Assembly: GCF_009689585.1 (NCBI RefSeq)
Contig: NZ_AP018694.1
Span: 1,612,001-1,676,000 of the forward strand
Origin: Aquipluma nitroreducens
GTDB taxonomy: Bacteria > Bacteroidota > Bacteroidia > Bacteroidales > Prolixibacteraceae
Reading direction: 5' to 3'
Length of the DNA stretch: 64,000 nt
Positions 1-64,000 of this stretch are shown piece by piece; the stretch's first letter is position 1, and the number at the start of each line of letters is the position of its first letter. The notes beneath the pieces were generated by a model that saw nothing but the letters and a program-made list of their open reading frames with translations, did no database searches and was not told the DNA's origin. The translations under genes and the position numbers were made by a program.

Positions 1-636
1 CCCAAATCCAATCAGGCGCGGATTCTTCAATGCCATCGAATTTACCCGTTCAAAATATTGTTTCTGAAAGTTGGACACACTGGCTTTAGCCCCGGTGGTT
101 GAATTGCTCGAAACCATGTAAATAAACCCGGTTGATACCTCATCGATTTTGCGAAGCCGCTCGTCCGAAGTTTGAGGTGTAATCAGGAATATATTGTGCA
201 GGTTATTGGCTTCAAAAACAGGCTTGAATTCTGTTTCATAAACATCCAATGGTAAATCGGGAATAATTAATCCATCGATTCCAATTTCATTGCATTTTTT
301 GCAAAAGGCCTCCAATCCATATTGAAGCACCGGGTTGATATACCCCATCAGGATAAGCGGAATTTCAACTGATTTACGGATGTCTTTCAATTGGTCGAAC
401 AGTTTCCGAATGCTCATTCCGTTCTGTAAGGCAACTAAACTACTGTGCTGAATGACCGGTCCATCGGCCACCGGATCAGAAAAAGGCATCCCAATTTCAA
501 TCAGGTCAACTCCATTCTTAACCAACTCCTGAATAACAGGAACGGTATCTTCCAGATTAGGATATCCGGCAGTAAAATACACCGAGAGTACCTGTTCTTT
601 TTTCTCCTGAAATAGCTTATTTATTCTGTTGTTCAT
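1..636 (-). CDS. trpA: Tryptophan synthase alpha chain (partial, 3' end beyond window)
   Basis: TrpA cleaves indole-3-glycerol phosphate to indole and glyceraldehyde 3-phosphate and passes indole to TrpB through a tunnel in the alpha2-beta2 complex. About 212 residues are visible from the ATG at 636, without a stop before the window edge. The N-terminal region reads FTAGYPNLEDTVPVIQELV and then LIEIGMPFSDPVADGPVIQ, which holds the catalytic Glu and the substrate-binding PFSDP segment of the family. It is the last gene of the trp operon and is separated from trpB by a paired palindromic repeat (650-770). Family assignment is certain; only the C-terminus is missing. Confidence 0.96.
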   Translation of the reverse strand, partial: MNNRINKLFQEKKEQVLSVYFTAGYPNLEDTVPVIQELVKNGVDLIEIGMPFSDPVADGPVIQHSSLVALQNGMSIRKLFDQLKDIRKSVEIPLILMGYINPVLQYGLEAFCKKCNEIGIDGLIIPDLPLDVYETEFKPVFEANNLHNIFLITPQTSDERLRKIDEVSTGFIYMVSSNSTTGAKASVSNFQKQYFERVNSMALKNPRLIGFG

Positions 637-649
637 GATTTTAAATTGA

Positions 650-770
650 AGCCCCCTATATCCCCCGAAGGGGGACTTTATGGTGCGTATTAATATTGTT
701 TGTTGCTTAGAAAATCTGGCATTGCCCCTTTTTAAGTCCTCCCCTTCGGGGAGGGTTTGGGAGGGGCCTT
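650..770. repeat. Paired REP-like palindromes in the trpB-trpA spacer
   Basis: Two G/C-rich units face each other across an AT-rich core: 650-676 (CCCCCTATATCCCCCGAAGG and flank) and 734-770 (CCTCCCCTTCGGGGAGGG and flank). Each unit is itself hairpin-forming. The same paired architecture recurs at 6710-6845 upstream of trpE, including a related core containing CAGATT and GCAC. Units of this CCCC/GGGG type are common dispersed intergenic repeats in Bacteroidota; the pairing suggests one non-autonomous REP-doublet element. Confidence 0.7.
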
Positions 771-1952
771 TTAATATCCAAAATGTTTTAAGTACGTTTC
801 CATGTCTTTGTCTCCTCTTCCGGAGATATTAACCACGGTAGCTTCTTCAGGTTTCATCTGAATTTTCTTTAATGCGGCCAATGCGTGTGCCGATTCCAAT
901 GCCGGAATGATTCCTTCCAATTGTGTCAGTTCAAGTGCAGCATCCAATACTTCGGCATCGGTTGCCCACAAGTATTCGGCTCGCTTTGTCTTGAACAAAT
1001 TGGCGTGCATCGGACCAATTCCGGGGTAATCCAGTCCGGCAGAAATTGAGTATGGTTCAGTAATCTGTCCATCGTCGGTCTGCATCAGGATGGAGCGCGA
1101 ACTGTGCAAAACTCCGGGCGAACCCAAAGTCAGCGTCGCAGCAGTTTCCGGAGTATCAACGCCCAATCCTGCCGCTTCAACACCAATTAGTTTCACGTTT
1201 TCCTGATCGAGAAAATGATAAAATGCCCCGGCAGCATTGCTTCCTCCACCCACACAGGCAATTACGCGATCCGGATTTTCTTTTCCGGTTTGCTCTTCCA
1301 ACTGCCAGCGAATTTCTTCAGAAATCACCGACTGAAACCGCGCCACCATATCGGGGTAAGGATGCGGTCCCACAACCGAACCAATGATGTAATGAGTGTC
1401 AACCGGGTTATTGATCCAGTCGCGCATCGCTTCGTTGGTAGCATCCTTCAGGGTTTGGTTACCACTCAGGGCCGGAATAACCTCGGCTCCCAGCATCTTC
1501 ATTTTTTTTACATTCGGCGCCTGACGTTCCACATCAACAGCACCCATGTAAACAATACATTTTAGTCCCATCAACGCACAAACCGTGGCCGTTGCCAATC
1601 CATGCTGACCAGCGCCTGTTTCGGCAATGATGCGGTGTTTGCCTAATTTTTTGGCCACCAAAATCTGACCAATGGTATTGTTTATCTTGTGCGAGCCGGT
1701 GTGGTTCAAATCTTCGCGCTTCAGATAAATATTAGTTTGGTATTTTTCTGAAAGCCGTTTGGCGTAGTACAATGGTGACGGTCGCCCTACGTAGTTTTTG
1801 AGCAATCCTATAAATTCCTGCCTGAAGTCGTACGAATTGATAATTTCGAGGTAATTCAGACGTAATTCTTCAATGTTTGGCACCATCATTTCGGGAATGT
1901 ATGCCCCGCCAAATTCGCCATAATAACCTTTTTGATTCACTTGATAATTCAT
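771..1952 (-). CDS. trpB: Tryptophan synthase beta chain
   Basis: TrpB is the PLP enzyme that condenses indole with serine to give tryptophan. The 393-residue protein has the normal length. The PLP-lysine lies in HTGSHKINN (about residue 88), the phosphate-binding loop in [10 protein letters not shown] (about 233), and the N-terminal [10 protein letters not shown] motif is intact. The ATG at 1952 is chosen because the family N-terminus (GYYGEFGG) follows directly. It lies between trpF (27-nt gap) and trpA in the same transcription unit. Confidence 0.98.
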
Positions 1953-1979
1953 ATTCTGATAAATTTTAGATAACAGATA

Positions 1980-2618
1980 TTAGATTTTAGACCGGATTCC
2001 GGAAATGAAGTATTTTACTTTTTCAACATCCTTCAGAGCCGGGCTGATTTCGAAACCGCTGTTGATGTCGATTCCATGCCATCGGGGATGATCGAAGTGC
2101 CGGATGGCTTCCATATCTATGGGTCCAATGCCACCGCTCAAAAAGAAAGGAACATCGCCTTTGTAATTTTGCAGCAATTTCCAGTTAAATTTTTGCCCTG
2201 TTCCTCCCGGAATTTGGCCTTTGGTGTCGAATAAAAAATAATTGCACACCTTGGAATAAGCGTCCAACATTTCAAAATTGAACAGCTCATCAACAGAAAA
2301 AGCTTTGAAAACGGTTATTCCTGAATCCTGAATTTTCCGACAATATTCAGGAGTTTCATTTCCATGAAGCTGAGCCACATGCAAATCCCAGATTCGAACA
2401 GTTTCCAGTACTTTCTCCAGAGTTTCATCGACAAAAACGCCGACTTTCTTAACCAAATCCGGAATAACAGCCATTACTTCCGTAGAAGGTTCGAAGCCCA
2501 CAAATCGTTTGCTTTTCAGGTAAAAAATAAATCCCAGATAATCGGGCAATGCCTCAACAACTCCCGAAATATTTTCAGGATCACGCATTCCGCAGACTTT
2601 TATTTTTAGTTCGTTCAT
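1980..2618 (-). CDS. trpF: Phosphoribosylanthranilate isomerase
   Basis: TrpF carries out the Amadori rearrangement of N-(5'-phosphoribosyl)anthranilate to CdRP, the third step of tryptophan synthesis after anthranilate formation. The 212-residue TIM barrel begins KVCGMRDPENI, whose Cys is the family's general base. It holds FVDETLE and QLHGNETPEYC in the middle, a catalytic Asp in FDTKGQIPGGTGQKFNW, and the phosphate-binding FLSGGIGP near 162. Here trpF and trpC are separate genes, not fused as in enterobacteria. A dispersed repeat fills the gap to trpC. Confidence 0.97.
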   Translation of the reverse strand: MNELKIKVCGMRDPENISGVVEALPDYLGFIFYLKSKRFVGFEPSTEVMAVIPDLVKKVGVFVDETLEKVLETVRIWDLHVAQLHGNETPEYCRKIQDSGITVFKAFSVDELFNFEMLDAYSKVCNYFLFDTKGQIPGGTGQKFNWKLLQNYKGDVPFFLSGGIGPIDMEAIRHFDHPRWHGIDINSGFEISPALKDVEKVKYFISGIRSKI

Positions 2619-2651
2619 TTCTTCTTTTTATTACCTGATCTCCTTTATTTT

Positions 2652-2720
2652 GTCATCCCGAATTTATTTCGGGATCTGCCGTTCTGTTCAGAAAGATCCT
2701 GAAACAAGTTCGGGGTGACG
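2652..2720. repeat. GTCACCCCGAA-type dispersed inverted repeat
   Basis: The spacer between trpC and trpF contains GTCATCCCGAATTTATTTCG at the left and TTCGGGGTGACG at the right. These are outward-related arms around an inner GATC-containing segment (GGGATCTGCC / GATCCTGAAAC). This is a common intergenic repeat in Bacteroidota genomes. It is expected to fold in the trp mRNA. Confidence 0.75.
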
Positions 2721-2734
2721 AGTACGCCAAATTT

Positions 2735-3520
2735 CTATTTCAATTTGTCTATAAACTCTTTACAGGCTTTGCCCGGATCATCTGTTTTCATAAAAGTTTC
2801 GCCAATCAAAAAACCTTTAAACCCGGCAGTACGAAGCTGAGCAATGCTTTCCGGATCAGAAATTCCGCTTTCAGAAATTTTCACAAACGGATCTGGAATG
2901 AGCTTGCTAAGGCGAACTGAAGTTTGCACATCTACCTCAAAAGTCTTCAGGTTGCGGTTATTTACGCCAACCAAGTCAACCTGCGGATTCAGTTTCTCCA
3001 ACTCTTCAGCACTGTGAACTTCAACCAAAACTTCCAGTCCCAATTCTTTCGCTTTGAGTGTCAGTTCGAGCAATAATTCTTTGGTTAAGCTTTCAGCAAT
3101 CAACAAAATTACATCTGCACCATGTGCCCGGGCTTCGTAAATCTGATATGGATCGAGCATAAAATCTTTTCGCAAAATCGGAGTTTCAGGATTTGCAAAA
3201 CGAGCTTTGGCCAGATTCTCGAATGATCCCCCAAAAAAGTGATCATCAGTCAAAACCGACAACCCACTTGCACCAGCAGCCACATAAGCGACAGTGATTT
3301 CGGAAGCTTCGGCGGTCTCGTTAATCACGCCTTTCGATGGCGATTTGGTTTTAAATTCGGCAATCACACCACTCGCACCTTCGGCCAGCAACGCGGCCTT
3401 GAGAGAATTGGGTTTCCGCTTAAAATACGGCGATGCCATTAATTCTTCGACCGAAACCCTGCTTTTTGCCTCCGCAATTTCGGTTCGTTTGTTTTCGTTA
3501 ATTTGATCAAGTATGGTCAT
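2735..3520 (-). CDS. trpC: Indole-3-glycerol-phosphate synthase
   Basis: TrpC closes the indole ring by converting CdRP to indole-3-glycerol phosphate. I take the start at 3520 (MTILDQINENK, 261 residues). The longer reading from 3589 adds 23 residues encoded by the dispersed repeat at 3531-3587 and has no family similarity. Landmarks are the substrate-binding EFKTKSPSKG (about 56), LSVLTDDHFFGGS (about 87), LRKDFMLDPYQIYEA (about 116), VGVNNRNLKTF and SESGI near the end. Spacing to trpF is enlarged by the 2652-2720 repeat. Confidence 0.97.
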   Translation of the reverse strand: MTILDQINENKRTEIAEAKSRVSVEELMASPYFKRKPNSLKAALLAEGASGVIAEFKTKSPSKGVINETAEASEITVAYVAAGASGLSVLTDDHFFGGSFENLAKARFANPETPILRKDFMLDPYQIYEARAHGADVILLIAESLTKELLLELTLKAKELGLEVLVEVHSAEELEKLNPQVDLVGVNNRNLKTFEVDVQTSVRLSKLIPDPFVKISESGISDPESIAQLRTAGFKGFLIGETFMKTDDPGKACKEFIDKLK

Positions 3521-3530
3521 ATTCTTGTTT

Positions 3531-3587
3531 CGGGTTGCGAGATTCGGGTTGCGAGTTAACCCATAACTCGTAACTCGAACCCGTAGC
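3531..3587. repeat. AACTCGTAACTCG-type intergenic repeat
   Basis: Short GGGTTGCGAG-type and CATAACTCGTAACTCGAACC-type segments form an imperfect inverted repeat in the trpD-trpC gap. Related copies occur at 4598-4656 (trpG-trpD gap) and 22640-22700 (efflux operon). All copies are confined to intergenic DNA. Confidence 0.6.
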
Positions 3588-3591
3588 AATT

Positions 3592-4587
3592 TTATACGTT
3601 TAATTCCATTAATTTCCTGAATGCCCCCAAAGCCCGTTTGCTTTTCAGCGATTCGGAAGCTTCAGCAACACAATCAGCAAGCGATTTCTCCGGATGAATA
3701 CACTGAATTCCTAAAGCAGTATTTGAAATTACCACATTTTGCTGAGCCTCAGTTCCGGCGCCTTCCAATACATTTTTGAAAATTTTTGCAGCAGCTTCAA
3801 CGGTTTCACCACCGTAAAGTTCTTCCGGAGGAACCGGAGCGAAACCAAAATCAGCAGGAGAAAGGTTGTCTTCAGTTAGATTCGACACAAAACGGGCATC
3901 ACCGGTAAGCGAGATTTCGTCGTAGCCATCCAGGCTGTTCACAATGATGTAATTCTGTCCGCTTTCCCTGAAAACCTGATGATAAAGATCCATCACATCC
4001 AGATCGTACACGCCAACCAATTGGTTCTTGGGAAACGATGGATTGATGATTGGCCCCATCATATTGAAAAGCGTTTTAACCTTCAGTGCCTTCCGGACAG
4101 AGCCAACACTTTTCATGGCAGGATGAAACAGCGGCGCATGTAAGAAACAAATTCCGGCGTCTTCGACTTCCCGCTTCAATTTGTCCTGTTTGTTGTTGAA
4201 CTGATAGCCAAAATACTCAAACATATTTGACGATCCGCTTACTGAGGATGATCCATAATTTCCATGTTTGGCCACTTTATAACCAGCGCCGGCAAGCAAA
4301 AACGTGCTGAGTGTCGATATATTAAAAGTGTCTTTCCCATCGCCTCCCGTGCCAACCACATCAATCGTGTTATATTCCGAAAGGTCGATAGCTACGCACA
4401 ATTCGAGCAATGCCTGACGAAACCCAGCCAATTCTTCACCGGTTATTTGCCGCATCCTGAAAACCGTCAGAAAAGAAGCGATTTCGCTGTCCGAAAACTG
4501 TCCTTCAGCAATGCGAACCAGCATCTGATGCGCCTCAGCTTTGGTTAGTCTGCTGCCTGTAAATAAGTAATTTAAAGTATCTTTCAT
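3592..4587 (-). CDS. trpD: Anthranilate phosphoribosyltransferase
   Basis: TrpD transfers the phosphoribosyl group of PRPP to anthranilate. The 331-residue protein has the PRPP-binding motif VVGTGGDGKDTFNIST (about residues 76-91), the KHGNYGSSSVSGSSN loop, and the anthranilate-side segment HPAMKSVGSVRKAL (about 155). It is a stand-alone enzyme, not fused to trpG. It follows trpG in the operon with a 76-nt gap that holds a dispersed repeat. The start at 4587 gives MKDTLNYLFTGSRLTKAEA, the usual N-terminal helix of the family. Confidence 0.97.
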   Translation of the reverse strand: MKDTLNYLFTGSRLTKAEAHQMLVRIAEGQFSDSEIASFLTVFRMRQITGEELAGFRQALLELCVAIDLSEYNTIDVVGTGGDGKDTFNISTLSTFLLAGAGYKVAKHGNYGSSSVSGSSNMFEYFGYQFNNKQDKLKREVEDAGICFLHAPLFHPAMKSVGSVRKALKVKTLFNMMGPIINPSFPKNQLVGVYDLDVMDLYHQVFRESGQNYIIVNSLDGYDEISLTGDARFVSNLTEDNLSPADFGFAPVPPEELYGGETVEAAAKIFKNVLEGAGTEAQQNVVISNTALGIQCIHPEKSLADCVAEASESLKSKRALGAFRKLMELNV

Positions 4588-4597
4588 TTTTATAATG

Positions 4598-4656
4598 TTG
4601 CGGGTTTCGAGTTTCGTGTTGCGGGTAAAAGAACTCGCAACTCGTAACTCGTAACA
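4598..4656. repeat. AACTCGTAACTCG-type intergenic repeat
   Basis: The trpG-trpD gap contains GCGGGTTTCGAGTTTCGTGT and GCAACTCGTAACTCGTAAC, an imperfect inverted pair related to 3531-3587 and 22640-22700. No promoter or gene is visible here. Confidence 0.6.
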
Positions 4657-4663
4657 ATTTAAT

Positions 4664-5233
4664 TTACTTTTTCAGCCAGTTAGTGATCATCAGCTCGCCA
4701 AGCGGTGTTAAAACCGACTCGGGATGAAACTGAACACCTTCGACGTCAAAAGTAGTATGTTTCATCGACATGATCATGCCTTTTTCGTCGTAACTGGTCA
4801 CTTGCAAACACTCCGGAAGATCAGCTTCATTAACAATCCATGAATGATAGCGGCCAACCGAAAAGGTTTCAGGAAGACCATTAAAAAGGATTGTGGGTAC
4901 TTTGGTGGTGGAAACCGGCGTGGCAATTCCGTGCAAAACGCGGTTCATGTTGGTAAGCGATCCGCCAAAAGCCTCGCCAATAGCCTGATGCCCCAAACAA
5001 ACTCCCAACATACTCTTGGTTGGTCCGAATTTCCGGATAATGTCGAGCAACAATCCGGCCTCTTCAGGGATTCCAGGACCGGGAGAAAGTACTATTTTAT
5101 CGTATTGCTCCAGATCTTCCAAAGCAATTTCATCGTTTCGGAACACATCAACCGGCAAGCCTGATATTTTCTTGATGGCATGTACCAGGTTGTAGGTGAA
5201 CGAATCGTAATTATCTATGACTACTATTTTCAT
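4664..5233 (-). CDS. trpG: Anthranilate synthase component II (glutamine amidotransferase)
   Basis: TrpG hydrolyses glutamine and channels ammonia to TrpE for anthranilate synthesis. The 189-residue class I amidotransferase shows the catalytic Cys in LGVCLGHQAIGEAFGG (about residue 79), the oxyanion segment LSPGPGIPEEAG, and the His-Glu pair in VEGVQFHPESVLTP near the C-terminus. All triad residues are present. It sits 54 nt downstream of trpE. In many bacteria the same subunit also serves para-aminobenzoate synthesis; the operon context supports the tryptophan role. Confidence 0.97.
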   Translation of the reverse strand: MKIVVIDNYDSFTYNLVHAIKKISGLPVDVFRNDEIALEDLEQYDKIVLSPGPGIPEEAGLLLDIIRKFGPTKSMLGVCLGHQAIGEAFGGSLTNMNRVLHGIATPVSTTKVPTILFNGLPETFSVGRYHSWIVNEADLPECLQVTSYDEKGMIMSMKHTTFDVEGVQFHPESVLTPLGELMITNWLKK

Positions 5234-5287
5234 GATTGAATAATTGATTTACTGAATGATTGAATTACTGAACACTGAGACTGCTAA

Positions 5288-6697
5288 CTAGTTGATATCC
5301 TTTGCTATTTCCAGCGCTTTTTTCAGAGCGCCCAGTTTGTTATTCACTTCCTGAAGTTCGCTTTCTTCCTGCGAATCGGCTACAATTCCGGCACCAGCCT
5401 GATAGTAAAGCGTGTTGCCTTTACTCAGAAACGAGCGGATCATGATGGCATGGTTCAGTGTATGGTCGAAGCCGAGGTAACCAATGCAACCTCCATAAAA
5501 GCTGCGGCGTTGATTTTCATACCGGTCGATCAATGTCATCGCCATGTGTTTTGGAGCTCCCGACAATGTTCCGGCAGGGAATGAATCGCCCAAAACGGTA
5601 ATCATGTTAGTGTCTTTAGGCAATTTTCCTGAAACTTCAGACACCAAATGAATGACATGTGAGAAATATTGAACCTGACGGTAACTGTCGACGGTGACAT
5701 CGCTGGCATTGCGGCTCAGGTCGTTGCGGGCAAGGTCAACCAGCATTACATGCTCAGCATTTTCCTTTGGATCGGCGCACAAACGTTCGGCAGCAAGTCG
5801 ATCCTCTTCGTCGTTTCCGGTGCGCTTAAAAGTTCCGGCAATCGGATTGATAATGGCCCGACATTTCTTGATGCGCAGTTCAGCTTCGGGACTGGAACCA
5901 AAAATGCGGTAAGTTCCGTAGTCGAAAAAGAATAAATAAGGAGAAGGATTCACCGAGCGCAAAGCACGATAAACATTGAATTCGTCGCCTTTAAACGGCT
6001 GCGAGAACTGGCGCGAAAGCACAATCTGAAAAACATCACCGCGAAAACAATGCTCCTTGCCTTTGCTCACCATGTATTTGTATTCTTCGTTGGTAATGTT
6101 AGAAACTTCCTCTCCTACCGTATCGAACTGTGTTGGCGAAAAAGTCAGGTTACGTAGCAGTGATTCAATTTGGCCAATCTCTTTAGTTTCGCCTTCCATC
6201 AGGTTTTCGATCAGGTAAATCATGTCTTTGTGATGATCGATAGCTACAATGTACTTGTAAAAGCAATATTTAACTTCAGGAACCGAGTAGGCTGCCTTCT
6301 TTTCAGCCGTGATTTCAATTTTCTCGAAATACTTTACCGCATCGTAACCAATGTAGCCAAACAAGCCATTTGCCGGTAGGTTTTCGGTTTCTCCTGATAA
6401 TTTGAACGACTTGAAAAAGGCATCCAGTTGTTGATCGACCCGGCATTCCGGCGAAATGCTTTTTGTCTCCTTTTCACGACCATTGTATTCGATGGTTATT
6501 TCACCCGAATCGGCTGTAAAGCATGCCATCGGTTTGATACAGATAAACGAATACGCATTTTCATGACCATGGTAATCGGAACTTTCGAGCAGAATCGAAT
6601 TCGGGAATAAATCCCTGAATTTCAGGTAGACACTCACCGGTGTTAAGGTGTCGGCAAGGATCTTTTTTACGCTGACTTGTACATTAATTTCTTTCAT
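5288..6697 (-). CDS. trpE: Anthranilate synthase component I
   Basis: TrpE converts chorismate to anthranilate with ammonia from TrpG and is the committed step of the pathway. The 469-residue protein has the N-terminal LLESSDYHGHENAYSFI segment (residues about 35-51), where the LLES motif is known in the family to bind feedback-inhibiting tryptophan. The chorismate-binding C-terminal half contains QIVLSRQFSQPF, GSSPEAELRI, NPIAGTFKRTG, LVDLARNDLSR and GAPKHMAM, with YQAGAGIVADSQEESE at the end. It is the first structural gene of the operon. Expression probably depends on the attenuator region at 6851-7122. Confidence 0.98.
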   Translation of the reverse strand: MKEINVQVSVKKILADTLTPVSVYLKFRDLFPNSILLESSDYHGHENAYSFICIKPMACFTADSGEITIEYNGREKETKSISPECRVDQQLDAFFKSFKLSGETENLPANGLFGYIGYDAVKYFEKIEITAEKKAAYSVPEVKYCFYKYIVAIDHHKDMIYLIENLMEGETKEIGQIESLLRNLTFSPTQFDTVGEEVSNITNEEYKYMVSKGKEHCFRGDVFQIVLSRQFSQPFKGDEFNVYRALRSVNPSPYLFFFDYGTYRIFGSSPEAELRIKKCRAIINPIAGTFKRTGNDEEDRLAAERLCADPKENAEHVMLVDLARNDLSRNASDVTVDSYRQVQYFSHVIHLVSEVSGKLPKDTNMITVLGDSFPAGTLSGAPKHMAMTLIDRYENQRRSFYGGCIGYLGFDHTLNHAIMIRSFLSKGNTLYYQAGAGIVADSQEESELQEVNNKLGALKKALEIAKDIN

Positions 6698-6709
6698 GTG
6701 ATATGTGGT

Positions 6710-6845
6710 TTAAGCCCCCTCCAAACCTCCCCCAAAAGGGGAGGCTTAAAAAGCAGTGCTAAGTAATTACTGTTTATATTTTTAATTATCAGAATCTGTG
6801 CCTTCTTCAAGTCCCCTCCCTCGGAGGGGATTTAGGGGAGGCTAC
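6710..6845. repeat. Paired REP-like palindromes between trp attenuator and trpE
   Basis: Two G/C-rich palindromic units (6711-6750 with CCTCCCCCAAAAGGGGAGG, and 6808-6845 with CCCCTCCCTCGGAGGGG) face each other across an AT-rich core containing CAGATTCTGA on the operon strand. The architecture matches 650-770 in the same operon. It lies between the second terminator hairpin and the trpE start, so it would be transcribed only after read-through. Confidence 0.7.
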
Positions 6846-6850
6846 AAAGA

Positions 6851-6885
6851 AAAAGCGGCTTACCGTGTTCCGATAAGCCGCTTTT
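6851..6885 (-). terminator. trp attenuator terminator 2
   Basis: On the minus strand the arms AAAAGCGGCTTATCG and CGGTAAGCCGCTTTT form a 15-bp stem with one G-U pair and a 5-nt loop GAACA, followed by a U-rich tail (TTTTTCTTT overall). It is a textbook intrinsic terminator placed 25 nt after the stop codon of leader peptide 2. The loop and 3' arm contain CACGGTA, exactly complementary to TACCGTG inside leader ORF 2 (6921-6927), giving a possible alternative pairing. Confidence 0.9.
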
Positions 6886-6909
6886 CTGTTCATTTTTTGA
6901 CAATGATAG

Positions 6910-6966
6910 CTACTTCCTTCCACGGTATTGCGAAAAGTTTCTGTGCCACCACCAAATATTTTTCAT
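6910..6966 (-). CDS. Second Trp-rich leader peptide (MKNIWWWHRNFSQYRGRK)
   Basis: An 18-codon ORF (longer if an upstream in-frame ATG at 6984, 6978 or 6975 is used) encodes three consecutive tryptophans at 6946-6954 and stops at 6910, just before terminator 2. In attenuation theory, a ribosome stalled on the Trp codons would leave TACCGTG (6921-6927) free to pair with the terminator. A ribosome reaching the stop would cover it and allow termination. The peptide has no other recognisable feature. It lies downstream of a first leader peptide and hairpin, so the operon appears to have two attenuators in series. Confidence 0.85.
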   Translation of the reverse strand: MKNIWWWHRNFSQYRGRK

Positions 6967-6994
6967 TGTAATCATCATTCTCATCTTAAATTAA

Positions 6995-7026
6995 AAGACC
7001 TGCTATTCCGAAGAGAAGCAGGCCTT
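6995..7026 (-). terminator. trp attenuator terminator 1
   Basis: On the minus strand AAGGCCTGCT pairs with AGCAGGTCTT (10 bp, one G-U) around a 12-nt loop, followed by TTAATTT. The U-tract is weaker than in terminator 2. It follows leader peptide 1 by about 36 nt. The upstream strand AAGAAGTAAGAGCC (7051-7064) can pair with GGCCTGCTTCTCTT (7011-7024) with an internal loop, a candidate antiterminator. Confidence 0.7.
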
Positions 7027-7044
7027 AGTATAGTTTTAAAATAC

Positions 7045-7103
7045 CAATATGGCTCTTACTTCTTACTTTTTAGAAAGAAGACCCCACCACGGAAGCCATA
7101 TTG
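7045..7103 (-). promoter_or_regulatory. Leader 1 pause-type hairpin (1:2 pairing)
   Basis: CAATATGGCT (7094-7103), which includes the first Trp codon of leader 1, is perfectly complementary to AGCCATATTG (7045-7054), downstream of the leader stop codon. The 10-bp pairing encloses the other two Trp codons. It corresponds in position to the 1:2 hairpin of classical amino-acid attenuators. Confidence 0.75.
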
Positions 7104-7122
7104 TATTTGTATTTTGAATCAT
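7063..7122 (-). CDS. trpL: First Trp-rich leader peptide (MIQNTNTIWLPWWGLLSKK)
   Basis: A 19-codon ORF begins with ATG at 7122 and contains Trp codons 9, 12 and 13. Three tryptophans in 19 residues, directly upstream of a trp operon and followed by complementary strands and a terminator-like hairpin, is the signature of a transcription-attenuating leader peptide. No Shine-Dalgarno is visible, as is normal in Bacteroidota. A weak -7-like box (TTATTTTG, minus strand 7160-7167) would place transcription start about 30 nt upstream. Confidence 0.87.
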   Translation of the reverse strand: MIQNTNTIWLPWWGLLSKK

Positions 7123-7272
7123 GTTTTTGATATTTTCTGTAAAAAAACGAATTATATTCCAAAATAACAAGCCTTACACCGAGATTGTTTTCATTCTATT
7201 CTGATTTCTTAACAAAAGAAGTTGAAACTCATGGGAACAGCAATAAAACAATGTCTCTTTTGCCTAAAATAT

Positions 7273-7644
7273 TTATTTGGAATCGCTAAAAATCAATTTA
7301 CCATCTTTATACAATTTCGTTTCACCGTGCCAATTGGTATAGACAAAATGCTCATTACTATACTTTATTCCCGATGCCATTCTTTCCTGCTTCAATTCAA
7401 TCCTCTCACCATTCAATTCCAGCATGCATGTTCCTAGCGAGTTATTAAAAGTACACTTTAAAGAGCTTCCGTCCTTATTAGTTGTCGTCGAAATTACAAT
7501 CCCACTGTCTTTTGTCGAAGAATCTTCTGATTTTAGTTCGATTCCAGAACTGCTTTTTTCGGCTTTATTATTTGATTTCCTGTTCTGGCAGGAAAAAAAA
7601 ATTAAAAATGAGGCGATGAACAGAATTTCGAAATCCTTTATCAT
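7273..7644 (-). CDS. MliC-like lipoprotein (possible lysozyme inhibitor)
   Basis: A 123-residue secreted lipoprotein. The N-terminus FLIFFSCQ is a lipobox with the acylated Cys near residue 19, followed by a Ser/Lys/Glu-rich linker. The C-terminal part (about 60-120) contains RMASGIKYSNEHFVYTNW and ETKLYKDGKLIF, resembling the MliC fold motif (SASGxKYSN...FWxKGxxAxL) of C-type lysozyme inhibitors. It starts 14 nt after the sprA stop and so may be co-transcribed with sprA; the trp leader begins about 150 nt downstream. Function is inferred from motif resemblance only. Confidence 0.65.
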   Translation of the reverse strand: MIKDFEILFIASFLIFFSCQNRKSNNKAEKSSSGIELKSEDSSTKDSGIVISTTTNKDGSSLKCTFNNSLGTCMLELNGERIELKQERMASGIKYSNEHFVYTNWHGETKLYKDGKLIFSDSK

Positions 7645-7657
7645 AGCATTGCTTTAA

Positions 7658-10600
7658 CTATTGCGCCAATGTAAACCGGAAGCTTACCCCAAAATTGGTT
7701 GTTGAAGTTTTAAACGACCCTACAAGCGGATGATTCAGAACTTTATCGTAATACAGGCGCAATTGGAAACGATCACTAAGCATATAATCTGCTGTTGTTT
7801 TTAGCGTGATATTATTCTGCCCTGCAGTCAATTGCTGATCCTCTTCAACAATTTTACGGAGGATAGTCATATTTTTTCTAAACGACAGATCGGCTCTTAC
7901 GTTTAAATCATTTGAATAGGCTTTTTGCGATTTTTTTGTTTTCACAATCAAGTCCATCCGGGTAAATCGATAACCGACGCCAAAAACCATTTCTTTGCTT
8001 AACACCTCGGTAAGCTGGTTGTTTGAGAAACTTAAAGCAAGGTTACGGGAAGATTTAAGCTCAACCCTGGTTTCAAAGTCGTTAATCCATGTTACATCAA
8101 GTCCAATTAGCGGACTGAATTGCTCTGAAATACTTACTGAATTAATGTCGTTAGGGCCAACAAAATCGCCAAGCGTATTTCGCACGTAACTAAAGCCGTC
8201 GCCATATAATTTTTCGTTGTAATCGAGATTGGAGATAAACGACCCCACATTATAACTCGACCGGTACGCGTGATTAAAACTTAAGGTTTTAAAGTATTTC
8301 TTCAGAAATTCTGACTTCGAAACAACTCCTTCATAAGTGATTCGCCAGTTTGGACGCATGTATTTAATGGATGGGAACGGACTCAATGCAACTTTATCGG
8401 CCGACTGTCCGGTATAAGCTGCAATAAATGCGGGGACCAAAACCTGGGGTGAAGTTGAACCATAACCAACCGGGAATCCTGTATTTGGATCAGGAACATT
8501 CGGATTGTAGCCTTGAGCTCCAGCCCTCTGATTGGCAAGCCTCTGAGCAATTATCAGCCGATTACTCTTTAGCGCATCAAATGCTTTTGACGGATAGCTT
8601 ACATTACCATCAGCATCCGTTTTTGACATCTTACTGAAAGCCGTATTCATGGTGTTGATAGACATGGTAAAATTACCGCTTACCGATCGATTGGCCGGAT
8701 CAAACTGATGAGTTGAACTGTCGTAATTATAAAACTCAGTACTACGTTCAGAATAAGTGCGGTTGGCATTTAAATCAATCCGAAGATCAGGAAAAGGCTC
8801 AACATTGGCACGGAAATTAAACGTTTCGCTATGCGACATAACATACGGAGAATTGAGTGTTGTATCACGTGTAATCCAGCCTTTCGCTGCGGCCTTCATA
8901 GCAAAATCTTTATCCTGCCATCCAAGTAGGAATGGAATTCCAGGAGCAGTCGTCTGTCCGGGAAGATCGCTGTACATGGTCTTGTCGGGCGTATAATTAC
9001 CAACTCCAAAAATACGGGGTTCAGGCATAAATCCAGGCATCACAGTTCCATCGGTTGTTGAATAACTTAATGAAATGCTGCGAACACTCATTAATGCACG
9101 TGCCGTGTACTGAACCAGTTTCTGTCCTAAATCACGGACGACCTCAATTTTGCCTTTAACCACAAACTTCACTCCCGATAAACTTTTATCAGAAGTAAAA
9201 CTGACACGGTTTTCATTAACAACAACAACCTCTCCTTTAACAATTGAACCATCTTTTGCAATTGCCGTAACTTCAACATCCTTCGTTTTAAGCTTGTGAA
9301 ATATCGATTTGGGCGTATTGGCTTTTAATCGAACATTGTCAGTCGAATACTGAACGACTTTTATTTTTGGCGCGGCCTTTTCCTTTACTGGAGCTGCTTG
9401 CTTCGGCTGGCCAGGCTTACCCTGTCCTTGTGTCTGACGCGATCTGTCCATGCGCTGCTGTTGTCGCGAACTGGTTCCGTATTTCTGGTTTATATCCTTT
9501 AAAAATCCCACCTTATTGTAAAGAGTAACCATATTGAGTTGGCCATTCATCTGAAGGTTCCGCGAGTTTTCGATCACGTTTCCAAGAACTACCGATTTAT
9601 CAGTAATTGCTCCGGCCTGCCAATCGTACATTCCCTGATAACGAGCCGAAAGTGAGGTCCAGTCGAGCAATGGTAATTTGTTGATTGGTACCATGTAATT
9701 GGCATTGATGATGTGATGATACAATGTTGGACGACCCAGATTGAGTAAATTGGCTATAATGGAGTCTCTTTTTATGGTGTAGTCATCGTCATTACGGTTA
9801 ATGCGGCCAGCCGGCTCATCAATACGGGCAGTATTCTGCGAAGAAAAGTCCAATTCCAGACTGCGTGTTAAGTTATACCGTAAATCAACATATCGATTCC
9901 ATATGAACTCTTTATTAAAAGTGGGCGAAACAATCAGGTTTGGATTTGAAACATTTCGCAGCTGTATCTCATTGTAATACCGGTACAAATCTGTCCGGAA
10001 TGAAAATTGCGACGGCATGGGCGAAATATTGAAATCGCGGATCAACCTGAAAATATTACTTTTCAGAAGTTTCGAGTTTTTAAATGGCTCGTAAGTCGCC
10101 GGTCTATTGTTGAAATTGTATGAAAATAATGCCCGATATGTTTTTTCGACGTTGAATTCCGTATTGATATCCCTGCGATTAACCTTGCTATAAGCGTAGG
10201 TTACCGAAAAGTTAGTCGGGTCATAAAACCGTGGCTTGCCCGACTTGCTGGTTTTATCGATTTTTACATTTGTGAAATTGAGGCTCTTTCGAACAACCAA
10301 ATCCTGGGCAATATTTTTGATAGAATCTTTTGCAGCTTTGCTCCCGGCGTTGCTGAGTGCATCTTTCATGGTTATATCCTCGTCAACCGGATTGTATTTC
10401 GGATTGCTGACACTTCGGGAATAACCATAATACATTGGTATTTTAACTTGTGCCTTTTCAGGGAAAAACTTACCAAGTTCAAGGTTGGCAGCTACATCAA
10501 TTTGGCTCAAATCGGCCATCGCCCGCTCGTTCACCTTTTGGTTAATACTTCCAAAACCAACACTCCTGTAACTACCCGCCATTATTACTGTTCCCAAATC

Positions 10601-13600
10601 GGCCAAACGTGCGGTAACCCTTCCGTTTGCAGCCCAACCTCCACTTTCGTCAAGGCCGGATAAAGCGAGCTCGTTTAGCCAAACTTCAATCGACTTCGGT
10701 CCATAATCGTTAAGGTCCTTATCTTTATAGCGAATACCTAGCATCATCACCTCCACGTTGCCCAAATTCGGGTTTCCCTTGATACTGATGGTTCGTGATC
10801 CTTTCAGGATTGAATATACCTTTGATAAACTAACTCCTGAATTGGCTACACGAAGTTCGGCATTTCGTTTCAGCTTCAAATTAGTAAGAATATCCAGAGC
10901 AAGATCAACACGGTTTGTGTCGGGCCAAACAGCATATCTGTCGGCTTCGTTTTCGCTGCTATAAATAGGACCCGGCTGTGTCAATGAAAGCGGAACCTCA
11001 TACTCGTAGTAATTGTTGTAATAATCCGAACCAATCCGGACAAACAAAGACAAATCGCCATCTTTAACTGATGGCAGCCCCTCGATAGCTTCGGCATGGA
11101 CATCCATTTTAAGCCGCTTGTAATTGCGGAAATCCATGCTCAGAGTCTTGTAGGCAGCACGCGACTCACCTTCCTCCAAATCAATTGCACGCATAACCAA
11201 CGACTGTTCGTTCAGTTGAAGTAATTGTGGACTGGATGGGTCGATAACGCGTTCGACTCCCGGAGGCAAAACGTAATGTATCGGAGATCGACTGGCATTC
11301 TCTTCAATGTTTACTGCTGAAAGGTCGAATTGAGAATTCAAATTGGTATTTAAATTACCATCGACATTGCCGGTATATTTACGCCAATCGGCACGAACCA
11401 AATCGAGTGTGGCAAAACGCAGGAATGTAGGCTGTGAGAACCCTTTCAGAAACATCCTCATAAAACGAATCGATTTGAAATCGGAAATTGATCCAAATGC
11501 AGCGTCCGGATTTTTGACCGGTATCTTGAACTGGTACCACCTTACTGAATCGGCAACTGTATTATTTTTTAATTTAACATTCCGGGCTACCCTGATATCA
11601 GCAATCGAATTTTTTCCAACAACCATATCCTCGCGACGAACACTTATTTTATATTGGAAATAGCGTTCGTATTCGTTTAAGGTATTGTCGCTGTTAATGT
11701 CCTCCATGTCAGGTTGTGTGGATGCCGAAGTTGTATATGACTCTTTCGACATTTCGGCAGTGGGCGAGTTTCCATCCGGGCCATTAAAGTTTTTGTACCG
11801 CTCCAATATCCCAACTTGATCCTTATCAAAGTCAGATCCCCTGAAATAATGAAAATTATCACTCGAAGGATCCGCCTCAACTTTGGTAAGTGCAACCGGA
11901 TTCAGAATAGTTTTCAATGTTTCCAAATACGGTTCTCTGAACCTTTGTTCATCGGTATCGTTCATACCATCTAAGCCTAGATCCTGGTACGTGCGACTTT
12001 GAACGTTATTATCAAACTCCTTTACAAGAGATTGTTGTTTTGGGACTCTACCCCAGGTGGTTGTGTCAACATTGGCCAGTTCGGCCGAAGTTGGCAATCC
12101 ATTTTCGAACGACTTCCGTGAGTCTTTCAAAATATCTTCCGATACATCACCCAGGTTAAAATACAAATCGCCCCCTTGGTTAAGCTTAAGCGAATCGTTG
12201 ATAAAAGGATCCATCACCCAGAATTCGATGTATTCAATGTTTGCAGCTTCAAAATCAGTAGTCTCAACTTTACGCATCATACCGCCCCAACGTGATTCCG
12301 GATCGCGAAGTGTTCCATCAGCATTCACCCCGTGTGAATATGCTGAAGGCTGGCTATCGAAATTATAGGGTCCTCTTTCCTCCGGATAAAAAGCAAGATC
12401 CAGAATCGGAATATTTGTTGGTAATCCGATTTGTGTTTGCCGGTCCGGAAAAATTTCGGATTCATAAACTTCACGAACAAAATGATTGGACTGAAGGTCT
12501 GCATTCTTTTTTATGTAATCGGGTGTTGTAGCGCTGTTTCTTAAAAACAGCGGATCAATAACATACCAAGCCAATTTGGCCCGGTTGAACCCATATGCAA
12601 GATCATCGGTCAAAGAAGCTTCCGGAAACATGTTTTGTTTTTGCGGGGTACTTGCCAACACCCAGGCCGAACGCGTTTTCATGTCAATGGAAGTCTTTGT
12701 TGCCTCAAAGTCGTCGATATATACCTTCCCAGTTCCAGAGATGACCTTAGAATGACCTGGAACCAACTTGGCGAACTCACCGTCAAATGCGATTGATGAA
12801 TTTTCCTTGGTTGAATAAAATGGCAATTTATCGAGCATTTTAGTGATTAACCGTGATTGATTGGAATAACTCGCATCCAATCCAAGCATCGTATTTGAAA
12901 TCGGATCATCGCCATAATTAACCTTTTGCGTTAATGGCCGTTCTTCCATGTGTAAAACGGTTGCGCCCAGGCTAAATCGATCGTTGAAGGCATAATTGGC
13001 ATGTGTCCCGATAAGGGTCTTGCGTTGCATACTGAAAAGATCCTGACTTTCGGTCGAGACCTGAAGCGCTGAGCCTGATTCAAGCAACCCTGCATTAATA
13101 ATCTTCACAATTCCGGAGGCATAATCTACCGTGTAGTCTATGTTTTCAGTCAGGGTAATCCCTCCTGAAGTAACTTTAACAGAACCTCTTGCCAAATTTT
13201 GCGCATTCACCGATATTTCATTGCTCGCCGAGCCTTTATACGATCCTTTTAACTTGAATTTATTGTGTTCGGCATCCTGTATGGCGACCGTTTTTGTTGA
13301 ATCGTAAAGAGTGGTGTAAGCATATTTCTTTGCCAGAATTGGATCGCCAATCGAATCGGCAAGGAATTTTCCGAAAGGCTCCAAAACCGGGAAAATAATT
13401 TTTCCGGAATTGGAAATAACTGTAATGCCTTCGATGTAATCGAACATTCCATCGCGACCCAAATCCAATTGGGAATTGACCTTATCGAGATTCAGTACAT
13501 TTAGTAAAATGTGTCCGTTCAACCTTCCTTCAGGCAAATAATTGATTTTAGTTCCGGCTTTATCGTTCTGGTATAAAACATCGAGAATAAAGTTCTCATT

Positions 13601-15259
13601 GGTCAGCTGATAGGCATTCAAATCATAAACGTTTTTCATCATCAGCTTCCATACCGGAATCCGTGGCGAAAGATTAGTTCCTTTCAGCAGCTTCAGGATT
13701 AAAGTTTCAGGGGCATTAATCCCATCAGTAGAAAACTCCCCAACCTGGTACGTTTTTCCGTTGGCCGTGTAGTTGAATGCTACGGCCAGTATTTCATCCG
13801 AATTTAAAGCCGAACGTAATGAAATATATCCCAGGTTTTTATTGATGGTGTATTCTGACTCACTAAGTAAGCGTGCCTGTTCAATTTTCTCAAAATCCTG
13901 TCCTCCGGTAAATTTATATGCTTCAAGCGGAGAAAGGGTTTTATTAATGATTGGAAATTGACGAATCCCGGAATAATTGGTAATCATTTGATTGTACAAT
14001 CCATTAGCCCCATTAAAAGGGAAAATAGATTCGGGGTATCCTTGTCCCGTGGTTTCCTGAAAAGCACCAACTTCATTGTAAATATTACCTTTCGGATTGT
14101 TTGGGCTATTTGACTCATGTTCGCCCAAATCCATAAAAGCCAATATATTACGCGACGATGTGAAATTGCTCGATTTGTTGGTGACCCACACCTCAATTTT
14201 GTTGATCGTTATGGACGAGCTTACAATTGGCAGGTTTTTGAGCGCTGCATCGTAATGATCGCGGAAATATTGTGCCAGAAAAAAGTGCCGGTTGGCATCG
14301 TAATCAGAAGCTGCAATCTCAAATGTTTTCTTCTGGGCTCCACCTTCCGACTCAATTACTTTAGTTTCGCCTTTACTCTGCGAAAAAATAGTTGTCAGGT
14401 TAAGTTTTCCAAATTGCAATTCAGTTTTAACCCCGAACAGATTGGTCCCTCCGGTGATAAGCGAACCGTTCAGTGGAAGCGAAACATTACCGGCCTCAAT
14501 CTTTTTAACAATCTGATCCTCATCACCAGTATAGCCCAGATTCATTTTATTTTCGTAATCGAAAGTAGCTTCGGTATTGTAGTTGACCCGCATTTCCATT
14601 TTATCGCCAATCTTTCCGGTTACATTCATCTGGATTTTCTGATTGAAATCGAAAGTCGGTACTTTGCGTAATCGCTCCGGAATGGATGGATTCTCGGTAG
14701 AATTCATCTGGTAACCGAAACTAACTTCGACATAACCCTGTGGGCGAATATCGATGGTATTACTTCCAAAAATCTTATTGAAAGTTTCGCCGCCAACAGT
14801 TAAACGGGGAATGAACCCACCTTTGTCTTCGACGCTTTTAATGTGAGCCTGGTTGCGCCAGTAGTTCTGAACGGCCAGTTCAAAATCGTATTTTTGAAAT
14901 TCTTTTTTGGTCATGGTTTTTGGCAACCTGTAATTCAGATCACCAACCTTTTCGATAAAATTATATTCGCCCGTAACCGGATCGTATTCAACTTCGGTTT
15001 TAATATTCGAAGGAGTTTTCAGGAAAAGCTTTGAACTGTCTTTTTTATCGGGATAGGCAAATGCGGGTTCGTCCTTAAACTTATAGGGTAATACTCCGGT
15101 AGTATCAATTTTGACGGTATCTTTTGGAGCCGACAAAACAGGGAGTAAATTATAATTCCTGAGAGTTGTTCTTGATAGGATAGGATTACCTACAAGAGCA
15201 TAAAAAAAAGATACAATAAATAGTATAAGTATGTTTCTGCCGTACTTTTTCAATTCCAA
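7658..15259 (-). CDS. sprA: Type IX secretion translocon protein SprA
   Basis: SprA (Sov in Porphyromonas) is the giant outer-membrane beta-barrel that forms the protein-conducting channel of the type IX secretion system. The 2533-residue length is in the family range. After an N-terminal hydrophobic export segment (NILILFIVSFFYALVG), conserved SprA features follow: the YDPVTGEYNFIEKVGDLNYR segment, GNVSLPLNGSLITGGTNLFG, and KVYIDDFEATKTSIDM near the middle. There are many amphipathic beta strands and a terminal strand ending GVSFRFTLAQ. A Gln/Pro/Lys-rich linker (about residues 1926-1958) interrupts the barrel. It is downstream of ruvA (13-nt gap), a synteny seen widely in Bacteroidota. Confidence 0.98.
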   Translation of the reverse strand: MELKKYGRNILILFIVSFFYALVGNPILSRTTLRNYNLLPVLSAPKDTVKIDTTGVLPYKFKDEPAFAYPDKKDSSKLFLKTPSNIKTEVEYDPVTGEYNFIEKVGDLNYRLPKTMTKKEFQKYDFELAVQNYWRNQAHIKSVEDKGGFIPRLTVGGETFNKIFGSNTIDIRPQGYVEVSFGYQMNSTENPSIPERLRKVPTFDFNQKIQMNVTGKIGDKMEMRVNYNTEATFDYENKMNLGYTGDEDQIVKKIEAGNVSLPLNGSLITGGTNLFGVKTELQFGKLNLTTIFSQSKGETKVIESEGGAQKKTFEIAASDYDANRHFFLAQYFRDHYDAALKNLPIVSSSITINKIEVWVTNKSSNFTSSRNILAFMDLGEHESNSPNNPKGNIYNEVGAFQETTGQGYPESIFPFNGANGLYNQMITNYSGIRQFPIINKTLSPLEAYKFTGGQDFEKIEQARLLSESEYTINKNLGYISLRSALNSDEILAVAFNYTANGKTYQVGEFSTDGINAPETLILKLLKGTNLSPRIPVWKLMMKNVYDLNAYQLTNENFILDVLYQNDKAGTKINYLPEGRLNGHILLNVLNLDKVNSQLDLGRDGMFDYIEGITVISNSGKIIFPVLEPFGKFLADSIGDPILAKKYAYTTLYDSTKTVAIQDAEHNKFKLKGSYKGSASNEISVNAQNLARGSVKVTSGGITLTENIDYTVDYASGIVKIINAGLLESGSALQVSTESQDLFSMQRKTLIGTHANYAFNDRFSLGATVLHMEERPLTQKVNYGDDPISNTMLGLDASYSNQSRLITKMLDKLPFYSTKENSSIAFDGEFAKLVPGHSKVISGTGKVYIDDFEATKTSIDMKTRSAWVLASTPQKQNMFPEASLTDDLAYGFNRAKLAWYVIDPLFLRNSATTPDYIKKNADLQSNHFVREVYESEIFPDRQTQIGLPTNIPILDLAFYPEERGPYNFDSQPSAYSHGVNADGTLRDPESRWGGMMRKVETTDFEAANIEYIEFWVMDPFINDSLKLNQGGDLYFNLGDVSEDILKDSRKSFENGLPTSAELANVDTTTWGRVPKQQSLVKEFDNNVQSRTYQDLGLDGMNDTDEQRFREPYLETLKTILNPVALTKVEADPSSDNFHYFRGSDFDKDQVGILERYKNFNGPDGNSPTAEMSKESYTTSASTQPDMEDINSDNTLNEYERYFQYKISVRREDMVVGKNSIADIRVARNVKLKNNTVADSVRWYQFKIPVKNPDAAFGSISDFKSIRFMRMFLKGFSQPTFLRFATLDLVRADWRKYTGNVDGNLNTNLNSQFDLSAVNIEENASRSPIHYVLPPGVERVIDPSSPQLLQLNEQSLVMRAIDLEEGESRAAYKTLSMDFRNYKRLKMDVHAEAIEGLPSVKDGDLSLFVRIGSDYYNNYYEYEVPLSLTQPGPIYSSENEADRYAVWPDTNRVDLALDILTNLKLKRNAELRVANSGVSLSKVYSILKGSRTISIKGNPNLGNVEVMMLGIRYKDKDLNDYGPKSIEVWLNELALSGLDESGGWAANGRVTARLADLGTVIMAGSYRSVGFGSINQKVNERAMADLSQIDVAANLELGKFFPEKAQVKIPMYYGYSRSVSNPKYNPVDEDITMKDALSNAGSKAAKDSIKNIAQDLVVRKSLNFTNVKIDKTSKSGKPRFYDPTNFSVTYAYSKVNRRDINTEFNVEKTYRALFSYNFNNRPATYEPFKNSKLLKSNIFRLIRDFNISPMPSQFSFRTDLYRYYNEIQLRNVSNPNLIVSPTFNKEFIWNRYVDLRYNLTRSLELDFSSQNTARIDEPAGRINRNDDDYTIKRDSIIANLLNLGRPTLYHHIINANYMVPINKLPLLDWTSLSARYQGMYDWQAGAITDKSVVLGNVIENSRNLQMNGQLNMVTLYNKVGFLKDINQKYGTSSRQQQRMDRSRQTQGQGKPGQPKQAAPVKEKAAPKIKVVQYSTDNVRLKANTPKSIFHKLKTKDVEVTAIAKDGSIVKGEVVVVNENRVSFTSDKSLSGVKFVVKGKIEVVRDLGQKLVQYTARALMSVRSISLSYSTTDGTVMPGFMPEPRIFGVGNYTPDKTMYSDLPGQTTAPGIPFLLGWQDKDFAMKAAAKGWITRDTTLNSPYVMSHSETFNFRANVEPFPDLRIDLNANRTYSERSTEFYNYDSSTHQFDPANRSVSGNFTMSINTMNTAFSKMSKTDADGNVSYPSKAFDALKSNRLIIAQRLANQRAGAQGYNPNVPDPNTGFPVGYGSTSPQVLVPAFIAAYTGQSADKVALSPFPSIKYMRPNWRITYEGVVSKSEFLKKYFKTLSFNHAYRSSYNVGSFISNLDYNEKLYGDGFSYVRNTLGDFVGPNDINSVSISEQFSPLIGLDVTWINDFETRVELKSSRNLALSFSNNQLTEVLSKEMVFGVGYRFTRMDLIVKTKKSQKAYSNDLNVRADLSFRKNMTILRKIVEEDQQLTAGQNNITLKTTADYMLSDRFQLRLYYDKVLNHPLVGSFKTSTTNFGVSFRFTLAQ

Positions 15260-15272
15260 AAACTTTTTCTGT

Positions 15273-15854
15273 TTAAAGGCTTTTAAGTGCTAATTTGATC
15301 ACACTTTCAACTGATAGATTGGGTTGAGCGGCCAGAATTTTGTCCAATTCTTTCTCGACCGGCTTTTTCGCAAATCCCAGCATGACTAAAGCAGATAACG
15401 CTTCATTTCGCAATGTATTGTCTGCCGATGCCACAAATTGTTCACTAACCGGCGACTTTCCTACCTTATCCTTTAAATCGATGATAACCCGTTGTGCCGT
15501 TTTCACCCCAATACCTTTTATGCTTTTCAGGAGATTGACGTTTTCATTCAGGATTGCATTACTGATTTCATCAGGAGAAAGGGATGAAAACATCATGATG
15601 GCCGTATTCGACCCAATGCCGCTGACTGAAATAAGCATGCGAAACAACTCCCGCTCAGCTTCAGAAGCAAAACCATAAAGCAGATGGGCATCTTCGCGTA
15701 CCACCTGGTGAATGAATAGCTTTACCGATTCTCTTCCGTTCAATTGCGTATATGTATTCAACGAAATGGCTATAAAGTAGCCAACCGAATTAGCTTCCAA
15801 TACAATATGAGATGGTTTCAGGCTGACAACAGAGCCCTTAATATATTCGTACAT
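15273..15854 (-). CDS. ruvA: Holliday junction branch migration complex subunit RuvA
   Basis: RuvA binds four-way junctions and loads the RuvB helicase during recombinational repair. The 193-residue protein has the N-terminal OB domain (MYEYIKGSVVSLKPSHIVLE), two helix-hairpin-helix motifs (LISVSGIGSNTAIMMFSS around 93 and LLKSIKGIGVKTAQRVIIDL around 128), and the C-terminal domain III that touches RuvB (residues about 147-193). It lies between pdxA (15-nt gap) and sprA on the same strand, so the three are probably one transcription unit. Confidence 0.97.
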   Translation of the reverse strand: MYEYIKGSVVSLKPSHIVLEANSVGYFIAISLNTYTQLNGRESVKLFIHQVVREDAHLLYGFASEAERELFRMLISVSGIGSNTAIMMFSSLSPDEISNAILNENVNLLKSIKGIGVKTAQRVIIDLKDKVGKSPVSEQFVASADNTLRNEALSALVMLGFAKKPVEKELDKILAAQPNLSVESVIKLALKSL

Positions 15855-15869
15855 ACAAAAAATGTTGAA

Positions 15870-16967
15870 TTAAATTCCTTCCTCGATTGCTTCAAAATCG
15901 ATCGATTCATCAACTTGCCCCTGATTAATTTCGTATTTCTTCAACGGATTTTTGGTAATCTCTTTGTATAAAGTACGATTTTTATGAATATCGATGGCCA
16001 GATACAATGCTTCGCGGAATGAATCGGGCGAGGCTTTATCTTCTCCGGCAATATCAAATGCAGTTCCATGAGCTGGTGAAGTACGGATAATCGGCAGTCC
16101 GGCTGTGAAATTTACGCCGCGATCGAATGAAGCCATCTTGAATGGAATCAAACCCTGATCGTGGTACATAGCCAGAATGGCATCGAATTTCACAAAATCG
16201 CCCGAGCCAAAAAATCCATCAGCAGGATAAGGACCAACTGCGATAATACCTTCGTCTTTAGCACGTTGAATGGCTGGAATAATAATATCAAGTTCTTCTT
16301 TACCAAGCAAACCGTTATCTCCTGCATGAGGATTCAGTCCAAGCACTGCAATTCGTGGACGTTTCACAAAGAAGTCCTTTTCGAGCGACTGGTTGATGAT
16401 TCGTAATTTATTCAGGATTGCGCCTTTGGTTATTTTTGAAGAAACTTCGGATAATGGTACATGACCAACAACAACGCCAACTTTCATCGATTCGCTCACC
16501 ATAAGCATCACAAAATCGCGGGCATTAAACTGTTCGGCCAGATATTCGGTATGTCCGGGAAAGTTAAATTTGTCAGACTGAATGTTATCCTTATTAATCG
16601 GGGCAGTAATCAGCGCATCAATTTCGCCGTTTTTCAAATCTTCAACAGCTTTTTCCAAAGCCATATACGAAGCTTCGCCAGCCATTTCGCTTGATTTACC
16701 CAATTCGACACGAATGTTGTCGTCGATGCAATTGATGATGTTTGCTTTTCGCGAATCAGCTTCGCTGGCCGTACGAATGTGATTGAAATTGAATGTTTCA
16801 ATATTCAACGCTTTTTTATGATACGCCGCAACTTTGGGCGAACCGTAAACAATTGGGGTACACATTTCAAGAATGCGTGGTTCCATCAATGTTTTAATAA
16901 TTACTTCGTATCCAATTCCGTTGATGTCGCCCTGCGAAATCCCTATAATAATTTTATCCCGTTTCAT
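15870..16967 (-). CDS. pdxA: 4-hydroxythreonine-4-phosphate dehydrogenase
   Basis: PdxA oxidises 4-phosphohydroxy-L-threonine in the DXP-dependent pyridoxal phosphate pathway. The 365-residue protein begins IIGISQGDINGIGYEVI. It contains PINKDNIQSDKFNFPGHTEYL, VVGHVPLSE with a metal His, GLNPHAGDNGLLGKEE, AMYHDQGLIPFKM and TSPAHGTAFDIAG, all hallmark PdxA segments with the metal-ligand histidines present. An AAGGAG sequence lies 10 nt before the ATG, one of the few good Shine-Dalgarno sites here. First gene of the pdxA-ruvA-sprA group. Confidence 0.97.
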   Translation of the reverse strand: MKRDKIIIGISQGDINGIGYEVIIKTLMEPRILEMCTPIVYGSPKVAAYHKKALNIETFNFNHIRTASEADSRKANIINCIDDNIRVELGKSSEMAGEASYMALEKAVEDLKNGEIDALITAPINKDNIQSDKFNFPGHTEYLAEQFNARDFVMLMVSESMKVGVVVGHVPLSEVSSKITKGAILNKLRIINQSLEKDFFVKRPRIAVLGLNPHAGDNGLLGKEELDIIIPAIQRAKDEGIIAVGPYPADGFFGSGDFVKFDAILAMYHDQGLIPFKMASFDRGVNFTAGLPIIRTSPAHGTAFDIAGEDKASPDSFREALYLAIDIHKNRTLYKEITKNPLKKYEINQGQVDESIDFEAIEEGI

Positions 16968-17028
16968 TAGCTGATTCTCCTTATGAGGTATTTAAAATAT
17001 ATAATCTGACAACTGATTTTTTGTTGCG

Positions 17029-17036
17029 CAAATTTA
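17029..17036 (-). promoter_or_regulatory. Candidate -7 box upstream of pdxA
   Basis: TAAATTTG on the minus strand fits the Bacteroidota -7 consensus TAnnTTTG, about 60 nt before the pdxA start. No clear -33 TTTG partner at the expected distance was found. Confidence 0.5.
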
Positions 17037-17108
17037 ATCTATTATTTTAGACTATTTAAAGTTGCACAAACATACTGACTTAAAGAATTTGTGTTTAAAG
17101 CTGGAAAT

Positions 17109-17633
17109 CTAAAAAATGACAATCATTAGCAGGATTAGAATCATCAGCATAAACAAAATAAACTGATTTCGGACAAATAGACCCAGTAATAAAAGTATTT
17201 CGATTTCCTCGGTTGAAGCTGTGAAAACTTCGATGGAGCCTTTATCTTTAGTTAAAAACTCATGGCTTTGGTAAGTTATTAGTTCATCGCCGTTGAATTT
17301 CCACGACCATCGCGACTGCCAGAAGTTTTTAACTTCAAGTTCGAAACGTTTCCCATTAATAATAATATCACTTTTAGGATTGAAAAGGTTTATCATGATG
17401 GTTCCTAAAAGAGCCTGATTATTGGCATCGAATATTTCAAGTTTAGAAAGGAAGAATTCGCGACTAAGTATAAAACGACGACCGTTTATCATTCCATGAG
17501 CTTTTGAACCAATAAGGCTTTCCCATACGATAGAGCCGATCCTTTCTGATCCATGAAATATTTCAAGCTGATTCTTTAAAATTCCTTTCGACCAAAAATA
17601 TCGTTCCATAGTTTCTGTGCTTAAAAAGTACAT
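17109..17633 (-). CDS. Hypothetical protein with C-terminal membrane anchor
   Basis: A 174-residue protein that I do not recognise with certainty. Residues 1-140 are rich in short beta-strand-like segments, for example GSIVWESLIGSKAHGMINGR, KLEIFDANNQALLG and WSWKFNGDELITY. This pattern resembles the Tubby-C/LURP-one-like small-domain folds. The last 25 residues (FILFMLMILILLMIVIF) form a transmembrane helix, so the domain is probably tethered to the inner membrane. A later start at Met 9 is possible. It stands alone, flanked by non-coding DNA on both sides. Confidence 0.75.
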   Translation of the reverse strand: MYFLSTETMERYFWSKGILKNQLEIFHGSERIGSIVWESLIGSKAHGMINGRRFILSREFFLSKLEIFDANNQALLGTIMINLFNPKSDIIINGKRFELEVKNFWQSRWSWKFNGDELITYQSHEFLTKDKGSIEVFTASTEEIEILLLLGLFVRNQFILFMLMILILLMIVIF

Positions 17634-17759
17634 GCAAGTTACGAAAAAAATGCACAGATATAAATTTCAGAACCAGAGTCGCATCATGAAACAGATCCGA
17701 CCCTGATTTGGAAACCACCTATTCAACGATTTAAGATTGATTCTGTTATGCTCTAATTT

Positions 17760-18578
17760 CTACTTCCGATTCGCAGTTTCATCACAATCATCGCCCAAAT
17801 TCAGCAATTCAACTTTCCGAAAATCAATTGGATTGCTTTCTGATTGTAACGATATGGTTCCCATCTTAAGCAGCTTATTTCCATCAGGAGGAAGTAATTT
17901 CTGATAACTTGGATCACGATCATCGAGTTGTGGCTGAGTGTATTGCATTACAACCTTCCCATCAATGATATGTTTGATAATTGAATCGCCCTGAACTTCA
18001 ACTTCTGCAGTAACCCATTGGTCGCCATGATACGTTTTTGAAGTAGAAAGTGTACAATGATCTGTCCAAAGTTTGCCATTAAGCACAATGTTTGTCCCCG
18101 GTGTACAAACGTTAAGGTTAGGACGTTCATCTTTGCCGTTTCCTCCCAATAATTGAACTTCGATTGACACCGGAAAATCCTGATCCAGATTCATGCTCCC
18201 AGCGCTTTGTCCATGTATCATGATTCCACTATTCCGATATGCCCAACTAGCACCTCCGGGGCATTGATCGCCCACAAACCTGTACTCAACCCTGATTTTA
18301 TAATGGGAATACGGACATTTGTAAAAAATATGGCCGTAATGATCGTCAAACGTCTGATACTGATCGTACCTGACTTTCAGTAAACTATCCTCAACCCGGA
18401 AAGTATTTCCATAGTTTTCATTCAACGGGAAACCTTTAATCTTTATATCCCAGTCGTTCAGGTCCTTTCCGTTAAAAAGTTGAATCCAACCTTCATCTTT
18501 AGGTTTTGAAGTTGAACAGGCCGAAGCGATGCCAAGCGCAAAAACAAAAAGAATAACTCGTGTATAAATTTTATTCAT
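17760..18578 (-). CDS. DUF1080 (3-keto-disaccharide hydrolase-like) lipoprotein
   Basis: A 272-residue exported lipoprotein: the signal sequence ends GIASAC, with the lipobox Cys at residue 21. The mature part is a DUF1080 jelly-roll domain: WIQLFNGKDLNDWDIKIKG near the start, YRNSGIMIHGQS in the middle, and WVTAEVEVQGDSIIKHIIDG before the end. Family members act on glycosidic or keto-sugar substrates and often sit in polysaccharide-use loci. Here the neighbours are unrelated, so the substrate is unknown. Confidence 0.88.
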   Translation of the reverse strand: MNKIYTRVILFVFALGIASACSTSKPKDEGWIQLFNGKDLNDWDIKIKGFPLNENYGNTFRVEDSLLKVRYDQYQTFDDHYGHIFYKCPYSHYKIRVEYRFVGDQCPGGASWAYRNSGIMIHGQSAGSMNLDQDFPVSIEVQLLGGNGKDERPNLNVCTPGTNIVLNGKLWTDHCTLSTSKTYHGDQWVTAEVEVQGDSIIKHIIDGKVVMQYTQPQLDDRDPSYQKLLPPDGNKLLKMGTISLQSESNPIDFRKVELLNLGDDCDETANRK

Positions 18579-18652
18579 GATCGTATAATTTAGGTTCTGA
18601 AAGATAAGTAAATGTTTTAACTATGTAAATCAAAAAAATCAACTTAGTACAA

Positions 18653-18690
18653 AAAACAAGGAGCTGGACTATCTGATAGCTCCGGCTCCC
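18653..18690 (-). terminator. Intrinsic terminator of the small Lys-rich gene
   Basis: On the minus strand GGAGCCGGAGCTATC and GATAGTCCAGCTCC pair with one bulge and one wobble, followed by TTGTTTTTT. It lies about 35 nt after the stop of the 33-residue ORF. Confidence 0.75.
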
Positions 18691-18725
18691 TGCTGAACGA
18701 AAATAATATAAAGTCAGGAATGACT

Positions 18726-18827
18726 CTACTTTTTATCTTTTTTAGCCTTCTTTTCCAGTCTTTTTTCTTTTAATGTTTTTGTAGGTTCCTTTTTTTCGTT
18801 CTTGCGAGTATCTACTCCTTTTGCCAT
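18726..18827 (-). CDS. 33-residue Lys-rich small protein
   Basis: The ORF starts MAKGVDTRKNEKKEPTKTLK and continues with Lys/Glu/Ala-rich residues to a TAG at 18726. About 42% of residues are lysine and the predicted structure is a charged helix. Short proteins of the form MAKG-D-(R/K)K...KPTKT-KEK-(A/K) occur across Bacteroidota as far as I recall, with no known function. A terminator hairpin follows directly, supporting a real single-gene transcript. Nucleic-acid or ribosome binding would fit the charge, but that is a guess. Confidence 0.8.
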   Translation of the reverse strand: MAKGVDTRKNEKKEPTKTLKEKRLEKKAKKDKK

Positions 18828-18994
18828 AACTTTTATTTTTAAGGTTACTATTCTAATTCTGAACACATAACGTTTGTTGGAAACATTTTAATTTGTACCA
18901 GATCAAATTTATCATTTTTTGCAGAAAAATATGCACTTTGGGATGCAATGTTTTAAGCATATTCCTGAAAATAGCATCAAAAACTTAGAACGAT

Positions 18995-19360
18995 TTAGTA
19001 AAGAATGGAGTCGGAATCATTTTCTGTGTCTTCCACTATTTCTTCCAATTGAAATAATTTAACCAAATTCGTATTTAAAACTAAAGCATACTGATCGTCT
19101 AAAAACCCCAATCGACCAATTACTAGCCCTTTGTCTATGGTTGCCAATTTGCTTAACCGAATTAGCGAGACTTTTTTGAGACCGTTTAGATCAGAAGGAG
19201 ACATAAGAACATCAAATTCGGTACTCCATTTGATTTGGGTTGTAATAAAAGCCACGGTTATATCTTCGTCTGTTTCAATCAATATGACTGCTGGTCTGTT
19301 TTTGATTCCCGATAAATCAGAAAAGGGAAAGGGAATAAGTACAATATCGCCCCTATTCAT
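18995..19360 (-). CDS. PemK/MazF-type toxin
   Basis: A 121-residue protein beginning MNRGDIVLIPFPFSDLSG, the signature N-terminus of PemK/MazF endoribonucleases (GDIVLVPFPFTD), followed by KNRPAVILIE. The second half has VSLIRLSKLATIDKGLVIGR, matching the family's RxxKLxTIDKxLI segment with conserved Lys. Family toxins cleave RNA. It overlaps the upstream antitoxin ORF by 4 nt (ATGA), the usual translational coupling of a type II module. Confidence 0.9.
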   Translation of the reverse strand: MNRGDIVLIPFPFSDLSGIKNRPAVILIETDEDITVAFITTQIKWSTEFDVLMSPSDLNGLKKVSLIRLSKLATIDKGLVIGRLGFLDDQYALVLNTNLVKLFQLEEIVEDTENDSDSILY

Positions 19361-19596
19361 TTGTAATGTTCCTTTAAATCGTTTACTGAATAAAGATCTT
19401 CCTCATCATTTAAATAGCTAAATGCTGATGATTGAGATGTTAATTCCTGAATTCCTTCCTGTAGAATCTGATCCTCCATTTTCATTACTAAAAATTCAGC
19501 AAAATCATGTATTTCCCTAATTCCGGCCTCTGGTAATCGCCTGATTTTAAGTATCGTATTCTCGATTAAATCATTTCTTTCCATGATCATTAGCAT
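19357..19596 (-). CDS. Antitoxin of the PemK/MazF module
   Basis: A 79-residue acidic protein encoded directly before the PemK-like toxin with a 4-nt overlap. It contains LPEAGIREIHDFAEFLVMKM, the helix typical of DUF2281-like antitoxins, and an acidic C-terminus (YLNDEEDLYSVNDLKEHY) that would wrap the toxin. Met 5 (19584) is an alternative start. The identity rests on length, context and helix pattern. Confidence 0.82.
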   Translation of the reverse strand: MLMIMERNDLIENTILKIRRLPEAGIREIHDFAEFLVMKMEDQILQEGIQELTSQSSAFSYLNDEEDLYSVNDLKEHYK

Positions 19597-19704
19597 TAAT
19601 GTATTATCACAAATTTACGAATCTATACGAATATCTTATTTCATTCCTGATTAATTCTTTGATTAATAACAATCAGCACTTTCACTAAATATGAGACAAA
19701 AACA

Positions 19705-19730
19705 AATATTTAACCAGGTGGTTAAATATT
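19705..19730. promoter_or_regulatory. TetR operator 1
   Basis: AATATTTAACCA and TGGTTAAATATT form a perfect inverted repeat with a 2-nt centre. The core TTTAAC-N6-GTTAAA recurs at 19784-19801. Both lie directly upstream of the TetR gene, so autoregulation of the efflux operon is likely. Confidence 0.82.
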
Positions 19731-19783
19731 TTAGTTAAAACGTTTGGTAAATTCATTTCAACAATTTACTTTTGACCACATGA

Positions 19784-19801
19784 TTTAACCGCTTAGTTAA
19801 A
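19784..19801. promoter_or_regulatory. TetR operator 2
   Basis: TTTAAC-CGCTTA-GTTAAA repeats the half-sites and 6-nt spacer of operator 1. It ends 13 nt before the TetR start codon, so repressor bound here would block transcription start or elongation. Confidence 0.8.
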
Positions 19802-19813
19802 CTTTAAAACAAA

Positions 19814-20428
19814 ATGGAAATAAAAAAAGATAGCACTGAAGATAAAATTCTGGAAGCAGCCAAAAATGTTTTTGTTGCCAAAGGAATGGAAGGCGCCCGG
19901 ATGCAGGAAATTGCCGATGAAGCAGGAATTAATAAAGCACTGCTTCACTATTATTTCAGGAGTAAAGAAAAGCTTTTCGAAGCTATTTTCTCAAAAATCA
20001 TCCAATTTGCCTTTCCGGAAATAACTCGAATTGCGCAATCGAATGAACCTTTTATCAGCAAAATAGAACAGGTTGTTGATGCTTATATTGATTTGCTGAT
20101 TAAACATCCGTTTATTCCAGGCTTTATCATGAAAGAACTCAATCGTGATCCTTCAGGTCTATTTAAATTAGTTGTGAAATTCGGATTAAACCCACAGGTT
20201 ATTTTCGATCAGATCCAACTCGCTATGGATCGCGATGAAATCATCCAAATGCAACCGCGACATCTGGCAGCCAACATCATTTCGATGTGTATTTTTCCAT
20301 TTGCCGCGCGACCATTGGTGAGCTTCGTGCTCTTTAAAGATGATCAGGTTGCACTCAATGCCTTTTATGTCGAACGGGCAGACGTAATAAAGAAATTTGT
20401 AATCGACGCGATAGTAATCAAAAAATAA
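19814..20428 (+). CDS. TetR/AcrR family transcriptional repressor
   Basis: A 204-residue regulator with an N-terminal helix-turn-helix: ILEAAKNVFVAKGMEGARMQ, IADEAGINKALLHYYF and RSKEKLFEAIF (about residues 12-58) match the TetR DNA-binding domain. The C-terminal half is a variable ligand-binding domain. Two palindromes with the same half-sites precede it. It is 6 nt upstream of the TolC-like gene and leads the efflux operon, so it probably represses its own operon until an exported compound binds. Confidence 0.94.
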   Translation: MEIKKDSTEDKILEAAKNVFVAKGMEGARMQEIADEAGINKALLHYYFRSKEKLFEAIFSKIIQFAFPEITRIAQSNEPFISKIEQVVDAYIDLLIKHPFIPGFIMKELNRDPSGLFKLVVKFGLNPQVIFDQIQLAMDRDEIIQMQPRHLAANIISMCIFPFAARPLVSFVLFKDDQVALNAFYVERADVIKKFVIDAIVIKK

Positions 20429-20434
20429 ATATCC

Positions 20435-21700
20435 ATGAAAATCATTAAACTACTGTTCATTGCAATGCTATTTCCCGCTCATCTACTGATGGCACAGGAA
20501 GCAGTAACCTTGGAACAATGTCAAAATTGGGCTCGCGAAAGTCACCCGGTTCTGAAACAACTAGATTTGTACCAACAAATTCTCGATCTCAAAAACGAAA
20601 ACAATGCAACCAGCTTTTTACCTCAAATCAGCCTGAACGGACAAGCAACATACCAATCGGCGGTGACCAAAATTGGAATTTCGCTGCCAAACATTAAAAT
20701 TCCATCGGTTGACAAAGACCAATACAAAGTTTACCTTGATTTTAAGCAAACGATATGGGATGGCGGTTTGAGCAAAGCCAAAGAACGGATCAACAATGTT
20801 GAAAATGCCGGAAACCTGCAACAAACTGAAGTGGAATTGTACCAGGTAAAAGAAAAAGTAAACCAGTTTTTCTTTACTTCATTCCTGATCCAGGAAAACC
20901 TGAAAATTCTGGAAAAGAAAACCGAAACACTTTCTGAACGTCGAAAAAGCATGGAGTCGGCTGTCAATAATGGAATGGTTTTGTCGTCGGAATTGGACCA
21001 ATTACTCGCCGAACTCATTAAAACAGAGCAGACGGTTATCGAACTCAAAAGCAACAATGAAACGGTTTTGTACGCGTTGTCGATCCTGACTGGAAAAACA
21101 ACTGAACAACTGAATTATCTTAAATTACCTGACGAACTTACGGTTACAAATCTGCCGATAAAAAGGCCCGAACTAGATATGTTCAGTAAGCAAAATGAGC
21201 TTTTAAGCGCCAATTCTGAAATTCTACAGAAGCAACGAAATCCCAAGTTATTTGGTTTTGGGCAGGCTGGCTATGGACGACCTGGAATGAATATGCTTAG
21301 CACTAAATTCGACACCTATTATCTGGTTGGCCTTGGTTTTAGCTGGAATGTTCTGGATTGGAAAACAACCAGCCGTCAAAAACAAATGATCAAACTTCAG
21401 CAGGACATCGTTCAAACCAAACAAGAATCGTTTGTACGGAATATTGATTTGGCAACCGACCAGCAAACGAAACAAATCAACCAAATTGCTGAATTACTGA
21501 AAACCGATCAGGAATTAATTGTGATTCGCGAACGGATCACGAAAACATCAGCTTCGAAACTTGAAAACGGATCCATCACTATGGCCGATTACATTCAGGA
21601 TTTGAATGCCGAAACGACTGCCCGACTGATGCTCGAAACCCGCAAAATACAGCTGAAAGAAGCCCGGATAAAACTTGAGAATATCAGGGGAGTTCAGTAG
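20435..21700 (+). CDS. TolC family outer membrane efflux protein
   Basis: TolC proteins form trimeric tunnels across the outer membrane and periplasm. The 421-residue protein has a signal peptide (IIKLLFIAMLFPAHLLMAQ), then VTLEQCQNWARESHPVLKQL, the standard start of the first coiled-coil repeat. A second repeat has long Gln/Glu-rich helices around LVGLGFSWNVLDWKTTSRQK. It ends ARIKLENIRGVQ. It would partner the HlyD-like lipoprotein and ABC transporter encoded downstream. Confidence 0.94.
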   Translation: MKIIKLLFIAMLFPAHLLMAQEAVTLEQCQNWARESHPVLKQLDLYQQILDLKNENNATSFLPQISLNGQATYQSAVTKIGISLPNIKIPSVDKDQYKVYLDFKQTIWDGGLSKAKERINNVENAGNLQQTEVELYQVKEKVNQFFFTSFLIQENLKILEKKTETLSERRKSMESAVNNGMVLSSELDQLLAELIKTEQTVIELKSNNETVLYALSILTGKTTEQLNYLKLPDELTVTNLPIKRPELDMFSKQNELLSANSEILQKQRNPKLFGFGQAGYGRPGMNMLSTKFDTYYLVGLGFSWNVLDWKTTSRQKQMIKLQQDIVQTKQESFVRNIDLATDQQTKQINQIAELLKTDQELIVIRERITKTSASKLENGSITMADYIQDLNAETTARLMLETRKIQLKEARIKLENIRGVQ

Positions 21701-21747
21701 AGTTATAAATGATGAATTATAAGTTATAAAAAACAGATATAAACACA

Positions 21748-22632
21748 ATGAATATGAAAAAACTACAAATCATAGTATTGGCTTTTCTGGTGTTAGGAGC
21801 CTGTAAAAGCGGAGAAAAGCAATCGGATGCTTACGGAAATTTTGAAGCTGTGGAAACTATAGTTTCTTCGGAAATGCCCGGGAAATTACTGATCATGGAC
21901 GCGAAACAGGGTGACTTGCTCGAACAAGGTAAACTAATTGCCCTGATTGACACCACCGAATTGTATCTGAAAAAACTACAAACACAGGCTCAACTTGATG
22001 CCAGCGGAACAAAGAAACAAAACGTTTCGGCACAAATAAACGTGTTCAAAGAGCAAAAGAAAAATGTACTGACCACACAACAGCGCATCACCAAAATGTT
22101 TGCCGACAAAGCTGCAACGCAGCAACAGGTTGACGACATCAACGGACAAATGAATGTTCTGGACAAACAGATTTCGGCTACAAACACACAGTTTCAGCTA
22201 ATCAGCAGCGAAATGGAAGTGGTTAAACGACAGTTGGATCTGATTAGCGAACAGTTGACGAAATGCCGCATCAAAAGCCCGATTAAAGGAACTGTATTGG
22301 AAACTTACCTTGAAAACGGCGAATTAGCTACTCCGGGTAAACCAGTCCTGAAAATGGCCGATTTAAGCAATCTGGAATTGAAAGTTTATATTTCGGGAGC
22401 GCAACTATCCAATGTTAAACTTGGGAATGAGGCTAAAGTGTTGATTGATTCGGATGCCAAAGAGATGCAAACCATGAGTGGCAAAATCACCTGGATTTCG
22501 TCGGAATCGGAATTCACACCCAAAATTATTCAGACCAAAGAGGAACGGGTAAAATTAATGTACGCGGTTAAAATTTTGGTCGCTAACGATGGCCGGCTGA
22601 AAATCGGAATGCCGGGAGAAGTGGTGTTCTAA
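21748..22632 (+). CDS. HlyD/YbhG-like periplasmic adaptor lipoprotein
   Basis: A 294-residue membrane fusion protein. The lipobox VLGACKSG (Cys about residue 19) anchors it in a membrane. The biotinyl-lipoyl-like halves SSEMPGKLLIMDAKQGDLLE and CRIKSPIKGTVLETYLENGE flank a coiled-coil hairpin (about residues 75-165) rich in Gln and Lys. The C-terminal beta-barrel follows (NLELKVYISGAQLSNVKLG). It links the inner-membrane ABC transporter to the TolC-like tunnel. The spacing to the first ATPase gene holds a dispersed repeat. Confidence 0.92.
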   Translation: MNMKKLQIIVLAFLVLGACKSGEKQSDAYGNFEAVETIVSSEMPGKLLIMDAKQGDLLEQGKLIALIDTTELYLKKLQTQAQLDASGTKKQNVSAQINVFKEQKKNVLTTQQRITKMFADKAATQQQVDDINGQMNVLDKQISATNTQFQLISSEMEVVKRQLDLISEQLTKCRIKSPIKGTVLETYLENGELATPGKPVLKMADLSNLELKVYISGAQLSNVKLGNEAKVLIDSDAKEMQTMSGKITWISSESEFTPKIIQTKEERVKLMYAVKILVANDGRLKIGMPGEVVF

Positions 22633-22639
22633 AAAGCTA

Positions 22640-22700
22640 TGAATTATGAGTTATAAGTTATGAGTATTAAACAAAACTCGTAACCCATTACTCGCAACCA
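22640..22700. repeat. AACTCGTAACCC-type intergenic repeat
   Basis: ATGAATTATGAGTTATAAG and ACTCGTAACCCATTACTCGC resemble the elements at 3531-3587 and 4598-4656. A shorter ATGAATTATAAGTTATAAA relative lies at about 21712-21730. Confidence 0.55.
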
Positions 22701-22708
22701 AAACTGCC

Positions 22709-23611
22709 ATGATTAATGTTCAAAATATAAGTAAATCATACAAAGACGTTCAAGCCGTTCGCAACATTTCGCTCGAAGTGCAAAAAGGCGAGCTGTTCGG
22801 ACTGATTGGCCCTGACGGTGCAGGCAAAACAACCCTGATGCGCATCCTGATGACATTACTCATTCAGGATGAAGGCAAGGCCACAATGAACGGGCTCGAT
22901 GTAATAAAGGATTACAAAAAAATCAGGAACATTGTTGGATATATGCCCGGACGTTTTTCACTTTACCAAGACTTGACAGTTGAGGAAAACCTGAACTTTT
23001 TTCCCACTGTTTTTAAAACTACAGTTGCCGAAAACTATGAACTGATCAAGGACATTTACATCCAGATCGAACCTTTCAAAAACCGTTTGGCCGGAAAACT
23101 TTCAGGAGGGATGAAACAAAAACTGGCATTGTCGTGTGCGCTTATTCATAAACCAGAAATTCTGATTTTGGACGAACCAACGACAGGAGTCGATGCCGTT
23201 TCGCGCAGAGAATTTTGGGATATGCTGAAAAAACTTCAGCACAAAGGAATTACCATTTTAGTATCGACACCCTACATGGACGAAGCAATGCTTTGCAACC
23301 GCGTGGCGCTTATGCAAAAAGGGAAGGTGCTGGATATTGACACTCCACAGAAACTGGTAGAAAACTATACACGAAAATTGTATGCCATAAAATCAATCGA
23401 CATGCACCGGTTAATTCAGGATTTACGTTCGTTCGAAAAGACCGATTCGGCATTTGCATTCGGCCAATATTTGCATGTAACCGGAAAATCAGACGAAGTT
23501 GAAGCTACCGAATTCGAAAACTTTCTCCTGAAAAAAGAACATCAGAATTTAGAGGTTTTCGATATTCCTCCGACAATTGAGGATGTGTTTATGAATATGA
23601 TGAATGAATAA
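22709..23611 (+). CDS. ABC transporter ATPase 1 (consensus signature, degenerate H-loop)
   Basis: A 300-residue nucleotide-binding subunit. Walker A is GPDGAGKTT (about residue 35), the signature LSGGMKQKL (about 133) is canonical, and Walker B is ILILDEPTTGVD. The switch His expected in TTHYMDEA is replaced by Pro (STPYMDEA). A C-terminal extension of about 80 residues follows, as in YbhF-type exporters. It pairs with the next gene; together they look like the two halves of a YbhF-like ATPase encoded separately. Confidence 0.93.
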   Translation: MINVQNISKSYKDVQAVRNISLEVQKGELFGLIGPDGAGKTTLMRILMTLLIQDEGKATMNGLDVIKDYKKIRNIVGYMPGRFSLYQDLTVEENLNFFPTVFKTTVAENYELIKDIYIQIEPFKNRLAGKLSGGMKQKLALSCALIHKPEILILDEPTTGVDAVSRREFWDMLKKLQHKGITILVSTPYMDEAMLCNRVALMQKGKVLDIDTPQKLVENYTRKLYAIKSIDMHRLIQDLRSFEKTDSAFAFGQYLHVTGKSDEVEATEFENFLLKKEHQNLEVFDIPPTIEDVFMNMMNE

Positions 23612-23615
23612 ATGA

Positions 23616-23700
23616 TTTAACCACTAAGATCACGAAGAAAATCACAAAGAAACACCAAGTATAAATTGTTTTTTAATCTGTGAAAATCTGTGTCATCTGT
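23616..23700. repeat. Dispersed intergenic repeat between the ATPase genes
   Basis: ACCACTAAGATCACGAAGAA is followed by ATCTGTGAAAATCTGTGTCA and TCTGTGGT. These are well-known wandering sequences in Bacteroidota intergenic DNA. The repeat supplies an in-frame ATG at 23680, giving a spurious 12-residue extension to the next gene. Confidence 0.7.
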
Positions 23701-23715
23701 GGTAAAACAAAGAAG

Positions 23716-24444
23716 ATGGAAAAAGTAATTGAAGTACGCAATCTGGTTAAGAAATTTGGTTCGTTCGTTGCCAACGATCACCTGAATTTCGATGTGTATC
23801 AGGGCGAAATATTCGGCTTTCTGGGAGCGAACGGCGCCGGAAAAACAACGGCTATGAAGATTCTTTGCGGCCTCTCCTCTCCTACTTCCGGTCAGGTAAA
23901 GGTAGCTGGATTTAATATTTACAAGGAAACGGAAAAAGTGAAACGTAACATCGGCTACATGAGCCAGAAGTTTTCGCTGTACGAAGACATGACCATTGCC
24001 GAAAACATCCGGTTCTTCTCCGGAATTTATGGAATATCACCATCCGACCGGAAAGAAAAACAAGAGAAATTGCTAAAAGATCTGGGCCTCGAATCGGCCA
24101 AAGATTCATTGATTGGCTCGCTGCCATTGGGCTGGAAACAAAAACTGGCCTTTTCGGTAGCTATTTTTCACGATCCGAAAATCGTTTTTCTCGATGAACC
24201 AACCGGTGGCGTTGACCCCATTACCCGTCGCAAATTCTGGGATTTGATTTACGAAGCATCTGACCGCGGAATTACCATTTTTGTGACCACTCACTACATG
24301 GACGAAGCCGAATATTGCAACCGTGTTTCGATTATGAATGAAGGCCGCATTGAAGCGCTCGATACGCCTGAAAATCTAAAAAGGCAATTTGGCGCCAAGA
24401 ATATGGACGAGGTTTTCCTGAAAATTGCCAGAAACGTAGAATAA
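23716..24444 (+). CDS. ABC transporter ATPase 2 (degenerate signature, consensus H-loop)
   Basis: A 242-residue nucleotide-binding subunit, start taken at 23716 (MEKVIEVRNLVKKFG) because the upstream in-frame residues come from a dispersed repeat. Walker A is GANGAGKTTAM, Walker B IVFLDEPTGGVD, and the switch His is present in TTHYMDEA. The signature is LPLGWKQKL instead of LSGGxKQ. The defects are complementary to those of ATPase 1, predicting one catalytic and one degenerate ATP site in the heterodimer. Confidence 0.93.
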   Translation: MEKVIEVRNLVKKFGSFVANDHLNFDVYQGEIFGFLGANGAGKTTAMKILCGLSSPTSGQVKVAGFNIYKETEKVKRNIGYMSQKFSLYEDMTIAENIRFFSGIYGISPSDRKEKQEKLLKDLGLESAKDSLIGSLPLGWKQKLAFSVAIFHDPKIVFLDEPTGGVDPITRRKFWDLIYEASDRGITIFVTTHYMDEAEYCNRVSIMNEGRIEALDTPENLKRQFGAKNMDEVFLKIARNVE

Positions 24445-24454
24445 TATTGGATTG

Positions 24455-24480
24455 TATAGACGCGATGTATCGCGTCTATA
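24455..24480. repeat. GACGCGAT-type palindrome
   Basis: TATAGACGCGAT and ATCGCGTCTATA are perfect 12-bp arms with a 2-nt centre, between the ATPase 2 and permease genes. Sequences of this type are dispersed intergenic repeats in many bacterial genomes. Confidence 0.7.
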
Positions 24481-24503
24481 CCACCAAAAAGGAATAACAA
24501 ATT

Positions 24504-25613
24504 ATGAAACAATTTATAGGTTTTCTCCGGAAAGAATTTCTGCACATTTTTCGCGACCCACGAACAATGCTGATCATCTTTCTATTGCCAATCGTGCAAC
24601 TGTTGCTGTTTGGAAAGGTTATCAATACTGATATTCAGAATTCGAAAATTGCCATTCTCGATCAGTCGCACGACAATACGACCCGCGAAATTACTTCGAA
24701 ACTGATGTCCTCGGGCTATTTTGTATTGGGCGAAGAATTAATGCCCGGTGACGATGTGGAAGATGTTTTCCGAAAAGGAAAAGTAAAGATGGTGGTCTCT
24801 TTTGGAACCAATTTCGAGCAAACGCTGGAGCGCGACGGGAAAGCTGACGTCCAGCTTTTAGCCGATGCTTCCGATCCGAACACCGCGCGAATCCTGACTA
24901 ATTACGCTTCAGGAATAATAAACGACTATGTAAAAAAAGAAAAGCTTCAAAACATCGAGCTACCAAACCAGATAAATACTGAAGTGCGAATGCTTTACAA
25001 CGAAGGATTGAAAAGTGTGTACATGTTTGTACCCGGAATTATGGCCATGATCCTGATGCTGATTTCGGCCATGATGACCTCAATTTCGATTAGTAAAGAA
25101 AAAGAGCTTGGAACCATGGAAGTGTTGCTGGCCTCGCCGCTAAAACCGATCCAGATTGTTTTGGGAAAAGTTACGCCATACCTGTTATTGTCGTTCGTTA
25201 ATGCACTGACAATAATCATCATAGGCGTATTCTTCTTTGGCGTTCCAATTAAAGGAAGCTTCTTTCTCCTGATGGCCGAAAGCTTCCTGTTTATCCTGAT
25301 GGCGCTAAGTTTAGGAATCCTGATTTCGACCGTTGCACCCAACCAAATGGTTGCAATGTTCATTTCGGTATTGGCACTGATGCTTCCAACAATTATGCTT
25401 TCAGGGTTTATGTTCCCGATTGAAAATATGCCATTGCCGTTGCGCATCATCAGTCACGCCATGCCGCCAAGATGGTTTATTGTGATCATTAAAAACATCA
25501 TGCTGAAAGGAACCGGAATTATGTATGTGTGGAAAGAAACACTGATTTTAATGTTTATGGCATTCGTATTTATTGCATTGAGTATTAAGAATTTCAAGAT
25601 AAGATTGGAGTAA
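24504..25613 (+). CDS. ABC-2 type permease 1 (YbhS/YbhR-like)
   Basis: A 369-residue inner-membrane subunit. The N-terminal segment FLRKEFLHIFRDPRTM then LIIFLLPIVQLLLFG is the family's cytosolic elbow helix and first membrane span. A soluble loop of about 140 residues follows, then about five further spans including FVPGIMAMILMLISAMMTSI and a terminal span before FKIRLE. Such permeases export hydrophobic compounds or drugs. It is co-directional with the ATPases and the second permease. Confidence 0.93.
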   Translation: MKQFIGFLRKEFLHIFRDPRTMLIIFLLPIVQLLLFGKVINTDIQNSKIAILDQSHDNTTREITSKLMSSGYFVLGEELMPGDDVEDVFRKGKVKMVVSFGTNFEQTLERDGKADVQLLADASDPNTARILTNYASGIINDYVKKEKLQNIELPNQINTEVRMLYNEGLKSVYMFVPGIMAMILMLISAMMTSISISKEKELGTMEVLLASPLKPIQIVLGKVTPYLLLSFVNALTIIIIGVFFFGVPIKGSFFLLMAESFLFILMALSLGILISTVAPNQMVAMFISVLALMLPTIMLSGFMFPIENMPLPLRIISHAMPPRWFIVIIKNIMLKGTGIMYVWKETLILMFMAFVFIALSIKNFKIRLE

Positions 25614-25656
25614 ATGAAGTTCGGAGTGAACTAGAATTCGGAGTGCCTAGAGTTGA
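25612..25656. repeat. GGAGTGCCTA-type repeat, copy flanking the four-helix-bundle gene (left)
   Basis: AAATGAAGTTCGGAGTGAAC followed by GAATTCGGAGTGCCTAGAGT. The right-flank copy at 26042-26084 matches it over about 43 nt with about three differences, so the intervening gene is bracketed by direct repeats. Confidence 0.75.
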
Positions 25657-25689
25657 AAAATAGACAATAACCAATCAAATCTAAACACA

Positions 25690-26045
25690 ATGGAAAATAA
25701 AGAATTTGCGAAACAACTGGAAAAAGAACAAAGGTCTTTGCAATAACGATTATAAAATTGTCTTCCTCCTTACCGAATACTCCTGAAGGACGCGTGATCA
25801 GGAATCAGATTACAAAATCAGGAACAAGCATTGGCGCAAACTACCGTGAGGCAAATAGGGCAAGAAGTAAGGCCGATTTTTCGAACAAAATTAGTATTGC
25901 CGAAAGCGAAGCCAGTGAAACGGCTTATTGGCTTGAAATTATTGAAGAACTAGCATGGGCTGAAATCCAAATGGTTCAGGCCGCCATGAAAGAAGCAAAT
26001 GAATTACTGGCAATTTTTACATCAATTGGAAAAAATATGAAATAA
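25690..26045 (+). pseudogene. Four-helix-bundle (S23-type) protein gene with a -1 frameshift
   Basis: The ATG at 25690 opens MENKEFAKQLEKEQRSLQ and meets a stop at 25744. If one A is added to the A-run at about 25720-25724, the reading becomes LEKRTKVFAITIIKLSSSL. This joins the downstream ORF (SSLPNTPEGRVIRNQITKSG, then GTSIGANYREANRARSKADF) to its normal end. The restored product of about 118 residues matches the four-helix-bundle family known from 23S rRNA intervening sequences. It sits between two permease genes and is flanked by direct repeats. Sequencing error, recent mutation or slippage cannot be told apart. Confidence 0.82.
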
Positions 26046-26128
26046 ATGAAGTTCGGAGTGAACTGGAATTCGCAGTGCCTAAAGTACTTCCGACATTTAA
26101 CTCCAGGCACTCCGAACTCCGAACTTTA
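26042..26128. repeat. GGAGTGCCTA-type repeat, full inverted copy
   Basis: The left arm AAATGAAGTTCGGAGTGAAC (plus about 23 nt) is a direct repeat of 25612-25656. The right arm CCAGGCACTCCGAACTCCG is its partial inverse, so the complete element folds back on itself. Relatives lie at 46380-46461 and 51714-51803. Confidence 0.75.
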
Positions 26129-26138
26129 AACATTTTTT

Positions 26139-27257
26139 ATGAAAACACTTTTTTACGTCATACAAAAAGAATTCATCCAGGTGAGGCGCAACAAAACGAT
26201 GCTCCGGATGATCATTATGATTCCATTGTTGCAAATGCTGGTTTTGGTATTTGCTGCCACCTACGATTTGAAGAATGTCAATATATACCTGGTCGATAAG
26301 GACATGTCGTCAACCTCTCGCGAACTGGCGTCCAAACTGGATGCATCACCTTTTTTCACTATCAACAATACTTCGTTTAATCCCGACGACGGAGAAAAAG
26401 CGATTTTGGACAACAAAGATCACATGGTATTGGTCATTCCTCAAGGATTTGAACGCAACCTGATCCGCAACGACAAAGCCAGTTTGCAGTTGCTGGTAAA
26501 TGCCATCGACGGGCAAGCCGCGCAGTTGGGCTATTCGTATGCTGCTTCGGTAATTCGCGACTTCAACAAAAATATTATTGCTGAATGGAAAGGGCTGCCC
26601 GAATTTAATGCACCTTACCAAATTAACTCAGTTTCGCGGTTCTGGTACAATTCGGAACTTGAGTACAAATGGTACATGGCGCCAGGCGTTCTTTGTATTT
26701 TGGTTACACTAATCGGTTTGTTTCTTTCGGGAATGAGCCTGGTAAAAGAAAAAGAACAAGGCACCATCGAACAATTGAATGTGACCCCGATACGAAAAAT
26801 CCAGTTTTTGGCCGGAAAGCTGATTCCATTCGTTGTAATTGCCCTGTTCGACCTTTCCTTCGGACTTTTGATTGCCAAGTTGGTTTTCCATCTTCCTGTT
26901 GTTGGAAGCTTGTGGCTGGTTTTTGGCTTTGGGATGCTTTACCTGCTTGGTATTCTTGGACTTGGATTATTCGTTTCGACGCTGGCCGACACGCAGCAAC
27001 AAGTGATGTTTGTAACTTACTTTTTCATGATGATCTTTATCCTGATGGGCGGCGTATTTACTCCGGTTGATAGTATGCCACATTGGGCGCAAATCGTCGA
27101 CGAGGGCAATCCGATTTATCATTTCATTAGAGTCATGCGCATGGTGGTGTTAAAAGGATCGAACTTTGGAGACCTTATTCATGAATTTATTGCCATGAGC
27201 ATTATCGGAATTACCTTTTTGAGCCTGGCAGTGTTGAGGTACCGAAAAACGGCCTGA
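26139..27257 (+). CDS. ABC-2 type permease 2 (YbhR-like)
   Basis: A 372-residue inner-membrane protein with the elbow segment YVIQKEFIQVRRNKTMLRMI and first span IPLLQMLVLVFAATYDL. A large periplasmic region follows, then spans including APGVLCILVTLIGLFLSG, LIPFVVIALFDLSFGLLIA and a final IIGITFLSLAVLRYRK. The loop LVKEKEQGTIEQLNVTPI is the family's coupling region. It closes the TetR-TolC-HlyD-ABC-ABC-permease-permease operon; a long palindrome follows. Confidence 0.93.
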   Translation: MKTLFYVIQKEFIQVRRNKTMLRMIIMIPLLQMLVLVFAATYDLKNVNIYLVDKDMSSTSRELASKLDASPFFTINNTSFNPDDGEKAILDNKDHMVLVIPQGFERNLIRNDKASLQLLVNAIDGQAAQLGYSYAASVIRDFNKNIIAEWKGLPEFNAPYQINSVSRFWYNSELEYKWYMAPGVLCILVTLIGLFLSGMSLVKEKEQGTIEQLNVTPIRKIQFLAGKLIPFVVIALFDLSFGLLIAKLVFHLPVVGSLWLVFGFGMLYLLGILGLGLFVSTLADTQQQVMFVTYFFMMIFILMGGVFTPVDSMPHWAQIVDEGNPIYHFIRVMRMVVLKGSNFGDLIHEFIAMSIIGITFLSLAVLRYRKTA

Positions 27258-27291
27258 TGAAAGTGAGCAGTATTCAGTCTCAGTTTTCAAA

Positions 27292-27347
27292 AGGGAAAAG
27301 TCATTAGTCATTGGAAAAGATTTTCCAATGACTAATGACTTTTCCCT
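27292..27347. terminator. Perfect 27-bp palindrome between convergent genes
   Basis: AGGGAAAAGTCATTAGTCAT (extended to 27 nt) is exactly inverted after a 2-nt centre, ending AATGACTTTTCCCT. A- and T-rich outer parts allow bidirectional termination for permease 2 and for the convergent FMN-binding gene. Partial relatives lie at 38729-38795. Confidence 0.75.
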
Positions 27348-27349
27348 AA

Positions 27350-27877
27350 TTATAGTTGTCCCGAATTCAGAATTGCATATAAAATAGCCAATCTGAGGCG
27401 GTAATCCGAGTAGCTCGCTCCGCTTACAGCATCAATCCGATTAAAATCTTGTTTTTCGAGCATTTGATTTTCGTAGCTCGGATACGCAATTGCCGGGGTG
27501 GTTCCACTTTGAAGCATCTGCTTACAATAAGCTTCGTCGTGTTGTTTACCATGACCATCTTTATGAATTTCATCGTAGTCAATCGAGATCATTTTCCCGC
27601 CTTTCATTTCAAAAGTCACTTCATGCCTGTACCCAAAATCATCAACCGGACTGGCTCCTTTGTAAGTTCCATCCTTCAGGCCCGAAACTAATCCGGGAAA
27701 ATGGTTTTCATCGCAAATTTCCTTGAAAGCTGACCGGACTTTGTTCATGTCTGATCGTTCAATAATCCAATGAATTTTCTCAAGAATTGCAGATTTTTCC
27801 TGATCCTGATTTGATGGATGCGAAAATGAAGTGCAAACAATAAAGCACACAAAAAGAGGGGCTAAATAATTTTTCAT
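27350..27877 (-). CDS. Secreted FMN-binding domain protein
   Basis: A 175-residue protein; I use the ATG at 27877 because it begins a clean signal peptide (NYLAPLFVCFIVCTSFS). The upstream in-frame extension lies in promoter DNA. Residues about 85-130 (LKDGTYKGASPVDDFGY, then ISIDYDEIHKDG) resemble FMN_bind domains. DAVSGASYSDYRLR near the C-terminus fits the D-x-x-(S/T)-G-A-(S/T) motif at which ApbE attaches FMN covalently. Function is probably extracytoplasmic electron transfer. It is divergent from the inactive phosphatase-like gene. Confidence 0.8.
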   Translation of the reverse strand: MKNYLAPLFVCFIVCTSFSHPSNQDQEKSAILEKIHWIIERSDMNKVRSAFKEICDENHFPGLVSGLKDGTYKGASPVDDFGYRHEVTFEMKGGKMISIDYDEIHKDGHGKQHDEAYCKQMLQSGTTPAIAYPSYENQMLEKQDFNRIDAVSGASYSDYRLRLAILYAILNSGQL

Positions 27878-27926
27878 GCATCGAATACGTTTTCGGTTAG
27901 TAATTGGGTATGATTCTTTGTTTTTA

Positions 27927-27934
27927 TACTTTTG
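27927..27934 (+). promoter_or_regulatory. Promoter of the phosphatase-like gene
   Basis: TACTTTTG fits the Bacteroidota -7 consensus, with a TTG 20 nt upstream (27904-27906) as -33 element. The ATG at 27956 follows by 21 nt. Confidence 0.72.
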
Positions 27935-27955
27935 CCACACAAATTTAAGCCAACC

Positions 27956-29599
27956 ATGATAAAACTAAACATATTGGGTATTTCCATTTTACTGACACTT
28001 CTTTGCGGAAATTCCCTTACTGCACAAAACACTAAAAATACCAACGGCAATATTCCAAAAATTGTGGTCGTGCTCTCGGTCGACCAAATGCGCACCGATT
28101 ATCTTTCGAGGTACTGGAATAAATTTCAGGAAGGCGGATTTAAACGACTGATGAACGAAGGTGCAGTTTGCAGCAATGCACAACTCGATTTGCATGTCCA
28201 GAAAATCTCGACCGGAACTGCAACCATTTTTACAGGAGTTTATCCGGCGACTCACGGGATTGTGAGCGATAGCTGGTACGACCGACTGAAGAAGAAAGAA
28301 ATTAACTGTATTGCCGACGATTATTACATCACAGTGGGCAGCGACTCGAAGGATGGCGAACGTTCGGCAACAAAACTTTTATCGCCAACTTTAGGCGACC
28401 TCATAAAAATAAATAACCGTAACAAGTCGAAAGTATTTAGTGTGGCGATGAACGACGTCAGTGCGGTGCTTTCGGCGGGTCATGCAGCCGATGGAGCTTA
28501 CTGGTTCGATACTCAAAACGGCAACATGATTTCAAGTTCCTATTATGTCGATACATTTCCGGAGTGGGTGCGCCAATTCAACGAAAAAGGTTATGCAAAA
28601 ACCTTTACCCAGCGCGACTGGACAACTTTATTACCCATCTCAAGTTATGAAGAAAGTTTACCCGATGACTATGTTCTTGAAAAAGGATATTACGACAAAT
28701 GGAATACGTTTCCGTACAGCATGAAAAAACTCAAAGAAAAGGCTGTCAATTACAAATTTCTGAAAACCACTCCATTCGCGAACAACCTGGTGAGAGACTT
28801 TGCAACCAGTTTAATCTTAGCTGAAAACCTTGGGAAAGACGAATATCCAGATCTGTTGACACTTACGTTCTCGTCTATGGATTACGAAAACAATTCGTTT
28901 GGGCCAGCCTCAGTTGAAATGGAAGATACTTATTTGAGGCTGGATACTGACATCGCCTTGCTTTTGGATTTCCTGGATAAAACAATTGGCAAAGGCAACT
29001 CGTTTGTAGTTCTCACGTCCACATGCTCATCGAGCTATCCGGTTGATTATCTGAAAGAAGAGTTTCACATGCCGGTTGGCACATTTTCTCCTGAAAGCGC
29101 CATTGCCTTACTGAAGTCATTTCTGAATATTACCTACGGACAAGGGAACTGGATTGATGTTGTAGGCGACCAGCAAATCTATTTCAACCGTGAACTGCTT
29201 GAAAAGAAAAACGTTTCGCTGCAAGACATGCAGACCAAAACAGCGAATTTCATTAACCAGTTCGAAGGGATTAAGATTGCGTTGCCATCCACTTCATTCG
29301 AGCAGGGCGACTATTCAAAAGGACAGCTTGCAGTAATTGCCAATTCGTACAATTTTAAACGTTCAGGAGATGTACTGTATCAACTCGAAGATGGCTGGCA
29401 ACCAGTTTATAAATACGAGCGAACTGTTTACAATGACAACTCCAACATTCCGTTCATCATGTATGGCAATGCCGTAAAGCATATGCAAATCCGGAAAAAG
29501 ATTCAGGGAGAGGATATGGTTCCTACTGTTTTGGAGATTTTGCGCATCCCTATTCCTGACCATTGTTCAGGAAAGATTCTGGAAGATGTTTTATGGTAA
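27956..29599 (+). CDS. Secreted PafA-like alkaline phosphatase fold, catalytically degenerate
   Basis: A 547-residue protein with a signal peptide (LGISILLTLLCGNSLTAQ). It is clearly related to PafA-type alkaline phosphatases: VVVLSVDQMRTDYLSRYW, then EGGFKRLMNEGAV, YPATHGIVSDSWYDR, FGPASVEMEDTYLRLD and DFLDKTIGKGN. Key catalytic positions are changed. The nucleophile region reads KISTGTATIFTG, where the family has a Thr followed by APGH. The metal motif DYxGH is DYENN, and the TADHG motif is TSTCS. The late metal His is absent from YNDNSNIPFIMYG. It is probably a pseudoenzyme with a binding or structural role. Start chosen at 27956, after the promoter. Confidence 0.85.
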   Translation: MIKLNILGISILLTLLCGNSLTAQNTKNTNGNIPKIVVVLSVDQMRTDYLSRYWNKFQEGGFKRLMNEGAVCSNAQLDLHVQKISTGTATIFTGVYPATHGIVSDSWYDRLKKKEINCIADDYYITVGSDSKDGERSATKLLSPTLGDLIKINNRNKSKVFSVAMNDVSAVLSAGHAADGAYWFDTQNGNMISSSYYVDTFPEWVRQFNEKGYAKTFTQRDWTTLLPISSYEESLPDDYVLEKGYYDKWNTFPYSMKKLKEKAVNYKFLKTTPFANNLVRDFATSLILAENLGKDEYPDLLTLTFSSMDYENNSFGPASVEMEDTYLRLDTDIALLLDFLDKTIGKGNSFVVLTSTCSSSYPVDYLKEEFHMPVGTFSPESAIALLKSFLNITYGQGNWIDVVGDQQIYFNRELLEKKNVSLQDMQTKTANFINQFEGIKIALPSTSFEQGDYSKGQLAVIANSYNFKRSGDVLYQLEDGWQPVYKYERTVYNDNSNIPFIMYGNAVKHMQIRKKIQGEDMVPTVLEILRIPIPDHCSGKILEDVLW

Positions 29600-29763
29600 A
29601 CTTATCTGGGGAAAACACTGTAGTACAACTATAAAATCAGGATTTATCTGTAATTTTAAGCTTTCAGCAACAAAACATTCAGAACATGCTAATTACCTGA
29701 TCTTTTTTATTGTGTTTAATACAAATTAGAAACAAATAAGAAATAATCAGTATTAAAAACTGT

Positions 29764-29771
29764 TATCTTTG
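29764..29771 (+). promoter_or_regulatory. Promoter -7 box of the SUI1 gene
   Basis: TATCTTTG is a perfect TAnnTTTG match, 19 nt before the ATG at 29791. A -33 TTTG at standard distance is not evident. Confidence 0.65.
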
Positions 29772-29790
29772 ATCGCAAATTTCGGAATAG

Positions 29791-30135
29791 ATGGCCAACG
29801 ACTGGAAAGATAGACTGGGAACAGTATACTCAACAAACCCAAATTTTCAATACGAGAGTGGTGATGACGGGGAGCAGGAAACGCTTCAGCCCAACAAACA
29901 GGATCTGCGGGTTCAACTCGACAAGAAACAACGAAATGGGAAGAAAGCTACCCTGATTACCGGTTTTGTTGGGAAAGATGAGGATTTAAAAGAATTGGCC
30001 AAAACTCTGAAGACCAAATGTGGCGTGGGAGGTTCAGCTAAAGATGGCGAAATACTGATACAAGGTGATTTTTGTAATAAAGTGATTGAAATTCTCAAAA
30101 GCGCCAATTACAAAGTGAAACGTTCAGGAGGCTGA
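29791..30135 (+). CDS. SUI1/YciH family translation factor
   Basis: A 114-residue protein homologous to eukaryotic eIF1 and E. coli YciH. The SUI1 domain spans about 35-114: LDKKQRNGKKATLITGFVG, DEDLKELAKTLKTKCGVGG, DGEILIQGDFCNKVIEILK. Bacterial members are thought to influence initiation-complex fidelity. It has its own TATCTTTG promoter and stands 94 nt before the racemase-like gene. Confidence 0.92.
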   Translation: MANDWKDRLGTVYSTNPNFQYESGDDGEQETLQPNKQDLRVQLDKKQRNGKKATLITGFVGKDEDLKELAKTLKTKCGVGGSAKDGEILIQGDFCNKVIEILKSANYKVKRSGG

Positions 30136-30229
30136 ATAGCCCGAATAGAAAAGCAGACGGGAAGTGGAGAAGGACAACCAGAATATGATTTGATAAATTC
30201 ATTGATGCTCTAAATAAACCGTTTCAGGT

Positions 30230-30937
30230 ATGCTCAAACATTATAAAACTATCGGAATGATTGGGGGGATTGCCCCAGCTTCAACAGTTGACTATTACAA
30301 TCGTCTCATTTCCAGATTTCAGGAACGCACCGGTCAGCGTGAATATCCATCGATTATTATCAACAGTATCAACATGACACACATGATGGAACTGATTACC
30401 AACGAAAATTTAGATGAGTTGGTTGATTATTTGTCGGAAGAAATATTCACGTTGGAAAAAGCAGGAGCCAAAGTAGTTTTCATGGCTTCAAACACTCCGC
30501 ACCTGGTTTTTGAGCCACTTGCACAGCGCGTTAAAACTAAGATGGTTAGCATTGTCGATTCCACCATCGCATACGCGCAAGCCAAAGGACACAACAGACT
30601 CGGGCTATTTGGAACACTTTCTACCATGGAAGGAGATTTTTTTCAGGATGGCTTTGAAGCCAGTGGCATGGAAATAATAACTCCGATGTCAGACGAGCGA
30701 AAATACATTCATAAAGTTTACATGGAAGAGTTGATCCGGGGTCGGTTTTTACCTGAAACAAAAAGTCGTTTATTATCGATTGCCGCACGCATGTATAGTG
30801 AAGGCCAGATTGACAGTTTGATTTTAGGAGGTACTGAATTACCACTTATCCTGAAATCAAGTGACATGGAAGACATTGAGTTGCTAAATACCACTAAAAT
30901 TCATGTCGAGCGAATTCTTGATGCTGCAATCGGATAA
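30230..30937 (+). CDS. Aspartate/glutamate racemase family protein lacking both catalytic cysteines
   Basis: A 235-residue protein of the Asp/Glu/hydantoin racemase superfamily. It starts IGMIGGIAPASTVDYYNRL and has the tandem pseudo-symmetric domains of the fold. The first catalytic Cys (xCNTxH in active racemases) is Ser in MASNTPH at about residue 83. The second (LGCTE) is Gly in LGGTELPLIL at about 196. Family relatives with such changes exist, so cofactor-independent two-Cys racemisation is unlikely; the real reaction is unknown. Confidence 0.86.
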   Translation: MLKHYKTIGMIGGIAPASTVDYYNRLISRFQERTGQREYPSIIINSINMTHMMELITNENLDELVDYLSEEIFTLEKAGAKVVFMASNTPHLVFEPLAQRVKTKMVSIVDSTIAYAQAKGHNRLGLFGTLSTMEGDFFQDGFEASGMEIITPMSDERKYIHKVYMEELIRGRFLPETKSRLLSIAARMYSEGQIDSLILGGTELPLILKSSDMEDIELLNTTKIHVERILDAAIG

Positions 30938-30980
30938 TCTGATTTGATAAATCTACTTTAACCGATTCAATCCGGAGAAT

Positions 30981-31030
30981 GATTTTTTAGCTTTTTCACC
31001 CCATCCCTGAAGGGAGAAAGCTAAAAAATC
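30981..31030. repeat. TTTTTTAGCTTTTTC inverted repeat
   Basis: GATTTTTTAGCTTTTTC and GAAAGCTAAAAAATC pair around CACCCCATCCCTGAAGGG. It lies between the racemase-like gene and the serine hydrolase gene and may terminate transcription. The inner CCCTGAAGGGA unit recurs at 39607-39693. Confidence 0.6.
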
Positions 31031-31082
31031 AACCTTTCCAAATTAACAGAATGAATCTGACTAAATTGATTAGAGCCAGCAA

Positions 31083-32216
31083 ATGAAAAAAACGAATACT
31101 GCCAGTGCTCTTTTAGTTGTATTACTATTGTTTATCTCGTGTGGAAAACTTTCGAAAATCAGCAAAATTGGTTTGCCCGAATCTGATGATTATAAACTCT
31201 TTGCTGGCAGAACGATCGAATCTGGAGCCGAAACATTTCATTTTTACCCGTCGAACCCAAACCTGAATTTAGGTGAAACAATCGAAGTTGACAGTCGCAG
31301 AATTGATGCCGGGGACGATAAACTCGATTCATTTTTGAAAGATCACAAAACCCTGTCTTTCTTAATCATTCGGAATGATTCACTTTTATATCAGTATTAC
31401 GATCAATCAAAAACTGATACAAATATTGTTACTTCGTTCTCAGTTGCCAAAGCATTCATTTCAGCGCTAATAGGTATCGCCATCGCAGATGGTAAAATTC
31501 CGGGGGTAAGTACCAGTATTGTCAGTTATTTTCCTGAACTCACCAACCAAGGCTTCGAACCAGTCACAATAAATAACCTACTCGACCATACTTCGGGCAT
31601 CCATTACAAAGAAATACAGAATCACGTTGGCGGAAGCCTCGAATTTTACTGGGGCAAAGATCTTTCAAAAGACATTTTAAATATACATCCTGTTTATACT
31701 CCCGGCGAACATTTCGAATACAGCAACATTAACACCCAGTTGCTTGCTATGATTCTGCAAAGAGCCACCGGAATGAGTGTTTCTGAATATCTTCAGGAGA
31801 AAATATGGAAACCCATTGGCATGGAATATCCGGCTTCGTGGAGTTTAAGTAACGATGGACCAGAGGGAGTCGAAAAAGCCTTTTGTTGCCTGAACGCCCG
31901 AACGATTGATTTTGCCAAATTTGGCCGGTTGTATTTAAATCGTGGAAACTGGAACGGAAAACAAATTATCCCTGAAAGTTGGATTGCGCAAAGTCTTCGT
32001 TCGTCGAAAGAAAATGGACAGCGGCTTACTTACCATTACAACTGGGGAATTGGCCCCAAAAAATATGGAAGTTTCTATGCCATTGGATTATACGGACAGT
32101 TGATTTACATGTACCCTGAAAAGAATGTGATTATTGTGCGCTTCGGGAAAGCCGATTTGGGTTACGACCCACCTTTTTTGTTCCACACTTTTCTTCAGAT
32201 TTGCGATCAGCTTTGA
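31083..32216 (+). CDS. Class C beta-lactamase/esterase-like lipoprotein
   Basis: A 377-residue serine hydrolase with a lipobox (LLLFISCGKL, Cys about residue 20). Catalytic motif 1 is SVAK (in SFSVAKAFISALIG, about 122), motif 2 is YSN (in EYSNINTQLLAMIL, about 215), and the DHTSGI loop lies between. A typical motif 3 (KTG/HxG) is not obvious near the C-terminus, where IGLYGQLIYMYPEK occupies the position. Proteins of this family are often esterases or D-aminopeptidases rather than true lactamases. Confidence 0.9.
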   Translation: MKKTNTASALLVVLLLFISCGKLSKISKIGLPESDDYKLFAGRTIESGAETFHFYPSNPNLNLGETIEVDSRRIDAGDDKLDSFLKDHKTLSFLIIRNDSLLYQYYDQSKTDTNIVTSFSVAKAFISALIGIAIADGKIPGVSTSIVSYFPELTNQGFEPVTINNLLDHTSGIHYKEIQNHVGGSLEFYWGKDLSKDILNIHPVYTPGEHFEYSNINTQLLAMILQRATGMSVSEYLQEKIWKPIGMEYPASWSLSNDGPEGVEKAFCCLNARTIDFAKFGRLYLNRGNWNGKQIIPESWIAQSLRSSKENGQRLTYHYNWGIGPKKYGSFYAIGLYGQLIYMYPEKNVIIVRFGKADLGYDPPFLFHTFLQICDQL

Positions 32217-32308
32217 AAATAAGAAAGAAGCAAAATAGGCAGAATGCAGAAGTTTTGCCTTAAAAGTCATTGCGCCAATTCCGTAAAACTGCGACTGATC
32301 ACTAACCA

Positions 32309-32791
32309 CTATTTCCCTTCCTGAAGTTTCCTGATCAATCCGTTACAGGCATCTTCCAAAATATCCAGGACAAGTTCAAAACCGGCAGCGCCGCCATAAT
32401 ATGGATCGGGAACCGAATTATATTTTCCCCCCGAACAATAATCAGTCATAAGTGAGATTTTCTTTCGGTCATTTTCGTTCCGGGCAACCGCTTTCAAATC
32501 GCGTACGTTCTGGCTGTCCATCCCAATGAGGTAATCGAAACGGTCGAAATCCGTCTCCGGATCAACCGGACGCGATATACTAGTCAGGAGATATCCTCTT
32601 TTTTGGGCAAATTGCTTCATGCGGTAATCAGCCTGATCACCTGCATGATAGGCTGCGGTTCCGGCCGAGTCACATTTTAATTCAGATTGGAGTTCCTGTT
32701 TTTCAATCATAGCGTTAAAAACCGCTTCAGCGCTGGGGCTGCGGCAAATATTACCAAGGCATACAAAAAGTACCTGTTTCATCATTGACAT
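32309..32791 (-). CDS. Low molecular weight protein tyrosine phosphatase
   Basis: A 160-residue cytosolic phosphatase. The P-loop CLGNICRS (C-x5-R-S) lies near residue 11, and the general-acid Asp in VPDPYYGG near 127. Both match active LMW-PTPs. In bacteria these enzymes often pair with tyrosine kinases in polysaccharide export; no kinase is nearby. Met 4 (32782) is an alternative start. It converges with the serine hydrolase gene. Confidence 0.93.
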   Translation of the reverse strand: MSMMKQVLFVCLGNICRSPSAEAVFNAMIEKQELQSELKCDSAGTAAYHAGDQADYRMKQFAQKRGYLLTSISRPVDPETDFDRFDYLIGMDSQNVRDLKAVARNENDRKKISLMTDYCSGGKYNSVPDPYYGGAAGFELVLDILEDACNGLIRKLQEGK

Positions 32792-32862
32792 GAAATTTTT
32801 CGAAAGTCAAAAATAGAGTAATTTCCAAAATAATAAAGGAGGGAGAAAAAATTGAAAATAAG

Positions 32863-33654
32863 TTACAACCAGTGATTTTGAATACAAAGATGGATCAATT
32901 CTGTGATATTGTGAGTTAGCGTTTTTTCCATGCAATTGCGCTTGTGGTTTTTCACGGTATGAATACTTAATTTAAGCTTGTCTGCTATCATTTTGCTGCT
33001 TAGTCCTTCGTGGCAAAGCTTGATTATTTCTAATTCCCGTTGCGATAAAATTGAATTATATTTTTTTACATAAACCTTTGTAAAAACTTTTTGATATCCC
33101 TGATCTGAATTATAGCGGAATAAAGTCAAAATCATGGTTTCGTCCGATTTAATATCAGCTATCTCGAAAAAAACATTGAGATTTAGCATGGGTAACCGTT
33201 TCGCGTCGTCAAATGTTAATGATCCCTCGTGCATAAACTGCGAAATACTTCCATCTTTCCGGATATATCGGTGATTGAATATAAACCTGTAATCGGGAGT
33301 TTCTACAAAAGATTCAGAATCGATAAATCGCAGGATATCCGGATAAGCTGATTCACACCAAATTTTACGATCTTCAGGATGACAATTAAGTTCATGAAAA
33401 TCGAGCCTATCTTTTAAAAGGTTATTTCTAAAACAATTGCGTTGCTCTTTACAATGATCGTGAGTACAGGAAAATTGCTTGCCTGAATAATCAATGAGAC
33501 AGGAACTAAAAAAATCGGAAGGGAAAGGTCCATACACCGCACTGCCAATTATCATGACCTCATCAGGATTATTGTTCCGATTTGCTGTATTAAGGGAGGA
33601 TAAATTATTATCTGAAGTATCTACATTTGATTTGGGTTCATTCTTCATAGTCAA
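32863..33654 (-). CDS. Cys-rich PAS-like sensor with LuxR-type DNA-binding domain
   Basis: A 263-residue regulator. The C-terminal domain (about 198-262) is a LuxR/GerE helix-turn-helix: LSQRELEIIKLCHEGLSSKM, then IADKLKLSIHTVKNHKRN. Upstream is a PAS-like region (YRFIFNHRYIRKDGSISQFM) of the type seen in Bacteroidota PAS-LuxR proteins. Residues about 50-108 contain six cysteines, including SCTHDHCKEQRNC, a possible metal or redox centre. No receiver domain is present. It is divergent from the peroxiredoxin gene across a 542-bp gap, so redox-linked control of that gene is conceivable. Confidence 0.85.
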   Translation of the reverse strand: MTMKNEPKSNVDTSDNNLSSLNTANRNNNPDEVMIIGSAVYGPFPSDFFSSCLIDYSGKQFSCTHDHCKEQRNCFRNNLLKDRLDFHELNCHPEDRKIWCESAYPDILRFIDSESFVETPDYRFIFNHRYIRKDGSISQFMHEGSLTFDDAKRLPMLNLNVFFEIADIKSDETMILTLFRYNSDQGYQKVFTKVYVKKYNSILSQRELEIIKLCHEGLSSKMIADKLKLSIHTVKNHKRNCMEKTLTHNITELIHLCIQNHWL

Positions 33655-34196
33655 AACTTCAATTTAAAATAGGTGTACTTTAAAAATCTGAAAAGATACA
33701 ACTGAATGTGAAAAATCAAATAAAACTGTTTTTGTACTTCTGGAAGCTTCCTTTTAACAGGTAGGGGCTACTTAACTCAAATATTTGGTCTAACGGTTCA
33801 TCGATCTAAATGAAATTTCACAATCATTACAAATCGATTAAACGCAAACTTGAGTCTTAGAATTCAACAGCAAAATGCATAAAATGTTCGCAAAACATAA
33901 TCAACTGAAGATGACTCGTTTGTGTCATTGACTAGTAACCCTATTTAGAACTAAATTTGAATTATAAATTATAACCTTCAGACTAAAGTCTCAATCACCG
34001 AGATTTGAGATTAAGGTTCGATTACAATATCATAGGACACTGCTTTACTGATCAGTATTTTTAGCTTTCGCGTAACGAAACTGTGAAGGTTTCGGTTTTT
34101 GCACTTTCAAAGACCTACCACATTGTTGCTGGAGGTAAACTTTACTTCAATTTTCGACTAGCATTTAACAAAATTGATCATCTAAAAATTACAATT
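33655..34196. other. 542-bp intergenic region with no recognisable gene
   Basis: This AT-rich divergent region has no plausible ORF, RNA gene or strong hairpin that I can identify. Short self-similar strings (CAAACTTGAGTC, GTCTCAATCACCGAGATTTGAGATT) are the only structure. It presumably holds the promoters and 5' UTRs of both divergent genes. Confidence 0.5.
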
Positions 34197-34949
34197 ATGA
34201 AAAGATTAGTATTAACAATCGTGTCGATAGCATTTTTAATGGGAACCATTTGCGCGCAGAGTGTAAAAATTCCATTAATAGGCTCCAAAGCTCCATCTTT
34301 TACTGCAGAAACAACCAACGGAACTCTAACCTTTCCGGACGATTACGGAAAAAAATGGAAAATTCTGTTTAGTCACCCTCAGGATTTTACTCCGGTGTGC
34401 TCTTCAGAACTTTCAGAACTAGCCTACATTCAGAAAGACTTTGAAAAATTAAACACTAAAATAGCCATTATTTCAGCCGACAATGTAATTGAACACCGGC
34501 GATGGAAAACATGGCTAGAAGGTTTGGATTATAAAGGTCGTGGATCTCAAAAAATTGAATTTCCGCTAATTGACGATCATTCACATTCAGTATCAATACA
34601 ATATGGAATGATACATGAACTTGCAAGTACAAACAAAGATATCAGGGGCGTTTTTATCATCGATCCGAATAATGTAGTTAGATCCATAAACTTCTATCCG
34701 ATGCAGGTTGGTCGCAATATGCAGGAAATAGAACGAATTTTAGTTGCACTACAAACAGCAGATCGTGAAATGGTTTGTACTCCTGCAAACTGGAAAAATG
34801 GTGATGATGTTATTGTTCCTCACTATCCATATACCGATGATGAATTGGCTGCGAATCCTGAACTTAAAGATAGCTATTATAACTTAGGTGGCTATATGTG
34901 GTTCAAAAAGGAAAACAAATCATTAGTAATGAATGATAATTCAAAATAA
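34197..34949 (+). CDS. Exported peroxiredoxin (Prx6/AhpC-TSA type)
   Basis: A 250-residue peroxiredoxin. I take the ATG at 34197, which opens a signal peptide (LVLTIVSIAFLMGTICAQ); the longer in-frame start at 34083 adds unrelated residues. The peroxidatic Cys is in FSHPQDFTPVCSSELSEL (about residue 71), and the Prx6-type Arg follows in VGRNMQEIERIL. The C-terminal arm VCTPANWKNGDDVIVPHY contains a second Cys. Family members reduce hydroperoxides; export suggests protection of the periplasm. Confidence 0.9.
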   Translation: MKRLVLTIVSIAFLMGTICAQSVKIPLIGSKAPSFTAETTNGTLTFPDDYGKKWKILFSHPQDFTPVCSSELSELAYIQKDFEKLNTKIAIISADNVIEHRRWKTWLEGLDYKGRGSQKIEFPLIDDHSHSVSIQYGMIHELASTNKDIRGVFIIDPNNVVRSINFYPMQVGRNMQEIERILVALQTADREMVCTPANWKNGDDVIVPHYPYTDDELAANPELKDSYYNLGGYMWFKKENKSLVMNDNSK

Positions 34950-35333
34950 AAGTAATTTGAAATGGTAAATCCATTTAGATGTTCACTCTTTCGGCTGGAT
35001 GAAAAGTGTACTTCTATAAAACTGAGAAGAAATAAGAAGCTGTTAAAGATTGCTTACATCAATTGATTTTCATTTCGTAGGTTTTTGCACAAGTATAGTA
35101 ACGTTGATTTTTTGGGGTTGAATCGAATAATGACAGCTTGATTAGCTGATTATTATTCGATTTGCCTTTGGTGGGTATGCCAACTTTACAGAAATCCTAG
35201 CTTAAGGATGAAAATTAACTTGCAAACGCCTTCGTCTCAAAAATGGCACTTTCGTGCTATTGACTATCACCAAAATTTGGAAGTAATTTTACTATATATA
35301 AATAAGACAAAATTACGGCTAAACTTAAAAACT
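34950..35333. other. Gap with an inverted repeat (35124-35165)
   Basis: AATCGAATAATGACAGCT and AGCTGATTATTATTCGATT pair over 11 + 5 bp around a TGATT centre, without a T-tract. The rest of the gap shows no gene. The repeat might terminate peroxiredoxin transcription or mark an old insertion end. Confidence 0.5.
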
Positions 35334-36245
35334 ATGTGCGCATTTAGAAGAAAATTATCAATGGGATGGCTTCCTGATTACCCCGATTTCAGAGATCTCA
35401 CCGTAGAACATGATGATGTGCCAACCCGGCTTCAAGGGCTTGGACAGAAAGATTCAATTAAGAAAATGCTTTCTAAAACTGTTTCTAAAAAAACAGCGCC
35501 ACCTAAAAAGGTAAATCTGATCAATTGGTTTTCGCCCATTGAAGATCAGGGTAATCTTGGCTCCTGTACCGCAAATGCAGGAGTTGGGTTAGTCGAATAT
35601 TTTGAACGGCGTGCCTTTGGAAAACATGTTGATGCTTCAAGATTATTTCTTTACAAAGCCACACGAAACCTGATGAAGGAAAAAGGTGATACCGGAGCTT
35701 TTCTGAGGAGTGCAATGGGAGCACTGGTATTGTTTGGCATTCCACCTGAAGAATACTGGCCCTACAATGTGGCAAGTTTCGACAAGGAACCATCAGCATT
35801 TTGCTACGCATTTGCTCAAAATTACCGATCAATAAGCTATTACCGGCTCGATCCGCCCGGGACACCTGCAGACCAGTTGTTAACCCGAATCAAAACAAAC
35901 CTTGTCGCCGGGCTTCCGTCCATGTTTGGTTTTACGGTTTACAGTTCCATCAGTCAGGCTGGCAATAACGACGGTAAAATTCCATTCCCGACCAAAGGCG
36001 AAAAAATTGAAGGTGGTCACGCGATTGTTGTTGCCGGATATGATGATACAATGAAAATAAAAAACAACATCAATGGAAGTACCGAAACAACCGGAGCTTT
36101 TCTGATTCGCAATTCATGGGGTACCGATTGGGGTCAGGATGGTTATGGCTGGCTTCCCTACGAATATGTACTTCAGGGACTCGCCGAAGATTGGTGGTCA
36201 CTACTCAAAAACGAATGGGTTGATACAGGTAATTTCAAAGCTTAA
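35334..36245 (+). CDS. C1A (papain-like) cysteine peptidase
   Basis: A 303-residue papain-fold protease without a signal peptide. The start at 35334 (MCAFRRKLSMGWLPDYPDF) is preferred over 35208, whose extra 42 residues look non-coding. The oxyanion Gln and catalytic Cys are in PIEDQGNLGSCTANA (about residue 82). The His is in GGHAIVVAGYDD (about 226), and the Asn in LIRNSWGTDWGQDGYGWLPY (about 257). All four active-site residues are present. It is 11 nt before an M19-like peptidase gene, suggesting successive steps in peptide breakdown. Confidence 0.92.
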   Translation: MCAFRRKLSMGWLPDYPDFRDLTVEHDDVPTRLQGLGQKDSIKKMLSKTVSKKTAPPKKVNLINWFSPIEDQGNLGSCTANAGVGLVEYFERRAFGKHVDASRLFLYKATRNLMKEKGDTGAFLRSAMGALVLFGIPPEEYWPYNVASFDKEPSAFCYAFAQNYRSISYYRLDPPGTPADQLLTRIKTNLVAGLPSMFGFTVYSSISQAGNNDGKIPFPTKGEKIEGGHAIVVAGYDDTMKIKNNINGSTETTGAFLIRNSWGTDWGQDGYGWLPYEYVLQGLAEDWWSLLKNEWVDTGNFKA

Positions 36246-36256
36246 AATAATGAATT

Positions 36257-37681
36257 ATGAAATACTTTGCCGACATCCATTGCCATCCAACGTTGAAACC
36301 CTACGGGCACAGCTTCCCCAAAAAGGAAAACAGTAAAAACCTGAAGTCAAAAAGCTCAGTCTGGTATTATGATCCGCCCAACCTGTTCGAAAAAATGATC
36401 GATCTTTTGGGCGGAATTGTGAAATACCGTCAAAGCAATTTTTCGGCTATGGGATATGGAAATGCAGGAATTGTTTTTGCTTCATTGTATCCGATGGAAC
36501 GCAGTTTCTTCGACAACAAACTCGGAACCGGCGAATTCAACGACCTGCTGCTCAACTTTGTCACTTCGGTTGGCCGCGAACGGATTGATTTTGTACAATC
36601 AGTAACCGATTATTTTCCTGACCTCGAAAACGAATATGCTTTCCTGAAGCAAATGAGCGGGAAGCAGGTCTCCTTAGCAGATCGTGCAAGTTATCACTAT
36701 TCTTTGGCTCGAAACTCTTCTGATGTCGCAAGCATCCTCGATTCAGACGCTACCGAAGATCGGAAATCGAATTCAATAGCCGTGATCCTTACCATTGAAG
36801 GAGCCCATTCTTTTGGAACCGGAATTCACCCAAAGCAGAACCCAGCTAACCGAAATTATGTGCTTGGCAATGTTGAAAAGGTGAAGAACTGGGAGCACCG
36901 GCCGATTTTTATTACGCTTGCCCATCATTTCTTTAACGAATTGTGTGGCCATGCCGAAAGTCTTACTGGGATAGTTAAGTCAGCAGTCGACCAAAGTTAT
37001 ATGATGAACACCGGATTTACTCCGCTCGGACTGGAAGTGGTTGACAAAATGCTGGATAACTCTGAAAACAAGAGAATATTAATCGACATCAAACACATGA
37101 GCCGGACTTCGCGACTCGAATATTTTAACCTGCTTGATACCAAATACGCAGGTCAGGACATACCGGTAGTGGTGAGTCATGGTGCAGTTATCGGCAATGA
37201 TCAGGACAAGCATTTGTTTATGAATGCCGACATTAATCTGTATGACGATGAAATCGTCAGGGTTGCACAAACAAACGGGCTGTTTGGTTTGCAGCTCGAT
37301 GAACGCCGTATTGCGGCACACGGCGATTTTGAATTGAAGAAAACACATGGGATTGAACGTCGGAAAGTGCTATTTCATTCGAGCTTCCTGGTTTGGCGTC
37401 AAATCCAACATATTGCTGAACTGCTTGATTCGCAAGGGCTTTTTGCCTGGGGAATACAAACCATTGGCAGCGACTACGACGGCATGATTGACCCGATCAA
37501 CGGATTCTGGACTGCCGAGAACCTGCCCACTCTAGAAGATTATTTACTGATGCAAGCACATACTTACATGAAAACAAATTCAGGAAAGCTCGGAAATTCT
37601 TTCAACCGCATTGATCCGGAAGAGATTGTGAACCGTGTAATGGGCGATAATGCCTTCAATTTTGTGATGAAGTACTACTAG
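36257..37681 (+). CDS. M19-like membrane dipeptidase/amidohydrolase family protein
   Basis: A 474-residue TIM-barrel metallohydrolase. Candidate metal ligands are seen in FADIHCHPTLKPYG (near the N-terminus), LTIEGAHSFGTG (bridging Glu), ITLAHHFFNELCGHAESLTG and VVVSHGAV, with TIGSDYDGMIDPING near the end. This order resembles renal-dipeptidase (M19) enzymes, although the first motif is H-x-H rather than H-x-D. No signal peptide. It is almost certainly co-expressed with the C1A peptidase (11-nt gap). Confidence 0.82.
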   Translation: MKYFADIHCHPTLKPYGHSFPKKENSKNLKSKSSVWYYDPPNLFEKMIDLLGGIVKYRQSNFSAMGYGNAGIVFASLYPMERSFFDNKLGTGEFNDLLLNFVTSVGRERIDFVQSVTDYFPDLENEYAFLKQMSGKQVSLADRASYHYSLARNSSDVASILDSDATEDRKSNSIAVILTIEGAHSFGTGIHPKQNPANRNYVLGNVEKVKNWEHRPIFITLAHHFFNELCGHAESLTGIVKSAVDQSYMMNTGFTPLGLEVVDKMLDNSENKRILIDIKHMSRTSRLEYFNLLDTKYAGQDIPVVVSHGAVIGNDQDKHLFMNADINLYDDEIVRVAQTNGLFGLQLDERRIAAHGDFELKKTHGIERRKVLFHSSFLVWRQIQHIAELLDSQGLFAWGIQTIGSDYDGMIDPINGFWTAENLPTLEDYLLMQAHTYMKTNSGKLGNSFNRIDPEEIVNRVMGDNAFNFVMKYY

Positions 37682-37697
37682 TGAATTTTGGAACTTT

Positions 37698-38717
37698 TCA
37701 CCCCAACATTTCCTTCGTGCTCAGCAATCCGCAGGCCGCATAAATATCCTGGCCACGACTGGCGCGGATGGTGGTGAGAATGCCTTTTTCGTTGAGTTTT
37801 TCTTTAAATTTCTGGAGCGTATTTTCGTCGGTTCCTTCGAGCGGAGTTCCTGGAATTGGGTGAAACCTGATCAGGTTGATGCGACATTTAATACCATTCA
37901 GGATTTTGCACAATTCCTGAACATGACGGGGCGAATCGTTCAGGCCTTTAAACACAATGTATTCGAACGAAACGCGGCGCTGACGGCCAAAATCCCAGCT
38001 TTTAATTTCGCGGATAACTTCTGCCAGCGGATAGGCAACCTGAACCGGCATCAGTTTTTGGCGTTCATCGTCGAACGGAGTGTGCATACTCACAGCCAAA
38101 TGTGCTTCCGATTGATTCAGGAAAGTTACCATTCCCGGCACAATTCCGATGGTTGAAACTGTTATCCGGCGCGGGCTCATGGCAAAACCCCATTCCGAAG
38201 TTAGGATTTCGAGGCTTTTTAAAACCTCTTCCAGATTATCGAAAGGTTCGCCCATTCCCATGTACACAATGTTGGTTACCTCGTGCCACTCCGGAATGTT
38301 ACGAATCTGGTTCACAATTTCTCCAGCGGTTAATTGTCCCTGAAAACCCTGCTTACCGGTCATGCAGAACAAACAGCCCATTTTGCAACCCACCTGCGAC
38401 GACACACAAACCGTTTTGCGGTCATCATCCGGAATCATGGCTGTTTCAATGAATTTTCCCTGAACCGTTGGGAACAAGTACTTTTTCGTTCCGTCAACAC
38501 TTTCCTGAACTTTAGTGGAGTTAACCAGTCCGAATTTGTATTTGCTACTCAGTAGTTCACGTGCTTTTTTCGAAAGATTCGTCATTTCTTCAATTGATGA
38601 AATTTCTTTCTGGTATAGCCATTCAGCCATTTGTTTGCCAGTAAACCTTGGCAACCCAAGTTCTATGGCTAAAGAGGTGAGTTCGTTCAGCGTTTTTCCG
38701 AATAATGAATCTTTCAT
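37698..38717 (-). CDS. rlmN: Dual-specificity 23S rRNA (A2503)/tRNA (A37) methyltransferase
   Basis: RlmN is a radical-SAM enzyme that adds a C2 methyl group to A2503 of 23S rRNA and A37 of some tRNAs. The 339-residue protein has the cluster motif CKMGCLFC (about 110-117), the preceding VCVSSQVG, and GMGEPFDNLEEV. The methyl-carrying catalytic Cys lies in YAACGLLS near the C-terminus. Length and all motifs are normal. It converges with the M19-like gene. Confidence 0.97.
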   Translation of the reverse strand: MKDSLFGKTLNELTSLAIELGLPRFTGKQMAEWLYQKEISSIEEMTNLSKKARELLSSKYKFGLVNSTKVQESVDGTKKYLFPTVQGKFIETAMIPDDDRKTVCVSSQVGCKMGCLFCMTGKQGFQGQLTAGEIVNQIRNIPEWHEVTNIVYMGMGEPFDNLEEVLKSLEILTSEWGFAMSPRRITVSTIGIVPGMVTFLNQSEAHLAVSMHTPFDDERQKLMPVQVAYPLAEVIREIKSWDFGRQRRVSFEYIVFKGLNDSPRHVQELCKILNGIKCRINLIRFHPIPGTPLEGTDENTLQKFKEKLNEKGILTTIRASRGQDIYAACGLLSTKEMLG

Positions 38718-38728
38718 TTTAAACTACA

Positions 38729-38795
38729 AGTCATTAGGAAAAGGTCATTAGGAAAAAGAAACCCCATTTTTCTAATGACTATTGACAATTTCCTG
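38729..38795. repeat. GTCATTAGGAAAA-type inverted repeat
   Basis: GTCATTAGGAAAAGGTCATT and the opposite-sense TTTTTCTAATGACTATTGAC flank CCCC, related to the palindrome at 27292-27347. It lies between the oxidoreductase gene and rlmN. Confidence 0.55.
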
Positions 38796-38797
38796 AT

Positions 38798-39475
38798 TTA
38801 AAAATAAATTTCGGCCAAAATGTTTTCGTACGGAATTCCCCTTGAAATCAGCAAATCGCGAACTTCGACAACCATGATAGCCTTGCCACAAAGATAATAG
38901 TTAATGTCAGTCGGTAGTTCTTTTATTTCTTCCAGATATTTGTTGACGCGACCCGGAAAAACGTTGCAAGATTGTTCCTGCGAACAGCAACGAACATACC
39001 GGTCGCCCATGGCCCATTCCAGTTCATCTTCAAAATAAAACTGATCCAGTTTTCGAACTCCATGAATCAATATTTTATTATCAGCTATTCCGGATCGAAA
39101 CATGCTGTAGAATGGCGCTATGCCAGTTCCGGTGGCTATCCACCACGCAGGTTTTTTATCGTCTTTAAAACTACCATAAGGTTTCGATACCCAAATTTTC
39201 ATGCCCGGAATTACGCCAGCCAGCCATGGGGTCAGCAATCCATCTTCCTTCACATTAAAAAGAACTCGAATTTCAGGTTCATCGTTTCCGCTGCAAATAC
39301 TGTAAATTCGGGGTGCGATCATAGGATCTGCTGCAATTTTTACGACTTGTCCGGGACTGAAATCGCAGATTCGCATCCACGAAATGAGATGAACTCCCGG
39401 TGAAATTTCCTCGTTTCCCGTAATAGTAACTTCTTCAAGTTCAAACTGCTGATTTTTAGTTGCTGCCTTTTGCAT
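38798..39475 (-). CDS. FAD-binding ferredoxin-reductase-type oxidoreductase
   Basis: A 225-residue flavin reductase from Met at 39475 (a TTG-initiated extension to 39514 would add a Cys-rich stretch and is less likely). The FAD motif is RIYSICSG (about 74-81). The NAD(P)-binding segment IATGTGIAPFYSMFRSG lies around 114, and the C-terminal YYLCGKAIMVVEVRDLL around 195. There is no [2Fe-2S] domain. Such proteins pass electrons between NAD(P)H and ferredoxin or flavodoxin; the partner is not evident here. Confidence 0.88.
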   Translation of the reverse strand: MQKAATKNQQFELEEVTITGNEEISPGVHLISWMRICDFSPGQVVKIAADPMIAPRIYSICSGNDEPEIRVLFNVKEDGLLTPWLAGVIPGMKIWVSKPYGSFKDDKKPAWWIATGTGIAPFYSMFRSGIADNKILIHGVRKLDQFYFEDELEWAMGDRYVRCCSQEQSCNVFPGRVNKYLEEIKELPTDINYYLCGKAIMVVEVRDLLISRGIPYENILAEIYF

Positions 39476-39606
39476 TAATTTTATTTTGTTACACGAACAA
39501 CAAGTTCGCGACAAATTGGTTTAAACCGATTATCGTTGGAAAATACAAAACTGTTTCAAGGTTGAATATTTAAGACTAACTTAGAAGCTGTTTAATTTTC
39601 ACTCAT

Positions 39607-39693
39607 TTTGATTTTTCGGGTTACCCCGAACCCTGAAGGGAGCCCGAAAAATCAAAAAATAGCCCTTTAGGGCTGGGGTAAATTTTTTGATTT
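39607..39693. repeat. CCCTGAAGGGA / GCCCTTTAGGGC dispersed repeat
   Basis: GATTTTTCGGGTTACCCC and AGCCCGAAAAATC pair around CGAACCCTGAAGGG, followed by AGCCCTTTAGGGCTGGGG and AATTTTTTGATTT. It resembles 30981-31030 and fills the divergent gap before the ThrE-like genes. Confidence 0.6.
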
Positions 39694-39807
39694 GTCATAA
39701 ATTCAAATTTTAAACAGTTTCTTCGGACTAAAAGTATTAAATGTAAACTTTTTGTTCAATTTTATGGTTTAAGTAGAAAAGTTAAATCCTGATTTTCTTT
39801 TAAACTC

Positions 39808-39815
39808 TATTTTTG
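39808..39815 (+). promoter_or_regulatory. -7 box overlapping the apparent GTG start of the ThrE-like gene
   Basis: TATTTTTG fits TAnnTTTG exactly, and its last G is the first base of the GTG at 39815. Transcription would start about 39820, so translation must begin further downstream, probably at the TTG 39845. Confidence 0.55.
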
Positions 39816-39844
39816 TGACCTCTTTAAAAAATACAACTGAAACA

Positions 39845-40618
39845 TTGAAAATAAAGACGTTAAACGAAGATTCACAATCGGTTGGCAATATTTTACTCGA
39901 GACAGGAGCAATGCTCATGAGCTCGGGAGCAAGCTCAAACCGAATCAGGGTCACCTTGGAACGAATTGCCAATGGGCTTGGCTATAAGACTGAATTGCTG
40001 ATTACACATCGGGCTTTGATGCTGACAATCATTGAAAAAGATCAACAACATTTCTTCAGCCGACTGAAACGTACTTCTCCGCATGGAGTTAATTTCAGAA
40101 TTGTCAGCGGAATCAGCCACATGAGCTGGAACGTGTTGGAGCAGAACTGGACGATTACCCAAATCGCAGATGAATTACGCCGGCTAAAATCACTCCCTCA
40201 TTACCCAAGATTGGTGATTCTCGGATTTGTAGGTTTGGCCGGAGCAGCATTCTGCCGCATATTTGGCGGTGGTTACATTGAAATGATTGTTGCATTTGTA
40301 GCTACGGTAGCCGGACTTTTTGTAAGGCAGGAGGCGATGCGTGTAAAATTCAACCCATATTTATGCGTTTATTTTGCTGCATTTACAGCCTCGTTTATCG
40401 CCGGATTAGCCGAACATTTTCAAATTGGGACTCAGCCCGATAAGGCGTTTGCCACCTCAGTATTATTCCTGGTTCCCGGGGTTCCGCTTATTAACTCGGT
40501 AACTGACCTGTTGGACGGGAACATTCAAAACGGGCTGATACGCGCTATAAACGGACTAATGATTTCTTTCTCGATTGCCATGGGACTATTTTCAGTACGA
40601 ATGATTTTACACATTTAA
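39845..40618 (+). CDS. ThrE-family exporter, N-terminal half (DUF1212)
   Basis: About 257 residues from the likely TTG start at 39845. The soluble part has LLETGAMLMSSGASSNRI, then RVTLERIANGLGYKTELL, the DUF1212 signature. Four to five membrane spans follow (for example PRLVILGFVGLAGAAFC and MIVAFVATVAGLFV). VPGVPLINSVTDLLDGNI is the conserved re-entrant motif. Corynebacterium ThrE, a threonine/serine exporter, carries both halves in one chain; here they are split into two genes 1 nt apart. Confidence 0.9.
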   Translation: MKIKTLNEDSQSVGNILLETGAMLMSSGASSNRIRVTLERIANGLGYKTELLITHRALMLTIIEKDQQHFFSRLKRTSPHGVNFRIVSGISHMSWNVLEQNWTITQIADELRRLKSLPHYPRLVILGFVGLAGAAFCRIFGGGYIEMIVAFVATVAGLFVRQEAMRVKFNPYLCVYFAAFTASFIAGLAEHFQIGTQPDKAFATSVLFLVPGVPLINSVTDLLDGNIQNGLIRAINGLMISFSIAMGLFSVRMILHI

Positions 40619-40619
40619 T

Positions 40620-41123
40620 ATGATCCTACTCGAAATACTTATAAAAAGCTTCTGGGCAGGCATCGCAGCAATCGGGTTTGCCATCCTGTTTAATGTTCCC
40701 CGACGGACGCTATTTCCAATCTGGTCTCTTGGGGCTATAGGCGGATTAATCAAATTTACGGCCATGAACTATCAGGTTGGAATTGTCTTCGCCTCATTTA
40801 TGGGAACCGTAGCCATAGCGATAATAGCTATTCGGATGGCTCACATGCGAAATAGTCCGCCGCTGGTTTTTTCCATTCCTTCCGTAATTCCAATGGTTCC
40901 CGGCGCTTTTGCATATAAATTTATGCTTGGAATGATCGCCCTTACCAGCATGGAAAATACAGATGCCTACGTACAAACGCTGATAGAAACAGTGAATAAC
41001 GGGGCAAAAATGATGTTTGTACTGATTGCTCTCGGAACCGGCGTGGCTATCCCAATGTTACTAACCCGAAAAGAATCGATTAAAAAATCTGACTTCAACA
41101 AGAAGAAAAAAGCGATTGGCTAA
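40620..41123 (+). CDS. ThrE-family exporter, C-terminal half
   Basis: A 167-residue membrane protein whose ATG follows the upstream stop by one base. It has five hydrophobic segments, including FWAGIAAIGFAILFNVP, SFMGTVAIAIIAIRMAH and MFVLIALGTGVAIPMLL, with IPSVIPMVPGAFAYKFM carrying the conserved motif of the second ThrE domain. It probably assembles with the preceding protein for amino-acid or dipeptide export. Confidence 0.9.
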   Translation: MILLEILIKSFWAGIAAIGFAILFNVPRRTLFPIWSLGAIGGLIKFTAMNYQVGIVFASFMGTVAIAIIAIRMAHMRNSPPLVFSIPSVIPMVPGAFAYKFMLGMIALTSMENTDAYVQTLIETVNNGAKMMFVLIALGTGVAIPMLLTRKESIKKSDFNKKKKAIG

Positions 41124-41440
41124 ATACGGTTCATTTTCCTATTCAAAAAAATATAAGTATCCGATAATATACCTAAATGATAAGCTTTGTGGGGCTTTGC
41201 CCCAAACCCCAATTCCTTTTTGTCTTGACACAAAAAAGGAATCAAAAAAGGTCAAGGCTACGTCCACTTCGCACGAAAAACTTACGTTCAATGGCTAAAA
41301 TCTTTTAAACTCCCCCGAATTCTCGGGGTCAAACAGAAAAGATTTTTTAACGCCATCTTCACTTGTTTTTCGGCTCACTGGACGAGGCCGGTCATCGGCC
41401 AAACTCTTTAGGTAAAGTAACGATCATTCAAAATAATATA
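41124..41440. repeat. Degenerate dispersed repeat block
   Basis: GGGGCTTTGCCCCAAACCCC is followed by TTCCTTTTTGTC and AAAAAGGAATCAAAAAAGG. Then come a CGTCCACTTCGCACG stretch and a fragment with CCCCCGAATTCTCGGGG. Segments of this kind recur widely in Bacteroidota intergenic DNA. Short ORFs here (41116-41298 and 41363-41545) are products of the repeat and show no protein similarity. Confidence 0.65.
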
Positions 41441-41445
41441 CAAAA

Positions 41446-41476
41446 AGAGAGCTGTTCCAAATCGAAACAGCTCTCT
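41446..41476 (-). terminator. Intrinsic terminator after the repeat-containing exported protein gene
   Basis: On the minus strand AGAGAGCTGTT pairs with AACAGCTCTCT (11 bp) and is followed by TTTTTGTATATT. It lies 83 nt past the stop of the gene at 41559. Confidence 0.85.
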
Positions 41477-41558
41477 CTATATGCCAGGTGCATCACACCT
41501 TTTAGAAATAAAACATTCATACTCAATACTGAAACAAACCAGTAAAGAAGATGCTGGA

Positions 41559-42032
41559 TTAATTGGTAACACCCAATTTTCCTTCATCGATTAACTTCTT
41601 AATCAACTTTGCTTCTTCCTGATCAGCAATCAATTTGGTAACTTCCAGGGCTTCACGTTGAAATTCATCTTCAACATTTAATTTGCCAAATCTTCCTTCA
41701 GCAATTAACTTTTGATTCAACTTTGCTTCTTCCTGATCAGCGATTAACTTAGTAACTAATTGAGCTTCTTTTTGAAGATCTACTGTTGCATCCAAATTAT
41801 CATTTAGTAAAAGCTGAACTGATTCGAAGTTCGCATCACTTTCAGAAAAATTTGATTTGTCGATCAACGAAGGAAGGACTTCATTCGTCGTACTCAACCC
41901 ATTTCTCAAATTTTTAACTTCCTCTACAACTAAATTGTTGTTGGCATTTTTGTAATTTGCGGCATTGACATTCATTGTTGCAATAAATCCAAGCAGGCAA
42001 ATAGCTAAAAGTGTTCTAGTTTTCGTTTTCAT
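41559..42032 (-). CDS. Exported protein with duplicated charged helical repeat
   Basis: A 157-residue protein; the ATG at 42032 opens a signal peptide (LLAICLLGFIATMNVNAAN). The mature part is helical and acidic/basic. It contains two copies of a unit of about 41 residues centred on VTKLIADQEEAKL, followed by KLI-EG--G, at about residues 95-115 and 136-156. The copies are still alike at DNA level (for example TTGCTTCTTCCTGATCAGC in both). No family is recognised. The gene is monocistronic with a terminator. Confidence 0.82.
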   Translation of the reverse strand: MKTKTRTLLAICLLGFIATMNVNAANYKNANNNLVVEEVKNLRNGLSTTNEVLPSLIDKSNFSESDANFESVQLLLNDNLDATVDLQKEAQLVTKLIADQEEAKLNQKLIAEGRFGKLNVEDEFQREALEVTKLIADQEEAKLIKKLIDEGKLGVTN

Positions 42033-42166
42033 AATTTTTCTTTTAATTGTTTTCAAGTGTTTTCTTCTTAAATTGTTTTCACTATTAAGACTGAGAAACA
42101 CCCCGGAAGTTACATCCGGATGAGTTAAATAAAAGATAAACTTATCTTAATTAAAACTTAAAGGAT

Positions 42167-42979
42167 TTAAATTTGCTGGCTGAATGTTAAGAATGGTGCG
42201 GGAAATCGCTTTTCAATACCTGCCGGAAGCTCCGAAAACAGGCCAAAAACGCATGAGCCACTGCCCGACATTGATGCATAAACTGCACCCAAATTATAAA
42301 GTTGAGCTTTGATGCTTGCAATCTCTGGATACTGCGGAAACACAGATGATTCAAACTGATTGATTATGTTGTTTTTCCAATTAGAAACCGGAAGATTAAT
42401 TAATTCGGTAAGCGAAACTACTGGCTTTCGGGGGACTACATTCTGAAAGGCTTTGACAGTAGAAACTTCAAGCGGAGGTTTAACTAACAAAAGATACAAT
42501 CCCTTAACATTCAGGTTTATTTCGTTCATTATTTCACCCCTTCCAGCGGCAAAAACAGGTTTATTCAGTATAAAAAACGGACAATCGCTACCTAAAACAG
42601 CCGCGTAATCAAGCAATTTATCCGCCGAAAGATTCAAATTGAACAACTTATTCAGCATCTGGAGCATAAAAGCACCGTCGGCAGAACCCCCACCAAGCCC
42701 CGCTCCAAATGGGATTTGCTTGTGCAAATGGATTTTCAAGACAGGCAAATCAAAATCTTTTTGAAGAAGCGAATACGCCTTCATCACCAAATTCGATTCC
42801 GGAGAACCAGAAATGATGATTCCACTTGTGGTTAACCGCAATTCATCGGATTCGGCTACCTCAATCGCATCGCTCCAGCCGACAGGAAAGAATACGGTCT
42901 CCAGATTATGAAAACCATCTGATCGTTTTTCGGTAATGTATAACCCGATGTTTATTTTGGCGTTGGGGAATGAAATCAT
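42167..42979 (-). CDS. ispE: 4-diphosphocytidyl-2-C-methyl-D-erythritol kinase
   Basis: IspE phosphorylates CDP-methylerythritol in the MEP isoprenoid pathway. The 270-residue GHMP kinase begins FPNAKINIGLYITEKRSDGF and has the ATP-binding loop PFGAGLGGGSADGAFML (about 89-105). The C-terminal YASMSGSGSCVFGLF glycine-rich motif is present. The Lys of AKIN and the Asp in LGSDCPFF, both active-site residues in the family, are also present. Length is normal. Confidence 0.96.
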   Translation of the reverse strand: MISFPNAKINIGLYITEKRSDGFHNLETVFFPVGWSDAIEVAESDELRLTTSGIIISGSPESNLVMKAYSLLQKDFDLPVLKIHLHKQIPFGAGLGGGSADGAFMLQMLNKLFNLNLSADKLLDYAAVLGSDCPFFILNKPVFAAGRGEIMNEINLNVKGLYLLLVKPPLEVSTVKAFQNVVPRKPVVSLTELINLPVSNWKNNIINQFESSVFPQYPEIASIKAQLYNLGAVYASMSGSGSCVFGLFSELPAGIEKRFPAPFLTFSQQI

Positions 42980-43370
42980 AGAGCAAAAATAGAAAAATCG
43001 ATGATTGGATTTGCAAAATAAAAGGAGTTCTGTTTTTCAAAATATGATCGCACAAGGCGAAATCTACGAAACCTTTCTTGTAGCCAAATAAAAAGCACCC
43101 CCGAACAGAGCTACCTTCATGTAATGAAAAATTGCTTTTTTCGCGAATGGGTATCTAAAAAACATACCGTACCATCTTGTAGCACGGTATATTCTGGCAG
43201 AATCGCTTTATAACTATAAATTTAAAATTCGGAACTATCTGATTTTCAATATCAATTTTTCATTAAGTCTATCAACTCCTGATTTTTCACATAAAATTCA
43301 AGTCGAAAAGAAAGTTTTTTTGCGACTCAATTTAAAATCTGTATTTTGTATGGCATTAAATCTGCAAAAA
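42980..43370. other. Divergent ispE/yitT gap with small hairpins
   Basis: No gene or RNA family is recognised. GCTACAAGAAAGGTTTCGTAG (minus-strand sense, about 43062-43083) and ATACCGT/ACGGTAT (about 43166-43191) can form hairpins. A -33/-7 pair for the plus-strand gene (TTTG at 43318, then TATTTTG at 43342) lies at the right end. Confidence 0.45.
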
Positions 43371-44240
43371 ATGGTTCAGACCAAAAAGCCAAAGTTACAA
43401 TCTGTAATCAAAGATTATAGCATTATGCTAGTGGGATTAATCCTCTATGTGTTGTCGTGGAATCTCTTCCTGATACCATCACAAATTACTGGCGGGGGAA
43501 TAAGCGGATTAGCAGCGGTTATTTTCTACAGTACAAAAATCCCTATGGGGATAACGTACTTTGTGATTAACGTTGCGTTAATTGCTATTGCCTTAAAAGT
43601 ATTAGGTTCGAACTTTGGTGTGAAGACCGTTTTTAATATGGTTGCGCTTACCTTGTTATTTGCCATTCCTCAAGATCTTTTCCCAGGCGCCCTAATCAAA
43701 GATAATTTTCTGGCAGCAGTTCTCGGTGGCATGATGGGTGGAGTCGGAATCGGTATCGTATTTTCGCGCGGCGGCAGTACCGGTGGTACCGACATTATTG
43801 CAATGATGATTAATAAATATAGGAATATTAGTCCGGGACGAATCATCTTGTATTGCGACGTAATTATTATTGGGTCGTCTTATTTCCTTGTCCATTCGAT
43901 TGATAAAATGGTGTACGGCTTCGTTTCGATGGCCGTTGTTTCGTACACGCTCGATTCCATCCTTAGTGGTTCAAACGCTTCGGCACAAATTTTTATATTC
44001 TCGCCCAAATACGAAGAAATTGCCGACTTTATTAACACTGAATCATTTCGCGGAGTAACCGTAATCGACGGAACGGGTTGGTACACACAGCAAAATATTA
44101 AGATACTGATGACTATTGTACGGAAGAAAGAAACGAGTATCATTTTCCGCATGGTAAAAGAAATCGATCCGAATGCTTTCATTTCGATGGGCAGTGTCAT
44201 GGGTGTTTATGGTCAGGGATTCGACAAATTGAGAGTTTGA
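43371..44240 (+). CDS. YitT family membrane protein
   Basis: A 289-residue inner-membrane protein with about six spans, including MLVGLILYVLSWNLFLIP and LLFAIPQDLFPG. The YitT motif ITGGGISGLAAVIFYSTKIP (about residues 38-57) and the second glycine-rich motif FSRGGSTGGTDIIAMMIN are present. The C-terminal DUF2179 domain ends VRKKETSIIFRMVKEIDPNA. Function is unknown in the family. I place the start at 43371 because a candidate -7 box (TATTTTG) ends at 43348; 43350 is possible. Confidence 0.9.
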   Translation: MVQTKKPKLQSVIKDYSIMLVGLILYVLSWNLFLIPSQITGGGISGLAAVIFYSTKIPMGITYFVINVALIAIALKVLGSNFGVKTVFNMVALTLLFAIPQDLFPGALIKDNFLAAVLGGMMGGVGIGIVFSRGGSTGGTDIIAMMINKYRNISPGRIILYCDVIIIGSSYFLVHSIDKMVYGFVSMAVVSYTLDSILSGSNASAQIFIFSPKYEEIADFINTESFRGVTVIDGTGWYTQQNIKILMTIVRKKETSIIFRMVKEIDPNAFISMGSVMGVYGQGFDKLRV

Positions 44241-44396
44241 TTTCGCCATTTAGCTTCATTAACAGTTTTTTATTGATTTTTATTCTTTGCCTTAAAAACT
44301 GAATTACTAAGCATTTATACGCATTCGAATCGATGATTTCCTGCTCCTCGACAATCGTCAACCAGAATTCAGCTTTCGATTCCCTTTTAATTTTAT

Positions 44397-44404
44397 TAGT
44401 TTTG
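44397..44404 (+). promoter_or_regulatory. -7 box upstream of the M23 peptidase gene
   Basis: TAGTTTTG matches TAnnTTTG about 90 nt before the start codon, leaving room for the stem-loop at 44424-44464 inside the 5' UTR. Confidence 0.6.
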
Positions 44405-44423
44405 AAAGGACAGAAATATACAG

Positions 44424-44464
44424 CCGGGAAAGCACTTTCGTCCTGACGGAAAGGATTTTCCCGG
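44424..44464 (+). promoter_or_regulatory. 5' UTR stem-loop before the M23 peptidase gene
   Basis: CCGGGAAA and TTTCCCGG form the base of a hairpin whose inner part CTTTCGTC/GACGGAAAG pairs with one bulge. No T-tract follows, so it is not an intrinsic terminator. It lies 27 nt before the ATG at 44492 and could affect mRNA stability or translation. Confidence 0.6.
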
Positions 44465-44491
44465 TTGATTATTAACCGAAACCAGAAAACA

Positions 44492-45772
44492 ATGAAGTTT
44501 AAAATTCCCGAAAAGTTTCAACGACTAAAAAAAATCCTGATCTGGGCCGTTTCTTTTATCCTGCTGCTCCAAGTTGCTTATTTCGTTTTTGATTATTACG
44601 AAACCAAGCATATAATGAAAGAACTGGCCAAAGTGCCTGAAATAGTAAAACCGGAGCCTGTCCTGCTTTTTAATATCCCGATTGATTCATTCACAGTAGT
44701 TCCGGGGCAGATACGTTCGGGACAAAATTTGTCGGATATTTTAGTATCAAAGGGTATTTCAATGTCCAAAATCGATGAAATATCAAAAAAATCAGTCCTG
44801 ACTTTTGATGTCAGAAAAATGAAAGTTAGCAATCCTTATTATTTTTTCATGAATAAAAAAGATGCTTCGAAAGTTGAATATTTTATTTATGAAATTAATC
44901 CGGTTGATTACGTTGTTTACCAGTTGAGCGATAGCTTGCGGATATACAAAGAGAAAAAACCCATCGAAACCCTTATAAAATCAGCAAGCGGTGTAATTAC
45001 ATCATCGTTGTGGAACGCATTAGCGTCTCAGGCCCTCGATTACAACCTAGCATTGTCATTATCCGAAATATATGCATGGAGCATCGACTTTTACGGATTA
45101 CAAAAAGGCGACAAATTCAGAGTGATTTATGAAGAAAACTTTGTGTATGGGAAGTCGATTGGCATTGGGCAAATCTTCGCCGCACAATTTGTACACGCTA
45201 AAGAAGACTTTTATGCTTTCCGGTTTACCCAGAATAATGAGGACAGCTATTTCGATGATAAAGGAAAAAGCCTAAAGAAAGCATTCCTGAAAGCTCCATT
45301 GAAATTTAGCCGAATCAGTTCATCATTTTCTGCAAACAGATTTCATCCTGTATTGAAAATCTACCGGCCTCATTTTGGTGTTGATTATGCGGCAGCAACC
45401 GGAACTCCGGTAATGTCGATTGGCGACGGGACAGTAATCGCAAAAGCCTATCAGGCTGCCGGAGGAGGGAATTACCTGAAGATTAAGCACAATGCCGTGT
45501 ACACTACAAGTTACATGCATTTAAGCGGATACGCTCCCGGAATCACAACCGGAGCAAGAGTACATCAAGGTCAGGTGATTGGTTACGTTGGAATGACTGG
45601 ACTAGCATCCGGACCACACCTCGATTTCAGGGTTTTCTTTAATGGATCGCCAATTGATCCGCTGAAAGTTAAATCACCGCCAACAGAACCTATTGCTGAA
45701 AAATATATGGCATCGTATACCGCTCACCGCGACTCGATGATGACCAAGCTTTCAGCAATAAAAGAATTTTAA
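44492..45772 (+). CDS. M23 family (lysostaphin-type) cell wall peptidase
   Basis: A 426-residue protein with one N-terminal membrane span (ILIWAVSFILLLQVAYFVF), a periplasmic region with LysM-like or OapA-like folds (VVPGQIRSGQNLSDILVSKG), and a C-terminal M23 domain from about residue 290. Zinc ligands are expected in RPHFGVDYA (His, Asp) and SGPHLDFRV. In the latter the usual H-x-H is H-x-D, a variation that may be typical of Bacteroidota homologues. TTSYMHLSGYAPG supplies the catalytic His. It may act on peptidoglycan cross-links in division or as an adaptor. Confidence 0.9.
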   Translation: MKFKIPEKFQRLKKILIWAVSFILLLQVAYFVFDYYETKHIMKELAKVPEIVKPEPVLLFNIPIDSFTVVPGQIRSGQNLSDILVSKGISMSKIDEISKKSVLTFDVRKMKVSNPYYFFMNKKDASKVEYFIYEINPVDYVVYQLSDSLRIYKEKKPIETLIKSASGVITSSLWNALASQALDYNLALSLSEIYAWSIDFYGLQKGDKFRVIYEENFVYGKSIGIGQIFAAQFVHAKEDFYAFRFTQNNEDSYFDDKGKSLKKAFLKAPLKFSRISSSFSANRFHPVLKIYRPHFGVDYAAATGTPVMSIGDGTVIAKAYQAAGGGNYLKIKHNAVYTTSYMHLSGYAPGITTGARVHQGQVIGYVGMTGLASGPHLDFRVFFNGSPIDPLKVKSPPTEPIAEKYMASYTAHRDSMMTKLSAIKEF

Positions 45773-45782
45773 AACTTAGTTG

Positions 45783-45834
45783 GAAGACCGAAGTCAGAAG
45801 AAGGAAGCTAAACCATCTTCTGACTTCGGTCTTC
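45783..45834. terminator. Bidirectional terminator between M23 peptidase and RNA methyltransferase genes
   Basis: GAAGACCGAAGTCAGAAGA (45783-45801) and TCTTCTGACTTCGGTCTTC (45816-45834) are perfect 19-nt inverted copies around a 14-nt loop. The two flanking genes converge on it. Confidence 0.75.
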
Positions 45835-45844
45835 TATCTTCCGT

Positions 45845-46375
45845 CTATTTTCGAAGTTTATACACCAAATCCCACAAAACAATACCGGCGCTTACCGAAA
45901 TATTGAACGAATGTTTGGTTCCGTATTGTGGTATCTCAATGGCTCCATCGCAAATATCAACAACCGACTGCTGCACGCCTTTCACTTCATTACCAAAAAC
46001 AAGCGCCAGTTTCTGATCTTTTTCTGGAATAAAATTGGGCAATGAAATACTATTTTCAACCTGCTCAACAGCAAATACGCGATAGCCGCTTTCTTTCAGC
46101 CGCAGCACTGCATCTTCCGTTTCCTCAAAATACTCCCAAGGAACCAATTTCTCGGCATCTAATGCAGTTTTATGAATGTCTTTGTTGGGAGGTGTTGCCG
46201 TAATTCCGCAAAGAATCACTTTCTCTATCAACAAAGCATCGGATGTGCGGAATACCGATCCGATGTTGTTACAACTTCTGATGTTATCCAAAACCACGGT
46301 GATTCGAGTTTTTACAATCTCTTTATATTCATCAACCGAAAGACGGTCTAGTTCTGAGTTCTTTAATTTACGCAT
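45845..46375 (-). CDS. SpoU/TrmH family RNA 2'-O-methyltransferase
   Basis: A 176-residue SPOUT methyltransferase. The start at 46375 (MRKLKNSELDRLSVDEYK) is chosen; the upstream in-frame extension comes from a dispersed repeat. Motif 1 is LDNIRSCNNIGSVFRTSDA (about 29-47) with the catalytic Arg. Motif 2 is LALVFGNEVKGV, and motif 3 IEIPQYGTKHSFNISVSAG lies at the SAM-binding knot. It probably methylates tRNA or rRNA ribose; the exact site is not predictable. Confidence 0.93.
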   Translation of the reverse strand: MRKLKNSELDRLSVDEYKEIVKTRITVVLDNIRSCNNIGSVFRTSDALLIEKVILCGITATPPNKDIHKTALDAEKLVPWEYFEETEDAVLRLKESGYRVFAVEQVENSISLPNFIPEKDQKLALVFGNEVKGVQQSVVDICDGAIEIPQYGTKHSFNISVSAGIVLWDLVYKLRK

Positions 46376-46379
46376 AAAT

Positions 46380-46461
46380 AAGTGCCTAAAGTATTTAGAG
46401 TGTCTAAAGTGCCTAGAGTTATGCGCCTCTAACTTTAGGCACTCCAAACTTTAGGCACTTC
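46380..46461. repeat. GTGCCTAAAGT / ACTTTAGGCAC inverted repeat
   Basis: AGTGCCTAAAGTATTTAGAG and AAGTGCCTAGAGTT on the left are mirrored by AACTTTAGGCACTCCAAACT and TTTAGGCACTTCGAAC on the right. It belongs to the same family as 26042-26128 and 51714-51803. Confidence 0.75.
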
Positions 46462-46469
46462 GAACTTTT

Positions 46470-47738
46470 TTAAACTTGTTTTCTGCGGATTGGCATCGAC
46501 ATGCATCGGGCACCACCACCTCCACGGGCAAGTTCTGACCCTGGAATAGTTAGGACGCATTTCCCTCCAGGAATTTCGCAAGTGCCGCTTAAAACTTCTT
46601 TCGCCGAAATAACCTGGAATCCATTATGATTGAGTTGTTCCAATGTATGAACATTGCGTTCGTAGCCAATTACTTTTCCTGGTGCAAAAGCGAAAAAATT
46701 AGCTCCGCTGTGCCATTGCTCGCGCTCTTGTGTCCAATCGCCTGTTATTCCACCGCATTGAATCGGACGCATGTCAATTCCTAGTTTTTTCAATGCCTTA
46801 ACCAGATTTTTCTGTTCACTAATATCAGTTACCTTGCCGTTTTCAACCTGAATGTGAATGGTATGAAACCGGTTGGTTCCCATAATCAAAGGCTCGTAAA
46901 CCATGCAGGCATCAACGTCGAGGAAGGTAAAGACCATATCGAGATGAATAAACGATTCCGGAGTATCTGGTAATTCCTGAATCAGAATATGCTGTAAACC
47001 TTGTTTCTTTAATTTGATGTTTTCGAGTATAAAATCGATACCCTGAGTACTGGTGCGAATTCCGGTTCCGATAACCAAAACATCTTCGCGTCCAACCTGA
47101 AAATCGCCACCTTCTATGGAAATTCCGGGAAAATTCTGGAGATTCTCAGGAGAATTCGGATTGATTGTCCGGGTAACGAGCATTGGATGATTATTAAAGA
47201 TGGCATCCATAATCACAGCTTCGCGATCGCGAACCTTACTAGCCATTTTGCCAATCAGCACCTCTTTCCCGAACGACATGGAGGCATCGCGAGTGAACAG
47301 GAAATTATGCAACGGACGAAGGCTAAAACGCTCCTGACTAAGGAACCGCGTAAGGTTATCGCGCTCGATAGGCACACCCTGAATGAGCTGTTTTGCTATT
47401 TCCGAAGCACTTTTACCCAATAGCTTTGGGTAAATATCCATAGCGCCTTCGCTTAAGCAAATCTCCTTCAATAAAGATGACTTAACCTGATCGATACTTA
47501 AAATATCCGAAAGTAAATCCTTCACCTCGAAAGTGGTGGTAACTTTATTCAGAATACCTTTAAATACAGAATATTCACTACTGGCAACCGATAAATTAAG
47601 GATGTCGCTGTATAGTGCCCGCTCAGCATTTTCAGGTGTCATTTCTTCTACTTCAATCCCGGGAGTATGGATGATAACTCCTTCCAAATGACCAAACTCC
47701 GAATTAACATCAATTTCAATCTTATGATTCGCCTGCAT
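46470..47738 (-). CDS. arcA: Arginine deiminase family protein
   Basis: A 422-residue enzyme expected to hydrolyse arginine to citrulline and ammonia. It shows EFGHLEGVIIHTPGIE near the N-terminus, LFTRDASMSFG (substrate loop), and FIHLDMVFTFLDVDACMVYE (catalytic His in HLDM, about 271). The nucleophilic Cys is in RGGGGARCMSMPI at the end. No arcB or arcC lies nearby, so citrulline is presumably used elsewhere. It is a single gene with a repeat just downstream. Confidence 0.93.
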   Translation of the reverse strand: MQANHKIEIDVNSEFGHLEGVIIHTPGIEVEEMTPENAERALYSDILNLSVASSEYSVFKGILNKVTTTFEVKDLLSDILSIDQVKSSLLKEICLSEGAMDIYPKLLGKSASEIAKQLIQGVPIERDNLTRFLSQERFSLRPLHNFLFTRDASMSFGKEVLIGKMASKVRDREAVIMDAIFNNHPMLVTRTINPNSPENLQNFPGISIEGGDFQVGREDVLVIGTGIRTSTQGIDFILENIKLKKQGLQHILIQELPDTPESFIHLDMVFTFLDVDACMVYEPLIMGTNRFHTIHIQVENGKVTDISEQKNLVKALKKLGIDMRPIQCGGITGDWTQEREQWHSGANFFAFAPGKVIGYERNVHTLEQLNHNGFQVISAKEVLSGTCEIPGGKCVLTIPGSELARGGGGARCMSMPIRRKQV

Positions 47739-47920
47739 AATTGTTTATTTAACGCATCAAAGATACAAACATTGAACATCTGGAAACTGTAAAGTATTTG
47801 TTATTGACTCATTTTTATAACATATCATTTTTAATGTCGTGAGCGTTTAAAATCAATGGCAGCTACAATTGTTTCATTTCAATAAGTTCATGCGCAGGAA
47901 TATCTGAGCCAACAATAAAT

Positions 47921-47928
47921 TATCTTCG
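47921..47928 (+). promoter_or_regulatory. -7 box of the DUF4294 gene
   Basis: TATCTTCG differs from TAnnTTTG by one base and lies 18 nt before the ATG at 47947. Confidence 0.45.
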
Positions 47929-47946
47929 CAGAAGAAAACAAAACGA

Positions 47947-48537
47947 ATGAAACGGCTCTTCGTGATATGGATATGCATAAGTTTTACAGCCATTGCATCG
48001 GCACAATGGCCTAAAAATCTTCAGATAATTCAGGGTGAATTATCTGGCAAAGACACAATTGCTCACGTTGACTTGCCCGAAGTAGGGATTTACCCACCAC
48101 GAGTTTTTAAAAACAAAACGGAGGAACAGCAATATTGGCGGTTGGTTATGCGTGTAAAAAAGGTCTTGCCCTATGCTAAAGAAGCCGGCGTTTTGGTTCG
48201 GAAATATGAGGTGGAAGTTCCGGCTAATGCGCGTGGCCGCGACCGGCGCATTTATGTGAAACGGGCAGAAGAAGAGCTGATGCGCAAATACGGCCCAATA
48301 ATGAAAAAGATGTCGATCAACGATGGAAGAATCTTAATCAAACTGATCGACCGCGAAACGCATAAAGCCTCTTACGATTTGATTCATGAACTAAAAGGAG
48401 GTGTTCCGGCTGCATTTTGGCAAGGGGTGGCTCGTATTTTTGGCAATAACCTGAAAGCTAAATACGATCCGTATGGGGATAGAGAAGATCGCCAGATTGA
48501 ACAAATTATTCAATTTATTGAGATGGGAGTCATATAA
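47947..48537 (+). CDS. DUF4294 family secreted protein
   Basis: A 196-residue exported protein with signal peptide LFVIWICISFTAIASAQ. The core matches DUF4294: VDLPEVGIYPPRVFKNKTE, QQYWRLVMRVKKVLPYAKEA, MKKMSINDGRILIKLIDRET and FWQGVARIFGNNLKAKYDPY. The family is confined to Bacteroidota and has no assigned function. It ends with an acidic helix (REDRQIEQIIQFIEMG). Confidence 0.9.
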   Translation: MKRLFVIWICISFTAIASAQWPKNLQIIQGELSGKDTIAHVDLPEVGIYPPRVFKNKTEEQQYWRLVMRVKKVLPYAKEAGVLVRKYEVEVPANARGRDRRIYVKRAEEELMRKYGPIMKKMSINDGRILIKLIDRETHKASYDLIHELKGGVPAAFWQGVARIFGNNLKAKYDPYGDREDRQIEQIIQFIEMGVI

Positions 48538-48586
48538 AGAAAAAGTCAGCGATAATTGGAAAGTAATTTAAACACATTCCGATTGA

Positions 48587-50002
48587 CTATTTACCCCTTC
48601 CTCGCACACATTCCATAATGGTGTAAATCAATATCTTAAAATCGACATATAACGATATATTCTTCAGGTAAACCATGTCATACTGCAATCGCTCAACCAT
48701 TTGTTCAACATTTGAGGCATATCCGTATTTGACTTGTCCCCACGACGTAATACCAGGCCTTAGTTTCTGAAGATGTGTAACATATGGAGCTACCTCGGCA
48801 ATCTGGTCAATGTAGAATTTTCGCTCGGGACGCGGCCCAACCAGAGACATTTCGCCTTTTATCACATTAAAAAACTGTGGAATCTCATCCAAATGTGCTC
48901 TCCGCATAAATTGGCCGATAGAAGTAATCCGACTGTCATCGGAACTTGAAAGTTGTGGTTCGTGTGTTTCTGCATTACTGACCATCGTACGCAACTTATG
49001 GATCATAAACGGCTTACCAAATTTACCAATACGTTCCTGTTTGTACATCACAGGCCCTTTCGAACTCATTTTTATGCCTATAGCCAAAGCTATAAAAACA
49101 GGAAAAAAGATGATAATTGATAAAACAGAAACTACGACATCAATCAGGCGCTTGACATTTTCCTGCCAAACAGGCATCAACCCATTCGATATTTTAAGTA
49201 GCGGACTTCCAAAAATCGTATTTGTTTTGGCGGTGTTCGATAAAATATCAAATAAATCAGGAATGCCCCAAACCGTATGTGTCCGGTTTTCAAGCAAAGT
49301 TAAAATCTGGCTGAGCAACTGATGTTCTGACGACTCAAGTGCAATAATAATTTCCTCCACATCATTATCGTTGATGACTTTTTGAAGGTTGTGGTATGAG
49401 CCCAGATTGGGAACAAACTTTTCAAGCGGATAAACATCGTGCTCATCAACCGTTAAAAATCCGATGATCTTATTTCCGGCAGGACGGGTTTGGCTGCTCA
49501 AATCTTCAAACAAACGAACTGCCTTTTCATTCGCACCAATGACAAGCGTATTAAATCCAATAACCCGCTTGTGAATCCGGTGAATGGTTCTTGTAGTCAG
49601 GATAAGTCGGAACAAATAGGTAAACCCGAAATGCAGAGCAAGCAACGTAAAGTAAAGGTTGTAATATTTCCGGTAATCCGGAATCCAGTCATTCAGAAGT
49701 AAAAGAAAAAAGATGACCGTAACACCGGCAATGGAAGTCATGATTGTTCTGCCTAATTCGAGCAAACGCGACTTACGATAAATGTTGGTGTATTGCCCTG
49801 AAATGTAATAAATGGTAATCCAAAAGGCTGGTATGAAAATCAATGCGAGGTAAAACTTACTGTCGAATTCTACCGGAATATCGTAGCCAAATTTAATCGG
49901 TTCGATGTAAAGCTTTCGGTAAATATAGAATAAAGTCCAGCTAACAACGGCTGCAATAATATCGAAAATCAAATACCTTAAGACTTGTAGATTTTTATGC
50001 AT
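48587..50002 (-). CDS. Exopolysaccharide polyprenyl glycosylphosphotransferase
   Basis: A 471-residue initiating sugar-phosphate transferase (WcaJ/WbaP type) that links a sugar 1-phosphate to undecaprenyl phosphate. About four N-terminal spans (LIFDIIAAVVSWTLFYIY, FYLALIFIPAFWITIYYIS and others) precede a Rossmann-like domain (VIGANEKAVRLFEDL). The catalytic domain has KRLIDVVVSVLSIIIFFPVF, KGPVMYKQERIGKFGKPFM, HLDEIPQFFNVIKGEMSLVG and PRPERKFYIDQI. It follows a Gfo/Idh-like gene on the same strand. Confidence 0.95.
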   Translation of the reverse strand: MHKNLQVLRYLIFDIIAAVVSWTLFYIYRKLYIEPIKFGYDIPVEFDSKFYLALIFIPAFWITIYYISGQYTNIYRKSRLLELGRTIMTSIAGVTVIFFLLLLNDWIPDYRKYYNLYFTLLALHFGFTYLFRLILTTRTIHRIHKRVIGFNTLVIGANEKAVRLFEDLSSQTRPAGNKIIGFLTVDEHDVYPLEKFVPNLGSYHNLQKVINDNDVEEIIIALESSEHQLLSQILTLLENRTHTVWGIPDLFDILSNTAKTNTIFGSPLLKISNGLMPVWQENVKRLIDVVVSVLSIIIFFPVFIALAIGIKMSSKGPVMYKQERIGKFGKPFMIHKLRTMVSNAETHEPQLSSSDDSRITSIGQFMRRAHLDEIPQFFNVIKGEMSLVGPRPERKFYIDQIAEVAPYVTHLQKLRPGITSWGQVKYGYASNVEQMVERLQYDMVYLKNISLYVDFKILIYTIMECVRGRGK

Positions 50003-50086
50003 AGAAACATCGTTTGGTCGGAATTACTTTCGTAATACCGAACGCTTCAGTTGTTAAAATATTGCGGCAAAAGTAGACTATTCATG

Positions 50087-50929
50087 CTAAAAATCTATTC
50101 CATTAAAACGTAAATGTTCTTTAATTTCATGTACAATTTGAACTCCATTCAGGAGACTATCAAACGAATTGGATTTTTTATCCCGATTTTGAATCAACCG
50201 AATAAAATTGCTAATCGCTGCATATTCCTGATTCAAATGAGGATACTGTATATATAGCGAAGTTTGAATGTCAAACTGAATCCGTTCCGATTTCTGAAAA
50301 ATTTCACAAAATCCAGGTATTTTTTCCTGAGAAACAGTCAGATTAATTACACATCCATTGTTGTATTCGATCCTGAGATTTATGACCAATTGATTGTTTG
50401 CTTCCTGCAACCCGAAAACTTCAAGTTTTTTATAGTTACTCTGAACCAGCCTGTTTAACGCAGTGACCAAAAGCAGCATTTCGTGCGATGATTTGATAAC
50501 CGCACCTTCAAAGCATGTCCGCAAATTAATCAGGAAAGGTTTTTCGTATTTTTTGCTGAAAGGATCAAAATAGGGATTGTAGTTGAACGGGTTGTAAATA
50601 AAAGTGACAATTCCTGCCTCTTTTTCCAGATCGATCAGTTCTTTAATTTCCCTGATGTGTACACTCGGAACCGATTTCAGATAAACATGTTTGCTTTTCC
50701 GGAGTATAAGCTTTACCAAATCGTTGCTGATACTTTTATCGCTCAAAATCAGGATCGCGTCCGAAACATCCATTAATCCAATCGGACTCGAAAACATTGA
50801 AAATCCATCAGGATCGGTCGCATTTCCAGAGAAATACAAGCCTATAATCTCAACTTCCGGCATTGTTTTTAGCCGATCCAGAAGTTCAGGATTAGTAGTA
50901 TGATCTCCAAAAATTCCGAGTTTAATCAT
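50087..50929 (-). CDS. Gfo/Idh/MocA-like oxidoreductase (degenerate nucleotide loop)
   Basis: A 280-residue protein similar in layout to NAD-dependent sugar dehydrogenases. The N-terminal Rossmann unit starts IKLGIFGDHTTNPELLDRL, where the usual G-x-G-x-x-G is altered. ILILSDKSISNDLVKLILRK and HVYLKSVPSVHIREIKELID occupy the expected EKP-like region. The C-terminal half could bind a sugar. It precedes the glycosylphosphotransferase gene, so nucleotide-sugar or polysaccharide metabolism is plausible. Activity is uncertain. Confidence 0.75.
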   Translation of the reverse strand: MIKLGIFGDHTTNPELLDRLKTMPEVEIIGLYFSGNATDPDGFSMFSSPIGLMDVSDAILILSDKSISNDLVKLILRKSKHVYLKSVPSVHIREIKELIDLEKEAGIVTFIYNPFNYNPYFDPFSKKYEKPFLINLRTCFEGAVIKSSHEMLLLVTALNRLVQSNYKKLEVFGLQEANNQLVINLRIEYNNGCVINLTVSQEKIPGFCEIFQKSERIQFDIQTSLYIQYPHLNQEYAAISNFIRLIQNRDKKSNSFDSLLNGVQIVHEIKEHLRFNGIDF

Positions 50930-51031
50930 TCATGCAAAATAGGAATAAATTAAAAGTTGTAATATTGCTTGTTGAAATACTTTTCAACTTCGATTGTTAA
51001 TAATGTTTACGGCTACAAACCGTTTTGAGCC

Positions 51032-51049
51032 TATATTTGGCTAATTTTG
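51032..51049 (+). promoter_or_regulatory. Two -7 boxes upstream of pcm
   Basis: TATATTTG (51032-51039) and TAATTTTG (51042-51049) both fit TAnnTTTG. The second is 16 nt before the ATG. Confidence 0.55.
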
Positions 51050-51065
51050 AAAAAAAGGATTTTCT

Positions 51066-51716
51066 ATGGAGTTTCAGGATACATTACGTCATCAGGGATT
51101 ACGAAAAAGATTGGTGGAAGGTATACGTATCAAAGGTATTAAAGACGAAAAAGTACTGGATGCTATTGCAAAAGTACCCCGGCATCTGTTTATGGACAGC
51201 AGCTTTCTTCAGTTTGCCTACAAAGATCAGGCATTCCCGATTGGCGCTGGACAAACCATCAGCCAGCCATTCACGGTGGCCATGCAAACTTTTCTCTTGC
51301 AGGTTGAACGGCACGATAAAATTCTGGAAGTCGGCACCGGATCGGGCTATCAGGCTGCGGTACTGCTCGAAATGGGCGCAACAGTTTACACCATCGAACG
51401 TCAGCGCGAATTGTACCTGAAAACACAGTCCATACTTCCTCAAATCGGTTACAATCCTAAGTTTTTTTATGGCGACGGCTACAAAGGGTTGCCTACCTAT
51501 GGCCCGTTCGATAAAATTATTATTACCGCCGGAGCTCCTGTTATTCCTGAAGATTTGCTCACTCAACTTAAAGTAGGCGGTCGAATGGTAATCCCAATGG
51601 GGCCACGCGAAAAACAAACCATGTATGTGGTGGTTAAAACCAGCGAAACCGAATATTATAAAGAATCGCACGGAACTTATGTCTTTGTTCCGATGTTAAA
51701 AGGAACAGATAAATAA
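51066..51716 (+). CDS. pcm: Protein-L-isoaspartate O-methyltransferase
   Basis: Pcm methylates L-isoaspartyl residues so damaged proteins can be repaired. The 216-residue protein has the family's substrate region GAGQTISQPFTVAMQTFLL (about 60-78), SAM motif I ILEVGTGSGYQAAVLLEMGA, the ERQREL acidic residue region, and DKIIITAGAPVIPEDLL. It starts the pcm-MBL-YciI-like group; the 90-nt gap to the next gene is filled by a dispersed repeat. Confidence 0.95.
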   Translation: MEFQDTLRHQGLRKRLVEGIRIKGIKDEKVLDAIAKVPRHLFMDSSFLQFAYKDQAFPIGAGQTISQPFTVAMQTFLLQVERHDKILEVGTGSGYQAAVLLEMGATVYTIERQRELYLKTQSILPQIGYNPKFFYGDGYKGLPTYGPFDKIIITAGAPVIPEDLLTQLKVGGRMVIPMGPREKQTMYVVVKTSETEYYKESHGTYVFVPMLKGTDK

Positions 51717-51803
51717 GTTCGGAGTGAGCTTGAGCTCGGAGTGCCTAAAGTTAAGGACTCCATAAACTCTAGGCACTCTAGGCACTCAAAACTTTAGACA
51801 CTT
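51714..51803. repeat. GGAGTGCCTAAAGT inverted repeat
   Basis: GTTCGGAGTGAGCTTGAGCT and GGAGTGCCTAAAGTTAAGGA are mirrored by AAACTCTAGGCACTCTAGGC and ACTTTAGACACTT. It is a member of the family at 25612, 26042 and 46380. Confidence 0.75.
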
Positions 51804-51806
51804 TTT

Positions 51807-52442
51807 ATGCAAATCAAAAAATTTACCTTCAATCCGGTTCAGGAAAATACATTTGTGTTATTCGACGAAACGAACGAATGTGTGATCATCGATGCAGGCT
51901 GCTATTTCGAAAACGAACGTCAGGAACTGGATAAGTTCATTGCCGAAAAACAATTAAAACCTGTTCGGCTGATCAATACCCATTGCCATTTCGATCATAT
52001 TATGGGAATTACCCATTGTCGAGTTAAATATAAAGCGCCGTTCGAAATTCATCCTGATGAAGAGATTCTGGTTGAACATGCAGTCGATCATGGCGACCGG
52101 TTCGGAATCCCTATGGAACCGGTTGATGCACCGGATGCCTATTTCAGGGAAGGCGACCGAATCACTTTTGGTAACTCGTATCTCATGGTCATTGCTGCAC
52201 CTGGTCATTCTCCCGGTGGAGTTGTGTTTTACAATCTGGAACAGAAAATTTTGATTGCAGGCGATGTACTTTTCTACGGAAGTATTGGCCGAACCGACCT
52301 TCCGGGCGGAAGCTACGAACAACTGACAGGAAACATCAAGACGAAACTACTCACCCTTCCGGAGGAAACCGTCGTCTATTGTGGCCATGGCCCCGAAACA
52401 ACCATTGCTTTTGAAAAGAAGAATAACCCATTCCTAACCTAA
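51807..52442 (+). CDS. MBL fold metallohydrolase (glyoxalase II-like)
   Basis: A 211-residue protein of the metallo-beta-lactamase superfamily. The zinc motif H-x-H-x-D-H is in NTHCHFDHIMG (about 58-68). Further ligands are expected in AAPGHSPGG (His), IAGDVLFYGSIGRTDLPGG (Asp) and YCGHGPETT (His). The order matches hydroxyacylglutathione hydrolase-like enzymes. The substrate in an organism that may lack glutathione is unknown. Confidence 0.93.
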   Translation: MQIKKFTFNPVQENTFVLFDETNECVIIDAGCYFENERQELDKFIAEKQLKPVRLINTHCHFDHIMGITHCRVKYKAPFEIHPDEEILVEHAVDHGDRFGIPMEPVDAPDAYFREGDRITFGNSYLMVIAAPGHSPGGVVFYNLEQKILIAGDVLFYGSIGRTDLPGGSYEQLTGNIKTKLLTLPEETVVYCGHGPETTIAFEKKNNPFLT

Positions 52443-52455
52443 AAAAATAAGTTTT

Positions 52456-52794
52456 ATGAAAGAAATTTCTGATGAATTTATGATGCAAATGATTTCGCAG
52501 GCGAAGCTTTATAGTGTTGTCCTGTTGAGAGCATCAGATAATTATGGAACACCCGAAAGTCAGCCCCTCGTCTGGGAACATGCCCGACGAAATTTTGCCC
52601 TTCGCGAAGAGGGTTTGCTCGCGGTTGTTTGCCCAATTTCGGATGAAACTGAACTGAAGGGAATGGGAATCTTTAATGCCGACGTTGATCAAACCAGACT
52701 GATCATGGAAGGTGACCCGGCCGTGAAAGCAGGTATTTTTACTTTTGAAGTGCATTCTGCCCGAAGTTTTCCGGGAGATTGCCTGCCCAAATAG
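52456..52794 (+). CDS. Small YciI/Dabb-like protein
   Basis: A 112-residue protein beginning MKEISDEFMMQMISQAKLYS. The strand pattern YSVVLLRASDNY, then GLLAVVCPISDETELKGMGIF, and RLIMEGDPAVKAGIFTFEVH resembles the ferredoxin-like YCII domain (compare the EGDPAVKAGxF segment). YCII proteins bind small aromatic or carbonyl compounds. It lies 13 nt after the MBL hydrolase gene and is likely co-transcribed. Confidence 0.8.
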   Translation: MKEISDEFMMQMISQAKLYSVVLLRASDNYGTPESQPLVWEHARRNFALREEGLLAVVCPISDETELKGMGIFNADVDQTRLIMEGDPAVKAGIFTFEVHSARSFPGDCLPK

Positions 52795-52861
52795 GCAAAT
52801 CTTTTGTCCAGATTTGACAATTAAAACAACAAATATCATTTTCAGAGAATTGCAATCTTTC

Positions 52862-52869
52862 TAAGTTTG
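52862..52869 (+). promoter_or_regulatory. -7 box of gcvP
   Basis: TAAGTTTG matches TAnnTTTG, 28 nt before the ATG at 52898. No obvious -33 TTTG. Confidence 0.6.
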
Positions 52870-52897
52870 CAGCACAAAACAAAATCTCAAAACAGAT

Positions 52898-55762
52898 ATG
52901 GCAAGCGATAAATTTGTAATGCGTCACATTGGTCCACGCGATCACGAAATTCAGGAAATGCTGAATGTTCTTGGAGTTTCAACGCTCGACGAATTGATGA
53001 ACCAGACCGTTCCGGAAAATATTCGACTGAAACAGCCGCTGAAACTGGAAGACGGGTTGACCGAACGTCAGTATTTCCGCAAAATTCTGGCCCTGGCCGC
53101 CCAAAACAAAGTGTACAACACCTACATCGGAATGGGTTATTACGACACCATTACACCCGCAGTTATTCTTCGGAATGTGTTGGAAAATCCGGTTTGGTAC
53201 ACCAGCTATACACCTTATCAAGCCGAAATTTCGCAGGGAAGGCTCGAAGCATTGCTGAATTTCCAGACGATGGTTTGCGAACTGACTGGTATGGAAATGG
53301 CCAATGCCTCGCTACTCGACGAAGCCACTGCAGCAGCCGAAGCCATGGTAATGATGCACAACTCCCGTTCGCGCGCTAAAGCAAAAACCGATGCGAATGT
53401 GGTTTGGGTCGATGAAAAAGTATGGCCTCAAACACTGGATGTACTCATTACACGCGCTAATCCATTGGGAATTGAGCTGAAAATCGCCGACTGGAAAAAT
53501 TTCGAATTAAATGAAAATACGTTTGGGGTCATTGTCCAATACCCAAATTCAGACGGACAAATTGTTGATTATACATCGCTTGTAAAATCGGCTCACGAAA
53601 AAGAAATATTTGTTTCGGTAGCTGCCGATTTATTGAGTTTATCGATCCTGACTCCTCCGGGAGAATGGGGTGCCGATATTGTTTTCGGAACATCACAGCG
53701 CTTTGGTATCCCAATGGGATACGGTGGACCTCACGCTGCGTTCTTTGCTTCGAAAGATGCTTTCAAACGCACCATGCCGGGTCGCATTATCGGAGTTTCG
53801 AAAGATGCTCATGGTAACCGCGCGTTGCGCATGGCTTTGCAAACCCGCGAGCAACACATCAAACGCGAAAAAGCAACTTCCAACATTTGTACTTCGCAGG
53901 CTTTGTTGTCGAATATGGCGGGCTTTTATGCCGTTTACCATGGACCGGAAGGCATCAAGCAAATTGCCACACGCATTCATTGCATCGCCGCTTTACTCGA
54001 AAAAGAAATTTCGGCTTTGGGATACACCCAGGTGAACACCACTTATTTCGACACCATTCGGTTTGCACTACCACGTCATGTGAAACACGAAGATATTGAG
54101 TGGCTTTCGCTCGAACTGGAAATGAACTTCCGTTATTTCGAAAATGGAGAGGTTGGTTTAAGCATTGACGAAACCACTAACCTCGACGACATCAACTGGA
54201 TGATCGAAGTATTTGCAAAAGCCGCCAATAAACCTTTTGGAAAGATAGTTGATTATCCGACTGCGTGTACCATTCAGCCTGAATTCCTGAGAACCTCAGC
54301 GTTCATGCAACAGGAAGTGTTCAACAAATACCGCTCTGAAACCGAAATGCTTCGTTACATCAAAAAGTTAGAGCACAAAGATATTTCGCTCACGCATTCC
54401 ATGATTCCTCTTGGATCGTGCACCATGAAACTGAATGCTGCTACTGAAATGCTTCCACTAAGCTGGATTGAATTTAATGGAATTCACCCGTTTGTTCCGA
54501 AAAATCAGGCACGTGGCTACCACGAAATGATGGAAGAACTTCGCCGCGATTTGGCTGAAATTACCGGGTTTGCTGATGTGAGCCTTCAGCCTAATTCGGG
54601 AGCAGCAGGCGAATACGCTGGCTTGATGGTCATCCGTCAATATCACATTAGCCGTGGCGACGAACACCGCAACGTGGTGTTAATTCCTTCATCAGCTCAT
54701 GGAACCAATCCTGCCAGCGCCGTAATGGCCGGTATGAAAGTGGTTGTTACTCCTTGTGACGAGCGAGGAAACATCGACGTGGAAGCTTTGCGCCTGAAAG
54801 CCGAAGAATTTAAAGATACGCTGTCGTGTTTCATGGTAACTTATCCATCGACTCACGGAGTTTATGAATCGTCGATTACTGAATTGTGCGAAATCATACA
54901 TTCGCATGGTGGACAGGTTTACATGGACGGTGCCAACATGAATGCCCAAGTTGGATTGACTAATCCAAGTCGCATTGGAGCCGATGTTTGTCACCTGAAT
55001 TTGCACAAAACATTCGCCATTCCTCACGGAGGTGGAGGTCCGGGTGTTGGTCCTATTTGTGTTGCCGCTCATTTGGTAGAATTCCTGCCTTCGCATCCGG
55101 TCATGAACAACGGACATGTTGGAATTACAGCAGTTTCGGCTGCTCCCTGGGGAAGCGCTTCGGTGCTGCCAATTACCTACGGATACATCAAAATGCTTGG
55201 TGCCGATGGGTTAAAACGGGCTTCGGAAATTGCGATCCTGAATGCCAACTACATTGCCAATGCGTTGAAAGATAATTACGGAGTTTTATATACCGGCGAA
55301 AATGGCCGCTGTGCCCACGAAATGATACTCGAATGCCGTCACCTGAAAGCCGCTTCAGGAATTTCGGAAACCGATATTTCGAAACGATTGATGGATTATG
55401 GCTTCCACGCTCCTACCCTTTCATTCCCGGTTCACGGAACGCTGATGGTTGAACCGACCGAAAGCGAATCGAAACAGGAACTCGATCGTTTCATTGAAGC
55501 GCTGACCGGCATTTTCAACGAAATTCAGGCTGTGGCTTCGGGCGAACTGGATAAAGAAGACAACCCGCTAAAAAATGCGCCGCATACTTCGGATGTGGTA
55601 ACTGCCGACGACTGGAACCATTCGTACAGCCGCCAGACAGCCGTTTTCCCATTGGCATGGTTAAAGGAAAACAAATACTGGCCACCAGTTGGCCGTGTTG
55701 ACGATGCTTTTGGCGACCGCAACCTGGTTTGCACCTGTGAACCGATTGAAAACTACAAATAA
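52898..55762 (+). CDS. gcvP: Glycine dehydrogenase (aminomethyl-transferring), P-protein
   Basis: GcvP is the PLP decarboxylase of the glycine cleavage system, passing the aminomethyl group to lipoylated GcvH. The 954-residue chain has both halves fused. It starts FVMRHIGPRDHEIQEML, with the N-terminal (P1) domain including SLLDEATAAAEAMVMMHN. In the P2 half PLP-Lys lies in HLNLHKTFAIPHGGGGPG (about 707), and DGANMNAQVGLTNPS and SSAHGTNPASAVMAG precede it. It has its own promoter, and gcvH/gcvT are not in the window. Confidence 0.97.
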   Translation: MASDKFVMRHIGPRDHEIQEMLNVLGVSTLDELMNQTVPENIRLKQPLKLEDGLTERQYFRKILALAAQNKVYNTYIGMGYYDTITPAVILRNVLENPVWYTSYTPYQAEISQGRLEALLNFQTMVCELTGMEMANASLLDEATAAAEAMVMMHNSRSRAKAKTDANVVWVDEKVWPQTLDVLITRANPLGIELKIADWKNFELNENTFGVIVQYPNSDGQIVDYTSLVKSAHEKEIFVSVAADLLSLSILTPPGEWGADIVFGTSQRFGIPMGYGGPHAAFFASKDAFKRTMPGRIIGVSKDAHGNRALRMALQTREQHIKREKATSNICTSQALLSNMAGFYAVYHGPEGIKQIATRIHCIAALLEKEISALGYTQVNTTYFDTIRFALPRHVKHEDIEWLSLELEMNFRYFENGEVGLSIDETTNLDDINWMIEVFAKAANKPFGKIVDYPTACTIQPEFLRTSAFMQQEVFNKYRSETEMLRYIKKLEHKDISLTHSMIPLGSCTMKLNAATEMLPLSWIEFNGIHPFVPKNQARGYHEMMEELRRDLAEITGFADVSLQPNSGAAGEYAGLMVIRQYHISRGDEHRNVVLIPSSAHGTNPASAVMAGMKVVVTPCDERGNIDVEALRLKAEEFKDTLSCFMVTYPSTHGVYESSITELCEIIHSHGGQVYMDGANMNAQVGLTNPSRIGADVCHLNLHKTFAIPHGGGGPGVGPICVAAHLVEFLPSHPVMNNGHVGITAVSAAPWGSASVLPITYGYIKMLGADGLKRASEIAILNANYIANALKDNYGVLYTGENGRCAHEMILECRHLKAASGISETDISKRLMDYGFHAPTLSFPVHGTLMVEPTESESKQELDRFIEALTGIFNEIQAVASGELDKEDNPLKNAPHTSDVVTADDWNHSYSRQTAVFPLAWLKENKYWPPVGRVDDAFGDRNLVCTCEPIENYK

Positions 55763-55829
55763 GAAGGTAGATTTAGATTTTAGATAGTAAAACCTAACAG
55801 GTCTTTGAGACCTGTTAGGTTTTTTTTTC
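55757..55829 (+). terminator. gcvP terminator within a duplicated 70-nt element (copy 1)
   Basis: AACCTAACAGGTC and GACCTGTTAGGTT pair around TTTGA and are followed by nine Ts. The preceding 35 nt (AAATAAGAAGGTAGATTTAG and flank) are repeated with the hairpin at 57938-58010. Confidence 0.85.
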
Positions 55830-55926
55830 TATTAAATTTAGTGAGGGTTTCACTTCGAGTGAAGCCATCACTTTCTTTATGCAGGTTTTGAAAACCCGTC
55901 AGGATTTTTTGTTTAAAGTTCAGGAG

Positions 55927-56583
55927 TCAAAAAACAACATAAAACGATAACTCTGTGGTTTCTGAATAATATATGAATGCGGTTTGATTATTATTTTTAA
56001 ACCAAAGACGCTCGAACGAGAAGCAGATGTTTTTTTTGTCGTCCAAATTCTTTGTAAACAGCATGGTTTTGAATCCGAATGAGGGCTCATACAAGTATTT
56101 CCGGTTGAAGCCGTTAATTTGGTAATCAGTCGAAACAGGATGAGGATTATAAATCATCCAGTGATGTTCTTTTACCTTGGTATAATTTGTAAGTAGATAT
56201 TTTCCACTTGGGCCAATAGCAAAACCCAATTTCTTGAATAGTTTCAATTGCACCAAACAAGCATACTCCAGATTTAAACTATAAATCACACCGGTTGCTT
56301 CCATTCCACCTCCAAGGCCGCCTCCATCATAATTGATCGACAATCTTTCAATATCCACTCCAATCTCGGGCCGAAGTGAGAATCTCTTTTCAGGCCGAGC
56401 CCAACTCTGGTAAGCGCCTATTTTTAAAGCTCCGCCAATTTTTGTGTCATAATAATTGGATGGGGTTTTCGGTAAAACCAGTCCGAAACGGAATCCGGTT
56501 TCTCTTTTCCACGCTGATTGCGATTTGAGTGTCACCGGAAAAATAGTAAGGAATAGTACTGTTGATAGAAGCAAGAGTTTCAT
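55927..56583 (-). CDS. Putative outer-membrane beta-barrel protein
   Basis: A 218-residue protein; the ATG at 56583 opens a signal peptide (LLLLSTVLFLTIFPVTLKSQ), whereas the 56697 start adds non-coding-like residues. The mature part alternates amphipathic strands such as GFRFGLVLPKTPSNYYDTKI and FGFKTMLFTKNLDDKKNICF and ends in TELSFYVVF, a C-terminal aromatic strand typical of barrels. It is likely an 8- to 10-stranded barrel. No close family recognised. Confidence 0.78.
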   Translation of the reverse strand: MKLLLLSTVLFLTIFPVTLKSQSAWKRETGFRFGLVLPKTPSNYYDTKIGGALKIGAYQSWARPEKRFSLRPEIGVDIERLSINYDGGGLGGGMEATGVIYSLNLEYACLVQLKLFKKLGFAIGPSGKYLLTNYTKVKEHHWMIYNPHPVSTDYQINGFNRKYLYEPSFGFKTMLFTKNLDDKKNICFSFERLWFKNNNQTAFIYYSETTELSFYVVF

Positions 56584-56788
56584 TGGAGTTGAATTTGTGA
56601 TTACATCTAAAGGTAAAAAAACTAATTCACAGAAATGTAAAAGTTTAACTCTTTCTAAAATACATTTTTCTTTAAACGGATGATGTTGAGAGGTCACAGT
56701 AAGCTCCTTCGAAGTTTAAAGCATAATATAAAAAACCTTATTTGACTATTTCCGTAAGTTTAATCAGCAAGCTAAACAATATTTAAAA

Positions 56789-56838
56789 GTTGTTTTATAT
56801 ATTTACAACCTATATAAGTTGTATTTAAGATTTACAAC
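56789..56838. promoter_or_regulatory. Duplicated operator GTTGT-N11-ACAAC upstream of the satD-like gene
   Basis: GTTGT...ACAAC palindromes occur at 56789-56809 and 56818-56838, both with an 11-nt interior and sharing ATTTACAAC, spaced 29 bp centre to centre. This is the arrangement expected for cooperative binding of a dimeric regulator. Confidence 0.7.
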
Positions 56839-56863
56839 CAAATGAACATGTAAATTGAATGAT

Positions 56864-57508
56864 ATGAGCAATAGTACGAGTGGAGTAGGAATTTATATCG
56901 ATGTAATTGATTCCAGAAAAATACAATCTCGAAATAATTTGGAATTTCAGGTAAATAATCTGAAGGAATTCTTCCGTGAAAATGAAGAATATGGAATTTT
57001 TGACATCTGGAAAGGGCTGGATGAATTCATGATCATTTCACCAGATTGGGAATTTGCCGTAAAAACGGTAATTAAGGTTCAGGAACTTTTGCATCCATTT
57101 GAACAAAGGTTTGTTTTGACTGGTTTTGATAATGTGGAAACCGACAAACCAATTCATGAAATGGATAATAAAGAATTTGTAATGCTGGCTGATGGAATGA
57201 TCAGTCTAAAGAAGAATAAATTATATGTCGAGATTGTTGCAAAAGAATATTCTGGTCTACTCGATTCTGTTTCAATTATCCTGAACGCGCTAATCACCTT
57301 AAAGAATTTGTTTACACCAAGCCAGATGGATATCTATCGCCAGAATAAGGCCGGAAAATCTCAGAAGGAACTTGCCGGGACAATCAAAAAATCTCAGCAA
57401 TACATTTCAAAAACGCTTAACGGTATAAAAGCTGCGAATCTGGATGTGTTAGAAGAAAAACTCTATAAAGTGATTAATTATGGAATTGACAAAAGAAATT
57501 CTGTTTAG
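56864..57508 (+). CDS. SatD-like protein with C-terminal helix-turn-helix
   Basis: A 214-residue protein (ATG at 56864; a TTG start at 56855 is less likely). The N-terminal part (GVGIYIDVIDSRKIQSRNNL) resembles SatD family proteins. The C-terminal AGKSQKELAGTIKKSQQYIS and KTLNGIKAANLDVLEE form a helix-turn-helix, so it may bind DNA itself, possibly the duplicated operator just upstream. It overlaps the next gene by 29 nt. Confidence 0.8.
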   Translation: MSNSTSGVGIYIDVIDSRKIQSRNNLEFQVNNLKEFFRENEEYGIFDIWKGLDEFMIISPDWEFAVKTVIKVQELLHPFEQRFVLTGFDNVETDKPIHEMDNKEFVMLADGMISLKKNKLYVEIVAKEYSGLLDSVSIILNALITLKNLFTPSQMDIYRQNKAGKSQKELAGTIKKSQQYISKTLNGIKAANLDVLEEKLYKVINYGIDKRNSV

Positions 57509-57926
57509 CAACTGGTTTTTGCTTTTGGCTGTTGCTGGGGCGCTGCTTCTCTTGTTTTCAAGCGGAACAGTAGTACGCCGGGTCATGAATATTATCTACA
57601 AGAAAAACCTTACCGATTTAGCTTCGGCCAATAGCGACGCAAATACTGTTGCCAAACCCGATGCCAGTGAAGAAAAGCTTGCAAAAGATCGTATTTCAAC
57701 CGGGTTGATTATTGGCAAATGCGAAAACCTCATCATTTATTTAATGGTGCTGACCGGATCGTACACTGCCCTGGCCATTATTTTTACTGCAAAAACAATT
57801 ATCAGGAAAGAAGATATTGCCAAGAACAGCATGTTTTTTCTTGCCGGAACTATGATCAACGTGACTTATAGCTTACTGATCAGCATACTGGTCAAACTGC
57901 TGATTATTACCACTCTCTCCTGTTAG
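57480..57926 (+). CDS. Membrane protein resembling the C-terminal part of DUF3307 proteins
   Basis: A 148-residue protein with spans near residues 11-29 (NWFLLLAVAGALLLLFSSG) and in the C-terminal half. The latter includes GKCENLIIYLMVLTGSYTAL, AIIFTAKTIIRKEDIAK and MFFLAGTMINVTYSLLISIL. This half resembles the end of DUF3307 proteins, which are often encoded next to SatD-like genes. The N-terminal DUF3307 domain is missing. The start lies inside the upstream ORF (29-nt overlap), suggesting coupled translation. Confidence 0.8.
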   Translation: MELTKEILFSNWFLLLAVAGALLLLFSSGTVVRRVMNIIYKKNLTDLASANSDANTVAKPDASEEKLAKDRISTGLIIGKCENLIIYLMVLTGSYTALAIIFTAKTIIRKEDIAKNSMFFLAGTMINVTYSLLISILVKLLIITTLSC

Positions 57927-57937
57927 CCCAGCCACTA

Positions 57938-58010
57938 TAAATAAGAAGTTAGATTTAGATTTTAAATAGTAAAACCTTACAGGTCTTTGAGACCTATAAG
58001 GTTTTTTGCT
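57938..58010 (+). terminator. Terminator of the satD-like operon within the duplicated element (copy 2)
   Basis: AACCTTACAGGTC and GACCTATAAGGTT pair around TTTGA, followed by six Ts. The element and its 5' flank match 55757-55829 closely. One stem base pair is exchanged on both arms compared with copy 1 (A-T becomes T-A), indicating selection on the hairpin. Confidence 0.85.
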
Positions 58011-58275
58011 TTTATCGGCAGGAAAATGTTGCCCATTCAACAAAAGAAATACCCACATGCTAAAGTTTTCAAGGTTGAACCTGATGATTCAGAATTTAAG
58101 CTAAACGTGATCCCATACGAAGTTTAGGTTTTATATTCAACCCGTTCCAGGTGGCCTTTTCTCCGGACTTTCTTTGCCCCACTTTTACCGAGATAAATAA
58201 CAGCAAACTCCTTCAGAGATTCTAAAAGCCTCAATGTATTTATCCAAAATCACACGATGTGAATTTGGGATTATT

Positions 58276-59724
58276 TTAGTTTTGGTCGTTTTCAATTAAC
58301 TTCAAGCTAAATTCAAGCACCGGATCCTTACCTTGCAAAATATCTGATATTCTTGTCTTCACTTCGTAATCAGGAATAACTCCACGATCAGGGTGTGGAT
58401 AACCTTTAACTTTGGTATAATATGCCATCATTGGTATGCCTACATTTAACTTAGTATTGGGCAAGGTTACAATTACAAACGTACCACTGTTGTTGCCATA
58501 ATATCCACCCCCTGTCTCTTCACCAATAAAGGTTGCACGTTTCAGGTAATGGGCTACCGCAGCAAATTCGGCAGTTACCGAAAAACTAGCCCCATTAATC
58601 AACACATACACATTTCCTGAAAAGTGATTCGTTTGAGGCCTCTGCTTGCGTAGGTTTTTATTGTGCTTCCATACAAAAGTACCATCCTTTTCTTTGGAAA
58701 TTAAGTGACGAAGAATTCCATAGAATGACGGTTTATGAGCCTGATTGGCAAAGGAGTATTTCCTGCGTTGAGTCATCTCCAAACGATCATAATAATCAAA
58801 ATTCTGATCCATGAGGTAAGAGAGCAATAAAGCGCCACGACGATCCATACCACCTTCATTGTCTCTAACATCGATAATCAGATTCTTTATATGCTTATCG
58901 TGAATTGTATTGAACGAATTTTTAAGAAACTTTTTGAATTTTAAACCGTCGGATTCCATCCAGAATGATGAAATGGTAAGTACGGCTGTTTCGTTGGATT
59001 TCATTTCCAGCTGATACGGTGGCTTTGATGAGTTTTGAGTATTGATTCTTTCTTCAAATCGCTCAATGGTGGAATGTGAAATTGCAGGAATCTTAACTTC
59101 AGTAAATGTTTCGCCATTCCTAAATTTTACCAAAAACGAATCAGGCCCTTCAATCAAATTAGCGTAATAAGCACTGAAATAATGACTCATTTCAATATAC
59201 TTAAACGTAGTGTTGTTCCCGTCTGAAAAGAAATCAGGTAACAGTGTTTTAATGATTTCCGAAATCGGCTTTCCATTGATCGAGATTATTTCTGAACCTT
59301 CCGGAGCTTCAATTTTATCGACATAAGTTCCCAGAACAAAAGCCCGGTCTTCCTGAAAATACAATCTCCAGGGAAAGACCTTTTCATCGTTGAAATAGAA
59401 ATTGGTAGACCAATTGCTATCGGGATGAAATTTGGTGTGACCACATTTGATTTGCACGACAACAGGGAGCAGCAACTTGTAAAATTCCTGTTGACTCATA
59501 TTAGTACCAATTTTCTTTTCGGTTTGTGCGAAAAGACTATCGATATGATTTTGCTTATTGTACCGGTAAAGACCGGGATGAGCTTCTTTTAATGCCTGAC
59601 AAAAAAGGTTAAAGTCAGCCCTCAACTGAGATTGGGTAAAACTGGGTTGAGCTGATAATAATGTTGATGCAGACAAGTATATCAAGCTGAACGCAACCAG
59701 ATGAATGATCAATTTAGTTCTCAT
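58276..59724 (-). CDS. S41 family peptidase
   Basis: A 482-residue exported protein with signal sequence (LIIHLVAFSLIYLSASTLLS). The PDZ-like middle part contains VDKIEAPEGSEIISINGKPI. The catalytic domain has NLIIDVRDNEGGMDRRGALL, VYVLINGASFSVTAEFAAVA with the likely nucleophilic Ser, and FIGEETGGGYYGNNSG. It ends LNVGIPMMAYYTKV and DRGVIPDYEV, typical of tail-specific or tricorn-like proteases. It is monocistronic and upstream of nothing obvious. Confidence 0.9.
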   Translation of the reverse strand: MRTKLIIHLVAFSLIYLSASTLLSAQPSFTQSQLRADFNLFCQALKEAHPGLYRYNKQNHIDSLFAQTEKKIGTNMSQQEFYKLLLPVVVQIKCGHTKFHPDSNWSTNFYFNDEKVFPWRLYFQEDRAFVLGTYVDKIEAPEGSEIISINGKPISEIIKTLLPDFFSDGNNTTFKYIEMSHYFSAYYANLIEGPDSFLVKFRNGETFTEVKIPAISHSTIERFEERINTQNSSKPPYQLEMKSNETAVLTISSFWMESDGLKFKKFLKNSFNTIHDKHIKNLIIDVRDNEGGMDRRGALLLSYLMDQNFDYYDRLEMTQRRKYSFANQAHKPSFYGILRHLISKEKDGTFVWKHNKNLRKQRPQTNHFSGNVYVLINGASFSVTAEFAAVAHYLKRATFIGEETGGGYYGNNSGTFVIVTLPNTKLNVGIPMMAYYTKVKGYPHPDRGVIPDYEVKTRISDILQGKDPVLEFSLKLIENDQN

Positions 59725-59885
59725 AAAACAGGTTTGAATGTTTATAATTCAAATGACAAATTTTATTAGAATTAGTTGCACATTAATCATTCAGCAATTG
59801 AAAAAATCCAAGGGAAACAGCGCACTGTCCTATTATCGATTCAAAAATTAAAGAGCCGGTTACAGTTCAAAATCAGGATCAAATC

Positions 59886-61865
59886 CTACTCATGGAAATC
59901 GTTGCTCAGCACCCTGAATTCCGTTCGCCGGTCAAGCATCTTAGCTATTTCCTGCTGTTCGGGGGTGAGCTTCAGGATAAATGCTTCGTTCAGCTCATCT
60001 CCTTTTTTCAGGAAGTCGTATTGTTTGGCGATAGTTTTGGTTACTTTCTTCGGCCAGGTTTCGCCGTATCCTTTGGCTACCAATCGTCCGGAAGTAATTC
60101 CCTTCGAAATCAGGTAATCAACCACCGATTGTGCACGTTTTTGCGAAAGATCGGAGTTGAACTGATCGCTGCCCACAAAGTCGGTGTGCGCCATCAGCTC
60201 GATTTTGATGGTTGGGTTTAGTACAAGTAACTGAACGACCGAATCGAGAGCCAGTTTTGATTCTTCGGTAATTTGATAACTTCCGGTGGCATAATTGATG
60301 TTGTTTACCTTGATCGGCTCGTCGGTTGGCGAGAGTTTAAAGATGAATTTGAAATCTTTGCTGTCCGTCAATCCAACGGTGGAAGTCCGTACTTTATCAT
60401 TCAGGTAACCGTCTTTAAAAGCGGCAATCACATAATCAGTTTCAGGTTTTAACTTATATTGAAACCGGCCTCCGTTTGCCCTAACTTTCAGGCTTGTACC
60501 ATCGGTTCCGATGATGCGTACCATCGCACCGTCAATTTTCTGATCGGTTTCTTTATTGAAGATTTCGCCGGAAGCATTGAATACTTTTGGAGGAAGATAA
60601 AATGAATAAATATCATCGCTTTTCGAGCCTTTACGGTTGGACGAGAACATCCCCTTTTCAACTTCACCTTTGATAAAAGTAATTCCAAAATCGTCGCCCG
60701 GGGAGTTGATTGGAGCCTTCATGTTTTCAACATGCCACTTTTTATCTTCTCCCATTACAGCTTTAAAGATGTCGAGTCCTCCAATACCGGGATGGAAATT
60801 GGACGAAAAATACAAATCGCCATTCTCGCGGATATATGGGAACATTTCGTCGCCCGGAGTGTTGATTTCGGGGCCTAAATTTACTGGCTTGTCGAAAGCA
60901 TTTCCTTTACCCTTTGCCATCCAGATGTCTTTACCACCATAGCCTCCGGGGCGATCCGACACAAAATAAAGTTCAGTGCCATCAGCGCTTAACGAAGGAT
61001 GCGCTGCAATTATGCTGTCGCCAACCAATTCAAGTTTTGTTGGCTCCGACCATGCCCCTCTCGATTGATTGGCCACAAGTAATTCAGAACCTATGTCTTT
61101 TGATTTATCATATCTGGCACGAGTGAAAATCATCAAATCACCTCTTGAAGATAGAGTTGCGGCTCCCTCGTCGCTTGCTGTATTAATTGACAGGTTTTCG
61201 TCGAGCAGCTTTGGCGCTTCCCATTTTTGTTTCTGAACTTCAAATTTACTGGTGAATAAATCGGCAAAACGGGTTCCCGTGATGGCGCTCTTTCGTCTTC
61301 CACCGGTTGATGCATCGCGTGTAGAAGTAAATATGACCTCATTGTCGCGCCCTCCAACAAATACAGGACTATAATCATTGTCTCTTGAATTCAGTTCCTT
61401 GACAATATTTACCATATATCGGTTCGGTTTATCCAGCCAGGTGGTCGCCACCTTACTGGCTTCCAACCCATTTTTCGCATATTGATCGTCGGGGTTTACT
61501 CCCAGGTAAGTTTGATACCAAACAATGGCGTCTTCATATTTTTGAGTGGCCTTCAGGCAATCGGCGTAATGAAGCATGCAAATTGGATCGGAATTCTTTT
61601 GCTTGATGGCATTTTTATACCAAACAGCCGCTTTTGCAAAATCGCTTAAGTGATAATATGCTTCGCCCACGCGAAAAGCAATATTGCTTTTTTCGTTTCG
61701 TAGTTTTTGACTGCGATAGGCCTTTTTATATTTTTCGATGGAATTAAAATATTCGCCAATTTCGTATGAAGTGGCTGCCGAATTCAAGTATTTGCGAGCC
61801 GAACATGAGCCAAGTAAAATGACCAGAAGGATAAGTAATATTTTAGGAAAAGCCGGGTTCTTCAT
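59886..61865 (-). CDS. porE: PorE-like OmpA family lipoprotein (type IX secretion)
   Basis: A 659-residue lipoprotein (lipobox LLGSCSARK, Cys about residue 21). In order: TPR-like repeats (about 25-140; SYEIGEYFNSIEKYKKAYRS and similar), and a PD40 beta-propeller (about 160-420, with repeated SADGTELYFVSDRPGGYGGK-type units). Then a carboxypeptidase-regulatory-like domain (FNASGEIFNKETDQ) and a C-terminal OmpA domain with TDFVGSDQFNSDLSQKRAQS. This TPR-PD40-CRD-OmpA order is that of PorE, which anchors the type IX machinery to peptidoglycan. It complements SprA in this genome. Confidence 0.9.
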   Translation of the reverse strand: MKNPAFPKILLILLVILLGSCSARKYLNSAATSYEIGEYFNSIEKYKKAYRSQKLRNEKSNIAFRVGEAYYHLSDFAKAAVWYKNAIKQKNSDPICMLHYADCLKATQKYEDAIVWYQTYLGVNPDDQYAKNGLEASKVATTWLDKPNRYMVNIVKELNSRDNDYSPVFVGGRDNEVIFTSTRDASTGGRRKSAITGTRFADLFTSKFEVQKQKWEAPKLLDENLSINTASDEGAATLSSRGDLMIFTRARYDKSKDIGSELLVANQSRGAWSEPTKLELVGDSIIAAHPSLSADGTELYFVSDRPGGYGGKDIWMAKGKGNAFDKPVNLGPEINTPGDEMFPYIRENGDLYFSSNFHPGIGGLDIFKAVMGEDKKWHVENMKAPINSPGDDFGITFIKGEVEKGMFSSNRKGSKSDDIYSFYLPPKVFNASGEIFNKETDQKIDGAMVRIIGTDGTSLKVRANGGRFQYKLKPETDYVIAAFKDGYLNDKVRTSTVGLTDSKDFKFIFKLSPTDEPIKVNNINYATGSYQITEESKLALDSVVQLLVLNPTIKIELMAHTDFVGSDQFNSDLSQKRAQSVVDYLISKGITSGRLVAKGYGETWPKKVTKTIAKQYDFLKKGDELNEAFILKLTPEQQEIAKMLDRRTEFRVLSNDFHE

Positions 61866-62055
61866 TTGATATTAAACGTTTGGCGGTAAAAGTAACCAAT
61901 TTAAATCCATTCTAAAAAAAACGAAAAAGGTTTATTTAAAGTATTCCGAGACGGAATAATTATTTGATTTTTAAGGTTGGGCTTCTCCTTAATCATAAAA
62001 AAGGCCTCCGGAACGAACCGGAAGCCTTGATCTGTATTATTTAATGAATGAAAAA

Positions 62056-64000
62056 CTATCGTACAAATAGTAATTCTCTGTATTTTGGCAATGGCCATAA
62101 TTCATTGTCGACAATCAATTCCAATTTGTCGATGTGGTAACGAATATCATCCAGATATGGTTTTACAGTACTTTCGTAAGCATAAGCCTTTTCTTTTTCA
62201 GATTCGATCACATTGGCCACTTTACGGGCTTCGATCATCTCTTTTACTTTGGCTTTAATTGCTGAAACGTTTCCGCCAATTTCGCGGATCAGTTCAATAC
62301 GTCCGGCTGACAATGTAGCATATTCTTCTTCGCCGAAAACAAGCTTCAGATTTTTTACATTATCAAGCAATGTAGTTTGATACTGTACTGCTGTTGGAAC
62401 GATATGGTTGATAGCTAAATCGCCCAAAACGCGAGCTTCGATCTGAATTTTCTTCGTATACTTTTCAAATTCAACTTCAACACGTCCTTCGATTTCGCGT
62501 TCGGTCAATACACCAGTCTTTCCGAACATTTCAACAACACGTTCGTTGTGATATGCTTCCAATGATGTTGGAACACTTGTTACATTTGTTAAACCGCGAC
62601 GTGCAGCTTCAGCTTTCCATTCTTCGCTGTAACCATTACCATTGAAACGGATATCCTTAGATTCGATGATCAGTTTTTTCAAGATCTGGAAGATCGCTTC
62701 GTCCTTTTTAACACCTGCTTCAATCAAAGCATCAACCTCAACTTTGAATTTAGTCAGCTGATCGGCAATTGCAGTATTTAAAACAATCATAGCACCACCG
62801 CAGTTTGCAGAAGAACCTACAGCGCGGAATTCAAAGCGGTTACCTGTGAATGCAAATGGGGAAGTACGGTTACGGTCTGTAGTATCCAGAATAATTTCAG
62901 GGATACGGCCAATATTTAACTTCAAAGCAGTTTTTTCTTCAGGAGTCATTTTGCGGTCAACAACTGATTCTTCCATCAGATCTAACATCTTAGAGATTTC
63001 AGTTCCAAGGAAAGCAGAAATGATTGCCGGAGGAGCTTCGTTTGCGCCCAAACGGTGTGAGTTGGGAGCATTCATAATGCTGGCAAGCAACAAATCCTGA
63101 TTTACATGTAATGCTTTCAGCGTGTTGATCACAAAAGTCAGGAATTGCAAGTTCGATTTTGGGTTTTTCCCTGGAGAAAACAAGTTTACACCTGTATCAG
63201 TAGAAAGTGACCAGTTGTTGTGTTTTCCTGATCCGTTGATACCTGCAAATGGTTTTTCGTGGAAAAGAACAGCGAAGTTATGACGACGAGCGATTTTTTT
63301 CATCAAGTCCATGATCATCTGGTTGTGGTCATTCGCAAGATTCAACTCTTCGTAGATAGGAGCAAGTTCGAACTGGTTTGGTGCAACCTCGTTGTGACGG
63401 GTTTTTACCGGAATACCCAATTTGAATGCTTCATTTTCCAAATCTTCCATAAAACGGAAAACACGTGTTGGAATTGAACTGAAATAGTGGTCGTCCAACT
63501 GCTGATCTTTCGAGGCTGAGTGTCCCATCAACGTGCGTCCGGTTAACATCAAGTCGGGACGAGCCATAAACAAAGCTTCGTCAACAAGGAAATATTCCTG
63601 TTCCCAACCTAAATTAGCGTTTACTTTGGTCACATTTTTATCGAACAACTGGCAAACTTCAGTCGCAGCTTTGTCAACAGCAGCAATTGCACGTAACAAA
63701 GGAGTTTTATAATCGAGAGCTTCACCTGTATAAGAAATGAAAATCGTTGGGATAGTTAATGTATTGTCAACAATGAAAGCCGGAGATGATGGATCCCATG
63801 CAGTATAACCACGTGCTTCGAATGTCTGACGGATACCACCACTTGGGAAAGAAGAAGCATCAGGTTCTTGCTGAGATAACATTGATCCAGATAATGTTTC
63901 AACCACGGTACTATTCTCACCATGAACAATAAATGCATCATGTTTTTCGGCAGTACCATCAGTCAATGGATGAAACCAGTGTGTAATGTGTGTTGCTCCG
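62056..64000 (-). CDS. glnN: Glutamine synthetase type III (partial, 5' end beyond window)
   Basis: A type III glutamine synthetase (GlnN), making glutamine from glutamate, ammonia and ATP. About 648 codons are present; the N-terminus lies beyond the window, since the reading frame stays open to the edge (THWFHPLTDGTAEKHDAF just before the break). Landmarks are GGIRQTFEARGYTAWDPSSP, NLGWEQEYFLVDEALFMARP (Glu ligand), FAGINGSGKHNNWSLSTDTG, RLGANEAPPAIISAFLG and RNRTSPFAFTGNRFEFRAVG. Length about 730 is typical of the class, which is common in Bacteroidota. Confidence 0.96.
   Translation of the reverse strand, partial: GATHITHWFHPLTDGTAEKHDAFIVHGENSTVVETLSGSMLSQQEPDASSFPSGGIRQTFEARGYTAWDPSSPAFIVDNTLTIPTIFISYTGEALDYKTPLLRAIAAVDKAATEVCQLFDKNVTKVNANLGWEQEYFLVDEALFMARPDLMLTGRTLMGHSASKDQQLDDHYFSSIPTRVFRFMEDLENEAFKLGIPVKTRHNEVAPNQFELAPIYEELNLANDHNQMIMDLMKKIARRHNFAVLFHEKPFAGINGSGKHNNWSLSTDTGVNLFSPGKNPKSNLQFLTFVINTLKALHVNQDLLLASIMNAPNSHRLGANEAPPAIISAFLGTEISKMLDLMEESVVDRKMTPEEKTALKLNIGRIPEIILDTTDRNRTSPFAFTGNRFEFRAVGSSANCGGAMIVLNTAIADQLTKFKVEVDALIEAGVKKDEAIFQILKKLIIESKDIRFNGNGYSEEWKAEAARRGLTNVTSVPTSLEAYHNERVVEMFGKTGVLTEREIEGRVEVEFEKYTKKIQIEARVLGDLAINHIVPTAVQYQTTLLDNVKNLKLVFGEEEYATLSAGRIELIREIGGNVSAIKAKVKEMIEARKVANVIESEKEKAYAYESTVKPYLDDIRYHIDKLELIVDNELWPLPKYRELLFVR

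Follow-up and report, generated by a model that had tools for sequence, protein, structure and literature searches.

Textbook trp operons have one attenuator. In E. coli, the trpL leader before trpE holds a leader ORF with Trp codons and the pairings 1:2, 2:3 and 3:4, alongside the TrpR repressor. In the Bacteroidota, the Bacteroid-trp RNA (RF01692) is likewise a Trp leader, listed in PMC2864571, but this family models one unit. Serial arrangements have been described for other operons. The Salmonella mgtCBR operon likewise has two short leader ORFs in series, but their signals differ (ATP and proline), according to the excerpted source (PMC3641672). In the locus described here, each of the two leaders carries Trp codons and is followed by an intrinsic terminator of its own. 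Streptococcal mefA/msrD has two serial leader peptides that both respond to erythromycin and are each paired with a transcription attenuator, but the gene mefA lies between the leaders and the signal is an antibiotic (PMC10314930, excerpt). The tandem riboswitches of B. clausii metE likewise give serial premature termination, but the mRNA leader senses the signals directly, without a leader peptide (PMC3641672, excerpt). The second terminator of the rimP leader also acts by serial premature termination, and its signal is not a leader peptide (PMC2965389, excerpt). The matches listed from the open-access literature, as far as their excerpts go, include no tandem of leader-peptide attenuators that read one and the same amino acid ahead of a biosynthetic operon, which is a weak negative. 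Serial leader-peptide attenuators are thus already known, and a same-amino-acid pair before a biosynthetic operon appears to be new.

The window, a stretch of 64,000 nucleotides of Aquipluma nitroreducens DNA, was analysed. Read 5' to 3' on the minus strand (7175-6840), it contains a promoter-like element, leader ORF L1, hairpin 1, terminator T1, leader ORF L2 and terminator T2, followed by trpE from 6697 (Table 1). These elements very probably form two complete ribosome-mediated Trp attenuators in series on one transcript, both sensing charged tRNA-Trp. The basis of this reading is anatomy, frame, conservation, covariation, geometry and one promoter-like box; the start site, stalling, termination and quantitative gain are inferred. 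The alternatives weighed below partly overlap with it.

Table 1. Leader elements and trp genes in the window.
Feature	Position	Strand	Basis or detail
Promoter-like element	7140..7170	-	TTG 7170-7168, 20 nt, TTTTTTTA 7147-7140
Leader ORF L1, MIQNTNTIWLPWWGLLSKK, 19 aa, 3 Trp	7063..7122	-	Sequence; frame conserved
Hairpin 1 (1:2)	7039..7108	-	Fold, covariation, covariance model R1
L1 antiterminator (2:3), predicted	7014..7063	-	Duplex energy, ribosome geometry
Terminator T1 (3:4), 7026-7017 with 7004-6995, then U-tract	6993..7026	-	Fold
Leader ORF L2, [MRM]MITMKNIWWWHRNFSQYRGRK	6910..6984	-	Sequence; Trp-rich leader here in most family loci
L2 1:2 hairpin, Trp-codon strand with stop-codon surroundings and downstream (GTAGCTATCATT)	6905..6950	-	MFE fold
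L2 antiterminator, TACCGTG 6927-6921/CACGGTA 6867-6861	6861..6927	-	Run-length test
Terminator T2	6850..6885	-	Folding
trpE, first gene of the controlled operon	5288..6697	-	NCBIfam TIGR00564
trpG	4664-5233	-	trpG subfamily above curated NCBIfam cut-off
trpD	3592-4587	-	Above curated NCBIfam cut-off
trpC	2735-3589	-	Above curated NCBIfam cut-off
trpF	1980-2618	-	NCBIfam 164 of 216 bits: below cut-off, best family
trpB	771-1952	-	Above curated NCBIfam cut-off
trpA-like ORF	1-636	-	Window edge; named from position and look

The operon order was trpEGDCFB followed by the trpA-like ORF. trpE reached 430 of 518 bits against TIGR00564, below the curated cut-off, but this was its best NCBIfam family. 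The first-pass annotation had placed two Trp-rich leader ORFs in series before trpE, each followed by a terminator-like hairpin. Both ORFs were confirmed on the minus strand, and folding bore out T1 (7026-6995, -16.9 kcal/mol, z -5.0) and T2 (6885-6850, -25.2 kcal/mol, z -7.0). The z-scores of the whole units were -4.3 for L1 and -5.0 for L2. A generic terminator scan of the window with a loop limit of 8 missed both T1 and T2, probably owing to a T1 loop above this limit and to a T2 stem that uses part of its own U-tract; the two minus-strand matches were other hairpins. The elements by which sequence reveals a ribosome-mediated Trp attenuator, namely a Trp-codon ORF, an intrinsic terminator and a mutually exclusive antiterminator that a ribosome at the stop codon would mask, were all found.

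To survey relatives, the 23 genomes of the genus and the 140 of the family were searched for trpE, and 127 of the latter gave a match at E<=1e-100. Of these 127 family loci, 123 entered the analysis of upstream DNA; G047, G079, G123 and G048 were left out, the first three for little or no upstream DNA or a partial match. The L1 Trp run was defined as TGG, one or two codons and TGGTGG within 700 nt. The 123 regions, counted as related sequences and not as independent events, comprised 81 full loci, 15 hairpin-only loci and 27 without an L1 Trp run within 700 nt. Six of the 27 were stretches cut by contig ends (L018, L025, L085, L112, L125 and L140); in G041 and G132 L1 lay further upstream, and in G100 and G073 hairpin 1 was present with its Trp codons out of that frame. 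The labels full and hairpin-only were given by eye and then tested via the ATG (within 45 nt) and the terminator. A typical L1 sequence was NTIWLPWWGLL, and named relatives included Maribellus, Mariniphaga, Draconibacterium and Sunxiuqinia. All 81 full loci, from 9 genera, had the Trp codons together with an in-frame ATG 21, 24, 27 or 30 nt before the first of them; the other frames had an ATG in 2 and 0 loci. Of the 81 full loci, 80 had an intrinsic terminator in the interval from hairpin 1 to L2, compared with none of the 15 hairpin-only loci; the exception among the full loci, L021, had a weakened stem. The ATG and T1 were jointly present or jointly lacking in 95 of 96 loci, and wherever the ATG was absent T1 was absent too (15/15). 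The proposed conservation of Trp codons, hairpins and alternative pairings was thus upheld by the family comparison, and an upstream double Trp switch appears to be kept across much of the window's family. The short lengths of the ORFs are all that speaks for chance or an assembly artefact. Such an origin is hardly credible and was rejected, since the pair recurred in 81 of 123 family loci from many separate assemblies.

The pair was also sought among named Bacteroidota. It was present in ten (L141, L144-L151 and L163) of the best 80 trpE loci among the matches listed. L142 (Gaoshiqia) and L143 (Sunxiuqinia) had L2 only, with peptides identical to those of the hairpin-only loci L044 and L046. 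By eye, the remaining 68 of these best 80, some of which may belong to the window's family, had at least one Trp-rich short ORF in 61 cases and none in 7, and the L1 motif was seen in none. The serial pair had been called unusual, and the lack of an L1-type leader in these 68 loci agreed with that. One family locus, L097 (G137), had another kind of Trp leader, MMRLTNNWWWPCSESSKE, upstream of an ordinary L2; it was missed by the pattern and is possibly a separate form of tandem.

The L1 unit was examined for its three pairings. The L1 Trp codons were located at 7098-7096, 7089-7087 and 7086-7084. The 5' arm of hairpin 1, AAATACAATATGGCT (7108-7094), spans the first Trp codon and pairs with the 3' arm AGCCATATTGGTATTT (7054-7039); the 10-bp match noted earlier within it (7103-7094/7054-7045) was exact. 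In 38 rows, 91.6% of the cells at 15 positions were standard pairs, a value reached in 0 of 500 shuffles, and changes on both sides occurred at 10 of the 15 pairs. On 80 distinct full rows, 93.5% were paired vs 88.0% in shuffles. In genus g23, the Trp codons were kept (W-S-W-W, W-F-W-W; by eye) where the hairpin arms had changed. The 2:3 pairing joins AGAAGTA (7063-7057) to TGCTTCT (7020-7014) and GCC (7053-7051) to GGC (7024-7022). Its mean duplex energy was -13.5 kcal/mol with the own partner, -10.0 with cross-genus and -6.8 with shuffled partners; this test used a window from 30 nt after the first Trp codon, which gives zero stall coverage by construction. A run of at least six contiguous Watson-Crick pairs was found in 35 of 81 loci, moderately above the controls (cross-genus 21%, shuffled 10%). 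With GU allowed the run was found in 79 of 81 loci but also in 85% of the cross pairs, so this measure gave no separation. On a fixed alignment, the paired cells were barely above the shuffles for 2:3 (75.1% vs 73.8%) and for 3:4 (85.1% vs 83.0%), probably because the register varies between genera. Exact 2:3 exchanges were seen among relatives: TTAGGAG/CTCCTAA, TTAGAAG/CTTCTAA and GTAAGAAG/CTTCTTAC. In all 81 loci, at least half of the antiterminator core lay under a ribosome at the stop codon, where the core was the longest run with GU, searched from 21 nt after the first L1 Trp codon, and the footprint was assumed to be -15..+12. The results suggested that L1 carries its own 2:3 antiterminator on a plan of the E. 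coli trpL type.

The L2 unit was of another kind. L2 ends at 6910 with ..NIWWWHRNFSQYRGRK, and its Trp codons lie at 6954-6946. In-frame ATGs occur at 6984, 6978, 6975 and 6966. The place and the Trp-Trp-Trp of the 18-residue L2 proposed earlier held, but its start was the last of these four ATGs, and the listed relatives mostly have an earlier one. The position of the L2 1:2 hairpin is the aligned position of the Rfam Bacteroid-trp helix. TACCGTG falls within the last sense codons of L2 and CACGGTA in the loop-side 3' arm of T2, and the 7-bp match between them was exact as annotated. In some genera, bases just past the L2 stop, not the last codons, pair with this arm, and in g3 and g19 TCGGAAGTT/AACTTCCGA replaces TACCGTG/CACGGTA. 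T2 was parsed in 108 of 123 family loci, and the run-length test covered 164 of 191 loci in all. A run of at least six Watson-Crick pairs was present in 72 of the 108 family loci (cross-genus 29%, shuffled 4%) and in 37 of 56 other Bacteroidota (cross-genus 20%, shuffled 5%). The duplex-energy test separated poorly for L2 (own partner -10.9 in the family and -12.7 in the others, cross -9.4, shuffled -9.0). The number of L2 Trp codons varies between and within genera; four instead of three were seen in L099, L101, L102 and L103 (g17, TWRWWWHRNFLQP) and in L053 and L054 (g5, NWWWWHNNFLQP).

The predicted antiterminators of the two units differ in design, so the pair is no simple doubling. Neither this difference nor the separate 2:3 antiterminator of L1 figured in the first-pass annotation. 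An origin of L1 as a recent copy of L2 was rejected, as no likeness beyond the Trp codons was seen by eye in the printed regions. It is possible, if rather doubtful, that the units answer different signals or charging levels and act as a two-input or two-threshold gate, which would be compatible with two working attenuators. The different Trp layouts (W-x-x-W-W vs W-W-W) and antiterminator designs point that way, and the excerpted account of mgtCBR offers a precedent for two signals (PMC3641672). However, Trp codons number two to four in each ORF, and inspection by eye showed no conserved run of another amino acid in either.

Known RNA families were compared with the locus. At the Rfam gathering threshold the window gave no match. 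In a relaxed search, Bacteroid-trp (RF01692) fell separately on L2 (30.7 bits) and L1 (27.7 bits), below its gathering score of 49; among the 20 loci scanned, only the L2-type units of the single-leader relatives L129 (53.0 bits) and L122 (49.8 bits) passed it. L2 looks to work like Bacteroid-trp and to be homologous to it by position and antiterminator; for L1, membership of RF01692 is not claimed. L1 follows the same plan as E. coli trpL (RF00513), although E. coli has one unit. RF00513 itself did not match the window at E values up to 10 and scored 26.3 and 24.5 bits in the relatives L073 and L042, below its cut-off of 41. A T-box riboswitch was rejected, being absent among the 29 Rfam matches up to E=10 in 6600-7400. 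No other Rfam regulator in the window exceeded its threshold, and low-scoring mir, PyrR and sRNA matches were taken as chance.

Both leaders should share one transcript if transcription starts before L1 only. The pattern TTG-N17..23-T[AT]nnTTT[GA] was searched, whose T[AT]nnTTT[GA]-type box presumably matches the Bacteroidota promoter consensus. Of 96 family loci, 65 had the box before L1, among them all 15 hairpin-only loci and 50 of the 81 full ones; shuffles gave a mean of 6.8 and a maximum of 16. The box mostly ended 40-42 nt before the first Trp codon. A separate promoter between the units was rejected, because the pattern occurred there in 2 of 96 loci, below the shuffled mean of 3.6. 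In the window, 8 nt separate the end of the T1 U-tract from the first in-frame L2 ATG, which leaves no room for a promoter after T1. A start below L1 only, which had been named as evidence against the tandem, was checked as far as sequence allows. With a box ahead of L1 and no excess over chance in the interval to L2, a common transcript is expected.

On this transcript, RNA polymerase would start roughly 10-15 nt before L1. When Trp is plentiful, the L1 ribosome would reach the stop codon and mask the 2:3 strand; T1 would then form, and most transcripts would end. When Trp is short, the ribosome would stall at the L1 Trp codons inside hairpin 1 and free strand 2, which would pair with the 5' arm of T1, so that polymerase continues. 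A second ribosome on L2 would repeat the test: at the L2 stop it would mask TACCGTG, whereas stalled at WWW it would leave TACCGTG free to pair with CACGGTA and break T2. trpE would be reached only by transcripts passing both T1 and T2. With independent readthrough probabilities Q1 and Q2, expression would be about Q1 x Q2, so the leak would multiply and the logarithmic gains would add. In attenuation theory, sensitivity is the logarithmic gain of readthrough, as given in the excerpted source (PMC1183508). The sharper response suggested in the first-pass annotation would follow from multiplied readthrough, but as an inferred property it goes further than the data, as does the two-threshold response raised there. 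A natural family with serial attenuators could readily serve to test how sensitivity arises. Among relatives of one family, operons occur with a single leader, a double leader or the hairpin only, and the effect of adding or removing one attenuator should be directly measurable there.

Attenuation is probably in use elsewhere in the same genome. By eye, the hisG locus (L290) has a leader-like ORF, MSKAIKHYGHHHVILSLGRQ (His), and one of the two ilvD loci (L291) has another, MKNISIISLVIISVVVLLRAE (Ile/Val/Leu), each followed by a terminator-like hairpin. No leader-like ORF with a hairpin was seen at the second ilvD-like locus. As the hisG and ilvD leaders are single, doubling is not general in this genome. 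The transcriptome of Flavobacterium psychrophilum gave strong clues for leader-peptide attenuation before amino-acid operons, according to the accessible part of the report (PMC9723704).

The history of the pair was investigated with a trpE protein tree of 60 chosen rows, with a root for drawing only and named-row labels assigned by eye. Single-leader vs the rest required one change (support 85/80, 90% of bootstrap trees), and the hairpin-only state required two: a clade of L028, g12, g15, g7 and g21 (98/95), and g8. With the root among the single-leader rows, the tree fits an older L2 and a hairpin-1 element added once upstream of it. From these comparisons, L2 (WWW) represents the older type, which is of the Rfam Bacteroid-trp kind and occurs widely in the phylum. 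In genus g8, L1 would have been either lost or never present. The L1 start codon and T1 are lacking in 15 relatives (17 including G073 and G100), so the pair is dispensable. This lack and the greater age of L2 would suit a leader in which L2 alone works as a Trp attenuator, L1 being a relic or a hairpin with a merely passive place upstream. That is very unlikely, since the ATG frame, the Trp codons and T1 (80/81) are retained jointly at 81 loci in 9 genera.

The hairpin-only relatives preserve the RNA itself. None of the 15 loci had an ATG-started Trp frame within 45 nt; ATG only was considered, and GTG/TTG, AUA or rare starts are possible. The constraint on the hairpin is therefore not from an ATG-started leader peptide. 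In 12 of these loci (g7, g15, g21 and L028), 32 nt of the hairpin, comprising the 5' arm, the internal loop and the start of the upper stem, were identical in 11, and in the twelfth three of the last six of the 32 bases differed. Across six pairs compared among these loci, agreement at trpE third positions of conserved multi-codon residues was only 0.36-0.44. The hairpin was more divergent in three g8 loci, G073 and G100, with UGGUGGG kept. The upper stems and loops of the hairpin-only loci vary; pairing is possible in the printed cases, though in the best fold of L047 this part is paired differently. The two helices of hairpin 1 are separated by an asymmetric internal loop in which GUGGUGGGG faces UAA. 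The conserved hairpin 1 RNA would so have a translation-independent role; candidates are a protein site, an aptamer and a 5' hairpin for pausing or stability. In L123 (G073) and L100 (G100), which are without T1, the hairpin-1 Trp codons stand in an internal-ATG frame (MAWWGAL and MANSWWDPS) and may still be translated, as if leader function had shifted.

The specificity of hairpin 1 was determined with the covariance model R1, built from 38 of the family loci. R1 matched 104 of the 140 family genomes at E<1e-6. The match lay upstream of trpE in 100 genomes, namely at 95 of the 96 loci (G136 was missed) and in G041, G132, G100, G073 and G048, the last placed by coordinates. In G022, G047, G055 and G097 the fetched piece stops before trpE; three run into L2 and one into a nucleotidyltransferase gene. 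Stricter filters on 393 genomes of the order returned four family members and two weak matches (E 1e-5 and 1e-4) without the Trp run. Hairpin 1 elsewhere in family genomes was rejected, as further matches were opposite-strand reads of the same palindrome or weak (E 8e-5 to 0.008). Weak places lay also in G119 and in G074 contig C19; the five that were read by eye (L285-L289) had no TGG..TGGTGG run. The family and order genome searches found no second genomic context for hairpin 1.

These data bear on two further readings of hairpin 1. It is tentatively proposed, at modest probability, that hairpin 1 is a regulatory RNA itself, binding a ligand, protein or tRNA or timing RNA polymerase, with the attenuator built on top and later given up in a single clade, that of Gaoshiqia, Sunxiuqinia and their kin, where the RNA would have stayed fixed. 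If so, the window leader would carry three Trp-operon controls, and the hairpin-only lineages would hold a conserved RNA of unexplained function, so far before a single operon. A reading in which hairpin 1 serves first of all as a structured RNA (an element for a ligand, a protein or pausing) and the L1 ORF comes second is unlikely. The almost unchanged sequence in 12 of the 15 loci without ATG and T1 would suit this, as would the codons CTT CCG between the L1 Trp codons, found in 52 of the 59 full loci that share this spacing (leaving aside four g17 matches of L2 type). However, the in-frame ATG and T1 accompany each other in all but one of the 96 loci, and the genome searches found the hairpin in no second genomic context. 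Two serial Trp attenuators remain the preferred reading of the window.

Several features were seen around the leaders. Between T2 and trpE, the window has a palindromic CCTCCCC...GGGGAGG repeat (6717-6843, minus strand) with at least 21 further matches in its own genome (40 of 77 candidates scored). The L2-trpE distance of the nearest relative, L010, is 120 nt shorter, and its printed part is without the repeat; the leader in the window seems to owe its extra length to a dispersed repeat of a REP-like or MITE-like kind. A plasmid DNA search gave no match. Upstream of the leaders, a very large ORF of 2533 aa (7658-15259, minus strand) presumably encodes an SprA-like gliding/secretion protein, and it adjoins a small lipoprotein-like ORF (7273-7644) without an NCBIfam match.

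In L278 (G041) and L279 (G132), a two-gene module lies between T1 and L2, and L281 (G055) shows the start of this module. Its genes encode a nucleotidyltransferase (PF01909/PF18765) and a HepT-like protein (PF01934), so that G041 and G132 have a gene pair between L1 and L2, as mefA/msrD has an intervening gene. The second gene of L278 looks interrupted. In L278 and L279, the last codon of the module and the first codon of L2 overlap (ATGA). In such loci, L1 would stand before both trp and a toxin-antitoxin-like pair.
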